From positions 1 through 54,164 of the IMG/VR virus record IMGVR_UViG_3300032954_000018: a DNA stretch of 54,164 nucleotides. The stretch is one strand, 5' to 3'. The notes under the pieces were generated by a model, which was given only the letters and a program-made list of their open reading frames with translations, made no database searches and was not told the DNA's origin. Origin of the DNA: a virus. The position numbers and the translations under genes are program-made. Shown here in pieces: positions 1 to 54,164 of this stretch; position 1 is the first letter of the stretch, and each line of letters begins with the position of its first letter.

Positions 1-6
1 TTTCTC

Positions 7-180
7 CTATTTAGAATGTACCCGTCCACAAACTGTGCAGCGATATCCACCCTGCTTGTTGTTTCCGTTACGAGCGTAGTTAGCTACCCTACGCCATGCC
101 CCGTGCAGTTCGTCCTGTGCCTTATGAATACAGTCACAACGAACAATTTCGGAACCTCCGGTTAATGTCTTTGTCTTCAT
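7..180 (-). CDS. Small zinc-ribbon protein, 57 aa
   Basis: I read an uninterrupted minus-strand frame that starts at ATG 180 behind a good Shine-Dalgarno site (GAGGACTT) and stops with TAG at 7-9. It carries CDC-x2-H near residue 15 and C-x2-C-x3-H near the C-terminus, a likely single zinc-binding fold. The family is not recognised. It is the most downstream member of the leftward operon and follows an unusual 260-nt noncoding stretch. Function unknown. Confidence 0.75.
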   Translation of the reverse strand: MKTKTLTGGSEIVRCDCIHKAQDELHGAWRRVANYARNGNNKQGGYRCTVCGRVHSK

Positions 181-276
181 AAGTCCTCAAAAATTTTCTG
201 AGAGAACAAGACGTGGGGAAAGGAAATAGTATAAAATAAACCCACACCATGCGCTACTCAGAAGGATTGAATTAGG

Positions 277-347
277 GGAACTAGCGGAACGGAGACTGCC
301 CCGAGGGGCGGTTTTCACATTGAAAGAAGTATCCGTTTCCTATCGCC
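277..347 (-). ncRNA. Structured RNA module, unit 2 of a tandem pair
   Basis: Read on the minus strand this runs from GGCGATAGGAAACGGATACT to GTTCCGCTAGTTCC. AACGGA (332-337) pairs perfectly with TCCGTT (288-293); a GC-rich hairpin of CCCC/GGGG lies inside. The neighbouring unit at 371-425 has the same 5' and 3' conserved boxes, but its stem is GCAGTT/AACTGT, so the pairing is kept while the bases change. No open frame covers it. Related boxes occur on the plus strand at 29.7-30.3 kb. Function unknown. Confidence 0.5.
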
Positions 348-370
348 ACCTAAACTTTATTGAATATCGA

Positions 371-425
371 GGAATAAGCGGAACAGTTTGTTTTCTTTTT
401 CATAGAAGTAACTGCTTCCTTCGCC
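371..425 (-). ncRNA. Structured RNA module, unit 1 of a tandem pair
   Basis: Minus-strand order is GGCGAAGGAA, CAGTTACTTCT, an A-rich loop, AACTG, GTTCCGCTTATTCC. CAGTT (410-414) pairs with AACTG (384-388). It is the first of two tandem copies downstream of a promoter-like sequence at 438-466. The rest of the 181-443 gap holds no credible protein frame. Not a known RNA family to me. Confidence 0.5.
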
Positions 426-437
426 ATCGATAAATAC

Positions 438-466
438 ATTGTCTCACAAATTAATTAATTTGTCAA
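438..466 (-). promoter_or_regulatory. Sigma70-like promoter for the 181-437 RNA region
   Basis: On the minus strand TTGACA (461-466) is followed after 17 nt by GACAAT (438-443). It overlaps the last codons of the gene ending at 444 and would start transcription right at the structured RNA units, as expected if those are independent transcripts. Confidence 0.5.
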
Positions 467-836
467 GGGGATTATCTTGCTTAAATAACCCCTCAGGAGG
501 ATTCTCAAGAACATCAGCTATCTGCTCAAAGGTATAGTCTTGTTGGTCATTGAGGTACGCAAGAGATTCGCTAACAACTCCCCATTTACCTGAGTGATTG
601 CGTAGCCCAACCCATTCCCTGACGCTTTCTGGAAGACTAACGAAACTATCCTCAAAAAACGCTTCAGAGGTTTCGGTGGGAGCTTTGTATTTGGTTATGA
701 TCCCTTCTTCAAGAGCCAGAGCACACAACACGCCTAAGCAGCAATACCCCTTCGTGGTTTGTAGACGCCACTTTGCTTGTTTATACTTCCCGCATCTTAA
801 AGCTGAGATCCATTTTTCCAATGTCGTACACTCCAT
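444..836 (-). CDS. CCLGVL-family phage protein (paralogue 1), about 130 aa
   Basis: Belongs to a family with four copies in this window (also 4879-5277, 5274-5672, 13598-14104). Shared order: an N-terminal W-x2-ALR-x-GKYKQ helix, a YCCLGVLC-x-LA core near residue 35, a W-x-GL segment, then LND and F-x-QIADV-x-E-x-PP-x-GLF at the C-terminus. The start at 836 is chosen because GGAGG lies 5 nt upstream; the longer start four codons earlier has no such site. Similar hypothetical proteins occur in other phages. Function unknown; the invariant CC pair could bind metal or form a disulfide. Confidence 0.85.
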   Translation of the reverse strand: MECTTLEKWISALRCGKYKQAKWRLQTTKGYCCLGVLCALALEEGIITKYKAPTETSEAFFEDSFVSLPESVREWVGLRNHSGKWGVVSESLAYLNDQQDYTFEQIADVLENPPEGLFKQDNPLDKLINL

Positions 837-978
837 TGTTTCCTCCATGTTTTTTCATTACATGATTACTTAATTTCATAAGTGCCTTACTTGCAGTTTT
901 GCTACGGTACTTCTTATCGCAAAACGCGCATAATGCCTCAAATCGAATTTCCTCATTCCAGAGAGGTAGGCCTTTCAT
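781..978 (-). CDS. Small C2H2-like zinc finger protein, 65 aa
   Basis: C-x2-C at residues 17-20 and H-x4-H after a helix resemble a C2H2 finger, which would suggest nucleic-acid binding. Its ATG overlaps the TGA of the preceding gene (ATGA at 975-978), indicating translational coupling. Its 3' end overlaps the next gene's first 56 nt in another frame, which is unusual even here. Function unknown. Confidence 0.65.
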   Translation of the reverse strand: MKGLPLWNEEIRFEALCAFCDKKYRSKTASKALMKLSNHVMKKHGGNNGVYDIGKMDLSFKMREV

Positions 979-1157
979 ACTAGCTCACTCAATCTATCTA
1001 CGGCGTTTTCTAAACTAAAAAGAGCTTCCTCCGCAGAATCGCCCAACCCTTTTATTTCCGCTTCAAGATCACGCAACTCGTCTCTAAGTTCCGCAAGCGC
1101 AACTTGCTTTTTCTTGATTAGATTTTGAATCTTTCTGATTTGCGTTTTGGCTATCAC
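975..1157 (-). CDS. Small coiled-coil protein, 60 aa
   Basis: Starts at GTG 1157 overlapping the stop of the vWA gene (GTGA) with GGGAGGGA just upstream. The sequence is almost entirely a Lys/Glu/Leu heptad-like coiled coil. It may associate with the vWA protein encoded directly upstream; that is inference from coupling only. Confidence 0.7.
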   Translation of the reverse strand: MIAKTQIRKIQNLIKKKQVALAELRDELRDLEAEIKGLGDSAEEALFSLENAVDRLSELV

Positions 1158-2233
1158 GCTCCCTCCCAATAGAGAACCTCAGTATCAGGCAACACGTTAC
1201 GGTTAGTACTGGTGCTCTGGACGAACACATCGTAATCGCCATGGTTTCCGGGGTAGACTTTTACTTCTCCCCCTGCCGGGATGCCCAACAGTTTACGAGC
1301 GTTGTCACCCTCAAAGACCTTACCGCTGAACTTGTGGCGAATGCAGATACGCTTATGCCCTTGGATTTTCTCAGGTTTGGTAAGCTGGTAGAACGCAGCA
1401 CCCATCTTCATCTCTTTGTTCTTGCCAAGCTTCGATTCCACAAATGGACGAATCTGCTCTTTGTCTTTCACCTTAAAGACACGGTATCCTTTAATCTCAT
1501 CAAGAGTCTTCGCCACGTCCGCAACCTTCACGTTGTGAAGATCGGAATAGAAGCGAGTTGAACCACGCACACCTTTCGCCCGAGCCGCATAATAATTCTG
1601 CGTCGCGCCCATCGTAGCAACAGTACTACGCTCAAGATCGCGCTCCGTCTGCTCCCACTCAAAGACGTTCCCCTCAGGAATGCCCAAGTTCCTAACCAGA
1701 GTGTACTTAAACCCACGCGGAACGCGCAACGCAAACGTCCAACGATCCGTGCTCTGAAGTTCCTTGATCTTTTTACCGAGCCTCGTTGCATCCCAATTCT
1801 TACTAGAATTTTCTATACCATCCGTTACAGCCAGCACCAAGAAAGAAACATCCTCGTTTTTCGCATCCGGAACTTTCTCAAGGCTCTCAATCAATTCTCC
1901 GAGCGAATCGAAAAGAGGAGTGGAACTACCGTTTGCGGCATAGCTCGTTAATTGCTTCAAACTATTGACGGACGAGTTTTGCACTACGAACCTATATGTA
2001 GCCTGACTACCGTAGTATGAGTACCCTCCCCCGCCTACCTTAGCTGCGTAACTAGTATGGGGCATAGGCATATCTACACCGCATTCAATCACGCTAACAA
2101 TGGTGTCAATATCGCTGTCATGAGCACCCTGTTTAATACCCTCGATGTTCTGGTTATAGTCTTTCATAGCCGCAGTACGCAACGTGGCCATGCTTCCTGA
2201 ATGATCTCGTGAAATTCCAATGTATTGTTTCAT
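1154..2233 (-). CDS. von Willebrand factor A (vWA) domain protein, 359 aa
   Basis: Residues 10-15 read DHSGSM, the first MIDAS motif (D-x-S-x-S); an STPLFDSLGELI segment supplies the MIDAS threonine and VTDGIEN the downstream aspartate, so all metal-binding positions are present. vWA domains are Mg2+-dependent protein-interaction modules. The last third has no domain I recognise. No signal peptide or membrane segment, so cytoplasmic. It is the largest gene of this leftward group and is coupled to a small coiled-coil protein. Phage vWA proteins are known, but their role is mostly unexplained. Confidence 0.9.
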   Translation of the reverse strand: MKQYIGISRDHSGSMATLRTAAMKDYNQNIEGIKQGAHDSDIDTIVSVIECGVDMPMPHTSYAAKVGGGGYSYYGSQATYRFVVQNSSVNSLKQLTSYAANGSSTPLFDSLGELIESLEKVPDAKNEDVSFLVLAVTDGIENSSKNWDATRLGKKIKELQSTDRWTFALRVPRGFKYTLVRNLGIPEGNVFEWEQTERDLERSTVATMGATQNYYAARAKGVRGSTRFYSDLHNVKVADVAKTLDEIKGYRVFKVKDKEQIRPFVESKLGKNKEMKMGAAFYQLTKPEKIQGHKRICIRHKFSGKVFEGDNARKLLGIPAGGEVKVYPGNHGDYDVFVQSTSTNRNVLPDTEVLYWEGA

Positions 2234-2239
2234 AATCTC

Positions 2240-2437
2240 CTAGTTTGCTCCATATTCTGATTCTTCCGGATAGTGGAAATTTTCGTTAAGCTCCGCTACT
2301 TGTGCAGCTAACTCCCCCAGATTCCAAGCTATCAAAGCTAAAAGTCCGTGAAATCTTTTCTCCGCTTCTGGATGCTGTCGAACATTCTCAAGGTTCATTT
2401 CGTTGATAGCTCTGATAAAATCTGGGTCAGGTCTCAT
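2240..2437 (-). CDS. Small helical protein, 65 aa
   Basis: Start ATG 2437 overlaps the TGA of the upstream gene (ATGA), with GGAAG upstream. The middle (FHGLLALIAWNLGELAAQVAEL) is an amphipathic helix; no cysteines. Follows promptly into the vWA gene. Function unknown. Confidence 0.7.
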   Translation of the reverse strand: MRPDPDFIRAINEMNLENVRQHPEAEKRFHGLLALIAWNLGELAAQVAELNENFHYPEESEYGAN

Positions 2438-2631
2438 GGAAGTAGCTTCCAATCTTCCAAGAGACTACCGTCCAATCCCTCTTCTACTTGTTTGGTTGTT
2501 TTATATTTCATTGCCAACAGAGTTGCCATTGCTTTGCCAACTTCTGTATTTTCAAAGGGATAGAATAACTTACCGTCGCTAAAACCCCAAGACGTTGCGT
2601 TTGTTTTTATATTTAATCTAAGTTCTACCAT
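2434..2631 (-). CDS. Hypothetical protein, 65 aa
   Basis: First gene behind the promoter at 2668-2696. Its start codon lies only 3 nt downstream of a 17-bp palindromic operator, so repressor binding there would also block translation initiation. No recognisable domain; beta-strand then helix content. Coupled to the next gene by ATGA. Confidence 0.7.
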   Translation of the reverse strand: MVELRLNIKTNATSWGFSDGKLFYPFENTEVGKAMATLLAMKYKTTKQVEEGLDGSLLEDWKLLP

Positions 2632-2634
2632 GTT

Positions 2635-2651
2635 TTTCTCAATTTGAGAAA
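2635..2651. promoter_or_regulatory. Operator A, copy 1 (TTTCTCAATTTGAGAAA)
   Basis: Near-perfect 17-bp palindrome. One of four copies (17221, 23276, 24956). This copy and that at 24956 share about 26 identical bases including the flanks, far beyond the palindrome. It lies between the promoter -10 and the start codon of the gene at 2631. Confidence 0.65.
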
Positions 2652-2667
2652 TTTAAGCAACAAACCC

Positions 2668-2696
2668 ATATTACCACAAATAATTAGCTTAGTCAA
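2668..2696 (-). promoter_or_regulatory. Promoter for the gene at 2631
   Basis: TTGACT (2691-2696), 17 nt, TAATAT (2668-2673) with a TG extended -10. It faces left and is followed by operator A. Confidence 0.6.
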
Positions 2697-3007
2697 GTAG
2701 CATGGCAGGGGCAGGTACACTTCCTAGAGAAGCAGCGAGAGTGGTGATTGCGGGTCTCTGTGCAGGGGAGGCTTCGCCAGTTAGGGGGGTGGCCCTTGGG
2801 TACCTTCCGGGGCTTCCGAGGGCAGGGCGGGGCCTCTACGCGCCGGGAAATGGCATCCTGTGCCTTGGTTAAATCCCCCAAATGCCAGCGTTCTTTGTGG
2901 GCTATGTAGAATCCCATACCCAAATAAGACACACAACGCTGACCAACTTTGGCGGCACACACAGGACAATCGACTTTAATAGCAGAATAATTTTTCCATG
3001 GTTTCAT
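2693..3007 (-). CDS. Zinc-finger phage protein, 104 aa
   Basis: Starts with a VDCPVCAAKVGQRC segment (C-x2-C-x6-C) and an HKER histidine motif, typical of small phage zinc-binding proteins; a second Cys cluster (C-x4-C-x1-C-x1-C) ends the protein. The 60-80 region is Pro/Arg-rich and probably disordered. First gene behind the promoter at 3125-3153. Nucleic-acid binding is plausible but unproven. Confidence 0.75.
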   Translation of the reverse strand: MKPWKNYSAIKVDCPVCAAKVGQRCVSYLGMGFYIAHKERWHLGDLTKAQDAISRRVEAPPCPRKPRKVPKGHPPNWRSLPCTETRNHHSRCFSRKCTCPCHAT

Positions 3008-3014
3008 TTATGTA

Positions 3015-3043
3015 TTGACTTTCTAATAAATATATGGTACTAT
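3015..3043 (+). promoter_or_regulatory. Rightward promoter for the 3307-3769 pair
   Basis: TTGACT (3015-3020), 17 nt, TACTAT (3038-3043) preceded by TGG (extended -10). It leaves a leader of about 255 nt before the first start codon. Confidence 0.5.
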
Positions 3044-3124
3044 AAAAGCATAAGCAAGAATATAAGGAGCTAACGGTCTTAAGGGAACCTTCGCTATTCG
3101 CTCAGGTCCAACTACGAGCTTCTT

Positions 3125-3153
3125 ATAATACGTATTATTCTATACTTTGTCAA
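3125..3153 (-). promoter_or_regulatory. Strong leftward promoter for 3007 and beyond
   Basis: TTGACA (3148-3153), exactly 17 nt, TATTAT (3125-3130). The -10 lies inside the perfect palindrome 3125-3138, which would suit a repressor site. Confidence 0.65.
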
Positions 3154-3306
3154 CCCCCTAATACATAGATAAAAACGCAGCAAGGGAGATTCACTCACAG
3201 AAGTTAGAGGCTTACCGAGGCTTCCGAGGTAAACGACGATATCGCCGGGAGAGAGCGATAGCGAACGACCTAACAGATTATAGGAAGAGAGTATGAGAGA
3301 GGGGAA

Positions 3307-3621
3307 ATGCCAGAAAACGAAACACAAGAAAAACCTGATTGGAAAGAAAAGATCGGGGAAAAGGACCCTGCCAAGCGCAAGAAGCGTACCGGCAAGCCGG
3401 GGCAGAGTTTTCCCAACAGGCTATTACAGGCCTTAGCAGAAATTTTTGAGGGGGAAGATGCCAGCACTCCGGAGAAGCTTCAGGCCATGGAACTGTCGAT
3501 CAAAGTTCTACCTATGCGCAAGACTCCTAAGCGCAAAACCGACAAGGAAAAATTGGTAGAGCAAGCCATGAAGAAATCGATAGAAACTAAAGAAAAGAAA
3601 GAAGATAGCAGCAGTGAATGA
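3307..3621 (+). CDS. Basic hypothetical protein, 104 aa
   Basis: ATG 3307 follows GAGAGGGGAA. Very rich in Lys, Glu and Pro, with a short predicted helical core (FPNRLLQALAEIFEGE) and a highly charged tail. No family recognised; the composition suggests a partly disordered nucleic-acid-binding protein. It is one of few plus-strand genes in the left half and overlaps the next gene by 8 nt. Confidence 0.7.
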   Translation: MPENETQEKPDWKEKIGEKDPAKRKKRTGKPGQSFPNRLLQALAEIFEGEDASTPEKLQAMELSIKVLPMRKTPKRKTDKEKLVEQAMKKSIETKEKKEDSSSE

Positions 3622-3769
3622 AATAGAAAAAATAGAATACCGCATCTTAGAACTTCAGACCAAAATGATTACACTTCCAGAGGCACAAAAGGAGTATGCC
3701 AAAGGATATCTCGATGCTCTCCAAGACACAATCAGATTGTTAAAGCGGGATTCAGGCACAAAGAACTAG
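3614..3769 (+). CDS. Small helical protein, 51 aa
   Basis: GTG 3614 lies inside the end of the upstream gene and reads to TAG 3767-3769. Two predicted helices rich in Glu, Leu and Lys. The stop codon is within the stem of the terminator that follows. Function unknown. Confidence 0.65.
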   Translation: MNEIEKIEYRILELQTKMITLPEAQKEYAKGYLDALQDTIRLLKRDSGTKN

Positions 3770-3797
3770 CCCCCAGCTTCTCACCGGGGGCATAGTT
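3764..3797. terminator. Bidirectional terminator between convergent genes
   Basis: AACTAGCCCCC / GGGGGCATAGTT pairs with one bulged A and an 11-nt loop. It sits exactly between a rightward and a leftward gene. No long T tract on either side. Confidence 0.6.
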
Positions 3798-3814
3798 GCT
3801 TCAGCGGCACGGGT

Positions 3815-4819
3815 TTAGGCTACTACTGCGATGTTTTGTGCTTCGCCTGTAAGCACAGTCGGTAGGTCCTTGTGATCCTCAGCCCAGTTCTTGAGTTGAG
3901 TATCCTGTGATACCTTGAGATGGTAACACATTACCGCGATCTGTTCGGCGTATTCAAGAGCGACCAGTTTGTCACCATGTACCTTGAACTTGCCATTCAG
4001 AGCTAGGGTCTCGTAGGACAGAGCAGAAGCGATCTCTGCCATCTTCTTGAACTTCTCAAGCAGCTTCGCAGGAGTGTTCTCAGAGATAGGAGTCCGGGTT
4101 TTCCCAGTCACTTCAGCCTTGGCTTGCTTGACCGCCTCTACCTGAAGGGTCTTGTTCCCTGTTTTGGGATTAGTCTTCTTCGAGTAGTTCTCTGCAATCT
4201 TCGCCACCTTCTCCTGAGTCAAGCGGGAAGGAATGCTGGCAAGCTGTTGTGCGGCAGACGTAGGAAGATCACCCGTCTGAAGCTTTTCCTTAAGGTCCTC
4301 GGAAAGTTCAAGAAGCTGCAAGGTATCTTCCACCTTCTTTACAGCCTTCTTGATATCTTCTCCCTTGATACCGGGAAAATACTTTTTCGCAATCTGCTCC
4401 ACACTCAGATTGAACCGGGTCTGATAGACGTGCATATTGTATGCATCGTCCATAGGCGTAGGTTCCATACGGTTGCGGTTTTCGCGGATTGTGTAGTCGA
4501 AAGCCTCTTCCTCAGTCTTCGACTCGTTGTAGATAAATTCAAGCTGAAGACGGTTCTCTTCCCGCTTGCCTTTGTTGATGGTTGCTATGGCACGATACCT
4601 ACGGTGACCAGCAAGAAGCACAGGGAAACCGTGCTCGTTCTTCCAGCAGATAGCTGGCTGAAGTTGACCATTAACCGCGATATCTGCGGCAAGTTCCGTA
4701 ACATCAGTTGCCTCACTACGACCACTGATTTCTGGAAGAGTGATAATTTTCTCCGGAGGAGCCGCATACCCATGACGAGTACGGACTACGCCAGATTCAG
4801 GATGCCATTGAACGGCCAT
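3815..4819 (-). CDS. ParB-like nuclease-domain protein, 334 aa
   Basis: Residues around 70-75 contain GHRRYRA, the box II signature of the ParB/sulfiredoxin fold, followed by an ENRNR box about 45 residues on. Next comes a helix-turn-helix-like region (SVEQIAKKYF...IKKAVKKVEDTLQLLEL) and then SAAQQLASIP, matching ParB/Spo0J layout. ParB proteins are CTP-dependent DNA clamps for segregation or act as phage regulators. There is no ParA next to it, and the C-terminus is not a typical dimerisation domain. It is transcribed alone from a promoter at 4854-4882. Confidence 0.88.
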   Translation of the reverse strand: MAVQWHPESGVVRTRHGYAAPPEKIITLPEISGRSEATDVTELAADIAVNGQLQPAICWKNEHGFPVLLAGHRRYRAIATINKGKREENRLQLEFIYNESKTEEEAFDYTIRENRNRMEPTPMDDAYNMHVYQTRFNLSVEQIAKKYFPGIKGEDIKKAVKKVEDTLQLLELSEDLKEKLQTGDLPTSAAQQLASIPSRLTQEKVAKIAENYSKKTNPKTGNKTLQVEAVKQAKAEVTGKTRTPISENTPAKLLEKFKKMAEIASALSYETLALNGKFKVHGDKLVALEYAEQIAVMCYHLKVSQDTQLKNWAEDHKDLPTVLTGEAQNIAVVA

Positions 4820-4853
4820 TCATTTCTCCTTTGCGGCTTTTGCCGACAGTTCA

Positions 4854-4882
4854 AATGTATCGCACCAAAAAATTTTTGTCAA
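4854..4882 (-). promoter_or_regulatory. Promoter for the ParB-like gene
   Basis: TTGACA (4877-4882), 17 nt, TACATT (4854-4859) on the minus strand, overlapping the 3' end of the upstream gene. Confidence 0.6.
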
Positions 4883-5277
4883 GCCCCCTCGGAAATTGTT
4901 GATTCCACAGAGGTTGCTGGTGGGTCACAAAAAAGCCGATCTGGTGGATTTTCGATCACGTCAGCTATATACTCAAACGTGTGCCCACCATCGTTCAAAG
5001 AAGAAAGACAGTTGATGCTGACACCACCGTACTGTCCATTTCTCGCACAGAGTCCTGCCCATTCTTGAACTTTTCTTGACAGAACTTTTCCGTTATCGGT
5101 ATCGCCCTCGTAGAATTCCGATATAACCCCCTCTTTTAAAGCAATATCGGTCAATACTCCGAGGCAGCAATAGTGTTTGATATTGTCATATATGCGGCAC
5201 AGTTTGCCGTAAGCTTGTTTGTAGTTTCCACTCCTAAGAGCATCCGCCCATATCTTGCGTACTTCTTGCGGTGTCAT
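4879..5277 (-). CDS. CCLGVL-family phage protein (paralogue 2), 132 aa
   Basis: Same layout as the copy at 444-836: ALRSGNYKQA, YCCLGVL, W-AGL, LND, F-x-YIADVIENPP-x-RLF. Its ATG overlaps the stop of paralogue 3 (ATGA at 5274-5277), so the two are a tandem duplication translated as a pair. Function unknown. Confidence 0.85.
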   Translation of the reverse strand: MTPQEVRKIWADALRSGNYKQAYGKLCRIYDNIKHYCCLGVLTDIALKEGVISEFYEGDTDNGKVLSRKVQEWAGLCARNGQYGGVSINCLSSLNDGGHTFEYIADVIENPPDRLFCDPPATSVESTISEGA

Positions 5278-5672
5278 TTATCCTCCTCGAATAATCCCTC
5301 GGGTTCTGATTCAATGATATCAGCAATCTGCTGGAAGTCAAACTTGTAAGAATCGTTTTTGAATACTAAAGACGTGAAACCGTTCTTTTTATTCTTAAAC
5401 GATCCTACCTCATCTGTGAGTCCCGCCCACTTTTGAATACGCAAAGGAAGTGTATGTGCTTCTCCTTCGTACTTATACCTATAACCACTACCCACCTTAT
5501 TAGGTTCCGGAATTACCTTAGCTTTGACAGCCAGTTCGCACAATACTCCAAGGCAGCAAAACCTATCTTCGCCAGATATTTCTTTCCTCAGATATCTTCT
5601 GCCTTGCTTATACTTCCCACTTCTTAGTGCCCGCACCCATTGCCTGCGTATTTTTTGTTTCTCAGTTAGCAC
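5274..5672 (-). CDS. CCLGVL-family phage protein (paralogue 3), about 132 aa
   Basis: Contains WVRALRSGKYKQGRRYL, FCCLGVLCELA, W-AGL and FQQIADIIE-x-EPEGLF. I place the start at GTG 5672 because GGAAGGAG lies 6 nt before it; an upstream ATG directly abuts the same site and is too close. Upstream it touches the gene ending at 5675. Function unknown. Confidence 0.8.
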   Translation of the reverse strand: MLTEKQKIRRQWVRALRSGKYKQGRRYLRKEISGEDRFCCLGVLCELAVKAKVIPEPNKVGSGYRYKYEGEAHTLPLRIQKWAGLTDEVGSFKNKKNGFTSLVFKNDSYKFDFQQIADIIESEPEGLFEEDK

Positions 5673-5674
5673 AG

Positions 5675-5860
5675 TCATCTCCTTCCAACATGGTACTTCT
5701 GACAATACTCGCAAAGGTAAGCATATAGCTCATTCCCCTTCGCCTTTCCCCTGTAGATCATATTGAATACTACGTTATCTGCTTTTCTTTTGCTGTAAGG
5801 TTCTTTCCGCCAGCACTTTCTCCACTTTCTGGAAATCTCCTGCTTCTCCTCCTTGTTCAT
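5675..5860 (-). CDS. Small basic protein with C-terminal CxxC, 61 aa
   Basis: ATG 5860 has AGGAGC 4 nt upstream. A basic helical N-terminus is followed by YLCEYCQKYHVGRR, a C-x2-C-x3-H motif common in small phage zinc proteins. It overlaps the preceding zinc-ribbon gene by 86 nt in another frame, which is unusually long. Confidence 0.65.
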   Translation of the reverse strand: MNKEEKQEISRKWRKCWRKEPYSKRKADNVVFNMIYRGKAKGNELYAYLCEYCQKYHVGRR

Positions 5861-5984
5861 TTTGCTCCTGTTCTCGTCTACGTATAGCGGCAAAGTACCC
5901 AAATGGATAAGTCTGCCTACAGTTCGGGCAGGACCAATTGGACATACCTTCCACAAGATAAGCCCCACAGCAAGGACTATCCAT
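5775..5984 (-). CDS. Small zinc-ribbon protein, 69 aa
   Basis: Begins DSPCCGAYLVEG and continues with W-x-CPNC-x6-FGYFA, giving two Cys pairs as in a one-domain zinc ribbon. A charged Gln/Glu tail overlaps the next gene. It starts 24 nt downstream (in transcription) of the tRNA gene. Function unknown. Confidence 0.65.
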   Translation of the reverse strand: MDSPCCGAYLVEGMSNWSCPNCRQTYPFGYFAAIRRREQEQNEQGGEAGDFQKVEKVLAERTLQQKKSR

Positions 5985-6007
5985 GTCCCATAAATCTCCC
6001 TTTTTTG

Positions 6008-6080
6008 TGGGCCTGCTAGGATTTGAACCTAGAACCAAAGCATTATGAGTGCTTCGCTCTAACCGTTGAGCTACAGGCCC
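6008..6080 (-). tRNA. tRNA with CAU anticodon (Met or Ile2)
   Basis: Complete cloverleaf on the minus strand: acceptor GGGCCTG/CAGGCCC (7 bp), TA at 8-9, D-arm GCTC/GAGC, anticodon arm AAGCA-CTCATAA-TGCTT, T-arm CTAGG-TTCAAAT-CCTAG. Length 73 with discriminator A; CCA is not encoded. CAU could be elongator Met or lysidine-modified Ile; the sequence alone does not decide. It lies in the middle of an operon of small genes. Confidence 0.95.
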
Positions 6081-6086
6081 GATTGA

Positions 6087-6590
6087 TTATAGGTACTGAA
6101 CCTCGGTCAGGGTGTTTCGCTTCTCCCTATCCACCTTACGACGATTGTGGTTACGGATTGCGTCTATCTGGTGCTTAAGCAGACCATGGGCTTTACCGAC
6201 ACCTTTGATATACCGATAGTCGGAAATTGTCGTGCCGTTGATCTGTATTTCTTCACCCCACTGTCCACCCAGTTTATTCTTTTCCTTGTTGGGTTCAAAG
6301 CCCAACCTCTTATCCTTCAGAGCAGCACTCTTGAGGATTTTTGTGTGGACAAATAGTACCCAGCTTCGAGGCTTGTTGTTTCTGGTTTTCTCCTCCACCA
6401 GAATAAAGGGAGTCCCCTGAGGGGCTTCACGGACGATGCGGATATAATCCACATCATCGCTGCCTGAAACAAAGCGATATTGCTTCTCAGTGTCTTTTTT
6501 CGGCATTGCGTACTTTCCTCTTACACCTTTACTCCAATCCCTGACTTCAGGAATGGATAAATCACAATCAGGTTGACCACAGCCACACAT
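6087..6590 (-). CDS. Hypothetical protein, 167 aa
   Basis: The N-terminus MCGCGQPDC carries three cysteines; the rest is a soluble alpha/beta sequence with a strand-rich middle (TPFILVEEKTRNNKPRSW...). The start at 6590 is uncertain: ribosome-binding signal GGTGG is weak, and an internal ATG at MPKKD has GAGGAAA farther upstream. It ends 6 nt before the tRNA. No family recognised. Confidence 0.7.
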   Translation of the reverse strand: MCGCGQPDCDLSIPEVRDWSKGVRGKYAMPKKDTEKQYRFVSGSDDVDYIRIVREAPQGTPFILVEEKTRNNKPRSWVLFVHTKILKSAALKDKRLGFEPNKEKNKLGGQWGEEIQINGTTISDYRYIKGVGKAHGLLKHQIDAIRNHNRRKVDREKRNTLTEVQYL

Positions 6591-6628
6591 AGGGTTACCA
6601 CCTACGGGTTAATTTTTCTGGGATCATA

Positions 6629-6886
6629 CTAATTAACGTCACAAACATTCCCTTCTGGTTGATATGTTGTTGATCCAGATAATTCCCACGGATCAGTACA
6701 CCCGAAAGGACAGCCATATTGGGCAGCTAACGATTTCCCCACTTGCTCTGCTTCCTCTCTGGTATGGGTTTTGTTTGATCTGCTCCATAACACAACAGAA
6801 CCTTCGTCATCCACCTTTCCTAAGACGAAAAGATTTCCTGCGTGTAGATGAGCACAAATGAACCGAAACTGCATGTCGGTGTCCAT
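6629..6886 (-). CDS. Hypothetical protein, 85 aa
   Basis: Starts behind GGAGTTAAG at 6886, the first gene after the promoter at 6896-6924. It looks like a small beta-rich domain (FVLGKVDDEGSVVLWSR) followed by a helix with C-x3-C. Function unknown. Confidence 0.7.
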   Translation of the reverse strand: MDTDMQFRFICAHLHAGNLFVLGKVDDEGSVVLWSRSNKTHTREEAEQVGKSLAAQYGCPFGCTDPWELSGSTTYQPEGNVCDVN

Positions 6887-6895
6887 CTTAACTCC

Positions 6896-6924
6896 ATCAT
6901 ATCACAGCGGTTAGTGGTTGTCAA
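6896..6924 (-). promoter_or_regulatory. Promoter for the gene at 6886
   Basis: TTGACA (6919-6924), 17 nt, TATGAT (6896-6901), within the sequence CGCTGTGATATGATGG. Two other leftward promoters (15958, 23033) share the GCTGTGATA box. Confidence 0.65.
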
Positions 6925-6945
6925 GTTCTGAGCGGAAAAATTTTT

Positions 6946-7167
6946 TCAGACGAGATTCGCCTTACGGCACTCGCAGGTACAGAAGTGGGAAAAGCACTGT
7001 CCATGCTTAGGCGGATTTTGTCTACATCCCCAACATTTAAATGTATCAGTGTGTAGCTTAGTTTTACGTGGAGCTAAATAAAGGCCCTTCGGACCCTGAG
7101 AACCAAGCTGAGGGTCCGAAGCTTTTCTGCCTTTTCTACTTCGTAAATACTTAGGTGCGCTAAACAT
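6946..7167 (-). CDS. Small basic zinc-finger protein, 73 aa
   Basis: Very basic first half, then KCWGC-x7-GQCFSHFCTCEC, a Cys-rich cluster like the one ending the 2693-3007 protein. GGGGGTTAAG precedes the ATG. Possible nucleic-acid binding; otherwise unknown. Confidence 0.7.
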   Translation of the reverse strand: MFSAPKYLRSRKGRKASDPQLGSQGPKGLYLAPRKTKLHTDTFKCWGCRQNPPKHGQCFSHFCTCECRKANLV

Positions 7168-7168
7168 C

Positions 7169-7354
7169 TTAACCCCCTACATCTCCTTCCGCAAGGTCTA
7201 TAACCGGAGCCTCTTCGAGAGGAGAGTCCCTAAGAAAAGTAGTAGGCAATACAACCTCCGGGGTTCCCCCCGGATTTTGTATGCAGTGAAAATCAGCAGT
7301 GTGAAGACTGTAGCGGTGGCCACAGTTCAAACATAGAGGATCAAACCCAATCAT
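7169..7354 (-). CDS. Small CxxC protein, 61 aa
   Basis: ATG 7354 overlaps the upstream stop (ATGA). PLCLNCGHRYSLHTADFHC gives C-x2-C and a later H/C pair, so a zinc site; the C-terminal half is acidic and Pro-rich. Function unknown. Confidence 0.7.
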   Translation of the reverse strand: MIGFDPLCLNCGHRYSLHTADFHCIQNPGGTPEVVLPTTFLRDSPLEEAPVIDLAEGDVGG

Positions 7355-7821
7355 ATTCCATGCTCGATAAAGTGAATGATTCTCTTTGCCGCATCTTTGG
7401 GGTCTCTCGTGTTGTACTGCGCAGGCCATTGGCCGGGGAGAAATAGCAAATTGGCCTCATCGGTCTCCAGACCAAGAGTCTTCTCCGCTACTTCAGAAAC
7501 ATGGCCTAAAACCTTCTTAGACCGTGCGGACTTGTAAACATTTTGCTTCGGGTCAACACAGTACCCTATTCGCATGATCTGCCAACCCGCGAGACAACAA
7601 GCAGTCCCACAGAATTCTCCTTTCTCCTCCTTCTTCATTTCGGTTTCGCAAATTCTACCTTGTGGTTCTTCACCATACCACTTATCGCTTTGGAACCAGT
7701 TACTCATGTTGAACTGGAAACCAGATACCTTCTCCATGAACTTTGCCAGTTTCCTGAGTTCGGAGATTGTCTTTTTGCTAAGGCCCAGAGGATTGCTCTG
7801 CTTGTTCGGTTTCTGCTTCAT
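7351..7821 (-). CDS. CGTACCLAGW-family protein (paralogue A), 156 aa
   Basis: Start ATG 7821 with GGAGAA 4 nt upstream. The core has CGTACCLAGW followed by RIGYC near residue 85, then a helix and LGL-x-TDEA-x-LLF, ending ...DAAKRIIHFIE. The adjacent upstream gene is a clear paralogue with the same order. Function unknown. The Cys residues may form a metal site. Confidence 0.8.
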   Translation of the reverse strand: MKQKPNKQSNPLGLSKKTISELRKLAKFMEKVSGFQFNMSNWFQSDKWYGEEPQGRICETEMKKEEKGEFCGTACCLAGWQIMRIGYCVDPKQNVYKSARSKKVLGHVSEVAEKTLGLETDEANLLFLPGQWPAQYNTRDPKDAAKRIIHFIEHGI

Positions 7822-7822
7822 G

Positions 7823-8299
7823 TTATTCTCCTGTCTTGATGAGATGGCGAATCCGTGCTGCTGCGCCCTTAGGGGTACCCTTGAACTTACTTGGAGAGGA
7901 ATGCTCCCAGCGTCCTGTTTCGAAGTCGTAATACCCTCTAGAATAACCCGGCCATCTATCACGAAAAAAGAGTTTACTAGCCTCTCCAGAAGATAGGCCA
8001 AGACTCTCTCTTGCAAAGTTAGCGGCAGACGATCTAATGCTGCGGTTCTTCTTATATACATTGCCAGAATCATCAAGGCAGTACCCCCGCCTTAGCACTT
8101 CCCATCCGGCAAGACAACAAGCAGTTCCACAAGCATTGCCTTTCGGCTCAAGCACATCTGCTTTACAGACTACGGGGTCAAGGTCTGTTCTGTTTTTTAT
8201 CTTTATATTCGCCCAAGATTCCATGTTTATAACTTTGCGAGGAAGCTTTTCAATGAACTTAGCAAAAGCTTCCAACTTTCTGGCAGTAGATTTCTCCAT
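7823..8299 (-). CDS. CGTACCLAGW-family protein (paralogue B), 158 aa
   Basis: Start ATG 8299 chosen for AAGGAGATAAC just upstream. Shares with its neighbour an N-terminal helix (KLEAFAKFIEKLP), CGTACCLAGWEVLRRGYCLDD-like core (C's at the same spacing), an N-V-YK strand, LGLSSGEASKLFF and a final AAARIRHLI. First gene after the promoter at 8316-8344. Tandem duplication. Confidence 0.8.
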   Translation of the reverse strand: MEKSTARKLEAFAKFIEKLPRKVINMESWANIKIKNRTDLDPVVCKADVLEPKGNACGTACCLAGWEVLRRGYCLDDSGNVYKKNRSIRSSAANFARESLGLSSGEASKLFFRDRWPGYSRGYYDFETGRWEHSSPSKFKGTPKGAAARIRHLIKTGE

Positions 8300-8315
8300 G
8301 TTATCTCCTTGATAC

Positions 8316-8344
8316 ATAATAACTTAGCCCCGGAGATTTGTCAA
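8316..8344 (-). promoter_or_regulatory. Promoter for the paralogue pair
   Basis: TTGACA (8339-8344), 17 nt, TATTAT (8316-8321). The -35 lies in the loop of a CCTCGGAG/CTCCGGGG inverted repeat that could also end the upstream transcript. Confidence 0.65.
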
Positions 8345-8360
8345 CCTCCGAGGCATAAGG

Positions 8361-8501
8361 TTAGTCGATTTCGTTAACGCGGGAGAGAAGGGACTCGATT
8401 GCCGGGACAGTTATGACCTCCGCAAAGAACTTGCAGATTTCAACCCTCCAAACAATAAAAATTATCAGACTTACTCCCCCGCACATGAAGGTATACTCCA
8501 T
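8361..8501 (-). CDS. Small membrane protein, 46 aa
   Basis: From ATG 8501 the frame gives a single hydrophobic segment (VSLIIFIVWRVEICKFF) then a short soluble tail. No strong ribosome-binding site; a longer start inside the upstream gene is possible. One of several tiny membrane proteins in this operon. Confidence 0.5.
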   Translation of the reverse strand: MEYTFMCGGVSLIIFIVWRVEICKFFAEVITVPAIESLLSRVNEID

Positions 8502-8508
8502 ACGCCGC

Positions 8509-8706
8509 TTACTGACGTGACGGACTACCCGGATTCTGAGGGTTTGTTTTTTCCTGTGCAACCGAGTTCACCCCCTCTTCCTTGGATATGGCAATGCTGA
8601 GAGTTTCGTTATTGGTTGATCTAAGAAACTCCTCGACTTGTTGGGGAGTATCTAAGACGGTTGATTCCGTCCTCCGGGAAGTGGAATACGATACTTTGTA
8701 TCTCAT
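8509..8706 (-). CDS. Hypothetical protein, 65 aa
   Basis: ATG 8706 overlaps the TGA of the 33-aa gene upstream (ATGA). A beta strand, a helix (QQVEEFLRST) and a disordered Gln/Pro tail. Function unknown. Confidence 0.65.
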   Translation of the reverse strand: MRYKVSYSTSRRTESTVLDTPQQVEEFLRSTNNETLSIAISKEEGVNSVAQEKTNPQNPGSPSRQ

Positions 8707-8804
8707 CGCTTCTCCAGTAGATGGATTCCAATGAGGATGACCACTGGAATAAGGCTCAACATAACCTGATTAATCCAGCGGTCTACGATGTTCTTTTCCT
8801 TCAT
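8703..8804 (-). CDS. Tiny membrane protein, 33 aa
   Basis: ATG 8804 has GAAGGGAGAAAC upstream and the frame closes at 8703-8705. It encodes a charged N-terminus followed by one transmembrane helix (VMLSLIPVVILIGIHLL). Coupled to the next gene by ATGA, which supports that it is translated. Confidence 0.7.
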   Translation of the reverse strand: MKEKNIVDRWINQVMLSLIPVVILIGIHLLEKR

Positions 8805-8815
8805 TGTTTCTCCCT

Positions 8816-9052
8816 TCAGAAAATTGGACTTGGGCTGATCTCGTTGTAAGCGATCTGAGTAAAACCCTCGTTAAACAAACGGTCCCACTCATCGGTTAAC
8901 TGCTCGTTGTAATCAGATACCCGCTTGCTCTGATCGTCTATGCAAGTGTTGATAAAGAAATCGGCGGTCACAAGCTTTTGGGTTTTATCGAGATAGGTAA
9001 AAGACCCTACCTTGACCTGACAGTCGTTTTTTTCTTCGACAAACTCCAGCAT
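8816..9052 (-). CDS. Hypothetical protein, 78 aa
   Basis: GGAGGGTTA precedes ATG 9052, overlapping the upstream stop (TAATG). An alpha/beta sequence with two Cys; a short Trp-containing helix at the end. Not recognised. Confidence 0.7.
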   Translation of the reverse strand: MLEFVEEKNDCQVKVGSFTYLDKTQKLVTADFFINTCIDDQSKRVSDYNEQLTDEWDRLFNEGFTQIAYNEISPSPIF

Positions 9053-9192
9053 TAACCCTCCAGATGGCGCAGATACGGAATGGCAGCTATTACGGCAACA
9101 GCTATTCCGTACATGGGGTTAAGCTCGTTATCGATAATGAGATAAGCACCGAATCCCATTACCAATGCTGAGAAAACGATTCTGCGGTTCAT
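9052..9192 (-). CDS. Two-helix membrane protein, 46 aa
   Basis: ATG 9192 lies behind GGAGGAGCA. Two hydrophobic stretches (IVFSALVMGFGAYLI and GIAVAVIAAIPYL) separated by a short polar loop, so a small inner-membrane hairpin. Function unknown. Confidence 0.7.
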   Translation of the reverse strand: MNRRIVFSALVMGFGAYLIIDNELNPMYGIAVAVIAAIPYLRHLEG

Positions 9193-9575
9193 TGCTCCTC
9201 CGGTAGATATCCGCCCGGTACGGGCTGGTTTAAAGGATGATGAGTGGGAGCAGCCAACTGAACGTTGATATCCTCCCGCATCTGATCCGTTCTCCAGTCG
9301 TAGAACCAATCCTCACCCGGCTCATACCGCTGGATAATAGGATGTTTGGTTTCGTGGAAATGTTGACGGGAGTGCCGATTTGGGGAGTTATCGCAGCATC
9401 CCACGTGACCACACTCCGCACAGCGGTTAAGGTGCATCCACCATCCCTTGATTTCCAAGCACTCTTTACAGCCTGCGCCGGATGGTTTAGCTTTGGGGTT
9501 AATCCCCTCTATCAGCTTAGCTTCACGTTCCGAATGAGCTAACTTCGGAGTAGAGGCTCTATGGGTTTTAGTCAT
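9189..9575 (-). CDS. UBP-type zinc finger protein, 128 aa
   Basis: Start ATG 9575 behind GAGAGGGAAA. The core CKEC...GWWMHLNRCAECGHVGCCD then NRHSRQHFHETKHPIIQRYEPGEDW matches the UBP-type zinc finger in full: Cys pairs, the GHVGCCD box and the closing H-x3-H-x4-H series. The N-terminus is a short basic extension. In eukaryotes this fold binds the ubiquitin C-terminus; free-standing bacterial copies exist, with poorly known roles. Its occurrence in a phage early operon is notable. Confidence 0.88.
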   Translation of the reverse strand: MTKTHRASTPKLAHSEREAKLIEGINPKAKPSGAGCKECLEIKGWWMHLNRCAECGHVGCCDNSPNRHSRQHFHETKHPIIQRYEPGEDWFYDWRTDQMREDINVQLAAPTHHPLNQPVPGGYLPEEQ

Positions 9576-9783
9576 TTTCCCTCTCAAGATGGAGAAGCGT
9601 TGTGGTTGTGGTAATTTCCTCACAGTGGAGTTCAGTTACCCGGATAAAATCACTGTCTACCAGAGATCGGGCTGCTTCGTATGTGGCCGGTTTTACATTG
9701 GTCTCATAGTGCTTGATGTAATCATCACTCACCATACCCCGAATTTGCCCTTTCACATAGATTCGGTAGATTGTGTGTACCAT
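9568..9783 (-). CDS. Hypothetical protein, 71 aa
   Basis: Start ATG 9783 with GGGGGTTTG upstream. Small beta-rich domain (YRIYVKGQIRGMVSDD). First gene after the promoter at 9820-9848; overlaps the UBP-finger gene by 8 nt. Confidence 0.7.
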   Translation of the reverse strand: MVHTIYRIYVKGQIRGMVSDDYIKHYETNVKPATYEAARSLVDSDFIRVTELHCEEITTTTTLLHLEREND

Positions 9784-9819
9784 CAAACCCCCTAACGCCC
9801 CGATTTCCTTCGTTTTACG

Positions 9820-9848
9820 ACAATAGCGCCGAATTCGAGTCGTGTCAA
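9820..9848 (-). promoter_or_regulatory. Promoter for the 9783-8361 operon
   Basis: TTGACA (9843-9848), 17 nt, TATTGT (9820-9825). Upstream, 9880-9912 holds AACGTTTACA and TTTCCACAGG, sequences also found in the candidate origin regions at 23.1 and 24.4 kb. Confidence 0.6.
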
Positions 9849-9927
9849 CAAAAATCGTAACTCCAATTTTTTCAACGACATAAAACGTTTACAAAAATTT
9901 TTTCCACAGGACGTTTGAATAAAAAAA

Positions 9928-9965
9928 TACCCCCACCGGCCCGCTCAGTTTAGCCAGTGGGGGTA
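9928..9965 (-). terminator. Rho-independent terminator after the 9986 gene
   Basis: On the minus strand TACCCCCAC...GTGGGGGTA forms a 9-bp stem followed by seven T residues. It ends the transcript of the gene at 9986-10477. Confidence 0.85.
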
Positions 9966-9985
9966 GGGGAAAAAATTACACAAAA

Positions 9986-10477
9986 CTAGACTACATCCCT
10001 GCTCATCAGATTGGAGCGGATATCAGTCGTAACGTGACGGAAACGCTTGGAGAGATTGCCGTTGTTAACTCCGCTCAGGAGAGGAGCATTGCCACGGTTT
10101 CTTCCCAACCTCGCGGTAGAAGTCGGAGCCTTTAAAGCGTAAGACCCCGCAGCAAACTTGCCTCCACGATCAAAGGCTACGATCTCCTTTGATACAGAAG
10201 GGGGCATGATATACCGGGTTGCCTTAGTACCCTTGACGAGGTAGGCAACGCTACGTGCAACGATGGCACCGTCAAGACTCATTCCTCGTTTGCAGGCTAC
10301 AGCCAGCGCACAGTCTTTGTGATTACGAACTGCCGCTGAGGAGTTGTCTTTGCCGGTAACATCGATGTGGATATCATCATCTCCGTCAACCACCTTGGTT
10401 ACACCGGGATATAACCGTTGTACCATGGCAAGGGCTTTCTGCATTCTCTCTTTCTTCACTTTCTTCACTTTTGGCAT
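9986..10477 (-). CDS. Hypothetical DNA-binding-like protein, 163 aa
   Basis: Basic N-terminus (PKVKKVKKERMQKALAM), then an alpha/beta domain with IHIDVTGKDN and CALAVACKRG. GAAAGGAAAGC precedes ATG 10477. The only gene here immediately followed by a strong terminator, so it may be highly expressed. Family not recognised. Confidence 0.7.
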   Translation of the reverse strand: MPKVKKVKKERMQKALAMVQRLYPGVTKVVDGDDDIHIDVTGKDNSSAAVRNHKDCALAVACKRGMSLDGAIVARSVAYLVKGTKATRYIMPPSVSKEIVAFDRGGKFAAGSYALKAPTSTARLGRNRGNAPLLSGVNNGNLSKRFRHVTTDIRSNLMSRDVV

Positions 10478-10501
10478 AGCTTTCCTTTCTGGTTATGGGG
10501 C

Positions 10502-10690
10502 CTAAGCCCGGTTTTCCTCGTCCCACTTATCCCGAACATGATTGGGAAGATCATAGTAGTTCGGGATTTTGCTATAGTTCAAGTGAAACCCATGGGTTCG
10601 CAACCATGTTTCCTTGTACCTGTGGCTAGATGTTACCCATGTAACTCTGGGGTCCAAGTCATGGTTGTCATCGTAGATTGTTTGGAACAT
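10502..10690 (-). CDS. Hypothetical protein, 62 aa
   Basis: AGGAGGTTTG precedes ATG 10690. Aromatic-rich (Y, W, H) and polar; no recognised domain. Between the zinc-ribbon protein gene upstream and the basic protein gene downstream in the same operon. Confidence 0.65.
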   Translation of the reverse strand: MFQTIYDDNHDLDPRVTWVTSSHRYKETWLRTHGFHLNYSKIPNYYDLPNHVRDKWDEENRA

Positions 10691-10698
10691 CAAACCTC

Positions 10699-11442
10699 CT
10701 AGTTGAACTTTGAAATGTCTTCCTTCTTGAGGTCTTGCTTGATGTGGTTTTCGATGTAAGCATCGATCTCTTGCTTAGTCTTAAGGTCCTTAGGGACCGC
10801 GACACCCCTAAAGTTGCTCACAACAAATCTGTCACCAAACAATTTCTTAGCCGAGGCATTAAAAGCATTGGTTGCGCCGGATTGGTCCTGTAAAAAGCAC
10901 TTCTGGCAAACCTCTTCGCCATTAGGACCCATAGCCTTGAGATTGCTGAGATTTCCGCACTTCTCGCATATCCCTTTGCCTCTGTCAAGATCGTGCATTA
11001 CTGCACCCACCACAGAGCTAATTTCCTGCTCGTGGCTATCTCCATCTCCGCTAATAATTTGGGCAAGCATCTTGGGATTGATTTTTTCCGCTACCAACGC
11101 CCCGGTAATGGTAACCCCGAGCATGATGAGTTCCACCATATCCTTAACTGCATCGGGTTTTATCTGGGCAGAGAATTCGCTGAGAACTTTTCTTCTCTCG
11201 TTTTCTTCAAGCTTTTCCCAGTCCTCGAATTTGTCCTTGAAAAATCCCAGCTTGTGGACGTTGTTGGACATTTCATGAGTAGCCAGCAACGCCATGGTGA
11301 TAAAAACATTTCTCAAATCGGGGTCCGATAAGAGGGTTGTGGTGATCTTCTCCCTGATGGTTGACAATCCAATCCCGCCAAGTTCTGTGTGGTCTGCCGC
11401 GAGAGAGGACAGCGCATGTCCTACTATCTGTCTGAATTCCAT
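10699..11442 (-). CDS. Zinc-ribbon containing protein, 247 aa
   Basis: Mostly helical N-terminal 140 residues with a hydrophobic patch (MVELIMLGVTITGALVAEKI) that may be a buried or membrane helix, then a zinc ribbon ICEKCGNLSN...EEVCQKCF (two C-x2-C pairs) around 160-185, and a Lys-rich tail. AGGGGGAAAC gives the start. No family recognised. A 16-bp palindrome lies 42 bp upstream. Confidence 0.75.
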   Translation of the reverse strand: MEFRQIVGHALSSLAADHTELGGIGLSTIREKITTTLLSDPDLRNVFITMALLATHEMSNNVHKLGFFKDKFEDWEKLEENERRKVLSEFSAQIKPDAVKDMVELIMLGVTITGALVAEKINPKMLAQIISGDGDSHEQEISSVVGAVMHDLDRGKGICEKCGNLSNLKAMGPNGEEVCQKCFLQDQSGATNAFNASAKKLFGDRFVVSNFRGVAVPKDLKTKQEIDAYIENHIKQDLKKEDISKFN

Positions 11443-11463
11443 GTTTCCCCCTAAAGGTTGTTG

Positions 11464-11541
11464 CTACATTCGCAACTGGAAAGCTGCAAACGTTTGCAGG
11501 GATTGAATGGTATAGTGGATTAGGAGATGAAATAATCTCAT
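11464..11541 (-). CDS. Possible 25-aa peptide
   Basis: ATG 11541 has an excellent site (GAGGAG, 5 nt spacing) just after the TGA of the small membrane gene, and the frame stops with TAG at 11464. The peptide is hydrophobic and aromatic. It spans the 16-bp palindrome, so it could equally be non-coding leader. Confidence 0.35.
   Translation of the reverse strand: MRLFHLLIHYTIQSLQTFAAFQLRM
11484..11499. promoter_or_regulatory. Perfect 16-bp palindrome CTGCAAACGTTTGCAG
   Basis: A perfect inverted repeat in the leader upstream of the gene at 11442. It fits a homodimeric regulator site; no second copy seen in the window. Confidence 0.55.
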
Positions 11542-11550
11542 GTCCACTCC

Positions 11551-11658
11551 TCAAAACAACACGCAGATAACAAATATGATCGCACTTAGAATGACCACAA
11601 ATGTTCCTGCGCCTACTACTTCCTCAAGGCTGTTCGCTGCTACCTTTGTCTTTGTCAA
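11551..11658 (-). CDS. Tiny membrane protein, 35 aa
   Basis: Starts at TTG 11658 with GGAGGAGG only 3 nt upstream, inside the end of the preceding gene, and stops at 11551-11553. After a short polar head it is one long hydrophobic helix (GTFVVILSAIIFVICVLF). The strong ribosome-binding site and gene overlap support translation. Confidence 0.65.
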   Translation of the reverse strand: MTKTKVAANSLEEVVGAGTFVVILSAIIFVICVLF

Positions 11659-11824
11659 TTTCCTCCTCCATTCTCGTCTTTAATTCCTGACAAGCAGGGC
11701 ATTCCGGATCAAACTCGCCGTTATGACACGCCTTCATGTGGCTATAGAGAGCATCCCCCTCCTTGAAAGCCTTTTCCCTGTTCCCGAGATTGAGTATGAA
11801 TCTGCTTTTCATCGCCAGTACCAA
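11624..11824 (-). CDS. Small zinc protein, 62-66 aa
   Basis: H-x3-C ... ECPACQEL gives a C-x2-C and an upstream His/Cys pair. Start uncertain (TTG 11824 or ATG 11812); neither has a clear Shine-Dalgarno site, and it overlaps the preceding frame by about 70-80 nt. Function unknown. Confidence 0.55.
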   Translation of the reverse strand: MVLAMKSRFILNLGNREKAFKEGDALYSHMKACHNGEFDPECPACQELKTRMEEEIDKDKGSSEQP

Positions 11825-11921
11825 TTTGTAACTTGCGCATCAACAACACGAATTCTTGGTGAGTGAGAACTTGTTTGTCTCGCTTCCAGTTCTTGATGCG
11901 GTTCCAAACCTGTCTAAACAC
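11742..11921 (-). CDS. Basic helical protein, 59 aa (probable)
   Basis: GTG 11921 has GGAGGCGATTC upstream and begins about 15 nt after the expected start of transcription from the promoter at 11943-11971. Helical basic sequence FRQVWNRIKNWKRDKQVL. It overlaps the next gene by about 70-80 nt in another frame, so I am not certain it is real. Confidence 0.45.
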   Translation of the reverse strand: MFRQVWNRIKNWKRDKQVLTHQEFVLLMRKLQIGTGDEKQIHTQSREQGKGFQGGGCSL

Positions 11922-11942
11922 GAATCGCCTCCGGTTCGAACG

Positions 11943-11971
11943 ATTACAACACGGAAAAAATTTTTTGTCAA
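11943..11971 (-). promoter_or_regulatory. Strong leftward promoter
   Basis: TTGACA (11966-11971), 17 nt, TGTAAT (11943-11948). It lies directly after the gene ending at 11995 and drives the 11921-11442 group. Confidence 0.65.
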
Positions 11972-11994
11972 ATCGGCGTTTAACTCGTTTCGAA

Positions 11995-12192
11995 TCAATC
12001 TTTTGCGATGTTTTCGAAAATCAATGTTACGAAAATCATCAGCAAAGATATGACAAATCCAGATAGAAGTGTTTTCCAGATCATAGCCTCCCAAGGGTAT
12101 ATACCGAAATCCCAAATTAAAGTAAATAACATAAACAAAAACATAAAAATCATTGAGACCGCGAAAAACAACAAAGTCCTAAACCAGAACAT
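11995..12192 (-). CDS. Two-helix membrane protein, 65 aa
   Basis: Two long hydrophobic segments (LLFFAVSMIFMFLFMLFTLIW and LLSGFVISLLMIFVTLIF) joined by a short aromatic loop. ATG 12192 overlaps the upstream TAA, with GGAGG 7 nt before. Could be holin-like, though its place in the early operon argues against lysis. Confidence 0.7.
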   Translation of the reverse strand: MFWFRTLLFFAVSMIFMFLFMLFTLIWDFGIYPWEAMIWKTLLSGFVISLLMIFVTLIFENIAKD

Positions 12193-12377
12193 TATGCAGC
12201 CTCCAATTCCTTGCGATGCTCTTGTAGCTTGGCAAGCAAGTCTAGGTATTTGTTCTTATCCTCATCAGACCCACCGGATATAGTGGGTCTGGTAGGATCG
12301 TTAACCAAAGCAATTGTGAGAGCATATAGCTCGTCCAAATTAAGAAGTACTTGTGTCTGCTTCATTTCTGTCTCCAT
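12192..12377 (-). CDS. Hypothetical protein, 61 aa
   Basis: ATG 12377 with CAGGAGAAGTC upstream. An N-terminal leucine-rich segment (TQVLLNLDELYALTIAL) and a C-terminal charged helix. Overlaps the neighbours on both sides. Function unknown. Confidence 0.65.
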   Translation of the reverse strand: METEMKQTQVLLNLDELYALTIALVNDPTRPTISGGSDEDKNKYLDLLAKLQEHRKELEAA

Positions 12378-12799
12378 GACTTCTCCTGTGTGCCCTGTGC
12401 GACCCGTGCAGCGATGATTCGATTTACGATTTGCAGATAAGAATGCGATGCGCTTACATTGCGGTTCCACTCCTCATCGCTCACCGGAGCCTTCAGCCGC
12501 TCTATTAGCTCATTGAGTCTAGTGTTCTCAGTGTCTAATGACAGACAGTCAAGAGCAGAATGGGTTAGCTTGGCTTGAGTTTCTTTCTCCTTCTGCCTGA
12601 GCGCATCGAGTTCTGCCTGTAGCTTCCCAATCACTTCATTCGCATGATTGAACGCCAGTGTGTCATCGGCTGCTTCCTGCTGAAGCCGCTCATTGTCTGC
12701 CTGTAGAGCAGCGATGCGTTCACGGCATTTAACATGCAAATCCAGCGTCGTCACTTTTGGTGCAGGCCATTCAATGTCATCTTCCGGTATCTGGCTCAT
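12362..12799 (-). CDS. Coiled-coil protein, 145 aa
   Basis: GGGAGGGGAGAG precedes the ATG. Residues 25-100 are one long Gln/Glu/Leu coiled coil (ERIAALQADNERLQQEA...), followed by a short globular end. The style matches Ead/Ea22-like phage early proteins, but that assignment is loose. Confidence 0.7.
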   Translation of the reverse strand: MSQIPEDDIEWPAPKVTTLDLHVKCRERIAALQADNERLQQEAADDTLAFNHANEVIGKLQAELDALRQKEKETQAKLTHSALDCLSLDTENTRLNELIERLKAPVSDEEWNRNVSASHSYLQIVNRIIAARVAQGTQEKSWRQK

Positions 12800-12872
12800 C
12801 TCTCCCCTCCCCTATCTGGGCCTGTTTCATTTCTGCCTCAAAGCCTCTCTCGCCCATCCCTGCTTGCTGGTT

Positions 12873-13142
12873 TCAGAGATTATATACCAAGAGTGAATCA
12901 TCTCTAGATTCCTTGACTTGTACCAATTTTCTCGGTACTCTCTGCCCTTTTCGAGGTCTTCCTCTGTTAATACTTTCATCGGTAAATCCTTTCTCGAAAA
13001 ATCCGCCCAAGGCTAAGATTCTCCAGTTTTGTTTGATACGTTCCGGTATTAATTCCCAAGGACATACAGCCACTTGCTTTGCGTGTTTTCTGGCAAACCA
13101 ATCCCTTCTTAGTTTGTCAGCTTCTATGTCTAATTCATTCAT
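12873..13142 (-). CDS. Hypothetical basic protein, 89 aa
   Basis: RRDWFARKHAKQVAVCPWELIPERIKQNWR forms a basic helical first half; the second half is Arg/Lys/Gly-rich. ATG 13142 follows directly after the stop of the small membrane gene with GGGAGGGAA upstream. Unknown role. Confidence 0.65.
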   Translation of the reverse strand: MNELDIEADKLRRDWFARKHAKQVAVCPWELIPERIKQNWRILALGGFFEKGFTDESINRGRPRKGQRVPRKLVQVKESRDDSLLVYNL

Positions 13143-13259
13143 TCACTTCCCTCCCCTCTTACGTCTGCGCCACTGCCAAGTACAGAAAAAGGCCGTTGCT
13201 AGGCCAATAAGCCAGCCTATCCAGAAGTTCAGATTTGGATCATTACCGTCGATTATCAC
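13143..13259 (-). CDS. Tiny membrane protein, 38 aa
   Basis: Starts at GTG 13259 overlapping the upstream TGA (GTGA) and reads FWIGWLIGLATAFFCTW as one transmembrane helix followed by a very basic tail (RRRKRGGK), so probably N-out, C-in. Placement and overlap support a real gene. Confidence 0.65.
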   Translation of the reverse strand: MIIDGNDPNLNFWIGWLIGLATAFFCTWQWRRRKRGGK

Positions 13260-13447
13260 GACAATCCTTGTTGCTGCTTGTACCTCTTGAGCATGTTATG
13301 GAAGTTTTTCGCAGCATCTTCCAGTTTGTGGAAGTTATCAACCTCTTCCCTCACATCACTCTTCTGCCAGTTGTTAGTGAGGTAAGCAAGTTCCATAACT
13401 TGGTTGATAATATCACGATCATTGATTAGCCTTCGGTTTTGACCCAT
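13256..13447 (-). CDS. Small helical protein, 63 aa
   Basis: AGGGGGATTT precedes the ATG. Charged helices (INQVMELAYLTNNW, KLEDAAKNFHNMLKRYKQQQ). No domain recognised. Confidence 0.65.
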   Translation of the reverse strand: MGQNRRLINDRDIINQVMELAYLTNNWQKSDVREEVDNFHKLEDAAKNFHNMLKRYKQQQGLS

Positions 13448-13656
13448 AAATCCCCCTGCTTTTCATATCTCTGGCCCAAACCAGTACCTAGGCCATAACC
13501 ATACGACTCAAAGCAAGCAGGACACATACATCCCCACTTACCGTTTATCTGGTTTCTACCATCGATAAACACATCGATGATAGGTTCCCCTCGGATATCA
13601 CACTTCTCCGGAGGGGGACTCATCCACACGTTGGGTTGTTTCAGTGCTCTGTCCAT
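13426..13656 (-). CDS. Zinc-binding phage protein, 76 aa
   Basis: KCDIRGEPIIDVFIDGRNQINGKWGCMCPACFESYG then GLGTGLGQRYEK. The CDI.G...DVFIDG...W..MCP.CF..YG.GLGTG pattern is a familiar small phage protein with one zinc site, although the first C-x2-C pair is degenerate here (CDIR). Overlaps the upstream paralogue-family gene by 59 nt. Confidence 0.75.
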   Translation of the reverse strand: MDRALKQPNVWMSPPPEKCDIRGEPIIDVFIDGRNQINGKWGCMCPACFESYGYGLGTGLGQRYEKQGDLWVKTEG

Positions 13657-14104
13657 CGATGAATAATCCTTTCGGTCTGCTGCGGATAACTTCCGCGATC
13701 TGTTTGAATGTGTAGTTCTTCGCATCATTTAGCTCCGTCAATGATCTCCAATGAACCATTCCGGTTACGTCTGGCGGGGTTTGAAATCCACCATTAGCAG
13801 TACTCAATCCAACCCATTCCCGTAGGGTGCCATTCAACACGCCCGTAGAGTTCCAACTCTTACTGTCTGTGTAGTTGTAACCCTCACCTACGTAAACCGG
13901 GACAGCAGGAACAGGAATAACCCCCGCTGATACAGCAAGTTCCGCTACCACTCCTAGGCAGCAGAACGTATCTTTGGTTTCGCCTCTTTCGCGCAGACGA
14001 CTCTTGCCCTGCTCGAATTCTCCGGATTCCAAAGCCGCAATCCATGCGGCTTGGACTTGTTCCGGGGTAGACGTTGGTGTTAATCCTTCAGCAAAATTGG
14101 TCAT
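13598..14104 (-). CDS. CCLGVL-family phage protein (paralogue 4), 168 aa
   Basis: Longest copy of the family: W-x-AALESGEFEQGKSRL, FCCLGVVAELA, REWVGL, LND-x3-YTFKQIAEVI and PKGLF. It has an extra 20-residue insertion after the core. GAGGACAAA precedes ATG 14104. Confidence 0.85.
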   Translation of the reverse strand: MTNFAEGLTPTSTPEQVQAAWIAALESGEFEQGKSRLRERGETKDTFCCLGVVAELAVSAGVIPVPAVPVYVGEGYNYTDSKSWNSTGVLNGTLREWVGLSTANGGFQTPPDVTGMVHWRSLTELNDAKNYTFKQIAEVIRSRPKGLFIDGQSTETTQRVDESPSGEV

Positions 14105-14562
14105 TTTGTCCTCAGAAGTTTGGCCGTTTTAGCCTTAGCTTTTCTTACACCAGAAGTTGAGGCCGCTACCTGCTTAGCCCGCTGTTCCGGGGTACGGCTA
14201 GCCCACCATTTGCGCCGAGCATCGGAGATACGCTTCCGAGCTTCGGCACTCATGGTAAAAGACTTGCCCTTATCCTCTACCCCGGAAATCTTTTCTCTAC
14301 GTTTGTAGGGACCCCGTGTCTTACGGTCTGGTGAACGTTTACCCACTTCCACCGCCCTCCCCACGACTTCACGTAGTCTGGTGGAGTCTTCCCGCACACC
14401 GGACACTCTATCCTCACTCCCGAACCCCTCCGGTGATAGTAGTTCTGCCACCCTCTGGGCAACGAGTTGAGGAGCGAGATTGTTCGCGTTGGCGAAGGTT
14501 TCGATTTTTGCTTCGACGTATCCGGCGAGTCTGTGGATGAACTCACTGTTTATTACCCCCTT
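14101..14562 (-). CDS. NUMOD3-like basic protein, 153 aa
   Basis: Start ATG 14562 behind AGAGGAAAAAT. C-terminal MSAEARKRISDARRKWWASRTPEQR resembles a NUMOD3 DNA-binding motif, and RKTRGPYKRREK is AT-hook-like. The N-terminal 80 residues are helical. This suggests DNA binding; no nuclease domain is present. Coupled by ATGA to paralogue 4. Confidence 0.65.
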   Translation of the reverse strand, partial: KGVINSEFIHRLAGYVEAKIETFANANNLAPQLVAQRVAELLSPEGFGSEDRVSGVREDSTRLREVVGRAVEVGKRSPDRKTRGPYKRREKISGVEDKGKSFTMSAEARKRISDARRKWWASRTPEQRAKQVAASTSGVRKAKAKTAKLLRTK

Positions 14563-14770
14563 CATATTTTTCCTCTTCATATCCATCGAACCAAGGTCCA
14601 TGGACGGCTGTATGGTTGCGGTTAAAACCAAGCTTGCAAGTATCAGAGCTTGATTCAGGATCACGACACCATTTATGGGCATTAGCCAAATTCTCATCCC
14701 TGAATAGAACCATATTCATGGACCTGTTCTGGTAATACCTCACCACGCGATATTTGGTTTCAGGAATCAA
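14543..14770 (-). CDS. Hypothetical protein, 75 aa
   Basis: Reads from TTG 14770 (GAGGAACC about 10 nt upstream). Contains KWCRDPESSSDTC, consistent with a small fold in which an -HKWCRDPE- motif recurs in phage proteins with a C-terminal GPWFDGYEEE tail. Function unknown. Confidence 0.65.
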   Translation of the reverse strand: MIPETKYRVVRYYQNRSMNMVLFRDENLANAHKWCRDPESSSDTCKLGFNRNHTAVHGPWFDGYEEEKYEGGNKQ

Positions 14771-14806
14771 TAGAGAGGTTCCTCCTCAGTGCGAGTTAAC
14801 GTACCA

Positions 14807-14968
14807 TCAGAATTTGCTCTGGTTCTGAGCATGTTGGCGTAGAATTTTATTCTTTACCCTAACCAGATCACCCGGTTTGAGCGAAGTCTTTGGGTCTAAG
14901 ATATCCCAACCTACCGGATTGTATTTATAAACTCTGCCCGGTATAACTCGCCAAGCCTTACTTTTCAC
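14807..14968 (-). CDS. Small SH3-like protein, 53 aa
   Basis: GTG 14968 overlaps the upstream stop (GTGA). LKPGDLVRVKN suggests a KOW/SH3-like beta-barrel turn. Short and basic; may bind nucleic acid. Function unknown. Confidence 0.6.
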   Translation of the reverse strand: MKSKAWRVIPGRVYKYNPVGWDILDPKTSLKPGDLVRVKNKILRQHAQNQSKF

Positions 14969-15177
14969 AGTGGTCCACCTATTACAACATTCTCCCAAAC
15001 TGAGCCATCCGATGATACTACCCAGCCCTTTTGGTTAGAATCCCAATATACGATTGGTTCCGTACCTCCTGCTACCTGAAGCTGCAAGAAGTCGAATCTT
15101 ACCCAAGCGAAAGTTCCTACTTGGAACTTAGGAGCAGTAGGGTCAGAAATGTTCTGCATTGTTACAGTTACGCTCAA
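14965..15177 (-). CDS. Hypothetical protein, 70 aa
   Basis: TTG 15177 has AAGGAGGTAAA directly upstream and overlaps the stop of the next upstream gene (TTGA). Beta-rich with repeated W residues (VYWDSNQKGWVVSSDGSVW). Unknown. Confidence 0.7.
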   Translation of the reverse strand: MSVTVTMQNISDPTAPKFQVGTFAWVRFDFLQLQVAGGTEPIVYWDSNQKGWVVSSDGSVWENVVIGGPL

Positions 15178-15431
15178 TTTACCTCCTTCACGATACTAAC
15201 AATCGGACTAGTTCTAATCATACGAAACTTAGCACAGGGGTTCAACGGAGGGGCAGTAAGGATCATTGGCTCACCTACGACCATTGGTTCAAGATAATCG
15301 TAAGTACCATCCTCCGTGCGCAGAGGAGCAGTAGGATGTTGATCTCCGTGGTTTTTCACCCTATTCCACGTCTTGTTAACAGGATCAATAACGTAAACAC
15401 TGTTTACAGTGGTTATAGTTATCATCGCCAT
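15174..15431 (-). CDS. Hypothetical protein, 85 aa
   Basis: GAGG lies 5 nt before ATG 15431. Beta-rich (MITITTVNSVYVIDPVNKTW). Related in style to the following 70-aa protein; both may be small beta domains. Not recognised. Confidence 0.65.
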   Translation of the reverse strand: MAMITITTVNSVYVIDPVNKTWNRVKNHGDQHPTAPLRTEDGTYDYLEPMVVGEPMILTAPPLNPCAKFRMIRTSPIVSIVKEVN

Positions 15432-15685
15432 TCATACCTCATGACTTGAGAGAAATCAGGAGTTAGGGACACTTCAAAACCATTCGGAGTCTCACGAATC
15501 TGCTTAGCCGATGGGAAGCGAAGCCAGCTACCACCTGAAAACTGTACGGCGTTAGTCTGGACTCTTGTTACTATTCTGATTCCAGACACTTTAGGCAAAG
15601 GCTTTTTATCTGGTGACCAATCGTGGTAGACCATTTCTACAGCCTGCCCAATGCTGAGTTTACGTTTGATGTTGGCAAGGCTCAT
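15422..15685 (-). CDS. Hypothetical protein, 87 aa
   Basis: GAGAGGTAATCT precedes the ATG, which overlaps the upstream stop. IGQAVEMVYHDWSPD...GIRIVTRVQ looks like a beta-barrel. Unknown. Confidence 0.65.
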   Translation of the reverse strand: MSLANIKRKLSIGQAVEMVYHDWSPDKKPLPKVSGIRIVTRVQTNAVQFSGGSWLRFPSAKQIRETPNGFEVSLTPDFSQVMRYEWR

Positions 15686-15921
15686 AGATTACCTCTCATC
15701 ATCACATACTCTATAGCGTAAGCAAGGTACATAGGATCGTTCTTTTGTCCTAGCTTACGGTTAATCTCTTTGATGTTTGGTTGGATTATTTCATGGCAGA
15801 TTGTTCTAGCGTAGGAGTTCAGAGATTTTTTCTCCTTGTTGTACTGCTTCCATAGCAATACACACCGCTTAATCTGCGCTTCGGTTAGGAAATCCGGTAA
15901 TGTGATCTGCTTCAATGCCAT
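15682..15921 (-). CDS. Hypothetical helical protein, 79 aa
   Basis: Start ATG 15921 behind GGGGAGATAAG. Helical and basic (IKRCVLLWKQYNKEKKSLNSYARTICHEII). First gene after the promoter at 15958-15986. Unknown. Confidence 0.7.
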   Translation of the reverse strand: MALKQITLPDFLTEAQIKRCVLLWKQYNKEKKSLNSYARTICHEIIQPNIKEINRKLGQKNDPMYLAYAIEYVMMRGNL

Positions 15922-15957
15922 TCTTATCTCCCCGGCTGCTGTCGAACCGTTGCATCT

Positions 15958-15986
15958 ATCACAGCACAAAAAAACGCCGCTGTCAA
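15958..15986 (-). promoter_or_regulatory. Promoter for the 15921-14101 operon
   Basis: TTGACA (15981-15986), 17 nt, TGTGAT (15958-15963), in the common GCTGTGATA box. Confidence 0.6.
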
Positions 15987-16056
15987 GTCGGCGTCGAAGT
16001 CGTTTGTTTTCAACAACATGCCCGATTGTTGTTCGAACAACTGTTTTCGACAAAAA

Positions 16057-16088
16057 ACCCCCAAACCAGTCGGTTAACTGTTGGGGGT
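16057..16088 (-). terminator. Rho-independent terminator after the 16123 gene
   Basis: ACCCCCAA/TTGGGGGT stem; on the minus strand it is followed by six T residues. Confidence 0.85.
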
Positions 16089-16122
16089 CTTTGTTGCCCC
16101 TAGGATTGCTGTCCTAGACAGG

Positions 16123-16845
16123 TTAAGCTGCGACTTTGGTTTCAGTGTCCTTGCGAGGAGCACCACGATGAACCACGAAACTCTCAGGTATAGCAACCGG
16201 AGCCACCTTAAGCTCTGCCGCAATCCCCAGCTTAGTGAGAAACATACCCACCACGTTGAGAGTCCATGACTGCATGAATCTTGCATCCTTACCGGAAGCC
16301 TTTAACCGATCCATACGGATACCGGCAAAGTTAACTACTTCCTTTGCCAATATTTCAGGATTAGTTTCAAGGGCAGCTTGCGGTCTGCGAATCGGCATCT
16401 CCTCCAACTTCGTCAGATACTCAGAAATTTTCTGAGGATTGGTCGTATTGGGTGGAGGATTTTGCGCAATTACTTCCTTACGGATTGGAGTACCACGCTC
16501 AATCGCTGCTTCAAATACAGGACCGGGCAAGATGCTTTCCGCAACTTCCGCAAGGTCCATGTATCGATAGGCAGTAGCCCTCGACCACTTGAAGAAGTAC
16601 TTAATCGAAGAAACAAAAATTCTCTTCGGTTCAAGTATATCCTTCATGTTACGCAGATGCAGCCCAATAGCTTCCTTGGACTTGGCTTCGCTTTTGCGGG
16701 CTTCGAGTACTGCTTTGACCTCATGCTGCACGACTTGCTGTTCTGCATCGCTAAGTTTCGTCGCATTCAGTTTAGCCCAGCCCGCAAAGCTTTCAGTTAG
16801 GGGAGTCGCTTCAACTTGCGCTTTCGTTCGGGTTCTGGTCTTCAT
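16123..16845 (-). CDS. DUF3102-like protein, 240 aa
   Basis: The stretch KSKEAIGLHLRNMKDIL...FFKWSRATAYRYMDLAEV closely follows DUF3102 proteins, where a helix and a 'S..TA.RYM.LA' helix-turn-helix-like element are typical. The C-terminal 100 residues are helical and basic. Such proteins occur on phages and plasmids next to Par-type genes. It is divergent from the ribbon-helix-helix-like gene at 17070 and ends at a strong terminator. Confidence 0.7.
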   Translation of the reverse strand: MKTRTRTKAQVEATPLTESFAGWAKLNATKLSDAEQQVVQHEVKAVLEARKSEAKSKEAIGLHLRNMKDILEPKRIFVSSIKYFFKWSRATAYRYMDLAEVAESILPGPVFEAAIERGTPIRKEVIAQNPPPNTTNPQKISEYLTKLEEMPIRRPQAALETNPEILAKEVVNFAGIRMDRLKASGKDARFMQSWTLNVVGMFLTKLGIAAELKVAPVAIPESFVVHRGAPRKDTETKVAA

Positions 16846-16883
16846 ATTGTCCTTTCCGCATCCATACTTCGGGATGCAAGTCC

Positions 16884-16913
16884 ATCATGACACACCTGTA
16901 CCAAGGTTGTCAA
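16884..16913 (-). promoter_or_regulatory. Candidate promoter for the 16845 gene
   Basis: TTGACA (16908-16913) with CATGAT (16884-16889) after 18 nt. Weaker than the others. Confidence 0.4.
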
Positions 16914-17031
16914 CCCCCTTCGAACGGCGTCCATAACATCATATATATGAAGGGTTTAGATGCCCGGAAAAATTTTTTTCGTTCGAAAGCAGCCTCAAAG
17001 AATCGAAACGGCATCGGACCATGCTACCCCC

Positions 17032-17060
17032 TTGACAACCAATGTGATCTGTGTCACAAT
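17032..17060 (+). promoter_or_regulatory. Promoter giving a leaderless transcript
   Basis: TTGACA (17032-17037), 17 nt, CACAAT (17055-17060). The expected start of transcription (about 17067) is only 2-3 nt before the ATG at 17070. Confidence 0.65.
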
Positions 17061-17069
17061 GCTCCAATC

Positions 17070-17258
17070 ATGTCTCTACAAGTGGTGAAGGCTTCCCAAA
17101 CAGGCTTCGCCCAAACCTTGGCAAAGCTCAACCTCTACGCAGAACTAACCGGCAAGACTATAGATCAATGCGTTATTGAGGCATTGACAGACTATGTAGA
17201 TACAGTAGTCGCGGCTAAAATTTCTCATTTTGAGAAACTGGAAGGCATAGCTGTCTAA
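17070..17258 (+). CDS. Small ribbon-helix-helix-like protein, 62 aa
   Basis: LAKLNLYAELTGKTIDQCVIEALTDYVDTVV has the spacing of an Arc/CopG-type antitoxin or repressor: a short strand then two helices (A-E-L-T-G-K-T-x4-V-I-E-A-L). There is no ribosome-binding site; the promoter puts the 5' end at the ATG. It contains operator A copy 2 within its own coding sequence, which would allow autoregulation if it is the repressor; that link is inference. No toxin-like partner is evident; the next gene is a 56-aa helical protein. Confidence 0.65.
   Translation: MSLQVVKASQTGFAQTLAKLNLYAELTGKTIDQCVIEALTDYVDTVVAAKISHFEKLEGIAV
17221..17237. promoter_or_regulatory. Operator A, copy 2 (TTTCTCATTTTGAGAAA)
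   Basis: Same 17-bp palindrome as 2635, here inside the 3' part of the ribbon-helix-helix-like gene. Confidence 0.5.
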
Positions 17259-17264
17259 ATGATT
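17244..17264 (+). repeat. Imperfect direct repeat, copy 1
   Basis: GGCATAGCTGTCTAAATGATT; 18 of 21 bases match 17314-17334. This copy carries the stop codon of the ribbon-helix-helix-like gene, so the second copy may be a remnant of a duplicated gene end. Confidence 0.6.
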
Positions 17265-17280
17265 AACGCAAAGAGGGCTG

Positions 17281-17367
17281 GGTTGGTATGTGTGCTTTGA
17301 GCCTAAGCTTATCGGCATAGCTGCCTAGATGCTTCTAGGGAGTCGCTCTAGACAGACCGTACCAACC
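17281..17367 (+). ncRNA. Structured intergenic RNA candidate
   Basis: GGTTGGTA (17281-17288) pairs with TACCAACC (17360-17367). Inside are GGCA/TGCC, TAGA/TCTA and GGAG/CTCT hairpins. It resembles an acceptor-closed multibranch fold but has no T-loop consensus, so not a tRNA. It lies between two small plus-strand genes. Confidence 0.45.
17314..17334 (+). repeat. Imperfect direct repeat, copy 2
   Basis: GGCATAGCTGCCTAGATGCTT, within the structured RNA candidate; see 17244-17264. Confidence 0.6.
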
Positions 17368-17387
17368 TTATCCTTCAGGAGACACCT

Positions 17388-17558
17388 TTGGCAAACAGAA
17401 CTCAGGCATTCGCTTTATTGCGCAACGAGGTAATAGAAAAAATAGCGGAGTGTGACACGACTCTAGATGTGCTCCGTAAAAAGGCAGGAGTCGTGCTCAA
17501 CAGGCGCGACGATCTTCTGGCTACCCTACGGGTGATCGACAGCCTCCGCATCAAGTAA
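17388..17558 (+). CDS. Small helical protein, 56 aa
   Basis: Frame from TTG 17388 with CAGGAGACACC upstream to TAA 17556-17558. Two charged helices (FALLRNEVIEKIAECDTTLDVLRKKAG and DDLLATLRVIDSLRIK) separated by a loop, compatible with a coiled-coil hairpin. Ends before a strong terminator. Function unknown; may be the partner of the ribbon-helix-helix-like protein. Confidence 0.65.
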   Translation: MANRTQAFALLRNEVIEKIAECDTTLDVLRKKAGVVLNRRDDLLATLRVIDSLRIK

Positions 17559-17595
17559 AACGTTTTATCTTGCCGGGAAAGTTCCACTAAATGGA

Positions 17596-17628
17596 AAATG
17601 CCCTAGAGCGGGAAACTCTAGGGCATTT
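17596..17628. terminator. Bidirectional terminator
   Basis: AAATGCCCTAGAG/CTCTAGGGCATTT, a 13-bp perfect stem with 7-nt loop, between convergent genes. Confidence 0.85.
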
Positions 17629-17677
17629 CATTGGGCGAGGAGTATAGAAGTGAGTCTATAGGCAGGAAAGGTTTAAA

Positions 17678-17890
17678 TTACCCGATATCGTCGGTATCGT
17701 CATCTACTCCATCGAGGATATCCGATATTGTATCGTCATCCATTTCATCTTCTTCGGAGTCCTCTCCTGCACTGCCGAGCAGTTCACGCTCCGCTGCTTC
17801 GAGCTTGGCTTCCTCGGTGTCAGGAGGGGTGTTTTCCGAAGCTAGATCGGGAATTGGTTGATCGTTGACCACTTCACGGGAAGTTTTCAT
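17678..17890 (-). CDS. Highly acidic protein, 70 aa
   Basis: AAGGAGAAAAC precedes ATG 17890. More than a third of residues are Asp or Glu, ending DDDTISDILDGVDDDTDDIG. Such acidic phage proteins can mimic DNA, but there is no motif to prove it. Confidence 0.75.
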   Translation of the reverse strand: MKTSREVVNDQPIPDLASENTPPDTEEAKLEAAERELLGSAGEDSEEDEMDDDTISDILDGVDDDTDDIG

Positions 17891-17922
17891 GTTTTCTCCT
17901 TTAAGGTTAAGGGTTAAAGGTT

Positions 17923-17950
17923 ATGGGGCTGTTATATAAACCAGCCCCAT
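17923..17950 (-). terminator. Hairpin after the 17965 gene
   Basis: ATGGGGCTG/CAGCCCCAT stem with a loop of ten bases; no T tract on the minus strand, so a weak terminator or leader hairpin for the acidic protein. Confidence 0.45.
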
Positions 17951-17964
17951 TCGGGGAGAACCCG

Positions 17965-18339
17965 TTACGCTGCGGAGAGTGCAGATTCGAACTGCGACTC
18001 CAAAGCGTTGATCTTGGCCGTCTCCTCGGGAGTAAGTGTCTCACCCGAGAAAAGCTTCTCCAAGATTGCGCTTCCCTCCTCCTCGGATACCGGAGCATCC
18101 GCAATCACCTTCTTTGCGGCTTGCTGCTTGGCAACGTGCTTGATGACCGTTTCCTTTGCAGTCCGGGGCGTGAGCGCAGCCTGCATTTCGAGAACTCTGG
18201 CCGTTTGTGCCGGATAAAGTTCCACTCCGAATACCAGACTGACGTAGATTTCGCAGTCCGGCCCGCTGATTGTGTTTCCTGCGGTTTGCTGCTGATCGAA
18301 GTAACGCTCCACAACGAGCAATTGTGCTTTCCTGTCCAT
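17965..18339 (-). CDS. Duplicated-module protein 1, 124 aa
   Basis: Start ATG 18339 behind AAGGGAGAAAAAC. The first 55 residues (LVVERYFDQQQTAGNTIS...ELYPAQTARVLEMQ) align with the 18473-18679 protein (IVNEWAEKQRKAGKDIS...DLRPDQEARVKEMH). The C-terminal half carries ETLTPEETAKINALE, a second P-x-ETA-x-I-x-A-LE element. Its leader (18351-18420) is also duplicated. Family not recognised. Confidence 0.75.
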   Translation of the reverse strand: MDRKAQLLVVERYFDQQQTAGNTISGPDCEIYVSLVFGVELYPAQTARVLEMQAALTPRTAKETVIKHVAKQQAAKKVIADAPVSEEEGSAILEKLFSGETLTPEETAKINALESQFESALSAA

Positions 18340-18350
18340 GTTTTTCTCCC

Positions 18351-18420
18351 TTAACCGTTTCGCGCTTAGGCTATCTCTGAAGCCGCGCTTATTCAGCATA
18401 GAGACCTATTACTCTATGGA
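18351..18420 (-). promoter_or_regulatory. Structured leader RNA, copy 1
   Basis: Minus-strand order: hairpin CATAGAG-TAATAGGT-CTCTATG, then GCGC-GGCT...AGCC-TAA-GCGC, then GAAACGG and the ribosome-binding site. Copy 2 at 18691-18757 keeps the same loop (TAATAGGT), the outer GCGC and the GAAACGG box, while the stems differ by compensating changes (GGCT/AGCC against AACC/GGTT). Candidate cis-regulatory RNA. Confidence 0.65.
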
Positions 18421-18431
18421 CGGCAAAGGGG

Positions 18432-18457
18432 GGGGGGACCGTTTAACCAGTCCCCCC
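18432..18457 (-). terminator. Terminator hairpin after the 18473 gene
   Basis: GGGGGGAC/GTCCCCCC stem read on the minus strand and followed by TTTG. It immediately precedes leader copy 1. Confidence 0.7.
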
Positions 18458-18472
18458 TTCCCCCCTTGAGCC

Positions 18473-18679
18473 TCAATGAACAGGGTTACGAGTGGCATGA
18501 GTCGGATGGATTTCAGAGTGCATCTCCTTGACTCGCGCTTCCTGATCGGGTCGAAGGTCTTCCAAGCAGTTGATAGCAAAGAAAAGATCACTGTCACTGG
18601 CCGATATGTCTTTACCGGCCTTACGCTGCTTCTCAGCCCACTCGTTGACGATGTTGCGCTCTGATTCACGATTTGCCAT
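18473..18679 (-). CDS. Duplicated-module protein 2, 68 aa
   Basis: Start ATG 18679 behind TTGGAGGAAAAC. Homologous to the N-terminal part of the 17965-18339 protein: same AGK-x-IS-x-SD...L-x-P-x-Q-x-ARVKEM pattern. It lacks the C-terminal repeat. Function unknown. Confidence 0.75.
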   Translation of the reverse strand: MANRESERNIVNEWAEKQRKAGKDISASDSDLFFAINCLEDLRPDQEARVKEMHSEIHPTHATRNPVH

Positions 18680-18690
18680 GTTTTCCTCCA

Positions 18691-18757
18691 AATGCCGTTT
18701 CGCGCTTAACCTCTGGTTGCGCTCTTTCAGGATAGGAACCTATTATCCTATCGACGG
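18691..18757 (-). promoter_or_regulatory. Structured leader RNA, copy 2
   Basis: Hairpin GATAGGA-TAATAGGT-TCCTATC (18731-18752), then GCGC-AACC-AGA-GGTT-AA-GCGC, then GAAACGG before the ribosome-binding site of the gene at 18679. Covaries with copy 1. Confidence 0.65.
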
Positions 18758-18758
18758 C

Positions 18759-18780
18759 GGGGCCACAGTTAAGCGGCCCC
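18759..18780 (-). terminator. Hairpin after the 18787 gene
   Basis: GGGGCC/GGCCCC stem; directly precedes leader copy 2, as the terminator at 18432 precedes copy 1. No T tract. Confidence 0.5.
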
Positions 18781-18786
18781 TAAAAG

Positions 18787-19023
18787 CTACCGTGTGCAGA
18801 TTACCTTCATCGGATCATCCCGATCTTCAGGCTGTTTGAATATGAGTTTGCCGGGGCAGGGAGGGCCAAACAGATACATCTCCCAACTCCCATCAAGATG
18901 CTCTCTTACAAGAACATCGGCATCAGACTTGCGAGTAGCTGGATGCGCTGGAATAGCCATCAGAGTACAGGCTACAATCAGCAGCAGCAACAGCACGATA
19001 TACAATCCAACCATCTTATTCAC
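18787..19023 (-). CDS. Membrane-anchored or secreted small protein, 78 aa
   Basis: GTG 19023 overlaps the upstream TGA (GTGA) with GGAGGGACC upstream. MVGLYIVLLLLLIVACTLMA is a signal peptide or anchor; the soluble part (about 50 aa) contains one Cys pair. Probably periplasmic-facing. Function unknown. Confidence 0.7.
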   Translation of the reverse strand: MNKMVGLYIVLLLLLIVACTLMAIPAHPATRKSDADVLVREHLDGSWEMYLFGPPCPGKLIFKQPEDRDDPMKVICTR

Positions 19024-19256
19024 GCTGGTCCCTCCTGTTTCCACCAGCATGTCTCGCAAAGATTCTTGGGATTCGGCTGGAGGATGGTTTGTCCGCAATT
19101 GCATACGGTCTTGACGTTGGTACGCTTCAGACCGGCGCGGTAAGTGGTAATGTATTCAGCAGGATATGCCGTGTGCTTGGCATCCATCTTGCCGATTTTG
19201 ACGGTCGGCACTTCAGCACTGCCCATGCGGATAGTGAGAACTGGTTTAGGCTTCAT
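19020..19256 (-). CDS. Zinc-ribbon protein, 78 aa
   Basis: TVCNCGQTILQPNPKNLCETC at the C-terminus is a C-x1-C...C-x2-C ribbon; the N-terminal half is beta-rich. Overlaps both neighbours. Function unknown. Confidence 0.7.
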   Translation of the reverse strand: MKPKPVLTIRMGSAEVPTVKIGKMDAKHTAYPAEYITTYRAGLKRTNVKTVCNCGQTILQPNPKNLCETCWWKQEGPA

Positions 19257-19503
19257 TCGGCCCTCCCATCTTCATGCCCGCTATGATTCCCAAAGCCAGA
19301 GTGTGGACGAGGAATATTTTCCATACTTCCTCACTATTTCGACCATCTTCTTTGAATACAGCCATAGCAGCGGATACAATGCTGCCCATTCCGCTGGCCT
19401 CTATGTTCTGTTCCAAGTCTAGGAGCAATAGTGGTTTTCCTGCATATGCACCACGCAGGTATTGCTCAGCCGCATTGAGTTGCTCGATGGTTATTTCTGG
19501 CAT
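19246..19503 (-). CDS. Hypothetical protein, 85 aa
   Basis: I use ATG 19503 (MPEITIEQL); a longer start five codons upstream has poor spacing. Mixed helices with a hydrophobic C-terminal segment (FLVHTLALGIIAGMKMG). Unknown. Confidence 0.65.
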   Translation of the reverse strand: MPEITIEQLNAAEQYLRGAYAGKPLLLLDLEQNIEASGMGSIVSAAMAVFKEDGRNSEEVWKIFLVHTLALGIIAGMKMGGPNEA

Positions 19504-19766
19504 GTTTTGCACTCGCATCCTTCCTGCTTACCAAAGTGTGCATGGTAGCGGGCTATGGCATCGAAAACTTCATTCCGGTGAGCGTGATACTCTTCCGGAG
19601 ATACGTACTCAGTGAGCGTGACTTCACCAGAGGTATTACGTACAATGCTGTACAGACTAGGGTGAAGGCTAGACTGACGCAGTTTGGAATGGTTGTGGAA
19701 GGCAATTTCCTTCCTCATGGGTCGGTGGACCCCGTTATGTGCGCGGATAATGCTTCTAGTTTCCAC
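19491..19766 (-). CDS. Hypothetical protein with CxCxxC tail, 91 aa
   Basis: GTG 19766 overlaps the upstream gene. SPEEYHAHRNEVFDAIARYHAHFG is helical and His-rich; the last residues GCECKTCQK form a C-x1-C-x2-C site. Unknown. Confidence 0.6.
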   Translation of the reverse strand: METRSIIRAHNGVHRPMRKEIAFHNHSKLRQSSLHPSLYSIVRNTSGEVTLTEYVSPEEYHAHRNEVFDAIARYHAHFGKQEGCECKTCQK

Positions 19767-20040
19767 TGGTCACTATTTCTCCATTCGCGATTTGTTCTAC
19801 AGCACCAACCAAGGTATCTGCGATGTTTGACTCGTAGTCAGAAACAGCAAGGCCATTCAAACTACAGAGTTTGTAAAGTATCAGCCGGACGATTGGATTC
19901 TGATTAACCCAATCAGTTCCTTTGCCGTACCCTTCTATCCAGATAGCGTCCATAACCTCGGGGAGATCATGGACGACACCTGAAAGATTCGAGGCATCCT
20001 GCACTTGCAATGCCAGTTGAGCAGCCTCACGGTAAGTCAT
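19756..20040 (-). CDS. Hypothetical protein, 94 aa
   Basis: ATG overlaps the upstream stop (ATGA). Helical; VVHDLPEVMDAIWIEGYGKGTDWVNQNPI is typical of small phage proteins with no known role. Confidence 0.65.
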   Translation of the reverse strand: MTYREAAQLALQVQDASNLSGVVHDLPEVMDAIWIEGYGKGTDWVNQNPIVRLILYKLCSLNGLAVSDYESNIADTLVGAVEQIANGEIVTSGN

Positions 20041-20237
20041 TCTTTCCCTCCATCAGCCCTCCGGATAGAAAACACCCGATGAGCAGGAAAGTTGTAAGGC
20101 CTTGTTTGCCCTTGGATGGCCAGAGTAAGCCATCCAGATAGATGAGCATGAGTCTGGATGCCAATGACTAACAGCCATCGGCCTCCAAACTCAATCCTGT
20201 CCCCTATATTGACAGTTGAGAGCATGTCGGTGTCCAT
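20037..20237 (-). CDS. Hypothetical protein, 66 aa
   Basis: ATG 20237 shares one base with the upstream TGA (TGATG). Beta-rich, SH3-like (VNIGDRIEFGGRWLLVIGIQ). Unknown. Confidence 0.65.
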   Translation of the reverse strand: MDTDMLSTVNIGDRIEFGGRWLLVIGIQTHAHLSGWLTLAIQGQTRPYNFPAHRVFSIRRADGGKE

Positions 20238-20545
20238 CAATGCCTCACGTTTCTTTCGATCTTTTCCCAATCGATAGGGCCGATAGTACGCAGGTTGTTT
20301 TGCCCATGGTCGGCACTCAATCTGCGATTAACCGGATGCTTGTTGACGTTGAAGTTCCAAGCAGTAGGCAGGATGATCTTGTCATTCCGCTTGGATTTTG
20401 GCCAACGGGCATTAGTCCATTGGGCTATTGTTTCAAGCAATCCAAATCCATAGAGGATTGCCACAGCGATAACACCAAGGCAGGTTAACTGCCCTATTGT
20501 TATCAACGGTGCTGCTTGTACGTAATCCCGAACAACGTCTAACAT
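20237..20545 (-). CDS. Membrane protein, 102 aa
   Basis: GGGGAGGACAAC precedes the ATG. One transmembrane helix (ITIGQLTCLGVIAVAILYGFG) near the N-terminus, then a basic cytoplasmic domain. Unknown. Confidence 0.7.
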   Translation of the reverse strand: MLDVVRDYVQAAPLITIGQLTCLGVIAVAILYGFGLLETIAQWTNARWPKSKRNDKIILPTAWNFNVNKHPVNRRLSADHGQNNLRTIGPIDWEKIERNVRH

Positions 20546-20570
20546 GTTGTCCTCCCCTAGCTAGATATTC

Positions 20571-21068
20571 TTACTCCCCCTCCTGCCTAACAAAGTCAAA
20601 GGTTGAGAAAATATCATCCTGCCAGTCTACGCCGAATAGTTGACGGAATGGATAGTCTTTCAGCATTCTGTCCTGCACCATCTTACCGGCCCGGTAGAGG
20701 CCAGACAGTTGACTTGTCAGTTTCTCGACAATCATCCACTGTCGTTCTCTTTCAGCAGTTTGTTTTTCCGTAGTCTTTTCGGCAAAGATAGTTGCCAAAG
20801 ACAGCATTACATCCCGATCTCGCCAGTCGATAAACTGGAGACCTTTGACGGGACGGAACATCCGCAGACGTGCAGCCTGTTCGTAGAAAGGTTTGTTATC
20901 CAAGATGTAGGTAATGCGGACTTCAGCAGGCTCAGTTAGAGCCTCGATTATCCGCCCATGGTGGCAGAAATTCACCAGATCGCCTATCTCGCTGAGTTGG
21001 AAGGCTTTCCGGCAATCCTCTGCCTCTTCTGCGATGGACTTCAGTACGATTGGTTCCATTGGTTTCAT
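20571..21068 (-). CDS. Hypothetical helical protein, 165 aa
   Basis: AGGAGGAAGTA before ATG 21068. Soluble, helical, with a charged central helix (AEKTTEKQTAERERQW). No family recognised. Confidence 0.7.
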   Translation of the reverse strand: MKPMEPIVLKSIAEEAEDCRKAFQLSEIGDLVNFCHHGRIIEALTEPAEVRITYILDNKPFYEQAARLRMFRPVKGLQFIDWRDRDVMLSLATIFAEKTTEKQTAERERQWMIVEKLTSQLSGLYRAGKMVQDRMLKDYPFRQLFGVDWQDDIFSTFDFVRQEGE

Positions 21069-21078
21069 TACTTCCTCC

Positions 21079-21429
21079 TTAGCTATGGGTATAGCCGTCT
21101 TTCTCTATCCCCAAGAACATTCCTGCCCATGCCAAACCACAGTAATCGCCGTAGTTTTCGACGGAGTTAAACATCCTGACAAAATTACCTATGGTGCTGG
21201 AACGAAAATAGATAGCTATAATCGCTCCAAACTGCTCAACTGTCATCCAGTCGGGTTTTTCCACAAGTGGAGAATCTTTACGCCAGTAGTCCAATCCTAC
21301 AGACCATCCCAGCGTATAAGTGGCCAGAAGATCACGCCGGATGTGCTGCGGATCAAGAATACAACCCGCAGCACCCTGCTTCTGGCCAGCCATAAAAGCC
21401 TCAAATCGAGTGGTCATTTCGCAATTCAT
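21079..21429 (-). CDS. Hypothetical protein, 116 aa
   Basis: Helical; an aromatic motif (LGWSVGLDYW) and several Cys. The start overlaps the 56-aa gene by 29 nt. Unknown. Confidence 0.7.
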   Translation of the reverse strand: MNCEMTTRFEAFMAGQKQGAAGCILDPQHIRRDLLATYTLGWSVGLDYWRKDSPLVEKPDWMTVEQFGAIIAIYFRSSTIGNFVRMFNSVENYGDYCGLAWAGMFLGIEKDGYTHS

Positions 21430-21571
21430 CGTTAAACTCCAGCTTATACATCCGGTTGATTTGTTCTTGCTGTTCCATGCGGTCCTTTAGCTGAGTAGCC
21501 GCAGGACCTTGCATGTCATCTAGGAAACGCTTAATAGCGTTCCATAGGGCTTTGTCAACGGGCAGAATCAT
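21401..21571 (-). CDS. Small helical protein, 56 aa
   Basis: ATG 21571 has GGAGG 7 nt upstream and overlaps the stop of the ArdC-like gene (ATGA). It encodes a single charged helix pair (LKDRMEQQEQINRMYKLEFNDEL). Coupled to the ArdC-like protein. Confidence 0.7.
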   Translation of the reverse strand: MILPVDKALWNAIKRFLDDMQGPAATQLKDRMEQQEQINRMYKLEFNDELRNDHSI

Positions 21572-22401
21572 ACCAGAACCTCCATTGTGATGTGGTCAAT
21601 GATTTGCTTGGCAGTATCCCGAATTGTTTGGAGAGAATCCTTAATCTGCGTAGCTGTAGCATTCCACGCAGCAAGGTAGAATTGGGAGGGCTGCTCAACG
21701 CCGAAATACTGCATAACCATATAGCTTACAGATTCGGCCTCAAGTTCACGCTGTTCTTTGCTTGGCGGTCTCTCCGGGTTAAAATGGCGATGGTGCAATA
21801 ACTCATGGGCTAACTCATGGGCTAATGTGCCAGCCTGTTCCATGCTGAGCATGGATTTTCTAATCTTGATTTGGTGGTTCGAAGAGGAGGAACCTTTGGT
21901 ACCCTCGGGGAGATTGTCTGTATATTCAATATCAGCACCAATCTCCTTAGCCGCTGATTCTAAAGCAGCTACAATCATCGAACCATCCCCATCAGCCCGA
22001 TACTTAACATCAAGATCAGGCAAAGGCTCACCCTCGGTATCTGATACGTCGAAAACGTACACAGCCCGAAACCCATACAATCTGCTGGATTTAGGATCGT
22101 TGGGGTCATAGTTTGGGTCATCGGGCTTGATCTTAGCCAGCAACGGGGCTAGGATAGAAATACCCTTTGCACCCTTCTTAACATTCCGGTTAAGAGTCTT
22201 CCAAGTATTAAATTCCGCAACCCGCGTAGCATCGGGACGTTGCATCCAGATAAGTATCTGGTTACCCCATGAATACTCATGGAATGCCGCGCTAGTACGC
22301 AGATAAGCTTTAAACAACTCAGTCTGCGCAGCAGCATCGGTCATGCTAGCCAGATTCTCTATCCAGCCGTCGATTTTGGCTAGAAGAATCTTACTGTCCA
22401 T
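21568..22401 (-). CDS. ArdC-like antirestriction protein with metallopeptidase domain, 277 aa
   Basis: N-terminal region W-x-x-Q-x-L-I-W-M-Q...TWK-x-LNR-x-VKKGAKGI matches the ArdC N-terminal ssDNA-binding domain, with the typical YGF-x-VYVFDVSDTEG segment. Residues 195-199 are HELAH followed by LLHH and a downstream E-x-EAE, the zinc metallopeptidase site. ArdC proteins are carried by plasmids and phages and protect incoming DNA from restriction. Start ATG 22401 with GAGAGGGTGG upstream. Confidence 0.88.
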   Translation of the reverse strand: MDSKILLAKIDGWIENLASMTDAAAQTELFKAYLRTSAAFHEYSWGNQILIWMQRPDATRVAEFNTWKTLNRNVKKGAKGISILAPLLAKIKPDDPNYDPNDPKSSRLYGFRAVYVFDVSDTEGEPLPDLDVKYRADGDGSMIVAALESAAKEIGADIEYTDNLPEGTKGSSSSNHQIKIRKSMLSMEQAGTLAHELAHELLHHRHFNPERPPSKEQRELEAESVSYMVMQYFGVEQPSQFYLAAWNATATQIKDSLQTIRDTAKQIIDHITMEVLV

Positions 22402-22412
22402 TGGCCACCCTC

Positions 22413-22592
22413 TCAATCATCCGGATCAATAGGCTCATCCACATCATCCTGAGAATACGGCCTATCCATAATCTCAGGGCGATACTGCGATCTCTTCTTA
22501 CTCTCGCAGTCCTCGCAGACATAATCACAGAAAATTCCGTTACCATCGTAGAGTGGATAACGAAACTTTCCAGACCCACACCGGCAAGTCAT
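22413..22592 (-). CDS. Small zinc-ribbon protein, 59 aa
   Basis: ATG 22592 lies behind GGAGGATGCAG and overlaps the upstream TGA. TCRCGSGKF...DYVCEDCESKK has C-x1-C and C-x2-C pairs; the C-terminus is acidic. Ends 11 nt before the ArdC-like start. Confidence 0.75.
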   Translation of the reverse strand: MTCRCGSGKFRYPLYDGNGIFCDYVCEDCESKKRSQYRPEIMDRPYSQDDVDEPIDPDD

Positions 22593-22807
22593 TCTGCATC
22601 CTCCTTAGACAGCGTGTTTGTCAGTTTCCTGAAATAATATTCAGAAAAAGCAAACAGCATCATGATTACTACCCACACAACCATACCACCAGCAACCTTG
22701 AAGATCACCAAAGCCTGAATGTCATCAGCGGTCAGCAGGTAATAAACCAGCCAACCAATCAAGGTCCAGTGGCCTAAGTTCGTTGCTTGCACCCACTTAC
22801 GAAACAT
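22589..22807 (-). CDS. Two-helix membrane protein, 72 aa
   Basis: Start ATG 22807 with GGAGGTTCG upstream. Helices LIGWLVYYLLTADDIQALVIF and GGMVVWVVIMMLFAFSEYYF. Unknown. Confidence 0.7.
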   Translation of the reverse strand: MFRKWVQATNLGHWTLIGWLVYYLLTADDIQALVIFKVAGGMVVWVVIMMLFAFSEYYFRKLTNTLSKEDAE

Positions 22808-22994
22808 TCGAACCTCCATCCTTTACAGGACGAATTTCAATGAGCTTACCGTTCCTGTATTCATAGGTAAGCCCATGCATCTTGGCAACTTGAGTAGGGA
22901 TGGGCAACCACATATTCACAAACCGCAAGGGAGGAACACAGATCATGCGCGACCCAATCCCATCGGCCCAATGAACTCGCAGATTTATTTTCAT
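22797..22994 (-). CDS. Hypothetical protein, 65 aa
   Basis: First gene after the promoter at 23033. Beta-rich (INLRVHWADGIGSRMICVPPLRF). CGGGAGCCGG lies about 10 nt before the ATG. Confidence 0.65.
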   Translation of the reverse strand: MKINLRVHWADGIGSRMICVPPLRFVNMWLPIPTQVAKMHGLTYEYRNGKLIEIRPVKDGGSNVS

Positions 22995-23032
22995 GCTGTT
23001 CCGGCTCCCGTCCGAAGAAACGTGCTCCGGAT

Positions 23033-23061
23033 ATCACAGCACGATTTTTTTTCGATGTCAA
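23033..23061 (-). promoter_or_regulatory. Promoter for the 22994-18787 operon
   Basis: TTGACA (23056-23061), 17 nt, TGTGAT (23033-23038), with the GCTGTGATA box shared by 6896 and 15958. Confidence 0.6.
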
Positions 23062-23079
23062 CAAAAATCGTAAACGACT

Positions 23080-23275
23080 GAAAACAAAACGTTTATGAAG
23101 CGTTTACAAAAGATTTCCACAACGTTTTCCACATTTCACAAATGCAAATAATTATGGCACTGCACTCTGAATGATTTGGCACGGCACAGCTTGCTATACG
23201 ACTCTGGCCGCGCAGGCAGGGCAAGGTAACCAGCCGGGGTAACCAGTAACCACGTTACCCTATTACCATGCTAAA
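23080..23275. other. Candidate replication-origin-like region 1
   Basis: No gene seen. AAACGTTTA and GCGTTTACA repeats, TTTCCACA and TTTTCCACA (close to DnaA-box consensus), then GGTAACCAG twice and GTAACCACGTTACC at 23225-23260, iteron-like. AT-rich. Between operons. Confidence 0.4.
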
Positions 23276-23292
23276 GTTCTCAGATTGAGAAA
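23276..23292. promoter_or_regulatory. Operator A, copy 3 (TTCTCAGATTGAGAA core)
   Basis: Palindrome followed by AATTTAAAC, matching the flank of copies 1 and 4 in the opposite orientation. Confidence 0.55.
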
Positions 23293-23527
23293 TTTAAACT
23301 AAATCGATTTACCTCGTTTTAGAACGTGCTACCCTACATTCGGACCCGTAGAAATGCAGCTAAAACGTTTTACCGTGCGTCTAATCTGTCCTGTAGACTC
23401 GGATCACACCCTACAAATCCCTTGCCGACTGTACCTCAGATATAATCAAGTAGAATACTACATAGGGTATACAGGCAAAAAAAATAGCCTAGGCTTTGAG
23501 GGCCTAGGCTTTGGAGTTTTGATTGTT
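23293..23527. other. Intergenic stretch with terminator
   Basis: No convincing gene; a frame at 23354-23566 runs through the terminator and antisense to the next gene and is not accepted. Otherwise AT-rich with a second AAACGTTTTA repeat at 23361. Confidence 0.4.
23486..23510 (-). terminator. Rho-independent terminator after the 23528 gene
   Basis: AGCCTAGGC/GCCTAGGCT, 9-bp stem with 7-nt loop, followed on the minus strand by eight T residues. Confidence 0.85.
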
Positions 23528-24031
23528 TCAGCCGATGGTAATTGGCTTGATCGACTTGAGAACTGATTCGGGTGATTCCCACTTTTCATTTTTCGGGTAG
23601 AGCATAACGTCTTTCGTGGCCATGTCCTTGCCCGTTGTCCAAGCTGCTTCCCACGCTAGCCGTGCTTGGCTCTTTGGTGCTGACTTGCTTTTTTGCTCGG
23701 GTATGTCATCGAAACCTGTAACCTTCGATGCATATTCGTAAGCAAAGGCCCCGATGCGCAACGCGTTAGCCTTTTTCGGGTCTTTCAAAGCCTCAACTGC
23801 AATTTGTGCGGCTTTGATAAGCTTCGGAACCCCGGCAGGATGCAACGACAAAGGCATTCTACCCGTCACATTCCGGAGAGCTAAAGCACCCTTGCCGAAG
23901 TCCGGAACATCAGCGGTGATGTTCGCAGTCTGTTGCTCTTCCAAGGCAGCAAGCTTAGCTTTGGTTTGCTCCAGTTCCGCCATTACGTCATCGATTGTAC
24001 GACGCTGATTCGATTGATTTTGCTGTGACAT
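23528..24031 (-). CDS. Hypothetical protein (possible single-strand-annealing or DNA-binding), 167 aa
   Basis: Start ATG 24031 with AAGGAGACTCC upstream. An N-terminal coiled coil (IDDVMAELEQTKAKLAALEEQQ) precedes an alpha/beta domain GRMPLSLHPAGVPKLIKAAQIAVEAL and a basic tail. Ends at a strong terminator, like a highly expressed early protein. I do not recognise the family. Confidence 0.65.
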   Translation of the reverse strand: MSQQNQSNQRRTIDDVMAELEQTKAKLAALEEQQTANITADVPDFGKGALALRNVTGRMPLSLHPAGVPKLIKAAQIAVEALKDPKKANALRIGAFAYEYASKVTGFDDIPEQKSKSAPKSQARLAWEAAWTTGKDMATKDVMLYPKNEKWESPESVLKSIKPITIG

Positions 24032-24086
24032 AAAAGGAGTCTCCTTTGTGCTGTAAGGTAGCACTTACCAGTTAGTTAGCGGGATG

Positions 24087-24281
24087 CTAACAGGGGAGAA
24101 TAACTCCCCATTGAGCACGATAGACTGTAAGAACATAGTGAATTAGATCACTAAGTTCTTGGGAATCTATCACTTGGCTTGATTCCTGATACTCTTGAGA
24201 ACTACAGGTATCAGAACCCAAACCACGACTAAGTACAAGGGATTGTGGAACATACACTGTTTTATCCTCCCCTGTTATCAT
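24087..24281 (-). CDS. Doubtful 64-aa frame or structured RNA
   Basis: ATG 24281 gives MITGEDKTVYVPQSLVL..., but there is only a weak ribosome-binding site, and the stretch is full of inverted repeats (CTGATAC...GTATCAG, GGGGAG...CTCCCC). It may be a noncoding RNA rather than a gene. Confidence 0.3.
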   Translation of the reverse strand: MITGEDKTVYVPQSLVLSRGLGSDTCSSQEYQESSQVIDSQELSDLIHYVLTVYRAQWGVILPC

Positions 24282-24314
24282 CCCACTAGTTTTCAAACAT
24301 CGGTACGCCGTCAC

Positions 24315-24895
24315 CCTAGGGTGGAGCGGAAAAAATTCTGAGGAAACAGTACCGGAATTCGAGAAACATTTTCAAGTGTTTTGTTCGAAGTACATGTCGA
24401 ATCAATCGATTGCGACGAAATGTTAAAGGAGATTTCCACAGGTTTTCCACAGCAACTTTTTTAGGGGACGTAAGTTGTTTAGAATCAATGACTTGACTTC
24501 AGTGATATACGAATTTGGCTGATTTTCGCAGGATGAGATCGATTTGAGTATGTATGTTCCTAAATTGTGTTGATAACAAACGACTTAGCAGGATGCAACC
24601 CAAGCAAATAGGCTAGTCTAGGCCAGATTGTGAGGTTATAGGCTAGATAGATAGCTTAGGATGTGAGATTACTGAGTCTTAAGGTGCCTGATAGCTAAGT
24701 TGAGTGCCTTGAGTGCTTTAGATAGGCTGAGATGGTACCTTACCACCCTTTTTTAGCTTAGGGGGTATGCCGAAGCCCCCTCGCCTGTCGCGCCAGTGAT
24801 CTCACTGACTTGACACCCCACACTCCTTTTTTCCTTTATCTACCTGAAAACAAACGATTTACGCCTAAAAGACACCAAAATACGCCCATATACGG
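24315..24895. other. Candidate origin-like region 2 and intergenic control DNA
   Basis: No gene seen. TTTCCACAGG-TTTTCCACAG at 24433-24452 forms a tandem DnaA-box-like pair; further on, repeats of AACAAACGA and a GGGGG/CCCCC hairpin (24761-24780). It separates leftward from rightward transcription, a usual place for a replication start. Confidence 0.4.
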
Positions 24896-24912
24896 ACTTA
24901 ACATTATTAGGT
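24896..24912. promoter_or_regulatory. Operator B, copy 1 (ACTTAACATTATTAGGT)
   Basis: 17-bp imperfect palindrome; matches operator B copy 2 (ACTTAACAATGTTAAGT) at 24928-24944, which is nearly perfect. The two are 32 bp apart, about three helical turns, just upstream of the 24989 promoter. Confidence 0.55.
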
Positions 24913-24927
24913 GACTCTCGGGACCGT

Positions 24928-24944
24928 ACTTAACAATGTTAAGT
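24928..24944. promoter_or_regulatory. Operator B, copy 2 (ACTTAACAATGTTAAGT)
   Basis: Arms ACTTAAC and GTTAAGT are exactly complementary around AAT. Spaced 32 bp from copy 1. Confidence 0.6.
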
Positions 24945-24955
24945 GGTAGCTTAAA

Positions 24956-24972
24956 TTTCTCAAATTGAGAAA
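24956..24972. promoter_or_regulatory. Operator A, copy 4 (TTTCTCAAATTGAGAAA)
   Basis: Identical, with about 26 nt of flank, to the minus-strand reading of copy 1. Sits 17 bp upstream of the -35 of the rightward promoter. Confidence 0.65.
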
Positions 24973-24988
24973 AACCCTTCTTCCCTTC

Positions 24989-25017
24989 TTGACAAAACCT
25001 CCTAACTCCTGTATAAT
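24989..25017 (+). promoter_or_regulatory. Perfect consensus sigma70 promoter, leaderless
   Basis: TTGACA (24989-24994), 17 nt, TATAAT (25012-25017). The expected transcription start (about 25024) coincides with the ATG. Three operator sites lie directly upstream, marking this as a main regulated promoter. Confidence 0.85.
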
Positions 25018-25023
25018 GTAAGT

Positions 25024-25233
25024 ATGCTTAGAATAGAGTGGATTTGTGACAAGTGCAGTAAGCAGATTTGTTTGGAGTCTCCCCCTGTGTCTGATTCCTA
25101 CGAGCTATACCATCCCGATGGGGTTCACTGGTTTGCCGAGGAGGATAAGGAGTTTGAGTACTGTGAGGAGTGTTTTAACCTCTGGTGGGAAGAAGAACTT
25201 AGAAAAAATCCAGATTCGGTGTGGATAGCATGA
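25024..25233 (+). CDS. Zinc-ribbon protein, 69 aa, leaderless start
   Basis: ICDKCSKQIC near the start and YCEECFNLWW later give two C-x2-C pairs; acidic between. No ribosome-binding site exists because the promoter ends at the start codon. First gene of the rightward operon, so a likely regulator; function unknown. Confidence 0.75.
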   Translation: MLRIEWICDKCSKQICLESPPVSDSYELYHPDGVHWFAEEDKEFEYCEECFNLWWEEELRKNPDSVWIA

Positions 25234-25469
25234 TAATAGGACGACACGATCCTTCTTCTCTTTCCCATGCTTATTGGAAACTTAAACACGGCGAACTTGA
25301 GGAAAAATTCCAGAAAGTGGAAAAAGAACTCAAACAGGCACAGGATAAGATTGCCGAACAAGAACAGGTCATACAGGGGATGAAGACCATTATGGAGGGG
25401 TTTGGGATTGTGTTTGGGGCGACTTTCGAGAAAAAGGAGCAAGAGGATTATCCTTTTGATAAACTATGA
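25230..25469 (+). CDS. Coiled-coil protein, 79 aa
   Basis: ATGA overlap with the previous stop. ELEEKFQKVEKELKQAQDKIAEQEQ is a coiled coil; a short Gly/Phe segment follows. Unknown. Confidence 0.7.
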   Translation: MIIGRHDPSSLSHAYWKLKHGELEEKFQKVEKELKQAQDKIAEQEQVIQGMKTIMEGFGIVFGATFEKKEQEDYPFDKL

Positions 25470-25690
25470 AAGTGACCCAAGTTAAACTCCAGACTTACCC
25501 AGAGCCATTCTACAAAATGGTGACTTGGCTCAACGGAACCCAGAAATCTCTTCGAAAAGGAATGATGGTTACCCTCGAAAATGACCGATCTTGGAAGGGT
25601 ATGTGGAAGATACTGGAGGTTTACAGCACCCAAGATTACTACGAGATCAACCACAAATGGGGAGTTGGGGGACGAAAGAAAAAGAAATGA
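25466..25690 (+). CDS. Basic hypothetical protein, 74 aa
   Basis: ATGA overlap upstream and downstream. Aromatic/basic with a GGRKKKK tail; an OB- or SH3-like pattern (GMMVTLENDRSWKGMWKILEV). May bind nucleic acid. Confidence 0.65.
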   Translation: MKVTQVKLQTYPEPFYKMVTWLNGTQKSLRKGMMVTLENDRSWKGMWKILEVYSTQDYYEINHKWGVGGRKKKK

Positions 25691-26316
25691 TTTGGTTTAC
25701 GGCAGACGAACATTACGGCCACGAGAACATTATCAAGTTCTGTCACCGGCCTTTCAAGGATACCTCCCACATGCGGGAGGAGCTAATCCGCAGGAACAAT
25801 CTGGTCGTCAAGGATGGGGATATTGTCTACCATGTCGGGGATATGTTCTGGAATACACAGAGTTTAGAGGATTGTTTGGGGATCATGGACCGGCTAAAAG
25901 GGGACCATGTGTATGTTTTTGGGAACCACGAAAAGCCGATGAAGGCGTATGAGGAACTCAGGAATAGGTTTATCGGGGTCCGTGATGTGGAAATCTTGCA
26001 TCCTAAGGACACCCCCTCGATCCATCTATACCACTTCGCTCTAAGGGTATGGGAGCAATCTCATCGCGGCGGGTACCATCTCTACGGGCATACCCACGCG
26101 GCTTTGGCTCCCTACGGTCTGAGTTTCGATTGTGGGGTAGATGCCCACAGTTTCTATCCAATCTCCCTTACTGAAGTGCATAACACTATGCAAAGAAGGA
26201 AAGCAATACTCAACGTTACCATCCTTACCTGCGAAACCTGCGGGAATCAGTACGAGGCGATAGGGGATCATAAGGGAGCAAAATCCTGTACTAAATGCTG
26301 TGGAAAGATGGTCTAA
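25687..26316 (+). CDS. Metallophosphoesterase with C-terminal zinc ribbon, 209 aa
   Basis: Residues 4-10 TADEHYGH, then GDIVYHVGDM near 43-52, VFGNHE near 75-80, and GHTH near 133-136 are the ordered calcineurin-like metal ligands (D-x-H, GD-x2, GN-H-E, GH-x-H). The enzyme probably hydrolyses phosphomonoesters, diesters or nucleotides. The last 40 residues form a C-x2-C...C-x2-C zinc ribbon not usual in the family. Start ATG 25687 by ATGA overlap. Confidence 0.88.
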   Translation: MIWFTADEHYGHENIIKFCHRPFKDTSHMREELIRRNNLVVKDGDIVYHVGDMFWNTQSLEDCLGIMDRLKGDHVYVFGNHEKPMKAYEELRNRFIGVRDVEILHPKDTPSIHLYHFALRVWEQSHRGGYHLYGHTHAALAPYGLSFDCGVDAHSFYPISLTEVHNTMQRRKAILNVTILTCETCGNQYEAIGDHKGAKSCTKCCGKMV

Positions 26317-26414
26317 TGAGACGGGAAGCCTCAGATTGGTGGATGTTGGCCTTAATAATCTGTCTTGCCATTACCATTTTTGCTCACATAATGCAGATGC
26401 TTGGATTTAACTAA
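26316..26414 (+). CDS. Tiny membrane protein, 32 aa
   Basis: ATG 26316 overlaps the upstream TAA (TAATG). Charged head then LALIICLAITIFAHIMQML, one transmembrane helix. Below usual annotation length but coupled and intact. Confidence 0.65.
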   Translation: MRREASDWWMLALIICLAITIFAHIMQMLGFN

Positions 26415-26453
26415 AGTTTGGGACAGCAGGCGGAACTTGTACAATGTCCCAAG

Positions 26454-26552
26454 TAGCGGGTATGGTGTGTGGTTCACCCGAGGTAGCTCCTCGATGCGGT
26501 TCGAATCCGCTTAGTCCATGGAGGGCACGGGGTTCAAATCCCCACCCGCTAC
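26454..26552 (+). tRNA. Large unusual tRNA (class II-like, possible CGA anticodon)
   Basis: Acceptor TAGCGGG/CCCGCTA pairs perfectly (8 bp if the outer G-C is counted), with TA at positions 8-9. There is a D-hairpin GGTG/CACC, an extra hairpin CGAGG-TAGCT-CCTCG, an arm GCGG-TTCGAAT-CCGC, a long variable arm GTCC/GGGC, and T-arm GGGG-TTCAAAT-CCCC. Reading the GCGG arm as the anticodon arm gives CGA (Ser). The extra hairpin makes it about 13 nt longer than a normal class II tRNA. It may be a real tRNA with an insertion, or a degenerate one. CCA not encoded. Confidence 0.6.
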
Positions 26553-26559
26553 AAAAATC

Positions 26560-26588
26560 TTGACAAAACAAAACACTTAGTGTATAAT
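26560..26588 (+). promoter_or_regulatory. Perfect consensus sigma70 promoter
   Basis: TTGACA (26560-26565), 17 nt, TATAAT (26583-26588), directly after the tRNA. It drives the 26639 gene group. The leader contains an AATCTC/GAGATT hairpin. Confidence 0.8.
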
Positions 26589-26638
26589 GTATATAAATAG
26601 AAATCTCGGGACAAGAGATTGTCTTTGGGGGTTTCTGA

Positions 26639-26914
26639 GTGGAACTATCACTATTCAAGCCCTCCCCTGAAAAAAATTATTGGATTATGAGTTTTCCTTA
26701 CTACTATACGTTTGTTTTCTATGGTACGGAAACCGAAGCTAAAGAGCTATTCATCCATAAATGCGAGTGGGAAGGCACCGGGACCATGCGAAAAGCCGAT
26801 CCTAGTAACGAACAGGATTCCGCTCTGGTCCGAGAAGAAATCATTAATGTACGGCTAGACAGAGACGCGGGAATCCCTAACCTGCCTTTCTTGCCGGGAC
26901 GAGGTTGGTTATGA
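26639..26914 (+). CDS. Hypothetical protein, 91 aa
   Basis: GTG 26639 with GGGGGT upstream. YYYTFVFYGTETEAKELFIHKCEWEG is a small alpha/beta sequence. Coupled to the release-factor-like gene. Unknown. Confidence 0.65.
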   Translation: MELSLFKPSPEKNYWIMSFPYYYTFVFYGTETEAKELFIHKCEWEGTGTMRKADPSNEQDSALVREEIINVRLDRDAGIPNLPFLPGRGWL

Positions 26915-27273
26915 AGCCAAAAACTATATCGAACGATGGTGCAAAACCAGTCTTGACCCTAACAGCTAAAGACTTTGTTTTCCAGACTTTCTGTACTGGC
27001 GGTAAAGGCGGTCAGCACCGGAATGCTAAACAGAATGGTGTGCGGTGTATCCATCCCCCTTCCGGGGCTAGAGGAGAGCACAGAGACGGGCGAGATCAAC
27101 ATCTAAATAAACGGGAAGCTTTCCGTAAATGTGCAGAATCTCCTGAAATGCAAGCATGGTTGAAGATCGAAACACTTAAAAGAGTGGGAAAAATAAGAGA
27201 TATCGAAAGAGCGGTAGAGGAGCAAATGGCTCCTGAAAACTTAAAAATAGAGGAAATTGATGGAAGTTGTTAA
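26911..27273 (+). CDS. Class I release-factor-like GGQ protein, 120 aa
   Basis: GGQ at residues 33-35 in TGGKGGQHRN, then VRCIHPPSGARGEHRDGRDQH and a helical basic tail, match the RF-1 catalytic domain. It lacks the codon-recognition domain, so it resembles ArfB/YaeJ or PrfH-type peptidyl-tRNA hydrolases that rescue stalled or damaged ribosomes. Usual ArfB length is about 140 aa. Start ATG 26911 with GAGG. It lies between a tRNA and metabolic genes, fitting phage control of translation. Confidence 0.88.
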   Translation: MKPKTISNDGAKPVLTLTAKDFVFQTFCTGGKGGQHRNAKQNGVRCIHPPSGARGEHRDGRDQHLNKREAFRKCAESPEMQAWLKIETLKRVGKIRDIERAVEEQMAPENLKIEEIDGSC

Positions 27274-27943
27274 TCTTATTCTGTACGACGACTGCCAGAA
27301 AGATCAATGGCATAGTAATTATGGGCCAAGTATAAACTCCGTAGAGCCTGATAACTATTTGAGCTATAATACTGCCGAAGGGCTTTACATAATCAACGCA
27401 GCCAGCAAAGAGATGGCAGGCGGGTTGATATCGAATGATTATCCTTTTCCGCAGAATTGTACGTATTTTGGAATGGATATCATGTATAAGATATCCGAAT
27501 ACGATTTCCCACATCTGGCCAGAAACGAGATGGATTTGAAGATTACCGTCAAATCCGGAGCCTCAGGAGCTATTAAGAATCAGGCTAACGGGTCAGCGCA
27601 GCAGAATTTCTCAAAGAATGGAATGTGGCAATTCGATCCTACCGGAACGGGATGGGTAGATACGGGGTTCGATCCCGGACTTCCAAGCATGTACAGCGAG
27701 AATATTATGCAGTTCAGGTACTTTACGGATGGAGAAACGTGGAGTGTAACAGGACTGAACTTTAACGGAGAGACTTTTACTCCCGGCAAAACTTTCCAAA
27801 ACTTGCCGATGATTTCAACCAACTGGGGAGCAGGCCTCCACCCCCAGCTACAAACTGAAGTCCAAGGTGCTCCTTGGTTTCTGAGGCAGAATTACACTAA
27901 GATTCGTATCTTAGCAAGCGCAAATCCCATTTCTTGGATATAA
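27260..27943 (+). CDS. Hypothetical beta-rich protein, 227 aa
   Basis: GAGGAAATTG precedes ATG 27260. The pattern of aromatic beta strands (LYIINAASKEMAGGLISNDYPF, DLKITVKSGASG, MQFRYFTDGETW) suggests a LamG/concanavalin-like or carbohydrate-binding fold. No signal peptide. Could be a minor virion protein. Assignment is weak. Confidence 0.6.
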   Translation: MEVVNLILYDDCQKDQWHSNYGPSINSVEPDNYLSYNTAEGLYIINAASKEMAGGLISNDYPFPQNCTYFGMDIMYKISEYDFPHLARNEMDLKITVKSGASGAIKNQANGSAQQNFSKNGMWQFDPTGTGWVDTGFDPGLPSMYSENIMQFRYFTDGETWSVTGLNFNGETFTPGKTFQNLPMISTNWGAGLHPQLQTEVQGAPWFLRQNYTKIRILASANPISWI

Positions 27944-27944
27944 A

Positions 27945-28223
27945 ATGATTACATTACTCTTAGCAGCAGCATTATTGCAGGCACCAGCACCAACCCCCAA
28001 ACCAGCAGAACCAGAGCTTAGTTCTCTTGAGAAGCAGGGTTTGATATCGATTTTGAAGGAATATCAGCAGGTTATGCAGGAGCTTTCTTCGGCAAACATT
28101 GATATTGCCAAAGCCCATCCGGGGTATCATCTGGACCCCCAGAACCCTTTTAACGGTAAGTTGGTTAAGGATATGCCTAAAAAGGATGCGCCTGCTCCGG
28201 AGAAGACTACAGAGAAGAAGTAA
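27945..28223 (+). CDS. Secreted small protein, 92 aa
   Basis: MITLLLAAALLQAPAPTPKP is a signal-peptide-like N-terminus; a helical core (LISILKEYQQVMQELSSANIDIAKA) and Pro/Lys-rich tail follow. No lipobox Cys. Probably periplasmic. Unknown. Confidence 0.6.
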   Translation: MITLLLAAALLQAPAPTPKPAEPELSSLEKQGLISILKEYQQVMQELSSANIDIAKAHPGYHLDPQNPFNGKLVKDMPKKDAPAPEKTTEKK

Positions 28224-28627
28224 TGGACGTAGCTTCTCGGGATATCCGGGGGTGCAAGTTCTCAGCTAGATATACTAAGTACTTTAACAGAGCTAACTTA
28301 CTATACTTCGACGGTCTTCTTCCCCCGACAAAAGTTTATACAGCCCCACTTCTTAAGATAACTGCGCATGGGCAGAAGGAACTGGAAGCACACGGAGAGC
28401 TTTGGCTCGATCCGGGGGAGTACGGGCTCATAGGGCAGGAACCAAACGGGGAATGGTGCATTGTGGTAGACAGGGCTACTGCCCTATATCACTCCATTCT
28501 AACCAAGCAAACAGTCCTCCACGAAGCCATACACCTATATCTTCATCCTTACCGTGGACACGGGATGATCTTTAAGAAACAAATCCGCAGGATAGCGGCA
28601 ATGGGGGCGTTAGACACCCTGATATGA
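28223..28627 (+). CDS. SprT-like zinc metalloprotease, 134 aa
   Basis: N-terminal YTKYFNRANLLYFDGLLPPTKVY matches the SprT start, HEAIH (100-104) is the HExxH zinc site with LHPYRGHGMIFKK downstream, the third ligand region. SprT-like proteins are small proteases; eukaryotic SPRTN cleaves DNA-protein crosslinks, bacterial roles are less clear. Overlaps the upstream stop by one base (TAATG). Confidence 0.85.
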   Translation: MDVASRDIRGCKFSARYTKYFNRANLLYFDGLLPPTKVYTAPLLKITAHGQKELEAHGELWLDPGEYGLIGQEPNGEWCIVVDRATALYHSILTKQTVLHEAIHLYLHPYRGHGMIFKKQIRRIAAMGALDTLI

Positions 28628-28863
28628 AACTAGTTTTAGATACAGACCCAACTCAAGAACCTTTTCCTATTGTGTATGAAAACGTTAAGGGCTACATTCT
28701 AATAGCTTTAACTGAAAAAGACGGCAAATACCACATGGGAACACAATACGGATATGGTGATCTTACCGGAGAGGAATACGATGATGCAAAGATTCAAGCG
28801 ATGGTGGAACAGTTTGGTATGTATTGGCAAGACGCCAAGATGTGGATGAAGGACATAGGCTAA
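28624..28863 (+). CDS. Hypothetical protein, 79 aa
   Basis: ATGA overlap with the SprT-like gene. Small alpha/beta domain with aromatic residues. Unknown. Confidence 0.65.
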   Translation: MKLVLDTDPTQEPFPIVYENVKGYILIALTEKDGKYHMGTQYGYGDLTGEEYDDAKIQAMVEQFGMYWQDAKMWMKDIG

Positions 28864-29105
28864 TGCGCAACCAAGATACTTTTTCCAAAAATCTTTATGT
28901 GGTAGTTTGGGCAGGCTGTACTATTCCACTTTCTGGAAGAAGTTTTGATAACGAAGAAGAAGCAATAGAGATGTTTAAAGTTTGGATAGATCAACCGGGA
29001 ATACGGATTGAACGGATGATGGCGGCTTTCGTGTTTGATACTCTTTTTACAAAAACTACTTTTGAGAAATATATTGATGAAAACAATAGAAAATCTGGAA
29101 GCTGA
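28863..29105 (+). CDS. Hypothetical protein, 80 aa
   Basis: TAATG overlap upstream. LYVVVWAGCTIPLSG followed by helices. Its 3' end is overlapped by the HNH gene, which may have inserted here. Confidence 0.6.
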   Translation: MRNQDTFSKNLYVVVWAGCTIPLSGRSFDNEEEAIEMFKVWIDQPGIRIERMMAAFVFDTLFTKTTFEKYIDENNRKSGS

Positions 29106-29520
29106 AGAATGGAGACAAGTTAAAAATAGTCTTGATCTTTATCAAGTATCAAATAAAGGAAGAATAAAGAGAATATGTGAAACCCATGAACGATTGCTTA
29201 AAACCCCTCCTACTGCGTTAGGATATCTAAGATTTAATATTAGCATAAACAATAAATCAAAATCTAAGTACGTTCACGTAGCCGTAGCAGAAGCTTTTAT
29301 ACCAAATCCTGAGAAAAAACCCACAGTGAATCACAAAGACGGAGACAAGACTAACAATTGCGTAGGCAATTTAGAATGGGCTACCCGAAGTGAAAACAGC
29401 CAACATGCTTGGGACACCGGATTGTTTAGTCACGAAAAAATGAAATCTTCTCAATTATTAAGGCGGAAAAAAGAAAAAAGTTTGAAAGAAAACCTCATAA
29501 CACAGATTTTGGGTGTATAA
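29077..29520 (+). CDS. HNH homing endonuclease (NUMOD4), 147 aa
   Basis: EEWRQVKNSLDLYQVSNKGRIKR is a NUMOD4 DNA-binding motif; VNHKDGDKTNNCVGNLEWAT is the HNH catalytic core with the conserved NLEW. Mobile, free-standing endonuclease. It ends right at the noncoding tRNA-like cluster, and its stop codon lies in a TATAAT-like -10 (29516-29521). Confidence 0.85.
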   Translation: MKTIENLEAEEWRQVKNSLDLYQVSNKGRIKRICETHERLLKTPPTALGYLRFNISINNKSKSKYVHVAVAEAFIPNPEKKPTVNHKDGDKTNNCVGNLEWATRSENSQHAWDTGLFSHEKMKSSQLLRRKKEKSLKENLITQILGV

Positions 29521-29715
29521 TAGATACTAGGAGAAAATATGACGTAGAAGAATGTGAAATACTTCTATATATTTGTTACTTCCCGCATGTAGGTTCGACT
29601 CCTACCAGACTGTTGTAAGGTCTGTTCTCCTGTATCGGAAAAGGGAACCCGTAAGGGTGCTGAAAGATTAATTCCTGTATCTTGTGTTCTCCTATTTAAG
29701 TTTCGAGTAGCGATA

Positions 29716-29810
29716 GTTACAATTCCATCATTAGTTCGAATCTAATAAGCCCCCCAAAATTTATGGGGCTTACGCCTAGTTGGTTAGGCAGTATTGTAGC
29801 GCAAGTTCTC
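29716..29810 (+). tRNA. Circularly permuted tRNA-like gene, candidate 1
   Basis: Order: ACAAT (anticodon-stem 3' strand, 29719-29723), variable TCCATC, T-arm ATTAG-TTCGAAT-CTAAT (29730-29746), acceptor 3' strand AAGCCCC (29747-29753) followed by CCA, short linker, acceptor 5' strand GGGGCTT (29765-29771), D-arm GCCT-AGTTGGTT-AGGC (29774-29789), ATTGT (anticodon-stem 5' strand). The 3' half precedes the 5' half; all four stems pair. Weak points: positions 8-9 read AC not TA, the junction before the anticodon stem is 3 nt, and no anticodon can be assigned. Confidence 0.5.
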
Positions 29811-29932
29811 TCGGACAGTTTCGCAGGCCGTTTTGGTGATTCTGAGCGTTTTGCAAACGGGAGCAGCCCGATATAGCTGCTTAAGTTATAACCGCTTCGG
29901 CGGATTCAAATAGCGATAAAAACAGTTACTTC

Positions 29933-30012
29933 TTTCGCCGCCATCTTTGGCGAAATAGCTCAGCGGTAGAGCATCCACTTCATACGTGGAAGGTCGTGGG
30001 TTCGAATCCCAT
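29933..30012 (+). tRNA. Permuted tRNA-like gene with CAU anticodon, candidate 2
   Basis: TTTCGCC-G-CCA (29933-29943), a complete acceptor 3' strand with discriminator and CCA, then TCTTT, then GGCGAAA (29949-29955), perfectly complementary. The body is canonical: TA, D-arm GCTC-AGCGGTA-GAGC, anticodon arm TCCAC-TTCATAC-GTGGA (CAU), variable AGGTC, T-arm GTGGG-TTCGAAT-CCCAT ending 30012. What follows is TTTCAGT, which pairs at only four of seven positions. So the proper 3' acceptor strand lies upstream of the 5' end. Confidence 0.6.
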
Positions 30013-30050
30013 TTTCAGTTCTGTTTTGCCTGTTCTTTTGAATAATTTTC

Positions 30051-30096
30051 GGGAGTGTCCCTCAAGACTATCGGGTAAAAACCGAAACTCCCACCA
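30051..30096 (+). ncRNA. Minimal tRNA-like hairpin ending in ACCA
   Basis: GGGAGT (30051-30056) pairs with ACTCCC (30087-30092), followed by ACCA; between them TCGG-GTAAAAA-CCGA forms a 7-nt-loop arm in the T-arm position. Only 46 nt, with no anticodon arm. A minihelix-like element; may be chance or a remnant. Confidence 0.35.
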
Positions 30097-30113
30097 AGTT
30101 TGGGTAGTGTTCA

Positions 30114-30185
30114 TTACGAGTACATCAACTGGATAGATGAATTGTCATAGACAATGTGTTGCCGATTCAATCCCGGCCTCGTATG
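30114..30185 (+). tRNA. Degenerate or atypical tRNA
   Basis: Acceptor TACGAG/CTCGTA (6 bp), TA, D-arm CATC-AACTGGATA-GATG, anticodon region ATTG-TCATAGA-CAAT (4-bp stem, CAU out of register), T-arm GCCGA-TTCAATC-CCGGC with one mismatch. No CCA. Total 72 nt, one base short before the anticodon arm. It may be a decayed Met-type tRNA. Confidence 0.45.
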
Positions 30186-30243
30186 TTTTGTTCTCCCAAT
30201 AATTTTAAAGCCTGAGTAAATCCAAAGTGTAGTGGCTTTAATA

Positions 30244-30325
30244 GCAAGTAGTGAAAGTGTCAGTTACTTCTATATTTACTCAAAAATAAACAGAAAAAAC
30301 AACTGTCACGCTAGTTCTCTTGCAA
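30244..30325 (+). ncRNA. Structured RNA module, plus-strand copy
   Basis: GTGTCAGTTACTTCTATATT, an A-rich loop and AACTGTCACGCTAGTTCTC. CAGTT pairs with AACTG and the flanking GTG with CAC, with one mismatch. The boxes match the two minus-strand units at 277-425, including the CGCTAGTTC 3' box. Confidence 0.45.
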
Positions 30326-30520
30326 CAATTTAACCCGACTCGCGTTGGGTTTTCCCCGGCTCCGAGGGAGAGTGAGATCGCAGGTACTACCTGCAAAAGA
30401 TGCTTACCAATCGGGCAAATCTTCAGGGGCGCAATGCCCCGAATCAATACGTTCCGGAACGTAATAAATCCTGAGGTTGATCTATCGATTAATCTATCCT
30501 ACCTTTAAGAGGCTACTCTC

Positions 30521-31123
30521 ATGGCTAATGTAAATTCCAGTAATGGATTTTCTGGGCTTCCCGCACAGAGCATCACTACCACCACAGAAACTACTCTGCT
30601 TGTTCCCGCTGCTTCTGCACTTTATCAGGGCCTTCCTTCCCCGATATTTGCTGCTGGTGCGGGTCTTTATCTTGCGCTTGATCCTGATTTCCAGTCTGGG
30701 AATCCCCAAGCCGCTTCTCCTACCTACGTCAATTCAAGCGTAGATGGAAAGCAATTCCGTATTCGTGTGGTCGGTCTTGTTACCGTTGGCGCATCCAGCA
30801 CCTTCGTTTGCAAGCTCTATCAGGGTACCAGTTCGACAGTCGGTAACGATACCGTGGTTGCGGCTTCCGCTTCCTACACTATCACCACTGCCTCCACTAT
30901 CAACTTCGTCGTAGAGAGCAATTTCCTCTGGGACAGCACTTCGAGCAAGCTTAACGGCTGGTTCTTCACTGATGTTAATAACGTGTTTACTGGTGCGGCT
31001 GCTACTACTGCGATTGCATCTCTCAGCGTTACTTCCCTTCAGTTTATTCCCAGCTTTACTTTCGGCACTTCGAATGCCGCGAATACTGTCACCGTGAAGG
31101 AATTCCTGCTCGAAAAGGTGTAA
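30521..31123 (+). CDS. Virion structural protein (paralogue of 43843-44529), 200 aa
   Basis: Ser/Thr/Ala-rich beta protein starting at ATG 30521. The region FRIRVVGLVTVGASSTFVCKLYQGTSSTVGNDT and NFVVESNFLWDSTSSKLNGWF parallels FRVRVAGNATLNAG...INLYVGTSTTTGSDT and NFVLETVVQWDATSQVLGGWY in the other protein, ending ...EFLLEKV against ...EFSAEQV. Likely capsid decoration or tail protein. Followed by a strong terminator hairpin. Confidence 0.75.
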   Translation: MANVNSSNGFSGLPAQSITTTTETTLLVPAASALYQGLPSPIFAAGAGLYLALDPDFQSGNPQAASPTYVNSSVDGKQFRIRVVGLVTVGASSTFVCKLYQGTSSTVGNDTVVAASASYTITTASTINFVVESNFLWDSTSSKLNGWFFTDVNNVFTGAAATTAIASLSVTSLQFIPSFTFGTSNAANTVTVKEFLLEKV

Positions 31124-31129
31124 TTAAAG

Positions 31130-31164
31130 ATGCTAGATTGGGGTCAAGTATTCCAATCTAGCAT
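31130..31164 (+). terminator. Hairpin terminator, 12-bp stem
   Basis: ATGCTAGATTGG/CCAATCTAGCAT, perfectly paired with an 11-nt loop; no T tract. It lies between the structural gene and an HNH gene. Confidence 0.7.
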
Positions 31165-31169
31165 AACTT

Positions 31170-31532
31170 ATGGCGGTACGTAAATATTCAGACCGAAAAG
31201 CCTACCTAATACGTAAAGTATCAGAACGTAGACAAGAACTTAGGAAAAAGATCGTAAATGTTCTTGGAGGTAAGTGTATTTTTTGTGGATATTCATCCTA
31301 CGTAGGAGCGTTAAACGCACATCACATAGACCCTTCGACCAAAACTTTTGGCCTCAGTAATAAGGGATTATGTAGAAGTTGGGCGAAGATTTTATCAGAG
31401 CTAAAGAAGTGTGTTTTACTTTGTTCTAATTGTCATGCTGAAATTCATGCCGGACTGAAAATAATTCCGGAAGAAGATATACAATCGGCAAAAGCAAAAG
31501 TAGAAGCCGCAGAAAAATCTCTGAAGGAGTAA
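31170..31532 (+). CDS. HNH endonuclease, 120 aa
   Basis: CIFCGYS (C-x2-C), ALNAHHIDP (HH of HNH), then CVLLCSNCHAEIHAG carry the zinc ligands and final H. Basic N-terminal helix. Free-standing mobile or packaging-associated HNH. Confidence 0.85.
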   Translation: MAVRKYSDRKAYLIRKVSERRQELRKKIVNVLGGKCIFCGYSSYVGALNAHHIDPSTKTFGLSNKGLCRSWAKILSELKKCVLLCSNCHAEIHAGLKIIPEEDIQSAKAKVEAAEKSLKE

Positions 31533-31537
31533 TAAAT

Positions 31538-31729
31538 ATGACTACAATTCTTGTTCTTGCTGCACTTGGCGGTGTTGGTTATGCCGTAGTGAAGCATTTT
31601 GGTCTGTCGAATCTTAAGGCCGATGTTCTTGCTGAAGTCGCGAAGCTTGAAGCTTCTGCGGCTAAGGTTGAATCGGCTGTCAAGGCCGATATCGCGGCCA
31701 GCATCGCAAAAATCAAGTCACTGCTGTAA
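31538..31729 (+). CDS. Small membrane-anchored protein, 63 aa
   Basis: N-terminal hydrophobic helix (TTILVLAALGGVGYAVV) and an Ala-rich coiled helix (LEASAAKVESAVKADIAASIAKI). Could be an Rz-like or structural accessory protein; unproven. Confidence 0.65.
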   Translation: MTTILVLAALGGVGYAVVKHFGLSNLKADVLAEVAKLEASAAKVESAVKADIAASIAKIKSLL

Positions 31730-31944
31730 TGTACAGGGTCTATATAGAGGATTTCAATCCTCCTATATGGGCAATAGATGACGGAAATCCAGACAACCAG
31801 CAACGTTTCGAACAAGTTGTTTGGCATTGCGCAGGTTGTACTGTATACGATCTCAATGCGGATAATGTAAAAAATCCTAAATGCTGGTTAGAATTTCCAG
31901 ATGCAACTCTAAAAATAATAAATAAGACGGCGGTCTTAAAGTAA
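31729..31944 (+). CDS. Hypothetical protein, 71 aa
   Basis: TAATG overlap on both sides. Contains WHCAGCTVYD and KCWLEF. Unknown. Confidence 0.65.
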   Translation: MYRVYIEDFNPPIWAIDDGNPDNQQRFEQVVWHCAGCTVYDLNADNVKNPKCWLEFPDATLKIINKTAVLK

Positions 31945-32279
31945 TGGCAAATTCTTATACAACGCAGCCTATTGTCCTCGATACTGATATTACATCTTTT
32001 CGAACCGCTGCTAACGTTGCGAATGGTATCAAAGTACAGAAGCTTATCCTTGTGGTCGGAACCGGAAGTGCGGGTGTCGCGGGGGCTGTTACTATAACTT
32101 TGCCTTCTGCCCGTGGCGGTTCCGCTCTTTATGCCCCGATTCTTGTGGGTACACAAGCAGCTAACACAACTATCTTGAACGATAACCCCTACAGTGATGC
32201 AATCTTGACTTGGACTGATTTTGCAGTTACAGGCCTTACTGCCACTAAAACCGTTCTATACATTTGGGTAACATACTAG
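31944..32279 (+). CDS. Probable virion protein, 111 aa
   Basis: Beta-rich, Ala/Thr-rich sequence (VQKLILVVGTGSAGVAGAVTITLPSARGG...LTATKTVLYIWVTY) typical of head decoration or tail proteins. Soluble. Confidence 0.6.
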   Translation: MANSYTTQPIVLDTDITSFRTAANVANGIKVQKLILVVGTGSAGVAGAVTITLPSARGGSALYAPILVGTQAANTTILNDNPYSDAILTWTDFAVTGLTATKTVLYIWVTY

Positions 32280-32295
32280 GCTTAAAGGAGCTAAT

Positions 32296-32424
32296 ATGGC
32301 AACAAAAATGAGCAAGAAAGCTGAAGAAGCTAAAGAAACTCCAGCGCAAGAAGCTAAATTTCACTCAAAAAATTTCTTGAAAAAGGCCGAAAAGTTGGCC
32401 GGGAAAAAGAAAAATGGCAAGTAA
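32296..32424 (+). CDS. Basic small protein, 42 aa
   Basis: AAAGGAG then ATG 32296, stop 32422-32424. Lys/Glu-rich (AEEAKETPAQEAKFHSKNFL). Overlaps the next gene by 11 nt. Unknown. Confidence 0.6.
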   Translation: MATKMSKKAEEAKETPAQEAKFHSKNFLKKAEKLAGKKKNGK

Positions 32425-32578
32425 ACATCCCGGTTTTGAGGCCGTAAAAGAAAAAATCGCTAAGAAAGAAGGCATTCCCGCGAAGAATGCCGGTGCTATT
32501 CTGGCTAGCTCTACGCGGAAAGCTTCCGCTAAGGCGAAGGCTGCGAACCCGAACCTTAAGAAAGTCAAGGGTAAGTAA
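32414..32578 (+). CDS. Small phage protein of the KHPGF family, 54 aa
   Basis: KHPGFEAVKEKIAKKEGIPAKNAGAILAS then a Lys/Ala-rich tail ending PNLKKVKG. This layout (KHPGF..V...IA...G....AGAILA...RKAS..A...NP.L..VKG) recurs in phage head operons. Function unknown, probably DNA- or capsid-binding. Confidence 0.75.
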   Translation: MASKHPGFEAVKEKIAKKEGIPAKNAGAILASSTRKASAKAKAANPNLKKVKGK

Positions 32579-32901
32579 TGACAAACAGAGAAGTAAAACA
32601 GCTTAAGGAACGGATCGAAACTCTTGAAAAAGAGTTGAAGGATATCAAGCAAAAGACTGGATATTGTTCGGAGTGTGGGAGACATAATTATATGCATCCC
32701 TATCCGTACTACTATCCTTATCCTTACCCGTACTATTACCCGTATCAGACTGTTTATTATTATTATCCTTCGTCCACGATTTGTAGTGGACTCGCTGGTG
32801 CGCAGAACTCGTATTATACGACTTCAGTTGGTACGGCAAGTACGACCACAACCACGGGAACATTTACGTTAGGAGATACTACCTATGGCCAAGAGTCCTA
32901 G
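32578..32901 (+). CDS. Coiled-coil and Tyr/Pro-rich protein, 107 aa
   Basis: N-terminal coiled coil (VKQLKERIETLEKELKDIKQK), a C-x2-C site, then a tract of Tyr and Pro (YPYYYPYPYPYYYPY) and a Thr/Ser-rich end. TAATG overlap. Low-complexity tract unusual; likely structural. Confidence 0.65.
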   Translation: MTNREVKQLKERIETLEKELKDIKQKTGYCSECGRHNYMHPYPYYYPYPYPYYYPYQTVYYYYPSSTICSGLAGAQNSYYTTSVGTASTTTTTGTFTLGDTTYGQES

Positions 32902-33193
32902 CGGTCTTTCAAAGAGTCTTAGCAGCGGTAAAAAGTCTTCTAAGAAATCTAGCAAAAAGAAGTCTCATCGCATCAAGCATACTCACATCGAGCATGGTGA
33001 GGATGGTAGTCATGTAATCCGTCATAGCTTCGATCAAGACATGGGTCCAGAACCATCCGAACCTATTCCCGATTCAGTTCATGGAGTTGGCGATAGTGAC
33101 GGATTGCTGGCACACATGCAAGGTCAGTTCGGTGGACAGCTTCCCCCGGCTGCTGGCGGGGCGGGTGCTCCTGCTCCCGGTGGTGGGATGTAA
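32885..33193 (+). CDS. Basic/His-rich protein, 102 aa
   Basis: Starts with Ser/Lys repeats (SGKKSSKKSSKKKS) and HRIKHTHIEHGEDGSHVIRH, ends in a Gly/Pro/Ala tail. Possible DNA- or metal-binding virion protein. Unknown. Confidence 0.65.
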   Translation: MAKSPSGLSKSLSSGKKSSKKSSKKKSHRIKHTHIEHGEDGSHVIRHSFDQDMGPEPSEPIPDSVHGVGDSDGLLAHMQGQFGGQLPPAAGGAGAPAPGGGM

Positions 33194-33238
33194 TGATATC
33201 TCCCGAGTTTGGTTGGTGGAGAAGTTGGGTTAGTAGTT

Positions 33239-33391
33239 ATGCCGTACAAAAGTAAAGCACAGGCCGCATATTTCAACATTCATAAGAAGCAACTTGAAAA
33301 GCAAGGTGTGGATGTGAACGAATGGAATGAAGCCAGTAAGGGGAAGAAACTCCCAAAGAAGGTTAGTAGTGGCAAAAGCAAAACCAAGTAA
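33239..33391 (+). CDS. Small basic protein, 50 aa
   Basis: MPYKSKAQAAYFNIHKKQLEKQG resembles short phage proteins beginning MPYKSKAQ. Ends in a Lys/Ser tail. The ATG 33239 has only a weak ribosome-binding site. Confidence 0.6.
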   Translation: MPYKSKAQAAYFNIHKKQLEKQGVDVNEWNEASKGKKLPKKVSSGKSKTK

Positions 33392-33473
33392 GCCTGAGGT
33401 AAAGCTCAAGCTCAAGGTAAAGGGTGCGTCTCCTGAAGCCGTAAAGAATGCGGTAAAGAAGATCGTAAAGTAA
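33369..33473 (+). CDS. Tiny basic peptide, 34 aa
   Basis: GTG 33369 with AAGGTTAGTA upstream, stop 33471-33473 directly abutting the terminase start. Lys-rich (PEVKLKLKVKGASPEAV). Plausible but short. Confidence 0.5.
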   Translation: MAKAKPSKPEVKLKLKVKGASPEAVKNAVKKIVK

Positions 33474-35423
33474 GTGAATATAAATGCGATAGACGATTGG
33501 GATAAAATCTCGGATTGGGATTTATACAAAGCGTTAGACGATAATAGAGAACTTTGGAAGACCTTACAAGAAGAAGAATGTCTAAAAGGTCACTTTCTCT
33601 ATGATGTAGTCCGAGATCGAACTATCCGCAGTCTCTACTTCCTGAATCTTTTCCTCTGGGATGCCAATCCCTTTGGTGGTCCGGATACTCCTATATCAGA
33701 GAACCTGATGACCTTGGAGAATCACCAGCATATCATCGATATGTTCGTGAAGAAGGACCCTACTAAGTCTGTAGCCAATCAGTCAAAGATTAAAACAAGA
33801 TTGATTTTATACCCTCGTGGTAGCCTAAAGTCTTCTTGGGGTATCTTCGATGTGATACAATGGGTGCTTTTAGACCCTAAGATTCGTATCTTGGTGCTCA
33901 GCGCGGCAGATGACCTTGCCGCTGCTATCGTGGATGAAGCTCGTGGTTTCTTTATTATAAAAGAAGAAACTCCCACGTTGATGAACCTTTTCTGGCCGGA
34001 ACACTGCCTTCAAGAGAAGGATTTAGGCCCCTCAGGTAGTTATAACTCTCCCGCATGGGCGAGAATGCAGATTAAACGCAGGGAAACTACCATCATGTCG
34101 AGGGGGTTAACCTCGGCAGTAAGCGGATTCCACTTTGAAGTATTCCATGCAGACGACGCAGTTGAAACACGTAACTCCGGAACTGATGAAATTTGTCTTG
34201 GAGTTAAGAAGCGTTATGGAATCACACGCAAGATTCTTCGCACCTTCGGTTACACGAACCTACTCGGAACGCGATATCATGAAGCTGATCTCTATGGGGA
34301 CATTATATCCAAGTCAGAACTTGGAGAAGCCCACACCGAAGAGTTCTCAATAAGCGAAAAGAAGATTTCAAACCCCGGCAAGGGTGTTGAGATTCTTATC
34401 GGCGCGGCAATGACGATAAAGCCTGATGCCGAAATGGACATGGCAAACCACAATCTTGCTAAGCATCTGTGGTTTAGGAAAGCAGGGCCTAACGGCGTAC
34501 ATCTGCTCATGCCAAAAGTCCTTACATACGATACCTTACTGGTTAACTATGAGGACGATCCTGAGGCTTTCGAGACGCAGATGCGTCAGAATGTAACTCC
34601 TCCTACCGCTCAGATGTTTACTAGGGAGATGATCCTGAAAAACACCGTGAACTGGATGGACCTTCCACTTTACGGAAGAATCACCCATACATGGGACCTA
34701 AACGGCGGTAAAGGAAAAAGAGATAATGATATGTCCGTTGGTACGGCATGTCTATGGGATGCTAAGGGAACAGGGTACATTATAGACCTTATAGCCCAGA
34801 ACTTCCCCAATCCAGTTTCCACAGCACAAGCTATTGTAAGATTTGCAGTAAAACATCATCCAGACGTAATAAGCATCGAAGATTCATTAGGTGTAAGAAG
34901 CCTCTCCCCCACTATCGAAGCAGAAGCCGACAAAACTGATGATGCGTATGTCAAGCAACTCGTCCGAAGAATTTACTGGAGACCTGTTGATGTATCCAAG
35001 GATGCAAAGAAAAACAGAATCTCCGCGCTTTACCCATTGGTCCTTTACGGAAGAATTAAGTTTACGAGTACTCTCCCAGAAAGAGAAAAGCTCATCGAAC
35101 AGTTCATCCGACCAGTAACTAAAAGCTCAAAAAACGACATACCAGATTGTATTAGTTTCCAGACTTTCTTTCTTCCAGTTCCACCGGCCAATCCGGAGGA
35201 GCTTAAAAAGATGGAAGCCGAACGAAAAAATATGATCGAATATCAACGGGGCCGGTCCCAATGGGACATGATTTTCAACGAAAGTTGGCAGAACCCGTAC
35301 AGGGAGTACATACCAGAAGAACGGTATGAGATTCCAATAGACGAATCCTCGTTCTTAGATCAACGTCCTTACATAGATAATGAAGGATTGGATAACATTC
35401 TAGGAGCAGGCTTAATAGGATAA
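33474..35423 (+). CDS. terL: Terminase large subunit, 649 aa
   Basis: Starts at GTG 33474. Walker A-like PRGSLKSSW at 114-122 after a TRLILYPRG strand, typical of phage terminases; VLSAADDLA and FHADDAVE follow in the ATPase domain. The C-terminal nuclease shows THTWDLNGGKG near residue 405, ISIEDSLG near 467 and DIPDCISF near 555, the three acidic positions of an RNase H-like fold. It packages DNA into proheads through the portal. No small subunit was recognised nearby; one of the small basic proteins upstream could serve. Confidence 0.92.
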   Translation: MNINAIDDWDKISDWDLYKALDDNRELWKTLQEEECLKGHFLYDVVRDRTIRSLYFLNLFLWDANPFGGPDTPISENLMTLENHQHIIDMFVKKDPTKSVANQSKIKTRLILYPRGSLKSSWGIFDVIQWVLLDPKIRILVLSAADDLAAAIVDEARGFFIIKEETPTLMNLFWPEHCLQEKDLGPSGSYNSPAWARMQIKRRETTIMSRGLTSAVSGFHFEVFHADDAVETRNSGTDEICLGVKKRYGITRKILRTFGYTNLLGTRYHEADLYGDIISKSELGEAHTEEFSISEKKISNPGKGVEILIGAAMTIKPDAEMDMANHNLAKHLWFRKAGPNGVHLLMPKVLTYDTLLVNYEDDPEAFETQMRQNVTPPTAQMFTREMILKNTVNWMDLPLYGRITHTWDLNGGKGKRDNDMSVGTACLWDAKGTGYIIDLIAQNFPNPVSTAQAIVRFAVKHHPDVISIEDSLGVRSLSPTIEAEADKTDDAYVKQLVRRIYWRPVDVSKDAKKNRISALYPLVLYGRIKFTSTLPEREKLIEQFIRPVTKSSKNDIPDCISFQTFFLPVPPANPEELKKMEAERKNMIEYQRGRSQWDMIFNESWQNPYREYIPEERYEIPIDESSFLDQRPYIDNEGLDNILGAGLIG

Positions 35424-35440
35424 TCAGACTGAGGTTGATT

Positions 35441-36157
35441 ATGGCAGAAACAGATATCGCAATAGGCCTTCCGTTTGGCGGAAGATTGATTCATCCCCGA
35501 TGGGCCGCAGGCTTCTATATAATGGATTTCCCCCTCCACACTAAAAAATCTTTGATTATGGTGGAGAAAAGGCCTATAGATCAGGCTCGTAACGCTATCG
35601 TACAAACAGCCTTAGAACAGAACGCTAAGTACCTGTTCTTTCTTGATGATGATGTTATCTGCCCCAAGTATACCCCTCTAGCTCTAGGAAGTATTTTAGA
35701 GACCATGAAAGATGATGGGGTAATGCTAGCTACCGGGATATATTGCACCAAGAATAAAGCCGCTGCTCCTGTAATTTTTAGGCACGGCTTTCCGGGAAGT
35801 TATCTTGATTGGACCGTTAATCAAGAGTTCGAAGTAGACCAATGTGGTGCGGGTTGTTTGATGATTAACATGGAAGTGTTTAAACATCTAACTCCACCGT
35901 ATTTCAAGTTTACCCAGAAGTACGAACAGCTAGAAGGCGATATCCTCCTTACCGGAGTCAGTGAAGATGTATATTTCTGCGACTCTGTAAAGAAGGCGGG
36001 ATTTAAAATATACGCACACGGTGCCGTTCTTTGTAAGCATTACAGCAACGAAGACGATAAGTTTTATGAACTGTCCGAAGATAGTCCTCCCTATAAGCGA
36101 GAACTTCAACGACAGCAAGAAGAAGTTGAAAGACAAAAAGAGAAACAAGAGGTTTAA
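35441..36157 (+). CDS. GT-A glycosyltransferase-like protein, 238 aa
   Basis: Start ATG 35441 with GAGGTTGATT. LFFLDDDV (68-72) supplies the DxD metal site, RPIDQARNAIVQTAL the donor region, and SEDVYFCDSVKKAGFKIYAH the later acidic and base positions of family-2-like transferases. C-terminal coiled coil (RELQRQQEEVERQKEKQ). Gene lies between terminase and portal. It may glycosylate a virion or host surface molecule. Confidence 0.82.
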   Translation: MAETDIAIGLPFGGRLIHPRWAAGFYIMDFPLHTKKSLIMVEKRPIDQARNAIVQTALEQNAKYLFFLDDDVICPKYTPLALGSILETMKDDGVMLATGIYCTKNKAAAPVIFRHGFPGSYLDWTVNQEFEVDQCGAGCLMINMEVFKHLTPPYFKFTQKYEQLEGDILLTGVSEDVYFCDSVKKAGFKIYAHGAVLCKHYSNEDDKFYELSEDSPPYKRELQRQQEEVERQKEKQEV

Positions 36158-36158
36158 A

Positions 36159-36467
36159 ATGGGCGATATCGTAAAAGCTCCAGAAAATATGCTTCACCCC
36201 CGCGACTATGTTGCTCCCAGCATGGATAACGCTCAGACTGAGGGCGCAGGCAAAGGAACCATCCTTAAGCAGGGTGACGGTCAGATTTTTAATAACGAAT
36301 CGCAGGGTACTGGCATTGCCGGTCCTGCTGTTTGGGGTGGGCCTTCGGGCATGTCCGGCTCCACGTCTAGCGCAGAGGCAGGCTCGAAGCAGGCCAATAG
36401 TCAGTCAGTCGATCTTAACACCGGCCAGAATTCTTGCTGGGACGGTGGTCGTCCCTATAAGGGCTAA
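36159..36467 (+). CDS. Hypothetical protein, 102 aa
   Basis: GAGGTTTAAA precedes ATG 36159. Gly/Ser/Gln-rich, low complexity in the second half. Probable minor structural protein. Confidence 0.6.
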   Translation: MGDIVKAPENMLHPRDYVAPSMDNAQTEGAGKGTILKQGDGQIFNNESQGTGIAGPAVWGGPSGMSGSTSSAEAGSKQANSQSVDLNTGQNSCWDGGRPYKG

Positions 36468-36474
36468 GTTTTAA

Positions 36475-36552
36475 AGCTGGGTAGAGTAGTCCGGTCCAAC
36501 TCGCCGTCCTCATAAGTCGGAGACATGGGTTCAAATCCCATCCAAGCAACCA
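36475..36552 (+). tRNA. Initiator-like tRNA-Met (CAU), CCA encoded
   Basis: Acceptor with an unpaired first position and one further mismatch (AGCTGGG/CCAAGCA), TA, D-arm GAGT-AGTCCGGTCCA-ACTC, anticodon arm CCGTC-CTCATAA-GTCGG with one mismatch, T-arm ATGGG-TTCAAAT-CCCAT, then A-CCA. The unpaired 1:72 position, D-loop AGTCCGGT and AACCA tail resemble bacterial initiator tRNA, but the three G-C pairs of its anticodon stem are missing. It ends 7 nt before the portal start codon. Confidence 0.8.
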
Positions 36553-36559
36553 ATTAAAA

Positions 36560-38668
36560 ATGGCACAAATCGAAAATCCGGGGAATGATAACACTCCGAT
36601 CTTAACACCGGAAGTTATCAACCAGATTCTACACACTGGTAAGTGGGCCGAAGACCCTGCACTAACATTAGTGGTCAGGGACGCGCAGATGGCCGAAACC
36701 GCGAAAGCGGCGAAGCAATGGATTGCGGGATGGAATTCCGCGTCTATCGTTTACCAGAGTACCACGGTTCCTAAATATTGGGAAGGAACACAGGTAGAGA
36801 GGGCTAATATCCCTTTCTATACGGTTGCCAAAGCGGTAAACTCTCTCACGCCGCAAATCATCAATGGATTGTTTTATGATGACCCCCCGTTTATTTTCCA
36901 ACCTCGTCCGGGTACTAGACAGAATACTGTTGAAGCTATATCCAATATTATTGAATATCAACTCCATGATATAAATTTCAAGGAAGAAGTAAGGCGAGGA
37001 GTACTCAATGCCTGTCTGTTTGGAACTAATATATGGAAATGGGGTTGGGACAGTTACACCCGCAAAGAAACCTACTATACTCGTAAGGACGAAAAAACCG
37101 TTCTTCCCTCAGGTGTTCCCGGTCAGCCGGATATAGAATACCACAATCCCGATAGTCCTCTTGAAGAGAAGACTGATGAGTATAAAGTAGAACGTCCAAG
37201 ATTTGAGAACATCACTAGCATCAAGGATGTTCTCATTGATCCAACTCTTCGCACTCCCGATATCCGCGAAGCAAAGTATGTCATCCATCGGATGTACATG
37301 ACTTTTAACGATCTAGAAAAACTACGAGATCGTCCCGGATATGATATCCCTAGTCGCGATGAGGTAATGAGTTGGTTCATGCCCCCAGCGGAAGAGGCTA
37401 TTCCGGCTCTTGATGAACAAACAGGAATTAACGCTGTCTGGGATATGCGGTCAAACCCCCGCTGGATGGTAGCGACGGAAGACCCTTTCGAACGTCCTCT
37501 AGAAATTCTAGAGCGTTGGGATAAAGACAAGATCATAATTGTTGTACAACAGAAGAAAGTTATCTGTAATGGAAAAAATCCTTACGGCGAAATTCCTTTC
37601 TTCTCTATCAACTGGTGGGACGTTCCCGGAGCCTTCTACGGGCTGGGACTGGCAAGAACCATCGGATCAGAGCAGAGGCTTCAGCAAGGCATTGTCAACA
37701 CTTGGCTAGACTCTACTGCTCTAGCTCTGGCCGGTGTTTATCTCCGGAAGCGTACTAAAAGCATTCCCACACAAAGCCTGCGAATCCATCCCGGTAGAGT
37801 GCTCGAAGTCGATGAAGTTACCGATATTCAGCCACTAGAGCGCACCCCTGCGGTACCAGAAGCCGGTCAACATATAGCCTTATCACAGGCTAGAGTTGAG
37901 CAAAATTCAGGCGCAGGAGAGATTACGACGCAAGGTATAGCGGGGTCCACAGGACACTCCAATCTTGCTCGTACTGCTACCGGAGCTAGTGCTATTACCT
38001 CCGGACAAGGCATACAGATATCAGAATTCATCGATAAGTTTTCTACTCAGGTATTCATACCTTTCCTTTACCGAGTAGATGAAATGAATCGAAGACTACT
38101 TCCCGCACACACGGTCCAGCAAATTCTTAACGAAGAACTTCAGAATCAGTACTTTTCAACTGGTGGTAGTATAGAAGAACTTCGTAATGCTAGAGTTAGC
38201 TTCGACGTTCAAGCCGGTGCAAAACTTTCCGAACGCAGAGCAATGGCGCAAAGCTTGCCTCTGTTGAGTCAATACCTTCAAAATCAGTTCATCTTACAGG
38301 GTATTGCCGCAGAAGGAAAGAAAGTACAGACCACTCAAGTACTCAAGATGATATTCGCTTCCTCTGGATGGAAGACATTCTACGATGTTATCGTGGATCA
38401 GACTCCGGAAGAGAAGCAGCAGTACCAAGCCAATCAGCCCGCCTCGCTTCAGCAAGCTAAAATGCAGAACGACAACGCGCAGATGGAAGCCAAGTTCCGG
38501 CATCAACAGGAACTTGCCGAACAGAATAACATGGCTCGTGCTGCAAATGAAGTGCTCAGACGTTCGCTTGAGCAGACCGCAACCCCTGAAGCCCTAACCG
38601 GAGCACCCGGAGCAGGCGGGGAGGGTTTCGGCAGCGAAGCAGGACTTGAACCCGGATCAGAATTCTAA
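36560..38668 (+). CDS. Portal protein, 702 aa
   Basis: Long protein directly downstream of terminase and upstream of scaffold and capsid. Typical portal sequence: helical core, IPFFSINWWDVPGAFYGLGLARTIGSEQRLQQGIVNTWLD, and a Gln-rich C-terminus (YQANQPASLQQAKMQNDNAQMEAKFRHQQELAEQ) as in other large portals. No Shine-Dalgarno site: the ATG is 7 nt after the tRNA CCA. Forms the dodecameric DNA gate. Confidence 0.88.
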   Translation: MAQIENPGNDNTPILTPEVINQILHTGKWAEDPALTLVVRDAQMAETAKAAKQWIAGWNSASIVYQSTTVPKYWEGTQVERANIPFYTVAKAVNSLTPQIINGLFYDDPPFIFQPRPGTRQNTVEAISNIIEYQLHDINFKEEVRRGVLNACLFGTNIWKWGWDSYTRKETYYTRKDEKTVLPSGVPGQPDIEYHNPDSPLEEKTDEYKVERPRFENITSIKDVLIDPTLRTPDIREAKYVIHRMYMTFNDLEKLRDRPGYDIPSRDEVMSWFMPPAEEAIPALDEQTGINAVWDMRSNPRWMVATEDPFERPLEILERWDKDKIIIVVQQKKVICNGKNPYGEIPFFSINWWDVPGAFYGLGLARTIGSEQRLQQGIVNTWLDSTALALAGVYLRKRTKSIPTQSLRIHPGRVLEVDEVTDIQPLERTPAVPEAGQHIALSQARVEQNSGAGEITTQGIAGSTGHSNLARTATGASAITSGQGIQISEFIDKFSTQVFIPFLYRVDEMNRRLLPAHTVQQILNEELQNQYFSTGGSIEELRNARVSFDVQAGAKLSERRAMAQSLPLLSQYLQNQFILQGIAAEGKKVQTTQVLKMIFASSGWKTFYDVIVDQTPEEKQQYQANQPASLQQAKMQNDNAQMEAKFRHQQELAEQNNMARAANEVLRRSLEQTATPEALTGAPGAGGEGFGSEAGLEPGSEF

Positions 38669-39012
38669 TGGATACCAAAGATTATTCTCCCGAGCAACTA
38701 GCTCAAATCATTGAAACTGCTCAGGATGACGTAAGAAAAGCAACTGCACTAAAGATCACGATTTCTACAGAAGGATGGGGCATTCTGCTTAGTACTTTCG
38801 AGGAGATGAAAGAAAATCAACTCAACGAACTTCGTAAGCAGTCACCGGGAGATGAGAAAGCTATCCTAGCCGCACATGCTGTTTGGGCTGCTACAGAGCA
38901 TACCATCGATCAAATTCTTTCTGCAATCAACACTACGATACGGCAGGGAGCGGAATCGGAAGCCTTTTTAAGCGCAGACGTACACGACTTGCCACAAGAA
39001 GACTGGTCCTAG
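38668..39012 (+). CDS. Hypothetical head-operon protein, 114 aa
   Basis: TAATG overlap with the portal. Helical and acidic (DYSPEQLAQIIETAQDDVRKATALK). Small protein between portal and scaffold; unknown. Confidence 0.65.
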   Translation: MDTKDYSPEQLAQIIETAQDDVRKATALKITISTEGWGILLSTFEEMKENQLNELRKQSPGDEKAILAAHAVWAATEHTIDQILSAINTTIRQGAESEAFLSADVHDLPQEDWS

Positions 39013-39034
39013 GATTTAGGACAGTAGAGGACAA

Positions 39035-40219
39035 ATGCCAGCCGAAGAGAATGATCTCTATAAAGAGTGGGCTAGTGGAGTTTCACTAGCTAACCGTAAC
39101 GAATATTTTGAAGAAATTCCGATGGAAGTAAACAAGCCAGCGGAGTTTGAAGTAAAGCCAGAACAGATTCCGTCCGGACCACCACAAGCAAATCCTGACG
39201 TACCATCACAAGTAGTTCCTGCACCAGACCCAATTCCAGAACCGGAAAAGAATATAGAGGTTAGGCAGGGCAAGCATGGTGGAACTATCACTCTAGAAAA
39301 GACTAGCAGGGGATGGAGAGCGATTCTGGAAAGTGGCGAAAAGAACACCCCGGCAGAAAATTTCTACGGGGCAAATAAAGATGATCTCATCTTCCAAGTT
39401 CTAGACGGAAAGCTAGAAGCCACTAGAGCAATACATAGACTTAAGAAAGAAAAGCTTTTAGGTGGAGAGGAAAGAACTCAACTACCCTCTGCTCCTTCTA
39501 TTCAGCCTACCCCAATCCCTGCTTCTACTCTAACAGCAGACGATGTGGTAGAAATTAGAACTAAACTTCAGGACAACCCCGCTGAAGGTATTGAAACGTT
39601 CCTTAAGAAACGATTCGGACTCGATCCTGATAAGTTCGCCGCAGCCTTAAACGCAGCAGAGGAAGCCAAATCTATCCTTGCTGCTCAGACAGCCAAGGCG
39701 GATATAGAAGATGTAAATAGAGAATTCAATCGGGAGAATGTTGATTGGTCGTCAGACTATTCAATGAATCCCGAGAATGTTCGAAAGCTTATCGCACGTA
39801 TGGCGAAGGCTCATTTGAACAAAAAAGTTTCCCCCAATTCCCCGCAAGCAGTAATTGATAACACTATATACGATTTGTATACTAGGGGACTTTGGACAGT
39901 AGAAAATCTTGAGACAGCTAAAGACGAGTTGATCGATGGCGGATTGCTAGAGAAAACAACCCCGGTTAGCCCAGTTCCCACTCCGCAACCCGAACAAGTG
40001 GCCCCGCTTCCTGCGAGTGGCCCATCCGTGACAGAAGCCCCGCGTATTGCGACTCAGAGCGGACAGCCAGTGGGCTTAGGTCTGCCAGCTAGGACTTCAA
40101 CTCCTGCTGTGATACCAGACGAAAAGCCACTGTCAGACGTAGACCTTGAAAAACTTTCCATGAGCGATCTCAGGCGAGTTGCTGCTGCACAGCTTCAGGC
40201 AATGAAGAATCAGCGGTAA
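39035..40219 (+). CDS. Scaffold-like protein, 394 aa
   Basis: Highly charged, Pro/Glu-rich N-terminus, a central helical part and a Gln-rich helical C-terminus (MSDLRRVAAAQLQAMKNQ), immediately before the major capsid gene, the usual position and composition of phage scaffolding proteins. No protease motif seen. Confidence 0.75.
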   Translation: MPAEENDLYKEWASGVSLANRNEYFEEIPMEVNKPAEFEVKPEQIPSGPPQANPDVPSQVVPAPDPIPEPEKNIEVRQGKHGGTITLEKTSRGWRAILESGEKNTPAENFYGANKDDLIFQVLDGKLEATRAIHRLKKEKLLGGEERTQLPSAPSIQPTPIPASTLTADDVVEIRTKLQDNPAEGIETFLKKRFGLDPDKFAAALNAAEEAKSILAAQTAKADIEDVNREFNRENVDWSSDYSMNPENVRKLIARMAKAHLNKKVSPNSPQAVIDNTIYDLYTRGLWTVENLETAKDELIDGGLLEKTTPVSPVPTPQPEQVAPLPASGPSVTEAPRIATQSGQPVGLGLPARTSTPAVIPDEKPLSDVDLEKLSMSDLRRVAAAQLQAMKNQR

Positions 40220-40251
40220 GGTCGGCAAAACGTTTTGAAGGCACATAACAA

Positions 40252-40525
40252 ATGGCCTATTCACCAGCAGTAAACACGGTTGCATCTGGCAACTTCCCTA
40301 ACGCTTTGGCGATTTATTACGAGCGGAAGGCGATTCCTAACCTTAAGGCTTCGACTCCTTTCCTCGGTTGCACAAAGCAGTGGCCGCTTCCCATGCACAG
40401 CGGTAACACCATTCAGTTCTTCTCCTACAACCTGCTTGGGGCTAACACCCAGCAGTCCACCGAAGGTTTCGTCGGTTCGCCGGTTCCTGAGTCCGCAGTT
40501 AAGATTCAGGCGGTTATTGGTCAGT
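40252..40525 (+). CDS. Major capsid protein, exon 1
   Basis: Begins MAYSPAVNTVASGNFPNALAIYYERKAIPNLKASTPF. Read without splicing it stops at TAA 40525-40527. Joined to 41281-41996 after removal of the intron it gives a 329-aa protein with the junction reading ...VIGQ-Y-ADYTNSSDLL, a smooth in-frame fusion. HK97-type folds often start with such an N-arm. Main head component. Confidence 0.85.
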
Positions 40526-41280
40526 AAACAAAAGCTGCTGACCTAAACAAAAATTCGGCTAAATCGGTTAAAATCTGAAATAGTTATGGTATAATGTCTA
40601 TATAGGAGATTATACATGACTCAGACAATCCCGAGGAAAGACCCCTTACTTATACCCACCGAAACAGATTGGGCTTATATAGCAGCAATAATGGATGGAG
40701 AAGGAAGCTTCTCCATAACCAAAGCTACTATAAAAGATAGAAAAGGAAATCCTTACAACGCATTTGATTGCAAAGTGATGGTTTCTAATACTTCTAAAAC
40801 CCTAATTGATTGGATTTACGAACGTTTCGGCGGTACCTCAAGACTAACCATCAAACACATTAGTAAGAAAGCAAAAGCTAACGGACAGGTTTCACAAAAA
40901 CCTTGTTACAGATGGACAGTTGAGGGATACGAAAATCAAGTAGATTTTATACTTCGAATTCTTCCGTATCTAGTAATTAAGTTAGAGCAAGCTAAAATCG
41001 CCTTGGAATTTGCCAGCATGAAAGGCAAATCAAATCCAAGTAAAAGGCTTGAACTTCATTATAAAATGAAGGCTCTGAACAAAGGGGAATCCGTAACGAC
41101 TAATACGCCGAACGCATTCGAGAGCGATCTGAATGTAAAGATAGAGTCTGACCTTACTGGTGACAGTAAGAGTGGTCCGGGGGTGATCCCGGAAGAGATT
41201 ATAGAATGCGGGAACGCAATAGCTAAAAATCTCCTAGCCTCACTTAAGAAAGCAATTGAGCTAGCCCAAAACAATAAGTG
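40526..41280 (+). mobile_element. Group I intron in the major capsid gene, 755 nt
   Basis: 5' splice site: exon GGTCAGT pairs with intron GCTGACC (P1 with the required T-G wobble at the cut). P7: ACGACTA (41096-41102) with AGAGTC (41143-41148); P8: CATTC (41115-41119) with GAATG (41131-41135); a P9-like CTTACTG/CAGTAAG (41153-41170). The intron ends with G at 41280. The core lies inside the 3' part of the endonuclease frame. Removal restores the capsid reading frame exactly. Confidence 0.85.
40590..40595 (+). promoter_or_regulatory. Extended -10 promoter for the intron endonuclease
   Basis: TGGTATAAT with a weak -35 (GTTAAA) 17 nt upstream; an AGGAG site follows before ATG 40616. It would allow expression independent of the capsid transcript. 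Confidence 0.6.
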
Positions 41281-41281
41281 A
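40616..41281 (+). CDS. LAGLIDADG homing endonuclease, 221 aa
   Basis: WAYIAAIMDGEGSFSI is a LAGLIDADG-type helix with catalytic D/E; a single motif copy, so it works as a homodimer or is a single-motif form. ATG 40616 with AGGAG upstream and its own promoter. The frame continues through the intron core (P7-P9) up to the 3' splice site, so RNA structure and protein coding overlap. Confidence 0.9.
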   Translation: MTQTIPRKDPLLIPTETDWAYIAAIMDGEGSFSITKATIKDRKGNPYNAFDCKVMVSNTSKTLIDWIYERFGGTSRLTIKHISKKAKANGQVSQKPCYRWTVEGYENQVDFILRILPYLVIKLEQAKIALEFASMKGKSNPSKRLELHYKMKALNKGESVTTNTPNAFESDLNVKIESDLTGDSKSGPGVIPEEIIECGNAIAKNLLASLKKAIELAQNNK

Positions 41282-41996
41282 CGCTGACTACACGAACTCG
41301 TCTGATCTTCTGATGGATACCGCGCTCGATGACAAGGGTCTGCTTTCGAGTCTTGCGGAGGAAATGAACTATCGTCTTGCGCTGACCCTTAACACCTTGG
41401 TTTCGACTGCGGCTGATTCCACGACTGGTATTGACAGTACCGTTCTGCAACAGCTTGCTCCCGGTACCTATCTGACTGCCGCGAACCTTCGTACTATCGC
41501 GCAACAGCTTTCCAGCATCAATGCCCGTTTCTTCGAAGCGGACACCTATGCCGGTGTGATTAACCCTCTGGTTACGCACGATATCTACAATGATGCCAGC
41601 GTTAACGGTATCACCGATATCATGAAGCGTAGTCCTGATATGGCTAAGAAGTTGTTCTCCGCGATTGACCGCGATGCTCCTTTAGAGTTTGCGGGTATCA
41701 AGTTCAAGGAAACCACGACTGCTGCTCCCACCACGATCTCGGGTAACCTGTACTACCCCACCTACATCTTTGCCGATGATGCTTTGCTGAGCATCTTCCT
41801 TGGTCCTAACCCCTCGGGCGGGAACAAGAAGAACTACTCACTCAACATCCAGATGGCTCCTGAAGGTGGTTCGGTGTCTGACCCGGCTCGTATGATCGGT
41901 GGCTGGATTTCGTATAACGTCAAATTTACCATAACCCCGCCTCCCGGTACGGTTATGCGTTTACGCAAAATACTCTCAATGACGAGTTCCAGCTAA
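41281..41996 (+). CDS. Major capsid protein, exon 2
   Basis: Begins mid-codon after the intron; the first codon is T+AC (Tyr). Contains LADGKG... style loop replaced by DTALDDKGLLSSLAEEMNYRLA, then VVTHDIYND, KLFSAIDRDAPLEFAGIKF and a beta-rich end. The last residues (RKILSMTSSS) close an HK97-type protein of usual size. Confidence 0.85.
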
Positions 41997-41998
41997 AA

Positions 41999-42529
41999 TT
42001 GTATAGCATCTATTTGGTTACCAACACAATAAATGGAAAGAAATATGTGGGACAGACCAAGCGCAAGGTTTCCGAACGCTGGTCTTCCCACAAACATGAT
42101 TCTAAAAAAGTTGATAATTATTTTTATAGAGCTATACGAAAATATGGGATTCAAAACTTTGAACTTGTGATCTTAGAAACTTGGGATTCACTTGACGAAG
42201 CCAACGAAGCCGAAAGATGGTGGATAAAGATTCTTGATACCACCAATAGAGACTTCGGTTATAACGGTCTCCTAGGCGGTGCTTTTCAACCTACAGTAGA
42301 AACTGGACGGAAGATAAGCGAAGCCAAGAAAAAATCTTTTCAGAATAATCCACAGCTAAGAGAAAATATCCGTCAGTCAAAACTTGGGAAGAAGCTTTCG
42401 CAAGAACACGCGGATAAGGTTAAGAAAAACTTAACTAGAGGATGGTGGACTGGAAAGAAACATACCGATGAACAAAAGGCACATTTAAGTTTAGTGATGA
42501 AAGAGATTCGATCAAAAGGAATAAATTAA
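41999..42529 (+). CDS. GIY-YIG homing endonuclease with NUMOD3, 176 aa
   Basis: SIYLVTNTINGKKYVGQT is the GIY-YIG core (here IYL..KYVGQT), ERWSSHK the second motif, and NFELVILETW a further conserved part. ISEAKKKSF and KLSQEHADKVKKN are NUMOD3 DNA-binding repeats. Start is TTG 41999, 3 nt after the capsid stop, without a clear ribosome-binding site. Free-standing, inserted next to the capsid gene. Confidence 0.87.
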   Translation: MYSIYLVTNTINGKKYVGQTKRKVSERWSSHKHDSKKVDNYFYRAIRKYGIQNFELVILETWDSLDEANEAERWWIKILDTTNRDFGYNGLLGGAFQPTVETGRKISEAKKKSFQNNPQLRENIRQSKLGKKLSQEHADKVKKNLTRGWWTGKKHTDEQKAHLSLVMKEIRSKGIN

Positions 42530-42648
42530 TGGCTGACGAAAAAACTCAAGCTCCTCCGGTTGCACCCGCTCCTGAAAAGTCTCTCGAAGATAGGTTTAAC
42601 GATCTTTTGAAGCACTTGGCCGACCACGGCATTCACTTTAAGGGCTAG
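42529..42648 (+). CDS. Small protein, 39 aa
   Basis: TAATG overlap with the endonuclease. Pro/Ala-rich N-terminus then SLEDRFNDLLKHLADHGIHF helix. Unknown. Confidence 0.6.
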   Translation: MADEKTQAPPVAPAPEKSLEDRFNDLLKHLADHGIHFKG

Positions 42649-42651
42649 TAG

Positions 42652-42840
42652 GTTTTGAAGTAGAATTCCGAAAAGTGGACCCTTGGCCGGGAAAACTCGT
42701 AGGATTATGTGGATTCGCTAAATTAAATGAGGAAATACTAATACACATCGTTGCGGTATTTTTTCACTAACGATGCGGGCCAAATCTACTTAAGACCTTC
42801 TACAGAAATACATCCCCCTACTAGCAATTTTTTGAGGTAA
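42652..42840 (+). pseudogene. Frameshifted SpoVG-like fragment
   Basis: The frame reads VEFRKVDPWPGKLVGLCGFAK...HIVAVFF and then stops, but skipping one T of the T6 run (42749-42754) continues as TNDAGQIYLRPSTEIHPPTSNFLR to TAA 42838-42840. The joined sequence resembles the small SpoVG/septation-like fold (GKL.G......N..I..I.V....DG...RPS). No in-frame start codon is present, so it is probably a decayed gene. Confidence 0.5.
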
Positions 42841-42842
42841 CC

Positions 42843-43229
42843 ATGTCCGTTACAGCAGGCTTAAAAGGAACAATCACACTTACCGATAACTTGACTGGGA
42901 GTACAAGTCTCTCTAAGCCAGTAAATAACTATTACACTGGGGACTTGTCGGTGTTTGCGCAGGCAGTAATCGTAGGTACTACTCCTTATGTAGTTTCCCT
43001 ACCAAACAATCTCGCGCAATTCATGTATGTGAAAAATCTTTCTTCTAACACAGGAACTACGTTAACCGTAACGTGGACTCCAAACACGGGTAGCGCGGCA
43101 ACCATTTTGACGCTAGACCCCGGAGCGATGATTCTCTTTGCGGAGAACACTACCGCCTATGGAATATCCGGACTGAGTTTGATATCTAATCAGCAAGGAA
43201 CTCCTACTGAATTTATCCTAGCTGGTTAA
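42843..43229 (+). CDS. Virion structural protein, 128 aa
   Basis: ATG 42843 with GAGGTAA. Thr/Ser/Asn-rich beta protein (TITLTDNLTGST...VKNLSSNTGTTLTVTWTPNTGSA) like head-fibre or tail-tube domains. Placed after the capsid gene. Confidence 0.65.
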   Translation: MSVTAGLKGTITLTDNLTGSTSLSKPVNNYYTGDLSVFAQAVIVGTTPYVVSLPNNLAQFMYVKNLSSNTGTTLTVTWTPNTGSAATILTLDPGAMILFAENTTAYGISGLSLISNQQGTPTEFILAG

Positions 43230-43231
43230 TA

Positions 43232-43834
43232 ATGAATCCTGTTTTATACGTAATACGACACGGAAGAACGTCCTACAATCAAAAAGGACTGTTCCGTGGA
43301 GAAGCTGATATCCCTCTCACAGAAGAGGGAGTCACAGATTCAGAAGAAGCTAAAAGCCAATTAGAAGATATAGAACCGGCTTTCATAGTTTCTTCTGATA
43401 AGAAGAGGGCTGTACAGACCGCAAAGCTAATAGCAGACGGTCTTGAAGTACAGACTACTCCGCTTCTCAGAGCGTGGAACTTAGGGCATTTTTCCGGAAA
43501 ACCGAAAAACGAAGAGAACCTTAAGGAACTGCAAAAATATATAGATGATCCTAATCTACCAGTTCCAGACGGAGAAAGCCTAGAAGATTTTCGCAATCGC
43601 GTACTCCCCACTCTTGCTGAAGCATTCGAACATGCCACGAGAGTAGGGGCAGGGTTTGTTGTAGCCCATAGCTCAGTAATTCATGAGATTGGTAATCAGC
43701 TATACGGAGATCATAAGAGCTTAGTAGTTAAACCGGGAGGTATCGTTGTCATAGGAATAGACAACGGGGAAATCTCGGCAGATCGAATTTTTAAACCGTT
43801 GCGGGACAAAGAAAGTGCCGCAAGTGTTTCCTAG
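43232..43834 (+). CDS. Histidine phosphatase (phosphoglycerate-mutase fold), 200 aa
   Basis: VIRHGRTSYNQKGLFRGEADIPLTEEG carries the RHG active site (9-11) and the conserved loop; SSDKKRAVQTAKLI the later Arg, E-x in the middle and VVAHSSVIHEIG the second catalytic His. A broad phosphatase. Unusual among structural genes; may act on nucleotides, sugars or proteins of the host. Confidence 0.9.
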   Translation: MNPVLYVIRHGRTSYNQKGLFRGEADIPLTEEGVTDSEEAKSQLEDIEPAFIVSSDKKRAVQTAKLIADGLEVQTTPLLRAWNLGHFSGKPKNEENLKELQKYIDDPNLPVPDGESLEDFRNRVLPTLAEAFEHATRVGAGFVVAHSSVIHEIGNQLYGDHKSLVVKPGGIVVIGIDNGEISADRIFKPLRDKESAASVS

Positions 43835-43842
43835 AGGACAAT

Positions 43843-44529
43843 ATGAGTAATTTTGACACAATTGCAATTCTGAAGGGGCCGGGTACTGGCCGCGATCAGA
43901 TCAATGCACTTACCCTTACTTCCACGACTGAAACCGTGTTTGTAAAGGGTACCGATACTGTGGGTACCACTGTTGCGGCGGTTTTGGTACTTCCCACTGG
44001 CGTTCCCTCCGGTTCTAACCTTGTTGGTTCTGGGTCGGCAATGGACTATAACCAGAACCCAGCGTACAGCTTCCAGTCTTACGGACGTAAGACCATGATT
44101 GGCGTGGGTACCGAGGCTCCGTATTTTAGTTCGACTACGTTTGATGTGGGTCGTCCTTTCCGCGTTAGGGTCGCAGGTAATGCCACTCTGAATGCCGGTG
44201 CGGGTAATACCGCTGCGATCAACTTGTACGTGGGTACGTCTACCACCACAGGTTCCGATACCAAGATAGCTGCTCTTACCGCTGGTGGTGCTCCTAGCAC
44301 GAGTTTTAATTTCGTGCTTGAGACCGTTGTGCAGTGGGATGCCACTTCTCAGGTTTTGGGTGGATGGTATACCGGACAGTGCGCCAATACCCTTACCGCT
44401 GCTCACGCGCTTTCGAACGCGGCTTCGGTAACTACGGCTGGTAACCTTCAGTTCGTGGTCTCGGGTACGTTTGGCAATGCTGGTGGCGGGACTATCAACA
44501 TTGCGGAGTTTAGCGCAGAACAAGTCTAA
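43843..44529 (+). CDS. Virion structural protein (paralogue of 30521-31123), 228 aa
   Basis: Beta-rich with Gly/Thr/Ala repeats; second half parallels the 30521 protein in sequence and order (see that entry). Begins MSNFDTIAILKGPGTGRDQINALTLTSTTETVF. Probable decoration or tail protein. Confidence 0.75.
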   Translation: MSNFDTIAILKGPGTGRDQINALTLTSTTETVFVKGTDTVGTTVAAVLVLPTGVPSGSNLVGSGSAMDYNQNPAYSFQSYGRKTMIGVGTEAPYFSSTTFDVGRPFRVRVAGNATLNAGAGNTAAINLYVGTSTTTGSDTKIAALTAGGAPSTSFNFVLETVVQWDATSQVLGGWYTGQCANTLTAAHALSNAASVTTAGNLQFVVSGTFGNAGGGTINIAEFSAEQV

Positions 44530-44555
44530 AGTAAAGGTGCTATTGAGGATTCCTA

Positions 44556-45212
44556 ATGCACGAATACAACCTACCCGAGAATATACTCGACCATGAACTA
44601 GCATTCTCTAAGACACTACTGGGCAAAGAATGCGAACGCTGTCGTCGGGCTTATCACTATAACTATTTCGATAGAGATTCGTCAAGCCGAGATGGTCGCG
44701 CCCACATTTGTCCAAAATGTAAGCAGACTCCTCGGCTTTCGATTGGAGAGAACGTAGCAAGATACAAGGAAATGAACGATAATTCGTCAGCCGTTGAAGC
44801 CCAACGTAGACCGGATGAACTGGATTATCTTGAAAGAGATTCTGTGGGCAGAGCACTAACGCACACTGAATTCATTCGCAAACTCCGCAGTCTTCTAGGA
44901 ACAAAACTAATTGTCGGAGACGCATATTTCCTTAATGAGTTTTCTCTCTACATCGAAGATAGCACTTGTACCGATACTAATGGTGTCCGTTACATAGGAT
45001 ATATACCTACCGGAGTCATACAAGAATTTTCCAGTTACGCTTACAACGATCACGGAGTGGCTGTCGATGAAACGCACAGAGGCTATCGTGGTCTACTCAT
45101 GAAGCTAATTCTAAACAAATACATTACTGAGGAGCAGTGCAACCGAGTATTCGGACGAACGGACGAAAAGGTTTGGTGCAAAACCCTCTACAACCTAAGG
45201 AACATAAAGTAG
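44556..45212 (+). CDS. Zinc-ribbon protein, 218 aa
   Basis: CERCRRAYHYNYF...HICPKCKQTPRLSIG at 26-60 is a zinc ribbon; the rest is helical then a beta-containing region. In the structural operon, so maybe a head-completion or tail protein. Unknown. Confidence 0.7.
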   Translation: MHEYNLPENILDHELAFSKTLLGKECERCRRAYHYNYFDRDSSSRDGRAHICPKCKQTPRLSIGENVARYKEMNDNSSAVEAQRRPDELDYLERDSVGRALTHTEFIRKLRSLLGTKLIVGDAYFLNEFSLYIEDSTCTDTNGVRYIGYIPTGVIQEFSSYAYNDHGVAVDETHRGYRGLLMKLILNKYITEEQCNRVFGRTDEKVWCKTLYNLRNIK

Positions 45213-45235
45213 GGTGTATTACCTACTAAGTTAAC

Positions 45236-45820
45236 ATGGCAAAAGAAAAAGAAGTATCAACAGACCTTAATCTCGACAACGTAAATGTCAGCGCAAAAGA
45301 CCTTCTAACCATCATTGGACTTCTCCAACAGGATAATTCCAAGTCACTAGCAGAGGCACTAAGTGCTGCTCTTGAAAAACTCCAACCCGGTTATCGCAGC
45401 CCCGAACAAAAGGAATTTGATAACAAGCTTCGGGGGGATCAGCGAAATATCGAGATCATGAAGCTCAAGAACAATAAACGCAGACAGCGTTTTTGTGAGC
45501 ATGAAGTTGGTCAATCGGGTCGGCATCGTAATGGAGAAGGGGCTTTCTGTGGATTGAAACTTCCTACCGGAGAAATGATTGGAGTCTGTCAGTATTGCCA
45601 GATGGTCATCTCTTCAGCCAATCCAGAACATCAGAAGTTCTTTCGAAAGATCAATGGTACTCCTGCGGAAGCAGGACAGACTGAAGGCATTCTCGATCCC
45701 GTAAAAGCACAGTTGGCTCGGCTCAGTCCAGACCAGCGTGAAAAGGTTCTTAAAGCTCGTGCAGAATATTTTGCACAGGACGCGGCTAAGGAACTGATAA
45801 CGGACGAGGATATCATCTAA
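45236..45820 (+). CDS. Cys/His-containing structural-operon protein, 194 aa
   Basis: N-terminal helical half (LLTIIGLLQQDNSKSLAEAL), then RFCEHEVGQSGRHRNGEGAFCGLK...GVCQYCQ, a possible CHCC metal site. Unknown function; neighbours are head genes. Confidence 0.7.
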   Translation: MAKEKEVSTDLNLDNVNVSAKDLLTIIGLLQQDNSKSLAEALSAALEKLQPGYRSPEQKEFDNKLRGDQRNIEIMKLKNNKRRQRFCEHEVGQSGRHRNGEGAFCGLKLPTGEMIGVCQYCQMVISSANPEHQKFFRKINGTPAEAGQTEGILDPVKAQLARLSPDQREKVLKARAEYFAQDAAKELITDEDII

Positions 45821-45960
45821 TGACTCCGGAAGAAGAGATAGCAACAAACAATATCATACAAAGATATCTTTGGAGAGTCTGGGCAGATACGGCAGAAGAC
45901 AAATGGGAAAAGCTTCGCTGGCGTGAATACCAAGCAAACTTAGACCTTTCTGAGTACTAA
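45820..45960 (+). CDS. Small protein, 46 aa
   Basis: ATG 45820 overlaps the upstream TAA. Trp/Glu-rich helical peptide (IIQRYLWRVWADTAEDKWEKLRW). Unknown. Confidence 0.6.
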   Translation: MTPEEEIATNNIIQRYLWRVWADTAEDKWEKLRWREYQANLDLSEY

Positions 45961-45975
45961 GAAGGAAGCAGAAGC

Positions 45976-46707
45976 ATGGCTTCGAATATAACGCTAAAAC
46001 GAACTATAGATATGACCCAACGGTTTATCTATGATGCCCCCATAGTCTATGTGAATAGTGGGGATTTAGCGTATTCAATCGGGGATTGGGTTAGGCAGCT
46101 TATACTCTCCCCTCCCTTTGTATGGCGATGGAACCGTGGATTTGTTCCCCCCATAGTCTGTATTGCCGGACAAACTGACTATCAGACATATCTTCCTGAT
46201 TTTGGGTTTCTCGAAAGAGCTACCATCATAATGCCTCCCGGTGTAGGGAACATCAACCAATACTCAAAAGAACTTACGATTGAGCAAACGCTGGTAGGGG
46301 AAACTATCCTTGGCCAGCCAGCTTTTATATCCGTCATTGCCGATGATAACAACGGTAATATTACTTTTCGATTGATGGGTGTTCCGGATCAGCCTTATGC
46401 GATTAACTTAATTTATCAAAAAGCTGCTCCAAATTTTAGCTCCACTACCGATACTTGGGCACCAATTCCAGACTACTACAACTATCTTTATAATCAAGGA
46501 TTTCTAGCTAAAACGTATGAATATAAAGGAGATGAGCGGTTTGCATTTGCTCATCAAGAATTTTTAAAAATGCTTGTCTCTGCCAGCGATGGATTGACCG
46601 AAACACAGAAAAACATCTTCCTCGACCAGAGACTCACTTACAACCGCGAGATTCAAGGATCACAGCAAACAGGAGCATTGGCGAGGCAAGGTAGAAGCGG
46701 TGCGTAA
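45976..46707 (+). CDS. Probable head-tail adaptor protein, 243 aa
   Basis: AGGAAGC precedes ATG. WVRQLILSPPFVWRWNR and a C-terminal helical end (FLAKTYEYKGDERFAFAHQEFLKMLVSASDGLTETQKNIFLDQR) match phage adaptor/connector proteins of this size. Follows the head operon. Confidence 0.65.
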   Translation: MASNITLKRTIDMTQRFIYDAPIVYVNSGDLAYSIGDWVRQLILSPPFVWRWNRGFVPPIVCIAGQTDYQTYLPDFGFLERATIIMPPGVGNINQYSKELTIEQTLVGETILGQPAFISVIADDNNGNITFRLMGVPDQPYAINLIYQKAAPNFSSTTDTWAPIPDYYNYLYNQGFLAKTYEYKGDERFAFAHQEFLKMLVSASDGLTETQKNIFLDQRLTYNREIQGSQQTGALARQGRSGA

Positions 46708-47027
46708 TGGCCTTTCTCCTATACATAAAAAATTTTCTAGATCAACTTTTCCGGTTCGTTAGAGACGCATACAGCGACAACGGTAATCCTTCTAGCAGCC
46801 GAATTCTTACGTTTATTTTGGCTTTGGTATCATCTAAAGTCGTTCTGAATGTTTTCAATCATATCATCGCACTCAGCGATGCAGCAGCCCTAGCAACTTG
46901 GCTTGGCGCATTGCCTTTGATAATCTCTGCTCTCGTTCTTTTCTTCACTGCTCCCTACGGTGTAAATGTTGGTTCTGGTACGGTTTCTGATCTTCTCAAC
47001 ACGCTAAAGGGTAAAAATCAACCGTAA
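46707..47027 (+). CDS. Holin-like two-helix membrane protein, 106 aa
   Basis: Two hydrophobic segments (ILTFILALVSSKVVLNVF and LATWLGALPLIISALVLFFTAPY) in a 106-aa protein of the late operon. No endolysin was recognised nearby, so a lysis role is uncertain. Confidence 0.6.
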   Translation: MAFLLYIKNFLDQLFRFVRDAYSDNGNPSSSRILTFILALVSSKVVLNVFNHIIALSDAAALATWLGALPLIISALVLFFTAPYGVNVGSGTVSDLLNTLKGKNQP

Positions 47028-47041
47028 ACCTATGAGTGGAC

Positions 47042-48034
47042 ATGATCTTATTTATTCTGAAAAGCCATCTAACGAGCGGAGGGCCGGGAAGAACACCGTC
47101 TAGCGGCCTAGAAAATTCCGCTACTCTAGTTGCGGACGTACTCCGCGACTTCGGTATTTATACAAAAGTTGTAACCGTTGTTGATTCCAACAGCATTGAT
47201 AGGGAGGTACATCAAAACAAACCTAGGATTGTTATCTTAGAAGCGATTTGGTGTCCTCCCTATAAACTCAAAGAACTAGCCAAACTATGGCCCGGTATTC
47301 GGTGGATAGTAAGGATACACTCCGAAATCCCCTTCCTCGCTAACGAGGGACAAGCCATGGATTGGCTTTTTCAGTATAAGGACATACCTAACGTTATCAT
47401 CGGAGCTAACTCTTTTAGAGCTACTGAAGATTTGATAATTGCGGGCATACCCGCTGTATATCTCCCTAACTACCATCCTATCAACTGTTTCAAAGCTTTT
47501 AGGATAGAAGATAAAGAACTGAATATAGGATGCTTCGGGGCTATCCGGCCCATGAAGAATCAATTAGCTCAAGCTCTTGCCGCTATAGAATACGCCAAGT
47601 TACAGGGAAAGTTTCTGAATTTTCACATGAATACTTCTCGTGTAGAACAGGGCGGGCAGCAGACTTTAAAGAACCTTAGAGCATTACTTTCTTCCGACCC
47701 CACTAGATTCCGTTTAGTGGAATTTCCATGGATGCTTACCAGAGATTTTATGGAAATGGTTAGGAACATGGATGTTTGTTTGAACGTTTCTTTCACCGAA
47801 ACATTCTGCATTACTGCGGCAAATGCTGCGGCTCAGAACGTCCCCATAGTAGTTAGCCCCGAAATACCGTGGGCTTCAAATGAAATTAAAGCCGACCCTA
47901 CCAGTGTTAAGGATATCCTTCATAAGTTAGAAGTAGCGTTAGGTCATCACCGTAGAAAGATCATTGACGACAATCTAGAAGGTCTACAAATCTACGACGA
48001 GATTAGCATAAGGAAGTGGTTAGAGGTAGTATAA
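47042..48034 (+). CDS. GT-B glycosyltransferase-like protein, 330 aa
   Basis: Starts ATG 47042 with GAGTGGAC. SGLENSATLVADVLRDFGIYTK in the N-domain and a C-domain with VCLNVSFTETFCITAANAAAQNVPIVVS, the typical E-x-F-C...A..G.P-like donor-binding segment. Located before fibre genes, so it may modify virion glycans or act on host surface glycans. Confidence 0.8.
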   Translation: MILFILKSHLTSGGPGRTPSSGLENSATLVADVLRDFGIYTKVVTVVDSNSIDREVHQNKPRIVILEAIWCPPYKLKELAKLWPGIRWIVRIHSEIPFLANEGQAMDWLFQYKDIPNVIIGANSFRATEDLIIAGIPAVYLPNYHPINCFKAFRIEDKELNIGCFGAIRPMKNQLAQALAAIEYAKLQGKFLNFHMNTSRVEQGGQQTLKNLRALLSSDPTRFRLVEFPWMLTRDFMEMVRNMDVCLNVSFTETFCITAANAAAQNVPIVVSPEIPWASNEIKADPTSVKDILHKLEVALGHHRRKIIDDNLEGLQIYDEISIRKWLEVV

Positions 48035-50055
48035 TGAAGAAATTTTTATCAACTTTAGCATTAATAGGAATGTTGCTCCCGGTAGCGGCAATGGGACAAA
48101 GCTCCCAGCGTCAATATACCGCCATGCAGGTAGGTGGCAAAGACTTTGCTGTCGTAGTTCCTAATGCGTATGTGTATGTATGTCAGTACAATACACAACT
48201 TGCCTGTACCACTCCGGTTGCGATTTATGCCGATACAGGTCTCACCCAGCGCATAACTCAGCCCCTTCGTGCCAACGCTGCGGGCGTGTATTCCTACTAC
48301 ATTCCTAACGGATCACAAGTCGTAGAAAAGGTTTGCACCATATATGGTCAGTGTTCTTTTGGTGGAGTGCAGATTGGTCCTACCGGAACAGCTACGTCTA
48401 CTATTTTCGAGATAGGCGGAACTGCTCTACAAAACCAAACCACCATCAACTTCCAAGCCGGGTCTAACATCACCATCACTAACCCCAGTGCGGGTAATGT
48501 TTTGATTTCTGCTACTGGCGGGGGAGGCGGGGGCAGTGTTTCTAGTGTGAGTACCCCCAGCGGCTCTTGGCCGACTTGGTTAGTTCCTACGACCACGAAT
48601 CCAACCAGCACTCCATCTATTTCAGTCGCGGCTTCTCCGATTCCGAATAGCGCACTACAGAACCCATCCTTAACCTTGGGATCGACAGTGCTTACTCTAG
48701 GGGCCACATCGAGTTCTGTTACCGGATTAACGATTGACGGAGTATCGCCTAGCACGATGGCATTCGTTGATCCTACAAGTTCGATTCAAACTCAGATTAA
48801 CAGTCTTCTTTCGAATACAGTAACTAGTATCAACGGCACGTCTGGCGTATTTACTTTCAACTTTAGCGCGGGAGCAGGAAGCTGCTCAGGGACTAGCTGT
48901 ACCTTTACTGGGTCTGGGTCCGGTGGTGGATCGGTAACCAATTTCATTGCTCTTACCGGCAACTGGCCTTCATGGTTGATTCCCTCGGTTACCAACTCGA
49001 CTACGACTCCTTCTCTTTCTGTAGCCATCGGCGGAAGCATCGCACAGTACGCCGTGTTTGCTGCTCCTCAGGGAGGGGCCGGTGCTCCTTCTTTCCAGAC
49101 TACACTAGCAGGATTGACTCTTGACGGAGTAAGTCCTACCACCATGGGATACCTTGATGCTACCTCTAGCATCCAGACGCAGCTTAACAGCAAGGCTTCT
49201 AGCAGTGCGACCTTCACTCTCGGTAGCACTACTGTAACCCTTGGCGGGACTACAACGTCTGTTACCGGGTTAACCGTTGATGGCGTGTCTCCGACCACCT
49301 TCGGGTATGTCGATCCCACTTCTAGCATTCAAACCCAACTTAATAGCAAGCAGCCCAATCTTGGATACACTCCCGCACACTCTGGGGCCAACTCTGATAT
49401 TACCTCTCTGACGGGGCTTTCTACTCCGCTAGCGGCTTCGGAAGGCGGTACCGGGGCTACTAGTCTCGGCGGAACACTTAGCGTTATGGCCGGTGTTCTT
49501 AACTGTAATGCGGCTACTACTTCTGTACTTGGTTGTGTCAAGCCGGATGGAACAACCATCACCATCTCTGGTGGGGTCATTTCTTCAGTCGGAGGCGGGG
49601 GAGGCATTACTCAGCTTACAGGAGATGGTACTGCCGGTCCCGGTTCGGGAAGTCAGCCCTTTACGCTGGCTACGGTTAATAGCGGACCCGGTAGCTGCGG
49701 AGACGCTACCCACGTATGCCAGATCACTACCAACGGAAAAGGATTGGTTACCGCGCAGTCTGCGGTAGCTATTACTTCGATTGCCAATATTCAGGTCACC
49801 ACAGGTACTAGCACTATCAACGCTAATTCCTGTACCGCTGATCTTGGTCCGGTAACGGTCACAGGTCTTGCGACTACTTCCACTATCAACTTTACCGGAA
49901 GCACGGATACTAGTGGCTCTACTGGATGGGGTTCTACTGGCGGTCTTCAGATCAATCCATGGCCTGCCGCTAACGCTCTCCACTACAAAATCTGTAACCC
50001 CACTAGCAGCAACATTACTCCATCTTCCGTAATCTGGAACGTGAGCTTTAAGTAA
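48034..50055 (+). CDS. Secreted or virion-surface fibre-like protein, 673 aa
   Basis: MKKFLSTLALIGMLLPVAAMGQ is a clear Sec signal peptide. Residues 20-110 (YTAMQVGGKDFAVVVPNAYVYVC...GVYSYYIPNGSQVVEKVC) form a domain repeated at the start of the last protein in the window. After a GGGGGG hinge there are fibre repeats: DGVSPxTMxxxDxTSSIQTQ occurs three times with LTLGSTxxTLG. A signal peptide on a fibre is unusual for a phage. Confidence 0.8.
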   Translation: MKKFLSTLALIGMLLPVAAMGQSSQRQYTAMQVGGKDFAVVVPNAYVYVCQYNTQLACTTPVAIYADTGLTQRITQPLRANAAGVYSYYIPNGSQVVEKVCTIYGQCSFGGVQIGPTGTATSTIFEIGGTALQNQTTINFQAGSNITITNPSAGNVLISATGGGGGGSVSSVSTPSGSWPTWLVPTTTNPTSTPSISVAASPIPNSALQNPSLTLGSTVLTLGATSSSVTGLTIDGVSPSTMAFVDPTSSIQTQINSLLSNTVTSINGTSGVFTFNFSAGAGSCSGTSCTFTGSGSGGGSVTNFIALTGNWPSWLIPSVTNSTTTPSLSVAIGGSIAQYAVFAAPQGGAGAPSFQTTLAGLTLDGVSPTTMGYLDATSSIQTQLNSKASSSATFTLGSTTVTLGGTTTSVTGLTVDGVSPTTFGYVDPTSSIQTQLNSKQPNLGYTPAHSGANSDITSLTGLSTPLAASEGGTGATSLGGTLSVMAGVLNCNAATTSVLGCVKPDGTTITISGGVISSVGGGGGITQLTGDGTAGPGSGSQPFTLATVNSGPGSCGDATHVCQITTNGKGLVTAQSAVAITSIANIQVTTGTSTINANSCTADLGPVTVTGLATTSTINFTGSTDTSGSTGWGSTGGLQINPWPAANALHYKICNPTSSNITPSSVIWNVSFK

Positions 50056-50936
50056 TGAAACTGTTAAAACTGTTACTACTTCTCACTTTTGTTTTCAAAG
50101 GAGAGGCACAGATAACAGCCCCTATGCATACGGGGGCTTTAGCATCTCCTTCAACCTCGAATCTATGGACGGGGTTGCTTGCCCCTGCTAGGGCTGTTAA
50201 TTGGAGTACGGCAGGAGCAGGCCCCATTCCTTCGCGCTCCGTGTGTACCACTCTCGGAACCGCAGGCCAATCTTCTAGTTTTGCACAAAGCGTAACTACT
50301 GCAAACATCGTATCTGCTTTGAATTCTTGTGCGTCCGGTCAGATGGTACTTCTGAATCCGGGAACGTACACAATGACCCAGACTCTTATTATAAGCAAAT
50401 CCAATGTCGGCCTAAGGGGTTCCGGTCCCACTCAGACTATTCTTAAGTGGACAGCAACTTCAAGCAATTGCAATGGTTTTGGACCGACAGCATTTTGTGT
50501 AACCAACGGTGATTCGGGAACTGTTAACGGTTCCTCTAATATATGTTCCGTTACTGGCGGAACTTCACGTGGGTCAACAGCAATAACTATTAGTTCCTGT
50601 TCCACGGGAGCGTTGTCAAACCTAAAAATTGGTTCACTTCTTCAGCTTGAAGCCAACGATGAAGCAAGCGATAACGGTCAGTGGTGGGCTTGTGGAAGCA
50701 CAGGAAGCAACGGAACCTGCTCCCAACAAGGCTCACAGAACTCATGGAGTGGTAATACCACAACCCAGATGGTAGTTGTCACTGGAATATCAGGAACAAC
50801 CATCACAATCTCTCCCGGAATATACGCTCCTGATTGGGCCTCGGGAAGGACGATTCATCTACACTACCCGTCTCCGCATTTGGGATTGAGAATCTTGATA
50901 TTGATACTGAATCCCTCGGATCGATTGAAGCCATGA
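50055..50936 (+). CDS. Beta-helix protein, N-terminal part (frameshifted)
   Basis: MKLLKLLLLLTFVFKGEAQ is a signal peptide, followed by ITAPMHTGALAS. MVLLNPGTYTMTQTLIISKSNVGLRGSGPTQTIL is typical of pectate-lyase/tail-spike parallel beta-helices. The frame ends in about 30 unrelated residues after TCG-GGA near 50846. Shifting -1 there joins it to the next frame with a smooth sequence (DWASG-KDDSSTLPVSAFG). Confidence 0.75.
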   Translation: MKLLKLLLLLTFVFKGEAQITAPMHTGALASPSTSNLWTGLLAPARAVNWSTAGAGPIPSRSVCTTLGTAGQSSSFAQSVTTANIVSALNSCASGQMVLLNPGTYTMTQTLIISKSNVGLRGSGPTQTILKWTATSSNCNGFGPTAFCVTNGDSGTVNGSSNICSVTGGTSRGSTAITISSCSTGALSNLKIGSLLQLEANDEASDNGQWWACGSTGSNGTCSQQGSQNSWSGNTTTQMVVVTGISGTTITISPGIYAPDWASGRTIHLHYPSPHLGLRILILILNPSDRLKP

Positions 50937-52054
50937 TCGAATACCAGTGGGGATATAATGATTGGGTCAAGAATGTTTCTCTCATAAACTCTATTCAAAA
51001 TAGTGCAGCCACAAAAAAGCATATTCTGATCGGATCGTCTGCTCATATCACCGTTCGCGATTCTTATGTCTATGGCTCAAGTCCAACAATGGAGGGATAT
51101 GGCATAGATGTAACAATCGGATCGGGAGATAATCTGGTTGAAAACAATATCTGCCAGCACGTCGCCACTTGCACAATTCTTGAAAATGGTATGGGAAATG
51201 TCTTTGGATACAACTATTCCGTAGATAATGCCTATAGCGGTAACCCAGCGGGATCGGCTCCTAATTGGCAGGGAAGCGATGCGGCCCATCATGCGGCGGG
51301 TGATGTTTATAATCTGTGGGAAGGTCATGAAGGAATCCAATATTCAGCAGATGACATTCACGGTACGTCCTTCTCTAACACGGTATTTCGTTCCTATCTC
51401 AATGGACGGGACCCAGCTAATACCTGCCCCCCGGCAAATCCTTCTTGCGGAACCGGCGTAAAAAACCAGAACACGGGAGCAGTACACGAAGCAGCAAATA
51501 ACCGCTATGATAATATTGTAGCCAACGTCCTTGGCTCTGGTACGTATTTTACGACTTATCAGAATCAAGGACTATCGGGAAGTCCTAATACGTGTACAAG
51601 TTACAACTGGACTGCAATCTATACTCTAAATTTTAGCGACAATCAGGTTCCTTTTTCACCCACTTGCGCGGGTTCAAGCTTCACTATTGACAACGATCCT
51701 TTAGTCTCTACTGCTTTAATGCGTTGGGGGAACTACGATACTGTAAACGCAGCAGTTAGAACCAATGCTGGTGAGACAGGATCGGGAGCATCGACCTATC
51801 CCGGCTTGGTTACTCCATCAACTTCATGGTCTAGTTATCCTTCTTTCTATTACTCATCTAGGCCCTCATGGTGGAATATCTCTATTGCTCCATGGCCCCC
51901 GATTGGTCCCGATGTTACTGGCGGTAATATCAGCAACTCAGGTGGTCATGCCAACCATAACATGGCAGGGAATTGCTATCTTGTAGTTCTCGGAGGGTCT
52001 GTTACTGGGTCAAGCGGAGCACTTCCGTTTGATGCGAGTACTTGCTATCCTTAA
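50846..52054 (+). CDS. Beta-helix protein, C-terminal part (frameshifted)
   Basis: Continues the right-handed beta-helix: repeated V-x-N-x-I, DSYVYGSS, GIDVTIGSGDNLVENNI, GNVFGYNYSVDNAY. Contains HHAAGDVYNLWEGHEG and a Trp/Tyr-rich end typical of polysaccharide-binding. Read alone it starts only at an upstream in-frame TTG (50834) with no signal peptide, so it needs the N-terminal part. Either a sequencing or real indel, or a programmed -1 shift at GGGAAGG. Confidence 0.75.
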   Translation, partial: KDDSSTLPVSAFGIENLDIDTESLGSIEAMIEYQWGYNDWVKNVSLINSIQNSAATKKHILIGSSAHITVRDSYVYGSSPTMEGYGIDVTIGSGDNLVENNICQHVATCTILENGMGNVFGYNYSVDNAYSGNPAGSAPNWQGSDAAHHAAGDVYNLWEGHEGIQYSADDIHGTSFSNTVFRSYLNGRDPANTCPPANPSCGTGVKNQNTGAVHEAANNRYDNIVANVLGSGTYFTTYQNQGLSGSPNTCTSYNWTAIYTLNFSDNQVPFSPTCAGSSFTIDNDPLVSTALMRWGNYDTVNAAVRTNAGETGSGASTYPGLVTPSTSWSSYPSFYYSSRPSWWNISIAPWPPIGPDVTGGNISNSGGHANHNMAGNCYLVVLGGSVTGSSGALPFDASTCYP

Positions 52055-53439
52055 TGAAAAAATTTCTAGCACTTCTCCTATTCCCATTTATAGCTGCGGC
52101 TCAAGTAACGGTACCTAGGCATAGCGGGGCATTGGCTTCTAATCCTAGCATCCCAGTAGCTACTATCAACGGAAGTACTACATATCAGGTAATTGACGGT
52201 TTCGGGGCCGCGACTGCTTTTCTTGCCACGGTCCCTACGTCTGTTATCAATACCGAATACTCTCCGTCACAGATAGGACTAAAGTACATTCGAGTACAAA
52301 TCTATCCCGATTACACCGATTGTAATAACGTCTGGGGATCATGCGTTACAGGTCCGTCAGGATGGACCGGGGCAGTAATCAATAACAGCGATCTGGCTAA
52401 CATACAGGCCGCAGTCGCTAACGGTGCAGTATTATGGGGAGCGATGTGGTCTCCTCCGGGTTCGATGAAGTCTAACGGTAATTTTAACTCGGGGGGAGCA
52501 TTTATCGGCAATCCTACGAATTATACCAACCTTGCCAACATTCAGACTTCGTTTGTTACCCTGATGCAGAACACCTACGGCATAAGTGTCTACGCTATTA
52601 GCGTTCAGAATGAACCTGATTATTCTCCTCCATCTTATGCGGGTTGTACGTGGACAGCCACACAATTCCACGATTATGTACCGTATCTACGTAGTGCTTT
52701 GAATGCCGCTGGATACACAAGCGTCAAAATTATGATTCCGGAATCTGCGCATTGGTCTAGCTTGAGTGGATTCGCTACTACATCTATGAACGATGCGACG
52801 GTAGCAGCAGATATAGGTATCCTTGGTGGACATGCATACGGGATGAATGGTGCGGCTCCCCCTCCATCGGTCCCAACACTACTAAGCTTTTCCAACGTCA
52901 CTAACCAGCATTTCTGGGAGACAGAAACCTCTGACCAAGAGCCTAATGGTAATACAACCTATGACGGAACTATGGTAAGCGGATTGGTATATGCACAGCT
53001 TATCCACCAGTACCTAACCATAGCTAAAGTCAACGCATGGCATTATTGGTTGATCTCGGGAGCAGATCGCGGAGAGAATTCCGGACTTACCGACTCTAGC
53101 AATAACTTTGCTAAACGTGCTTACGTTATGGGTAACTGGGCTAGGTTTGCGACTGGCTTAACAGAAATTTCCGCTACAGCCAATCCCCAAACTGGGGTTT
53201 ATGTTACGGCCTTTAAAAACCTCGTATCGGGTAAGTTTGTAGTCGTAGCCATAAATACAAACAGCGGCTCTGTAGCACAGAATTTTACCTTTGCAGGCGG
53301 ATTGTCCGCTAGCACGGTCACCCCTTATATAACCGATCCTACCCACAATCTCGCAGCCCAATCCGCTATCAGTGTCAGCGGTAGCGGGGTAAATGTTACC
53401 CTCACCGGGCAGAGTGTAACGACCTTTGTGAGCAATTAA
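52054..53439 (+). CDS. Glycoside hydrolase family 30-like enzyme, 461 aa
   Basis: Signal peptide MKKFLALLLFPFIAAAQ, then VTVPRHSGALAS, and a GH30 TIM barrel: VIDGFGAATAF start, LKYIRVQIYP, WSPPGSMKSNG, VQNEPDY (acid/base E187), WETETSD (nucleophile E289 or E291), then a C-terminal beta domain. GH30 enzymes cut xylan, beta-1,6-glucan or similar polymers. Secreted or virion-bound, it could break host capsule or environmental polysaccharide. Confidence 0.9.
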   Translation: MKKFLALLLFPFIAAAQVTVPRHSGALASNPSIPVATINGSTTYQVIDGFGAATAFLATVPTSVINTEYSPSQIGLKYIRVQIYPDYTDCNNVWGSCVTGPSGWTGAVINNSDLANIQAAVANGAVLWGAMWSPPGSMKSNGNFNSGGAFIGNPTNYTNLANIQTSFVTLMQNTYGISVYAISVQNEPDYSPPSYAGCTWTATQFHDYVPYLRSALNAAGYTSVKIMIPESAHWSSLSGFATTSMNDATVAADIGILGGHAYGMNGAAPPPSVPTLLSFSNVTNQHFWETETSDQEPNGNTTYDGTMVSGLVYAQLIHQYLTIAKVNAWHYWLISGADRGENSGLTDSSNNFAKRAYVMGNWARFATGLTEISATANPQTGVYVTAFKNLVSGKFVVVAINTNSGSVAQNFTFAGGLSASTVTPYITDPTHNLAAQSAISVSGSGVNVTLTGQSVTTFVSN

Positions 53440-54164
53440 TGAAGAAGATACTATTACCGTTGTTGCTGCTGTTTCCACTTATTGGAAATGCACAGTCTGC
53501 TCAAAGATGGTATACGGCTTTGCTGCCCAACACGCAAGGTCAAAATTTCGTTTCTGTGATTCCCAACGCACAGATTTATGTATGCAGCTACAACGAGCAA
53601 TCGGAGTGTCTGAGCGAAACTTCTGTTTACTCCGATACGGAATTACATACTCCCATCCCGCAACCATTCTCGGCGGACGCAAGTGGAGTCTACCACTATT
53701 ATGTCCAATCCGGAACTAGGGTAGTTGAAAAGGTCTGCGCTCCATACGACCAATGCTCTAGCTATATCGTTCAAATAGGAGATGATGTTACCGGAGGGGG
53801 AGCAGGGCAGTGTAATCCATTCGGCATCGGAAGCTATACGGTATGGTGGAACGGAACGCAATGTCTGACTGAATTTACGAATTACGGTGTAACACAACCC
53901 CGATTCATCTCTACAGAAGTACCTACGGATGCTACCGGCATTAACGGATGGGAAGTAGACGTAGCGACCAATCATCCCTACAAATCGAGGATAGTTCTCA
54001 ATCCCGGCGCGATAGCTGCAACCGATGCTGAAAGTAATGAGACTTGGATTTTCGGATCGCAGGAAGACTATCCTGTGGTTCTTGATGCCTATGGCCAGAT
54101 AAAGATTGCAGGTACTTCCTTGGTTCTTTGCGCTAGCGGAGGTACTGGTGGGTCCCAGCCTTTG
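53439..54164 (+). CDS. Secreted fibre-like protein, partial (open at window end)
   Basis: MKKILLPLLLLFPLIGNAQ signal peptide. Residues 20-125 match the 48034 protein: F-x-SVIPNAQIYVCSYN...GVYHYYVQSGTRVVEKVC...QCSSYIVQIG. The frame (242 codons) continues past base 54164. A paralogous appendage with a different body. Confidence 0.8.
   Translation, partial: MKKILLPLLLLFPLIGNAQSAQRWYTALLPNTQGQNFVSVIPNAQIYVCSYNEQSECLSETSVYSDTELHTPIPQPFSADASGVYHYYVQSGTRVVEKVCAPYDQCSSYIVQIGDDVTGGGAGQCNPFGIGSYTVWWNGTQCLTEFTNYGVTQPRFISTEVPTDATGINGWEVDVATNHPYKSRIVLNPGAIAATDAESNETWIFGSQEDYPVVLDAYGQIKIAGTSLVLCASGGTGGSQPL

Follow-up and report, generated by a model that had tools for sequence, protein, structure and literature searches.

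Tail appendages of phages are usually regarded as cytoplasmic products, and the locus described here raises the question of why four consecutive genes of a virion operon, hereafter A, B, C and D, all begin with what looks like a signal peptide for the Sec pathway. The window, that is, the whole stretch of DNA analysed, is a 54,164-base record of a soil-type bacterial virus, and the virion operon, of the SU10-like podovirus type, takes up its right half. The cassette is placed after the adaptor gene, a small protein gene and a glycosyltransferase-like gene, in that order, and the features concerned are the following.

33474-35423: terminase
36560-38668: portal protein (SU10_portal, E 1.9e-24)
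45976..46707, + strand: SU10-type adaptor protein, marker of the virion operon (PF24175, 31.5 bits with a cut-off of 27)
46707-47027: small protein between the adaptor and the glycosyltransferase-like gene
47036..48034, + strand: GT4-like glycosyltransferase (Pfam matches below cut-off), with a TAATG overlap with gene A
48034..50055, + strand: gene A, 673 aa, with signal peptide, docking-type domain, fibre-like repeats and C-terminal domain (open reading frame and alignments)
50055..52054, + strand: gene B, right-handed beta-helix protein, broken (open reading frames 50055-50936 and 50834-52054)
52054..53439, + strand: gene C, 461 aa, with signal peptide, tag and GH30 catalytic domain (residues 36-460)
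53439..54164, + strand: gene D, at least 242 aa, with signal peptide, docking-type domain and body (open reading frame and alignments)

All four starts (48034, 50055, 52054 and 53439) lie in a TAATG stop/start overlap with the preceding gene, which fixes the positions of the starts and suggests coupled translation. Each of the four N-termini shows a basic n-region, a Leu-rich core and a small-x-small cleavage site, and the predicted cleavage falls in every case directly before a Gln, after MKKFLSTLALIGMLLPVAAMG in A, MKLLKLLLLLTFVFKGEA in B, MKKFLALLLFPFIAAA in C and MKKILLPLLLLFPLIGNA in D:

48034..48096, + strand: signal peptide of A, predicted cut between MG and Q (from the sequence; the detector's own cut lies two residues earlier)
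50055..50108, + strand: signal peptide of B, predicted cut between EA and Q (rule-based detector)
52054..52101, + strand: signal peptide of C, predicted cut between AA and Q (rule-based detector)
53439..53492, + strand: signal peptide of D, predicted cut between NA and Q (rule-based detector)

The calls were made with a home-made rule-based detector, which was positive for 5 of the 59 open reading frames of at least 100 aa in the window, namely A-D and one weak internal start, and for 222 of 5800 shuffled N-termini (3.8%). The claim of the sequence-only reading that four consecutive genes carry Sec-type signal peptides was thus reproduced by rule-based prediction in 4/4 cases. Judged from the sequence, the export of A-D from the cytoplasm is well supported; the place where the exported proteins would act is something we infer.

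A and D had also been said to share a domain after the signal, and they do so with 48% identity over the aligned N-terminal part:

48097..48390, + strand: domain of A resembling the head-binding domain of tailspikes, with four conserved Cys (alignments; model of the homologous domain of D)
53493..53810, + strand: domain of D resembling the head-binding domain of tailspikes (model with pLDDT 82.6; fold matches)

Gene D is truncated by the end of the contig, and little of its body is visible. The body of A is made of fibre-type repeats, and its C-terminal 67 aa have 58% identity to a signal-bearing gene of another phage (L077, which has baseplate-wedge and hub genes); this counterpart matches a PHROG tail fibre family, but in another stretch. 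Related contigs were collected by IMG/VR scans with the terminase, the adaptor and a profile of the A/D domain, the last of which matches 6 of the 11 related records. Eleven distinct docking-domain proteins from this and related phage contigs, for which the domain rather than the signal was the criterion of selection, were aligned; they have 34–54% identity to D, 20 columns (including the start Met) are invariant, and the same rule-based detector finds a signal peptide at the start of 11/11. Genes of this type follow the adaptor or its small neighbour in L014, in G010 and in the contigs of L045 and L046, and G010 has a second one immediately downstream of the portal gene. Their neighbours in these relatives are signal-bearing too, and comprise fibre-like, GH10 (E 8.7e-44) and GH30-like proteins. 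PHROG 35501, a family of unknown function, matches 6/11 members of the alignment; its position 12 corresponds to residue 15 of mature D, so the family leaves no space for a signal peptide.

The mature domain of D was modelled with AlphaFold (pLDDT 82.6), and the model is closest to the N-terminal domains of the Pan3, P22, Sf6 and Pam1 tailspikes. In a Foldseek search against the PDB the best matches were the Pan3 and Pam1 tailspikes (E 0.003–0.014), and VIA-align gave Z 8.9 for Pan3, 7.9 for P22 (2.6 A over 82–86 residues), 7.9 for Sf6 and 7.8 for Pam1, with unrelated proteins from Z 7.2 down, directly below the tailspikes. A Z near 8 might also come from a common sandwich arrangement, and the match is moderate, not overwhelming. 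Among viral models in BFVD there were 16 matches at E<=0.001, including tail spike and pectate-lyase-type phage proteins. The domain profile run against PDB sequences gave 10 matches at E<=5, none significant alone, of which 8 were tailspikes, and the Pfam Head_binding model (PF09008) matched one of the 11 members weakly (E 0.038). The proposal that this shared domain of about 90 aa anchors secreted proteins was not borne out by the structure prediction suggested for it: the nearest folds being those by which tailspikes dock onto the virion, it is probably not an anchor, and A and D look like exported tail parts. On the parsimonious reading of the model, the shared domain would be the docking domain of a tailspike, to which a signal was added in front.

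The explanation that we favour, with a probability of about 0.55, is that tailspikes are exported by Sec, acquire disulfides in the periplasm and join the virions at lysis, and that glycan enzymes are secreted alongside them. A-D would then comprise tail appendages and enzymes that break down glycans, all of them passing out of the cytoplasm by the Sec channel of the host; A and D would be tailspikes or fibres that dock in the P22/Pam1 manner and carry the signal peptide ahead of the docking domain. Signal peptidase would cut before the conserved Gln, so that the mature protein starts where the first strand of this domain lies; A and D would fold in the periplasm, where their cysteine pairs would be able to form disulfides, and lysis would mix the compartments and let both proteins dock onto virions. 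Since the docking domain is intact behind the signal peptide, it is simplest to suppose that the tailspike, though exported, still uses it to dock onto particles. Like A and D, as predicted here, the tailspikes of P22, Sf6, Pam1 and Pan3 have a beta-sandwich docking domain at the N-terminus (modelled here for D) and behind it a body of fibre-like or other kind, and are encoded in the virion operon; A and D differ from them in the preceding signal peptide and in the four invariant cysteines. The P22 tailspike is not known to have a signal and folds in the cytoplasm. Extracellular addition of P22 tailspikes to particles is possible, which makes late docking at lysis plausible.

The main rival, which we consider unlikely although it deserves serious weight, is that A-D are exported effectors that never enter the virion, the docking-like domain binding another partner, for example the cell surface; such effectors might degrade EPS or capsule, mask receptors or mediate adhesion to the cell surface. 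It draws on the GH30 and GH10 members of the cassettes, which have no docking domain and match CHB_HEX_C or InlB-repeat models, usual in secreted enzymes; virion attachment is accordingly not general for the cassette. In L077, moreover, a signal-less virion-type protein comes ahead of the signal-bearing genes, so that the exported set may supplement a normal fibre. Secretion alone is at odds, on the other hand, with the conservation of the docking domain (34–54% identity to D, 20 invariant columns), with the location of the genes in the virion operon close to the adaptor, and with a search of bacterial genomes (one per species) in which the domain profile found no relative; with one genome per species, transfer of the domain from a host is not seen.

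Beyond the signals themselves, export is supported by the cysteines. Four are invariant in the docking domain of 11/11 proteins, although the scan patterns contained one conserved Cys and were thus biased toward members having it. Cassette proteins have 259 Cys in 12682 residues (2.04%) against 44 in 8575 (0.51%) in 20 hand-picked virion proteins, a contrast that becomes smaller with a broader automatic control of 152 genes (1.25% Cys). With cleavage sites set by hand, 21 of the 23 complete cassette proteins have an even number of Cys in the mature form, as do 8/8 of the docking type, against 72 of 114 controls (Fisher p 0.007, with relatives counted as independent, so that the relatedness of the cassette proteins weakens this value). 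The two exceptions are C, with three, and a 106-aa protein of G010, with one.

The residue following the predicted cut supports export as well. In the docking-domain alignment the +1 column is Gln in 10/11 homologs. In a set of 29 cassette proteins, [AGS]Q stands at or beside the automatic cut in 25; 18 of these 29 have no docking domain and many were selected for having a signal, so that 29/29 with a signal is no rate and the Gln fraction alone is informative. Among signal-bearing proteins of two Acidobacteriota the same count is 22/39 (KBS 89) and 19/41 (SZAS-3), and in E. coli it is 1/25. An exact Gln at +1 by the automatic cut was obtained for 14/29 cassette proteins, 17/39 in KBS 89, 12/41 in SZAS-3 and 0/25 in E. 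coli.

These patterns bear on a second alternative, in which the signals are uncleaved or inefficient, and the hydrophobic N-termini serve in the virion (membrane contact at ejection) or the proteins stay mostly in the cytoplasm, the appearance of export being secondary. We consider this improbable. Signal-like peptides of capsid proteins were attributed to prohead protease cleavage in one report (PMC10367356), so such N-termini on virion proteins need not mean export. The conserved small-x-small site followed by Gln, resembling that of the bacterial group to which the host probably belongs, the cysteine richness of the cassette and the presence in the same operon of enzymes with secreted bacterial relatives all point the other way. 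Of the favoured explanation of Sec-exported, late-docking tailspikes, the signal peptides and their conservation, the docking-like fold, the pattern of cysteines and the enzyme families are observed; actual cleavage, disulfide formation, late docking and the targets of A-D are inferred.

B and C differ from A and D in what follows the signal. As the sequence-only reading had noticed, Q[IV]TxPxH[ST]GALAS occurs in both immediately behind the cleavage site:

50109..50147, + strand: N-terminal tag of B (QITAPMHTGALAS), missing from the aligned bacterial relatives
52102..52140, + strand: N-terminal tag of C (QVTVPRHSGALAS), by motif comparison with B

Elsewhere in the viral contigs there was one exact match to the tag, in L077, where it stands directly behind a signal peptide and its gene adjoins the signal-bearing gene with the A-like C-terminus. 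By our own estimate a few chance matches to such a pattern are possible in a collection of this size, so the weight of the L077 match lies in its position after a signal and beside that gene. Tag and A-like C-terminus together in a phage with a baseplate imply that the style of the cassette crosses phage types, and the tag, AQ-x-T-x-P-x-H-x-GALAS, could be an anchor or docking peptide.

The description of B as a beta-helix protein holds for its fold and not for its frame, which is discontinuous and switches near 50850. Comparison with intact bacterial relatives by tblastn and alignment shows one gene in two frames. The only in-frame slippery heptamer in B is TTTGGGA at 50879, and a programmed frameshift was rejected because the second frame is homologous to the relatives already upstream of it (SSTLPV); an indel, real or from the assembly, is therefore preferred. 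An intact relative of B (L071) was modelled as a right-handed beta-helix with Z 23 to K1 capsule lyase over 288 residues, the confidence of the model being limited to about the first 350 residues. In bacterial genome contigs 19 loci related to B were found, with full-length identity of up to about 45%; 13 are titled as Acidobacteriota groups and the remainder as other phyla. A signal peptide was detected in 14/19, and in 9/19 the predicted mature protein begins with Gln, which is soon followed by the domain located behind the tag in B. The bacterial relatives thus have a leader of their own, the place of which is occupied in B by the phage leader and tag. A Gln exposed in this way might be converted to pyroglutamate; the plant-type glutaminyl cyclase (PF05096) is present in only one of the six genomes with B relatives. 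That the signals were inherited passively from captured secreted proteins of the host and serve no function for the phage is highly improbable, since despite the similarity of B and C to secreted bacterial enzymes, the leader of the bacterial relatives is replaced in B, and the docking domain, of which the search of bacterial genomes (one per species) gave no relative, has a signal in 11/11.

C is, by sequence, a relative of GH30 xylanases. Residues 36-460 align to these enzymes (PDB 5cxp, E 1.3e-47), Pfam gives GH59 above the cut-off with the GH30 models slightly below, and QNEP at 185 and WETE at 288 are what we take to be the two catalytic Glu motifs. Both motifs are shared with the xylanases 5cxp and 4fmv, from which C differs in being phage-encoded and in having a short N-terminal tag. 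B, lyase-like with its beta-helix, and C, xylanase-like, would take the same export route with a signal peptide and the 13-residue tag, and would act in the envelope or outside on polysaccharide of the host or its neighbours; such enzymes do not have to dock and may work either unattached or via the tag. The earlier idea of a system exporting polysaccharide-degrading proteins is in part supported by sequence: all four proteins look exported, and two, B and C, look polysaccharide-active. Soil viruses are known to carry auxiliary glycoside hydrolases of the type directed at plant polysaccharides, in environmental phages; here the enzymes share an operon with exported tail proteins that have docking domains.

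Among cultured phage records no match was found for the DNA of the window from 30000 to 54164, nor for the proteins of A, D and the second frame of B, and for gene C the matches were confined to distant GH30-like genes, in 3 records. Neither the N-terminus of A nor C, each used alone to scan viral contigs, gave a match. A 27% match in Delftia phage RG-2014 is surrounded by replication genes and was set aside as chance. In the literature searched (subscription papers and preprints lay outside its scope) no description of Sec-exported tailspikes was found.

If the favoured explanation is right, the final assembly of a phage can draw on periplasm-matured proteins, phages would gain access to disulfide-stabilised receptor-binding proteins, and fibres that act on neighbouring cells as well would be explained; a signal peptide joined to a docking domain would offer a sequence signature with which to find such phages. 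Tentatively, and at somewhat less than even odds, it may be proposed that a whole group of tailed phages completes its particles outside the cytoplasm, snapping onto released or lysing virions the tailspikes that have been sent through Sec and, in the periplasm, oxidised and processed at the N-terminus, while glycan enzymes with the 13-residue tag go to the envelope.

Use of Sec by phages is already known for lysins, and exported tailspikes would be the part for which we found no report. SAR and signal-peptide endolysins use host Sec, as in KBNP1315 (PMC4640515) and the J5a clade (PMC8878798); the use of the host pathway is alike, and those proteins are lysis enzymes, not tail appendages. In phages of P. 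gingivalis, Q-rule signal peptides are predicted to expose Gln in five genes of unknown function (PMC10367356). The signals are phage-encoded and Gln exposure is predicted in both cases; unlike in those phages, the cassette here holds tailspike-like proteins and glycan enzymes, and its host clues, which are indirect, concern Acidobacteriota. This phylum is indicated as that of the host by the relatives of B and by the Gln pattern. The cassette also suggests that signal peptides with Gln at +1 occur beyond Bacteroidetes.

Gln occupied position +1 after the automatic cut of a rule-based detector in 17/39 predicted signal peptides of KBS 89, 12 of the 41 of SZAS-3 and 0/25 of E. coli, the two Acidobacteriota samples (KBS 89 and SZAS-3) being loci L078-L089 and L105-L113. 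According to the abstract of PMC5837995, the rule of a Gln at +1 (Q-rule) is specific to Bacteroidetes; that such a Gln is common in KBS 89 and SZAS-3 suggests a wider distribution. In the phage locus L077, the signal of the fibre gene (6332-6388) ends in IGGC followed by Q, and its product may therefore be a lipoprotein instead of a SPase I substrate.

Among related phage contigs, G016 (L098 11667-18297 plus L046 2588-12206) carries eight signal-bearing genes on a single strand over ~16 kb, one of them encoding a GH30-like protein. Two homing-endonuclease-like ORFs of related contig G010 (L031 12773-13603 and 14765-15517), LAGLIDADG- and GIY-YIG-type by eye, sit among its head genes.

Other genes of the window are as follows:

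21568-22416, ArdC N-terminal and M78 peptidase domains
35435-36157, weakly glycosyltransferase-like, virion operon
43232-43834, histidine phosphatase (PF00300, E 2e-33), within the virion operon
44556-45212, Cys-rich protein containing CxxC pairs and, on visual inspection, similar to a zinc ribbon
47036-48034, weakly glycosyltransferase-like, virion operon

Judged by its domains, the first product is a possible anti-restriction protein. One of the two glycosyltransferase-like genes is coupled to the cassette of signal-bearing genes, in which gene B (beta-helix protein) switches frame near 50850 (50834-50936); this may be a real mutation or an assembly error. Genes resembling the histidine phosphatase also occur in related contigs (L031, L043 and L014), and relatives carry genes similar to that of the Cys-rich protein near the adaptor.
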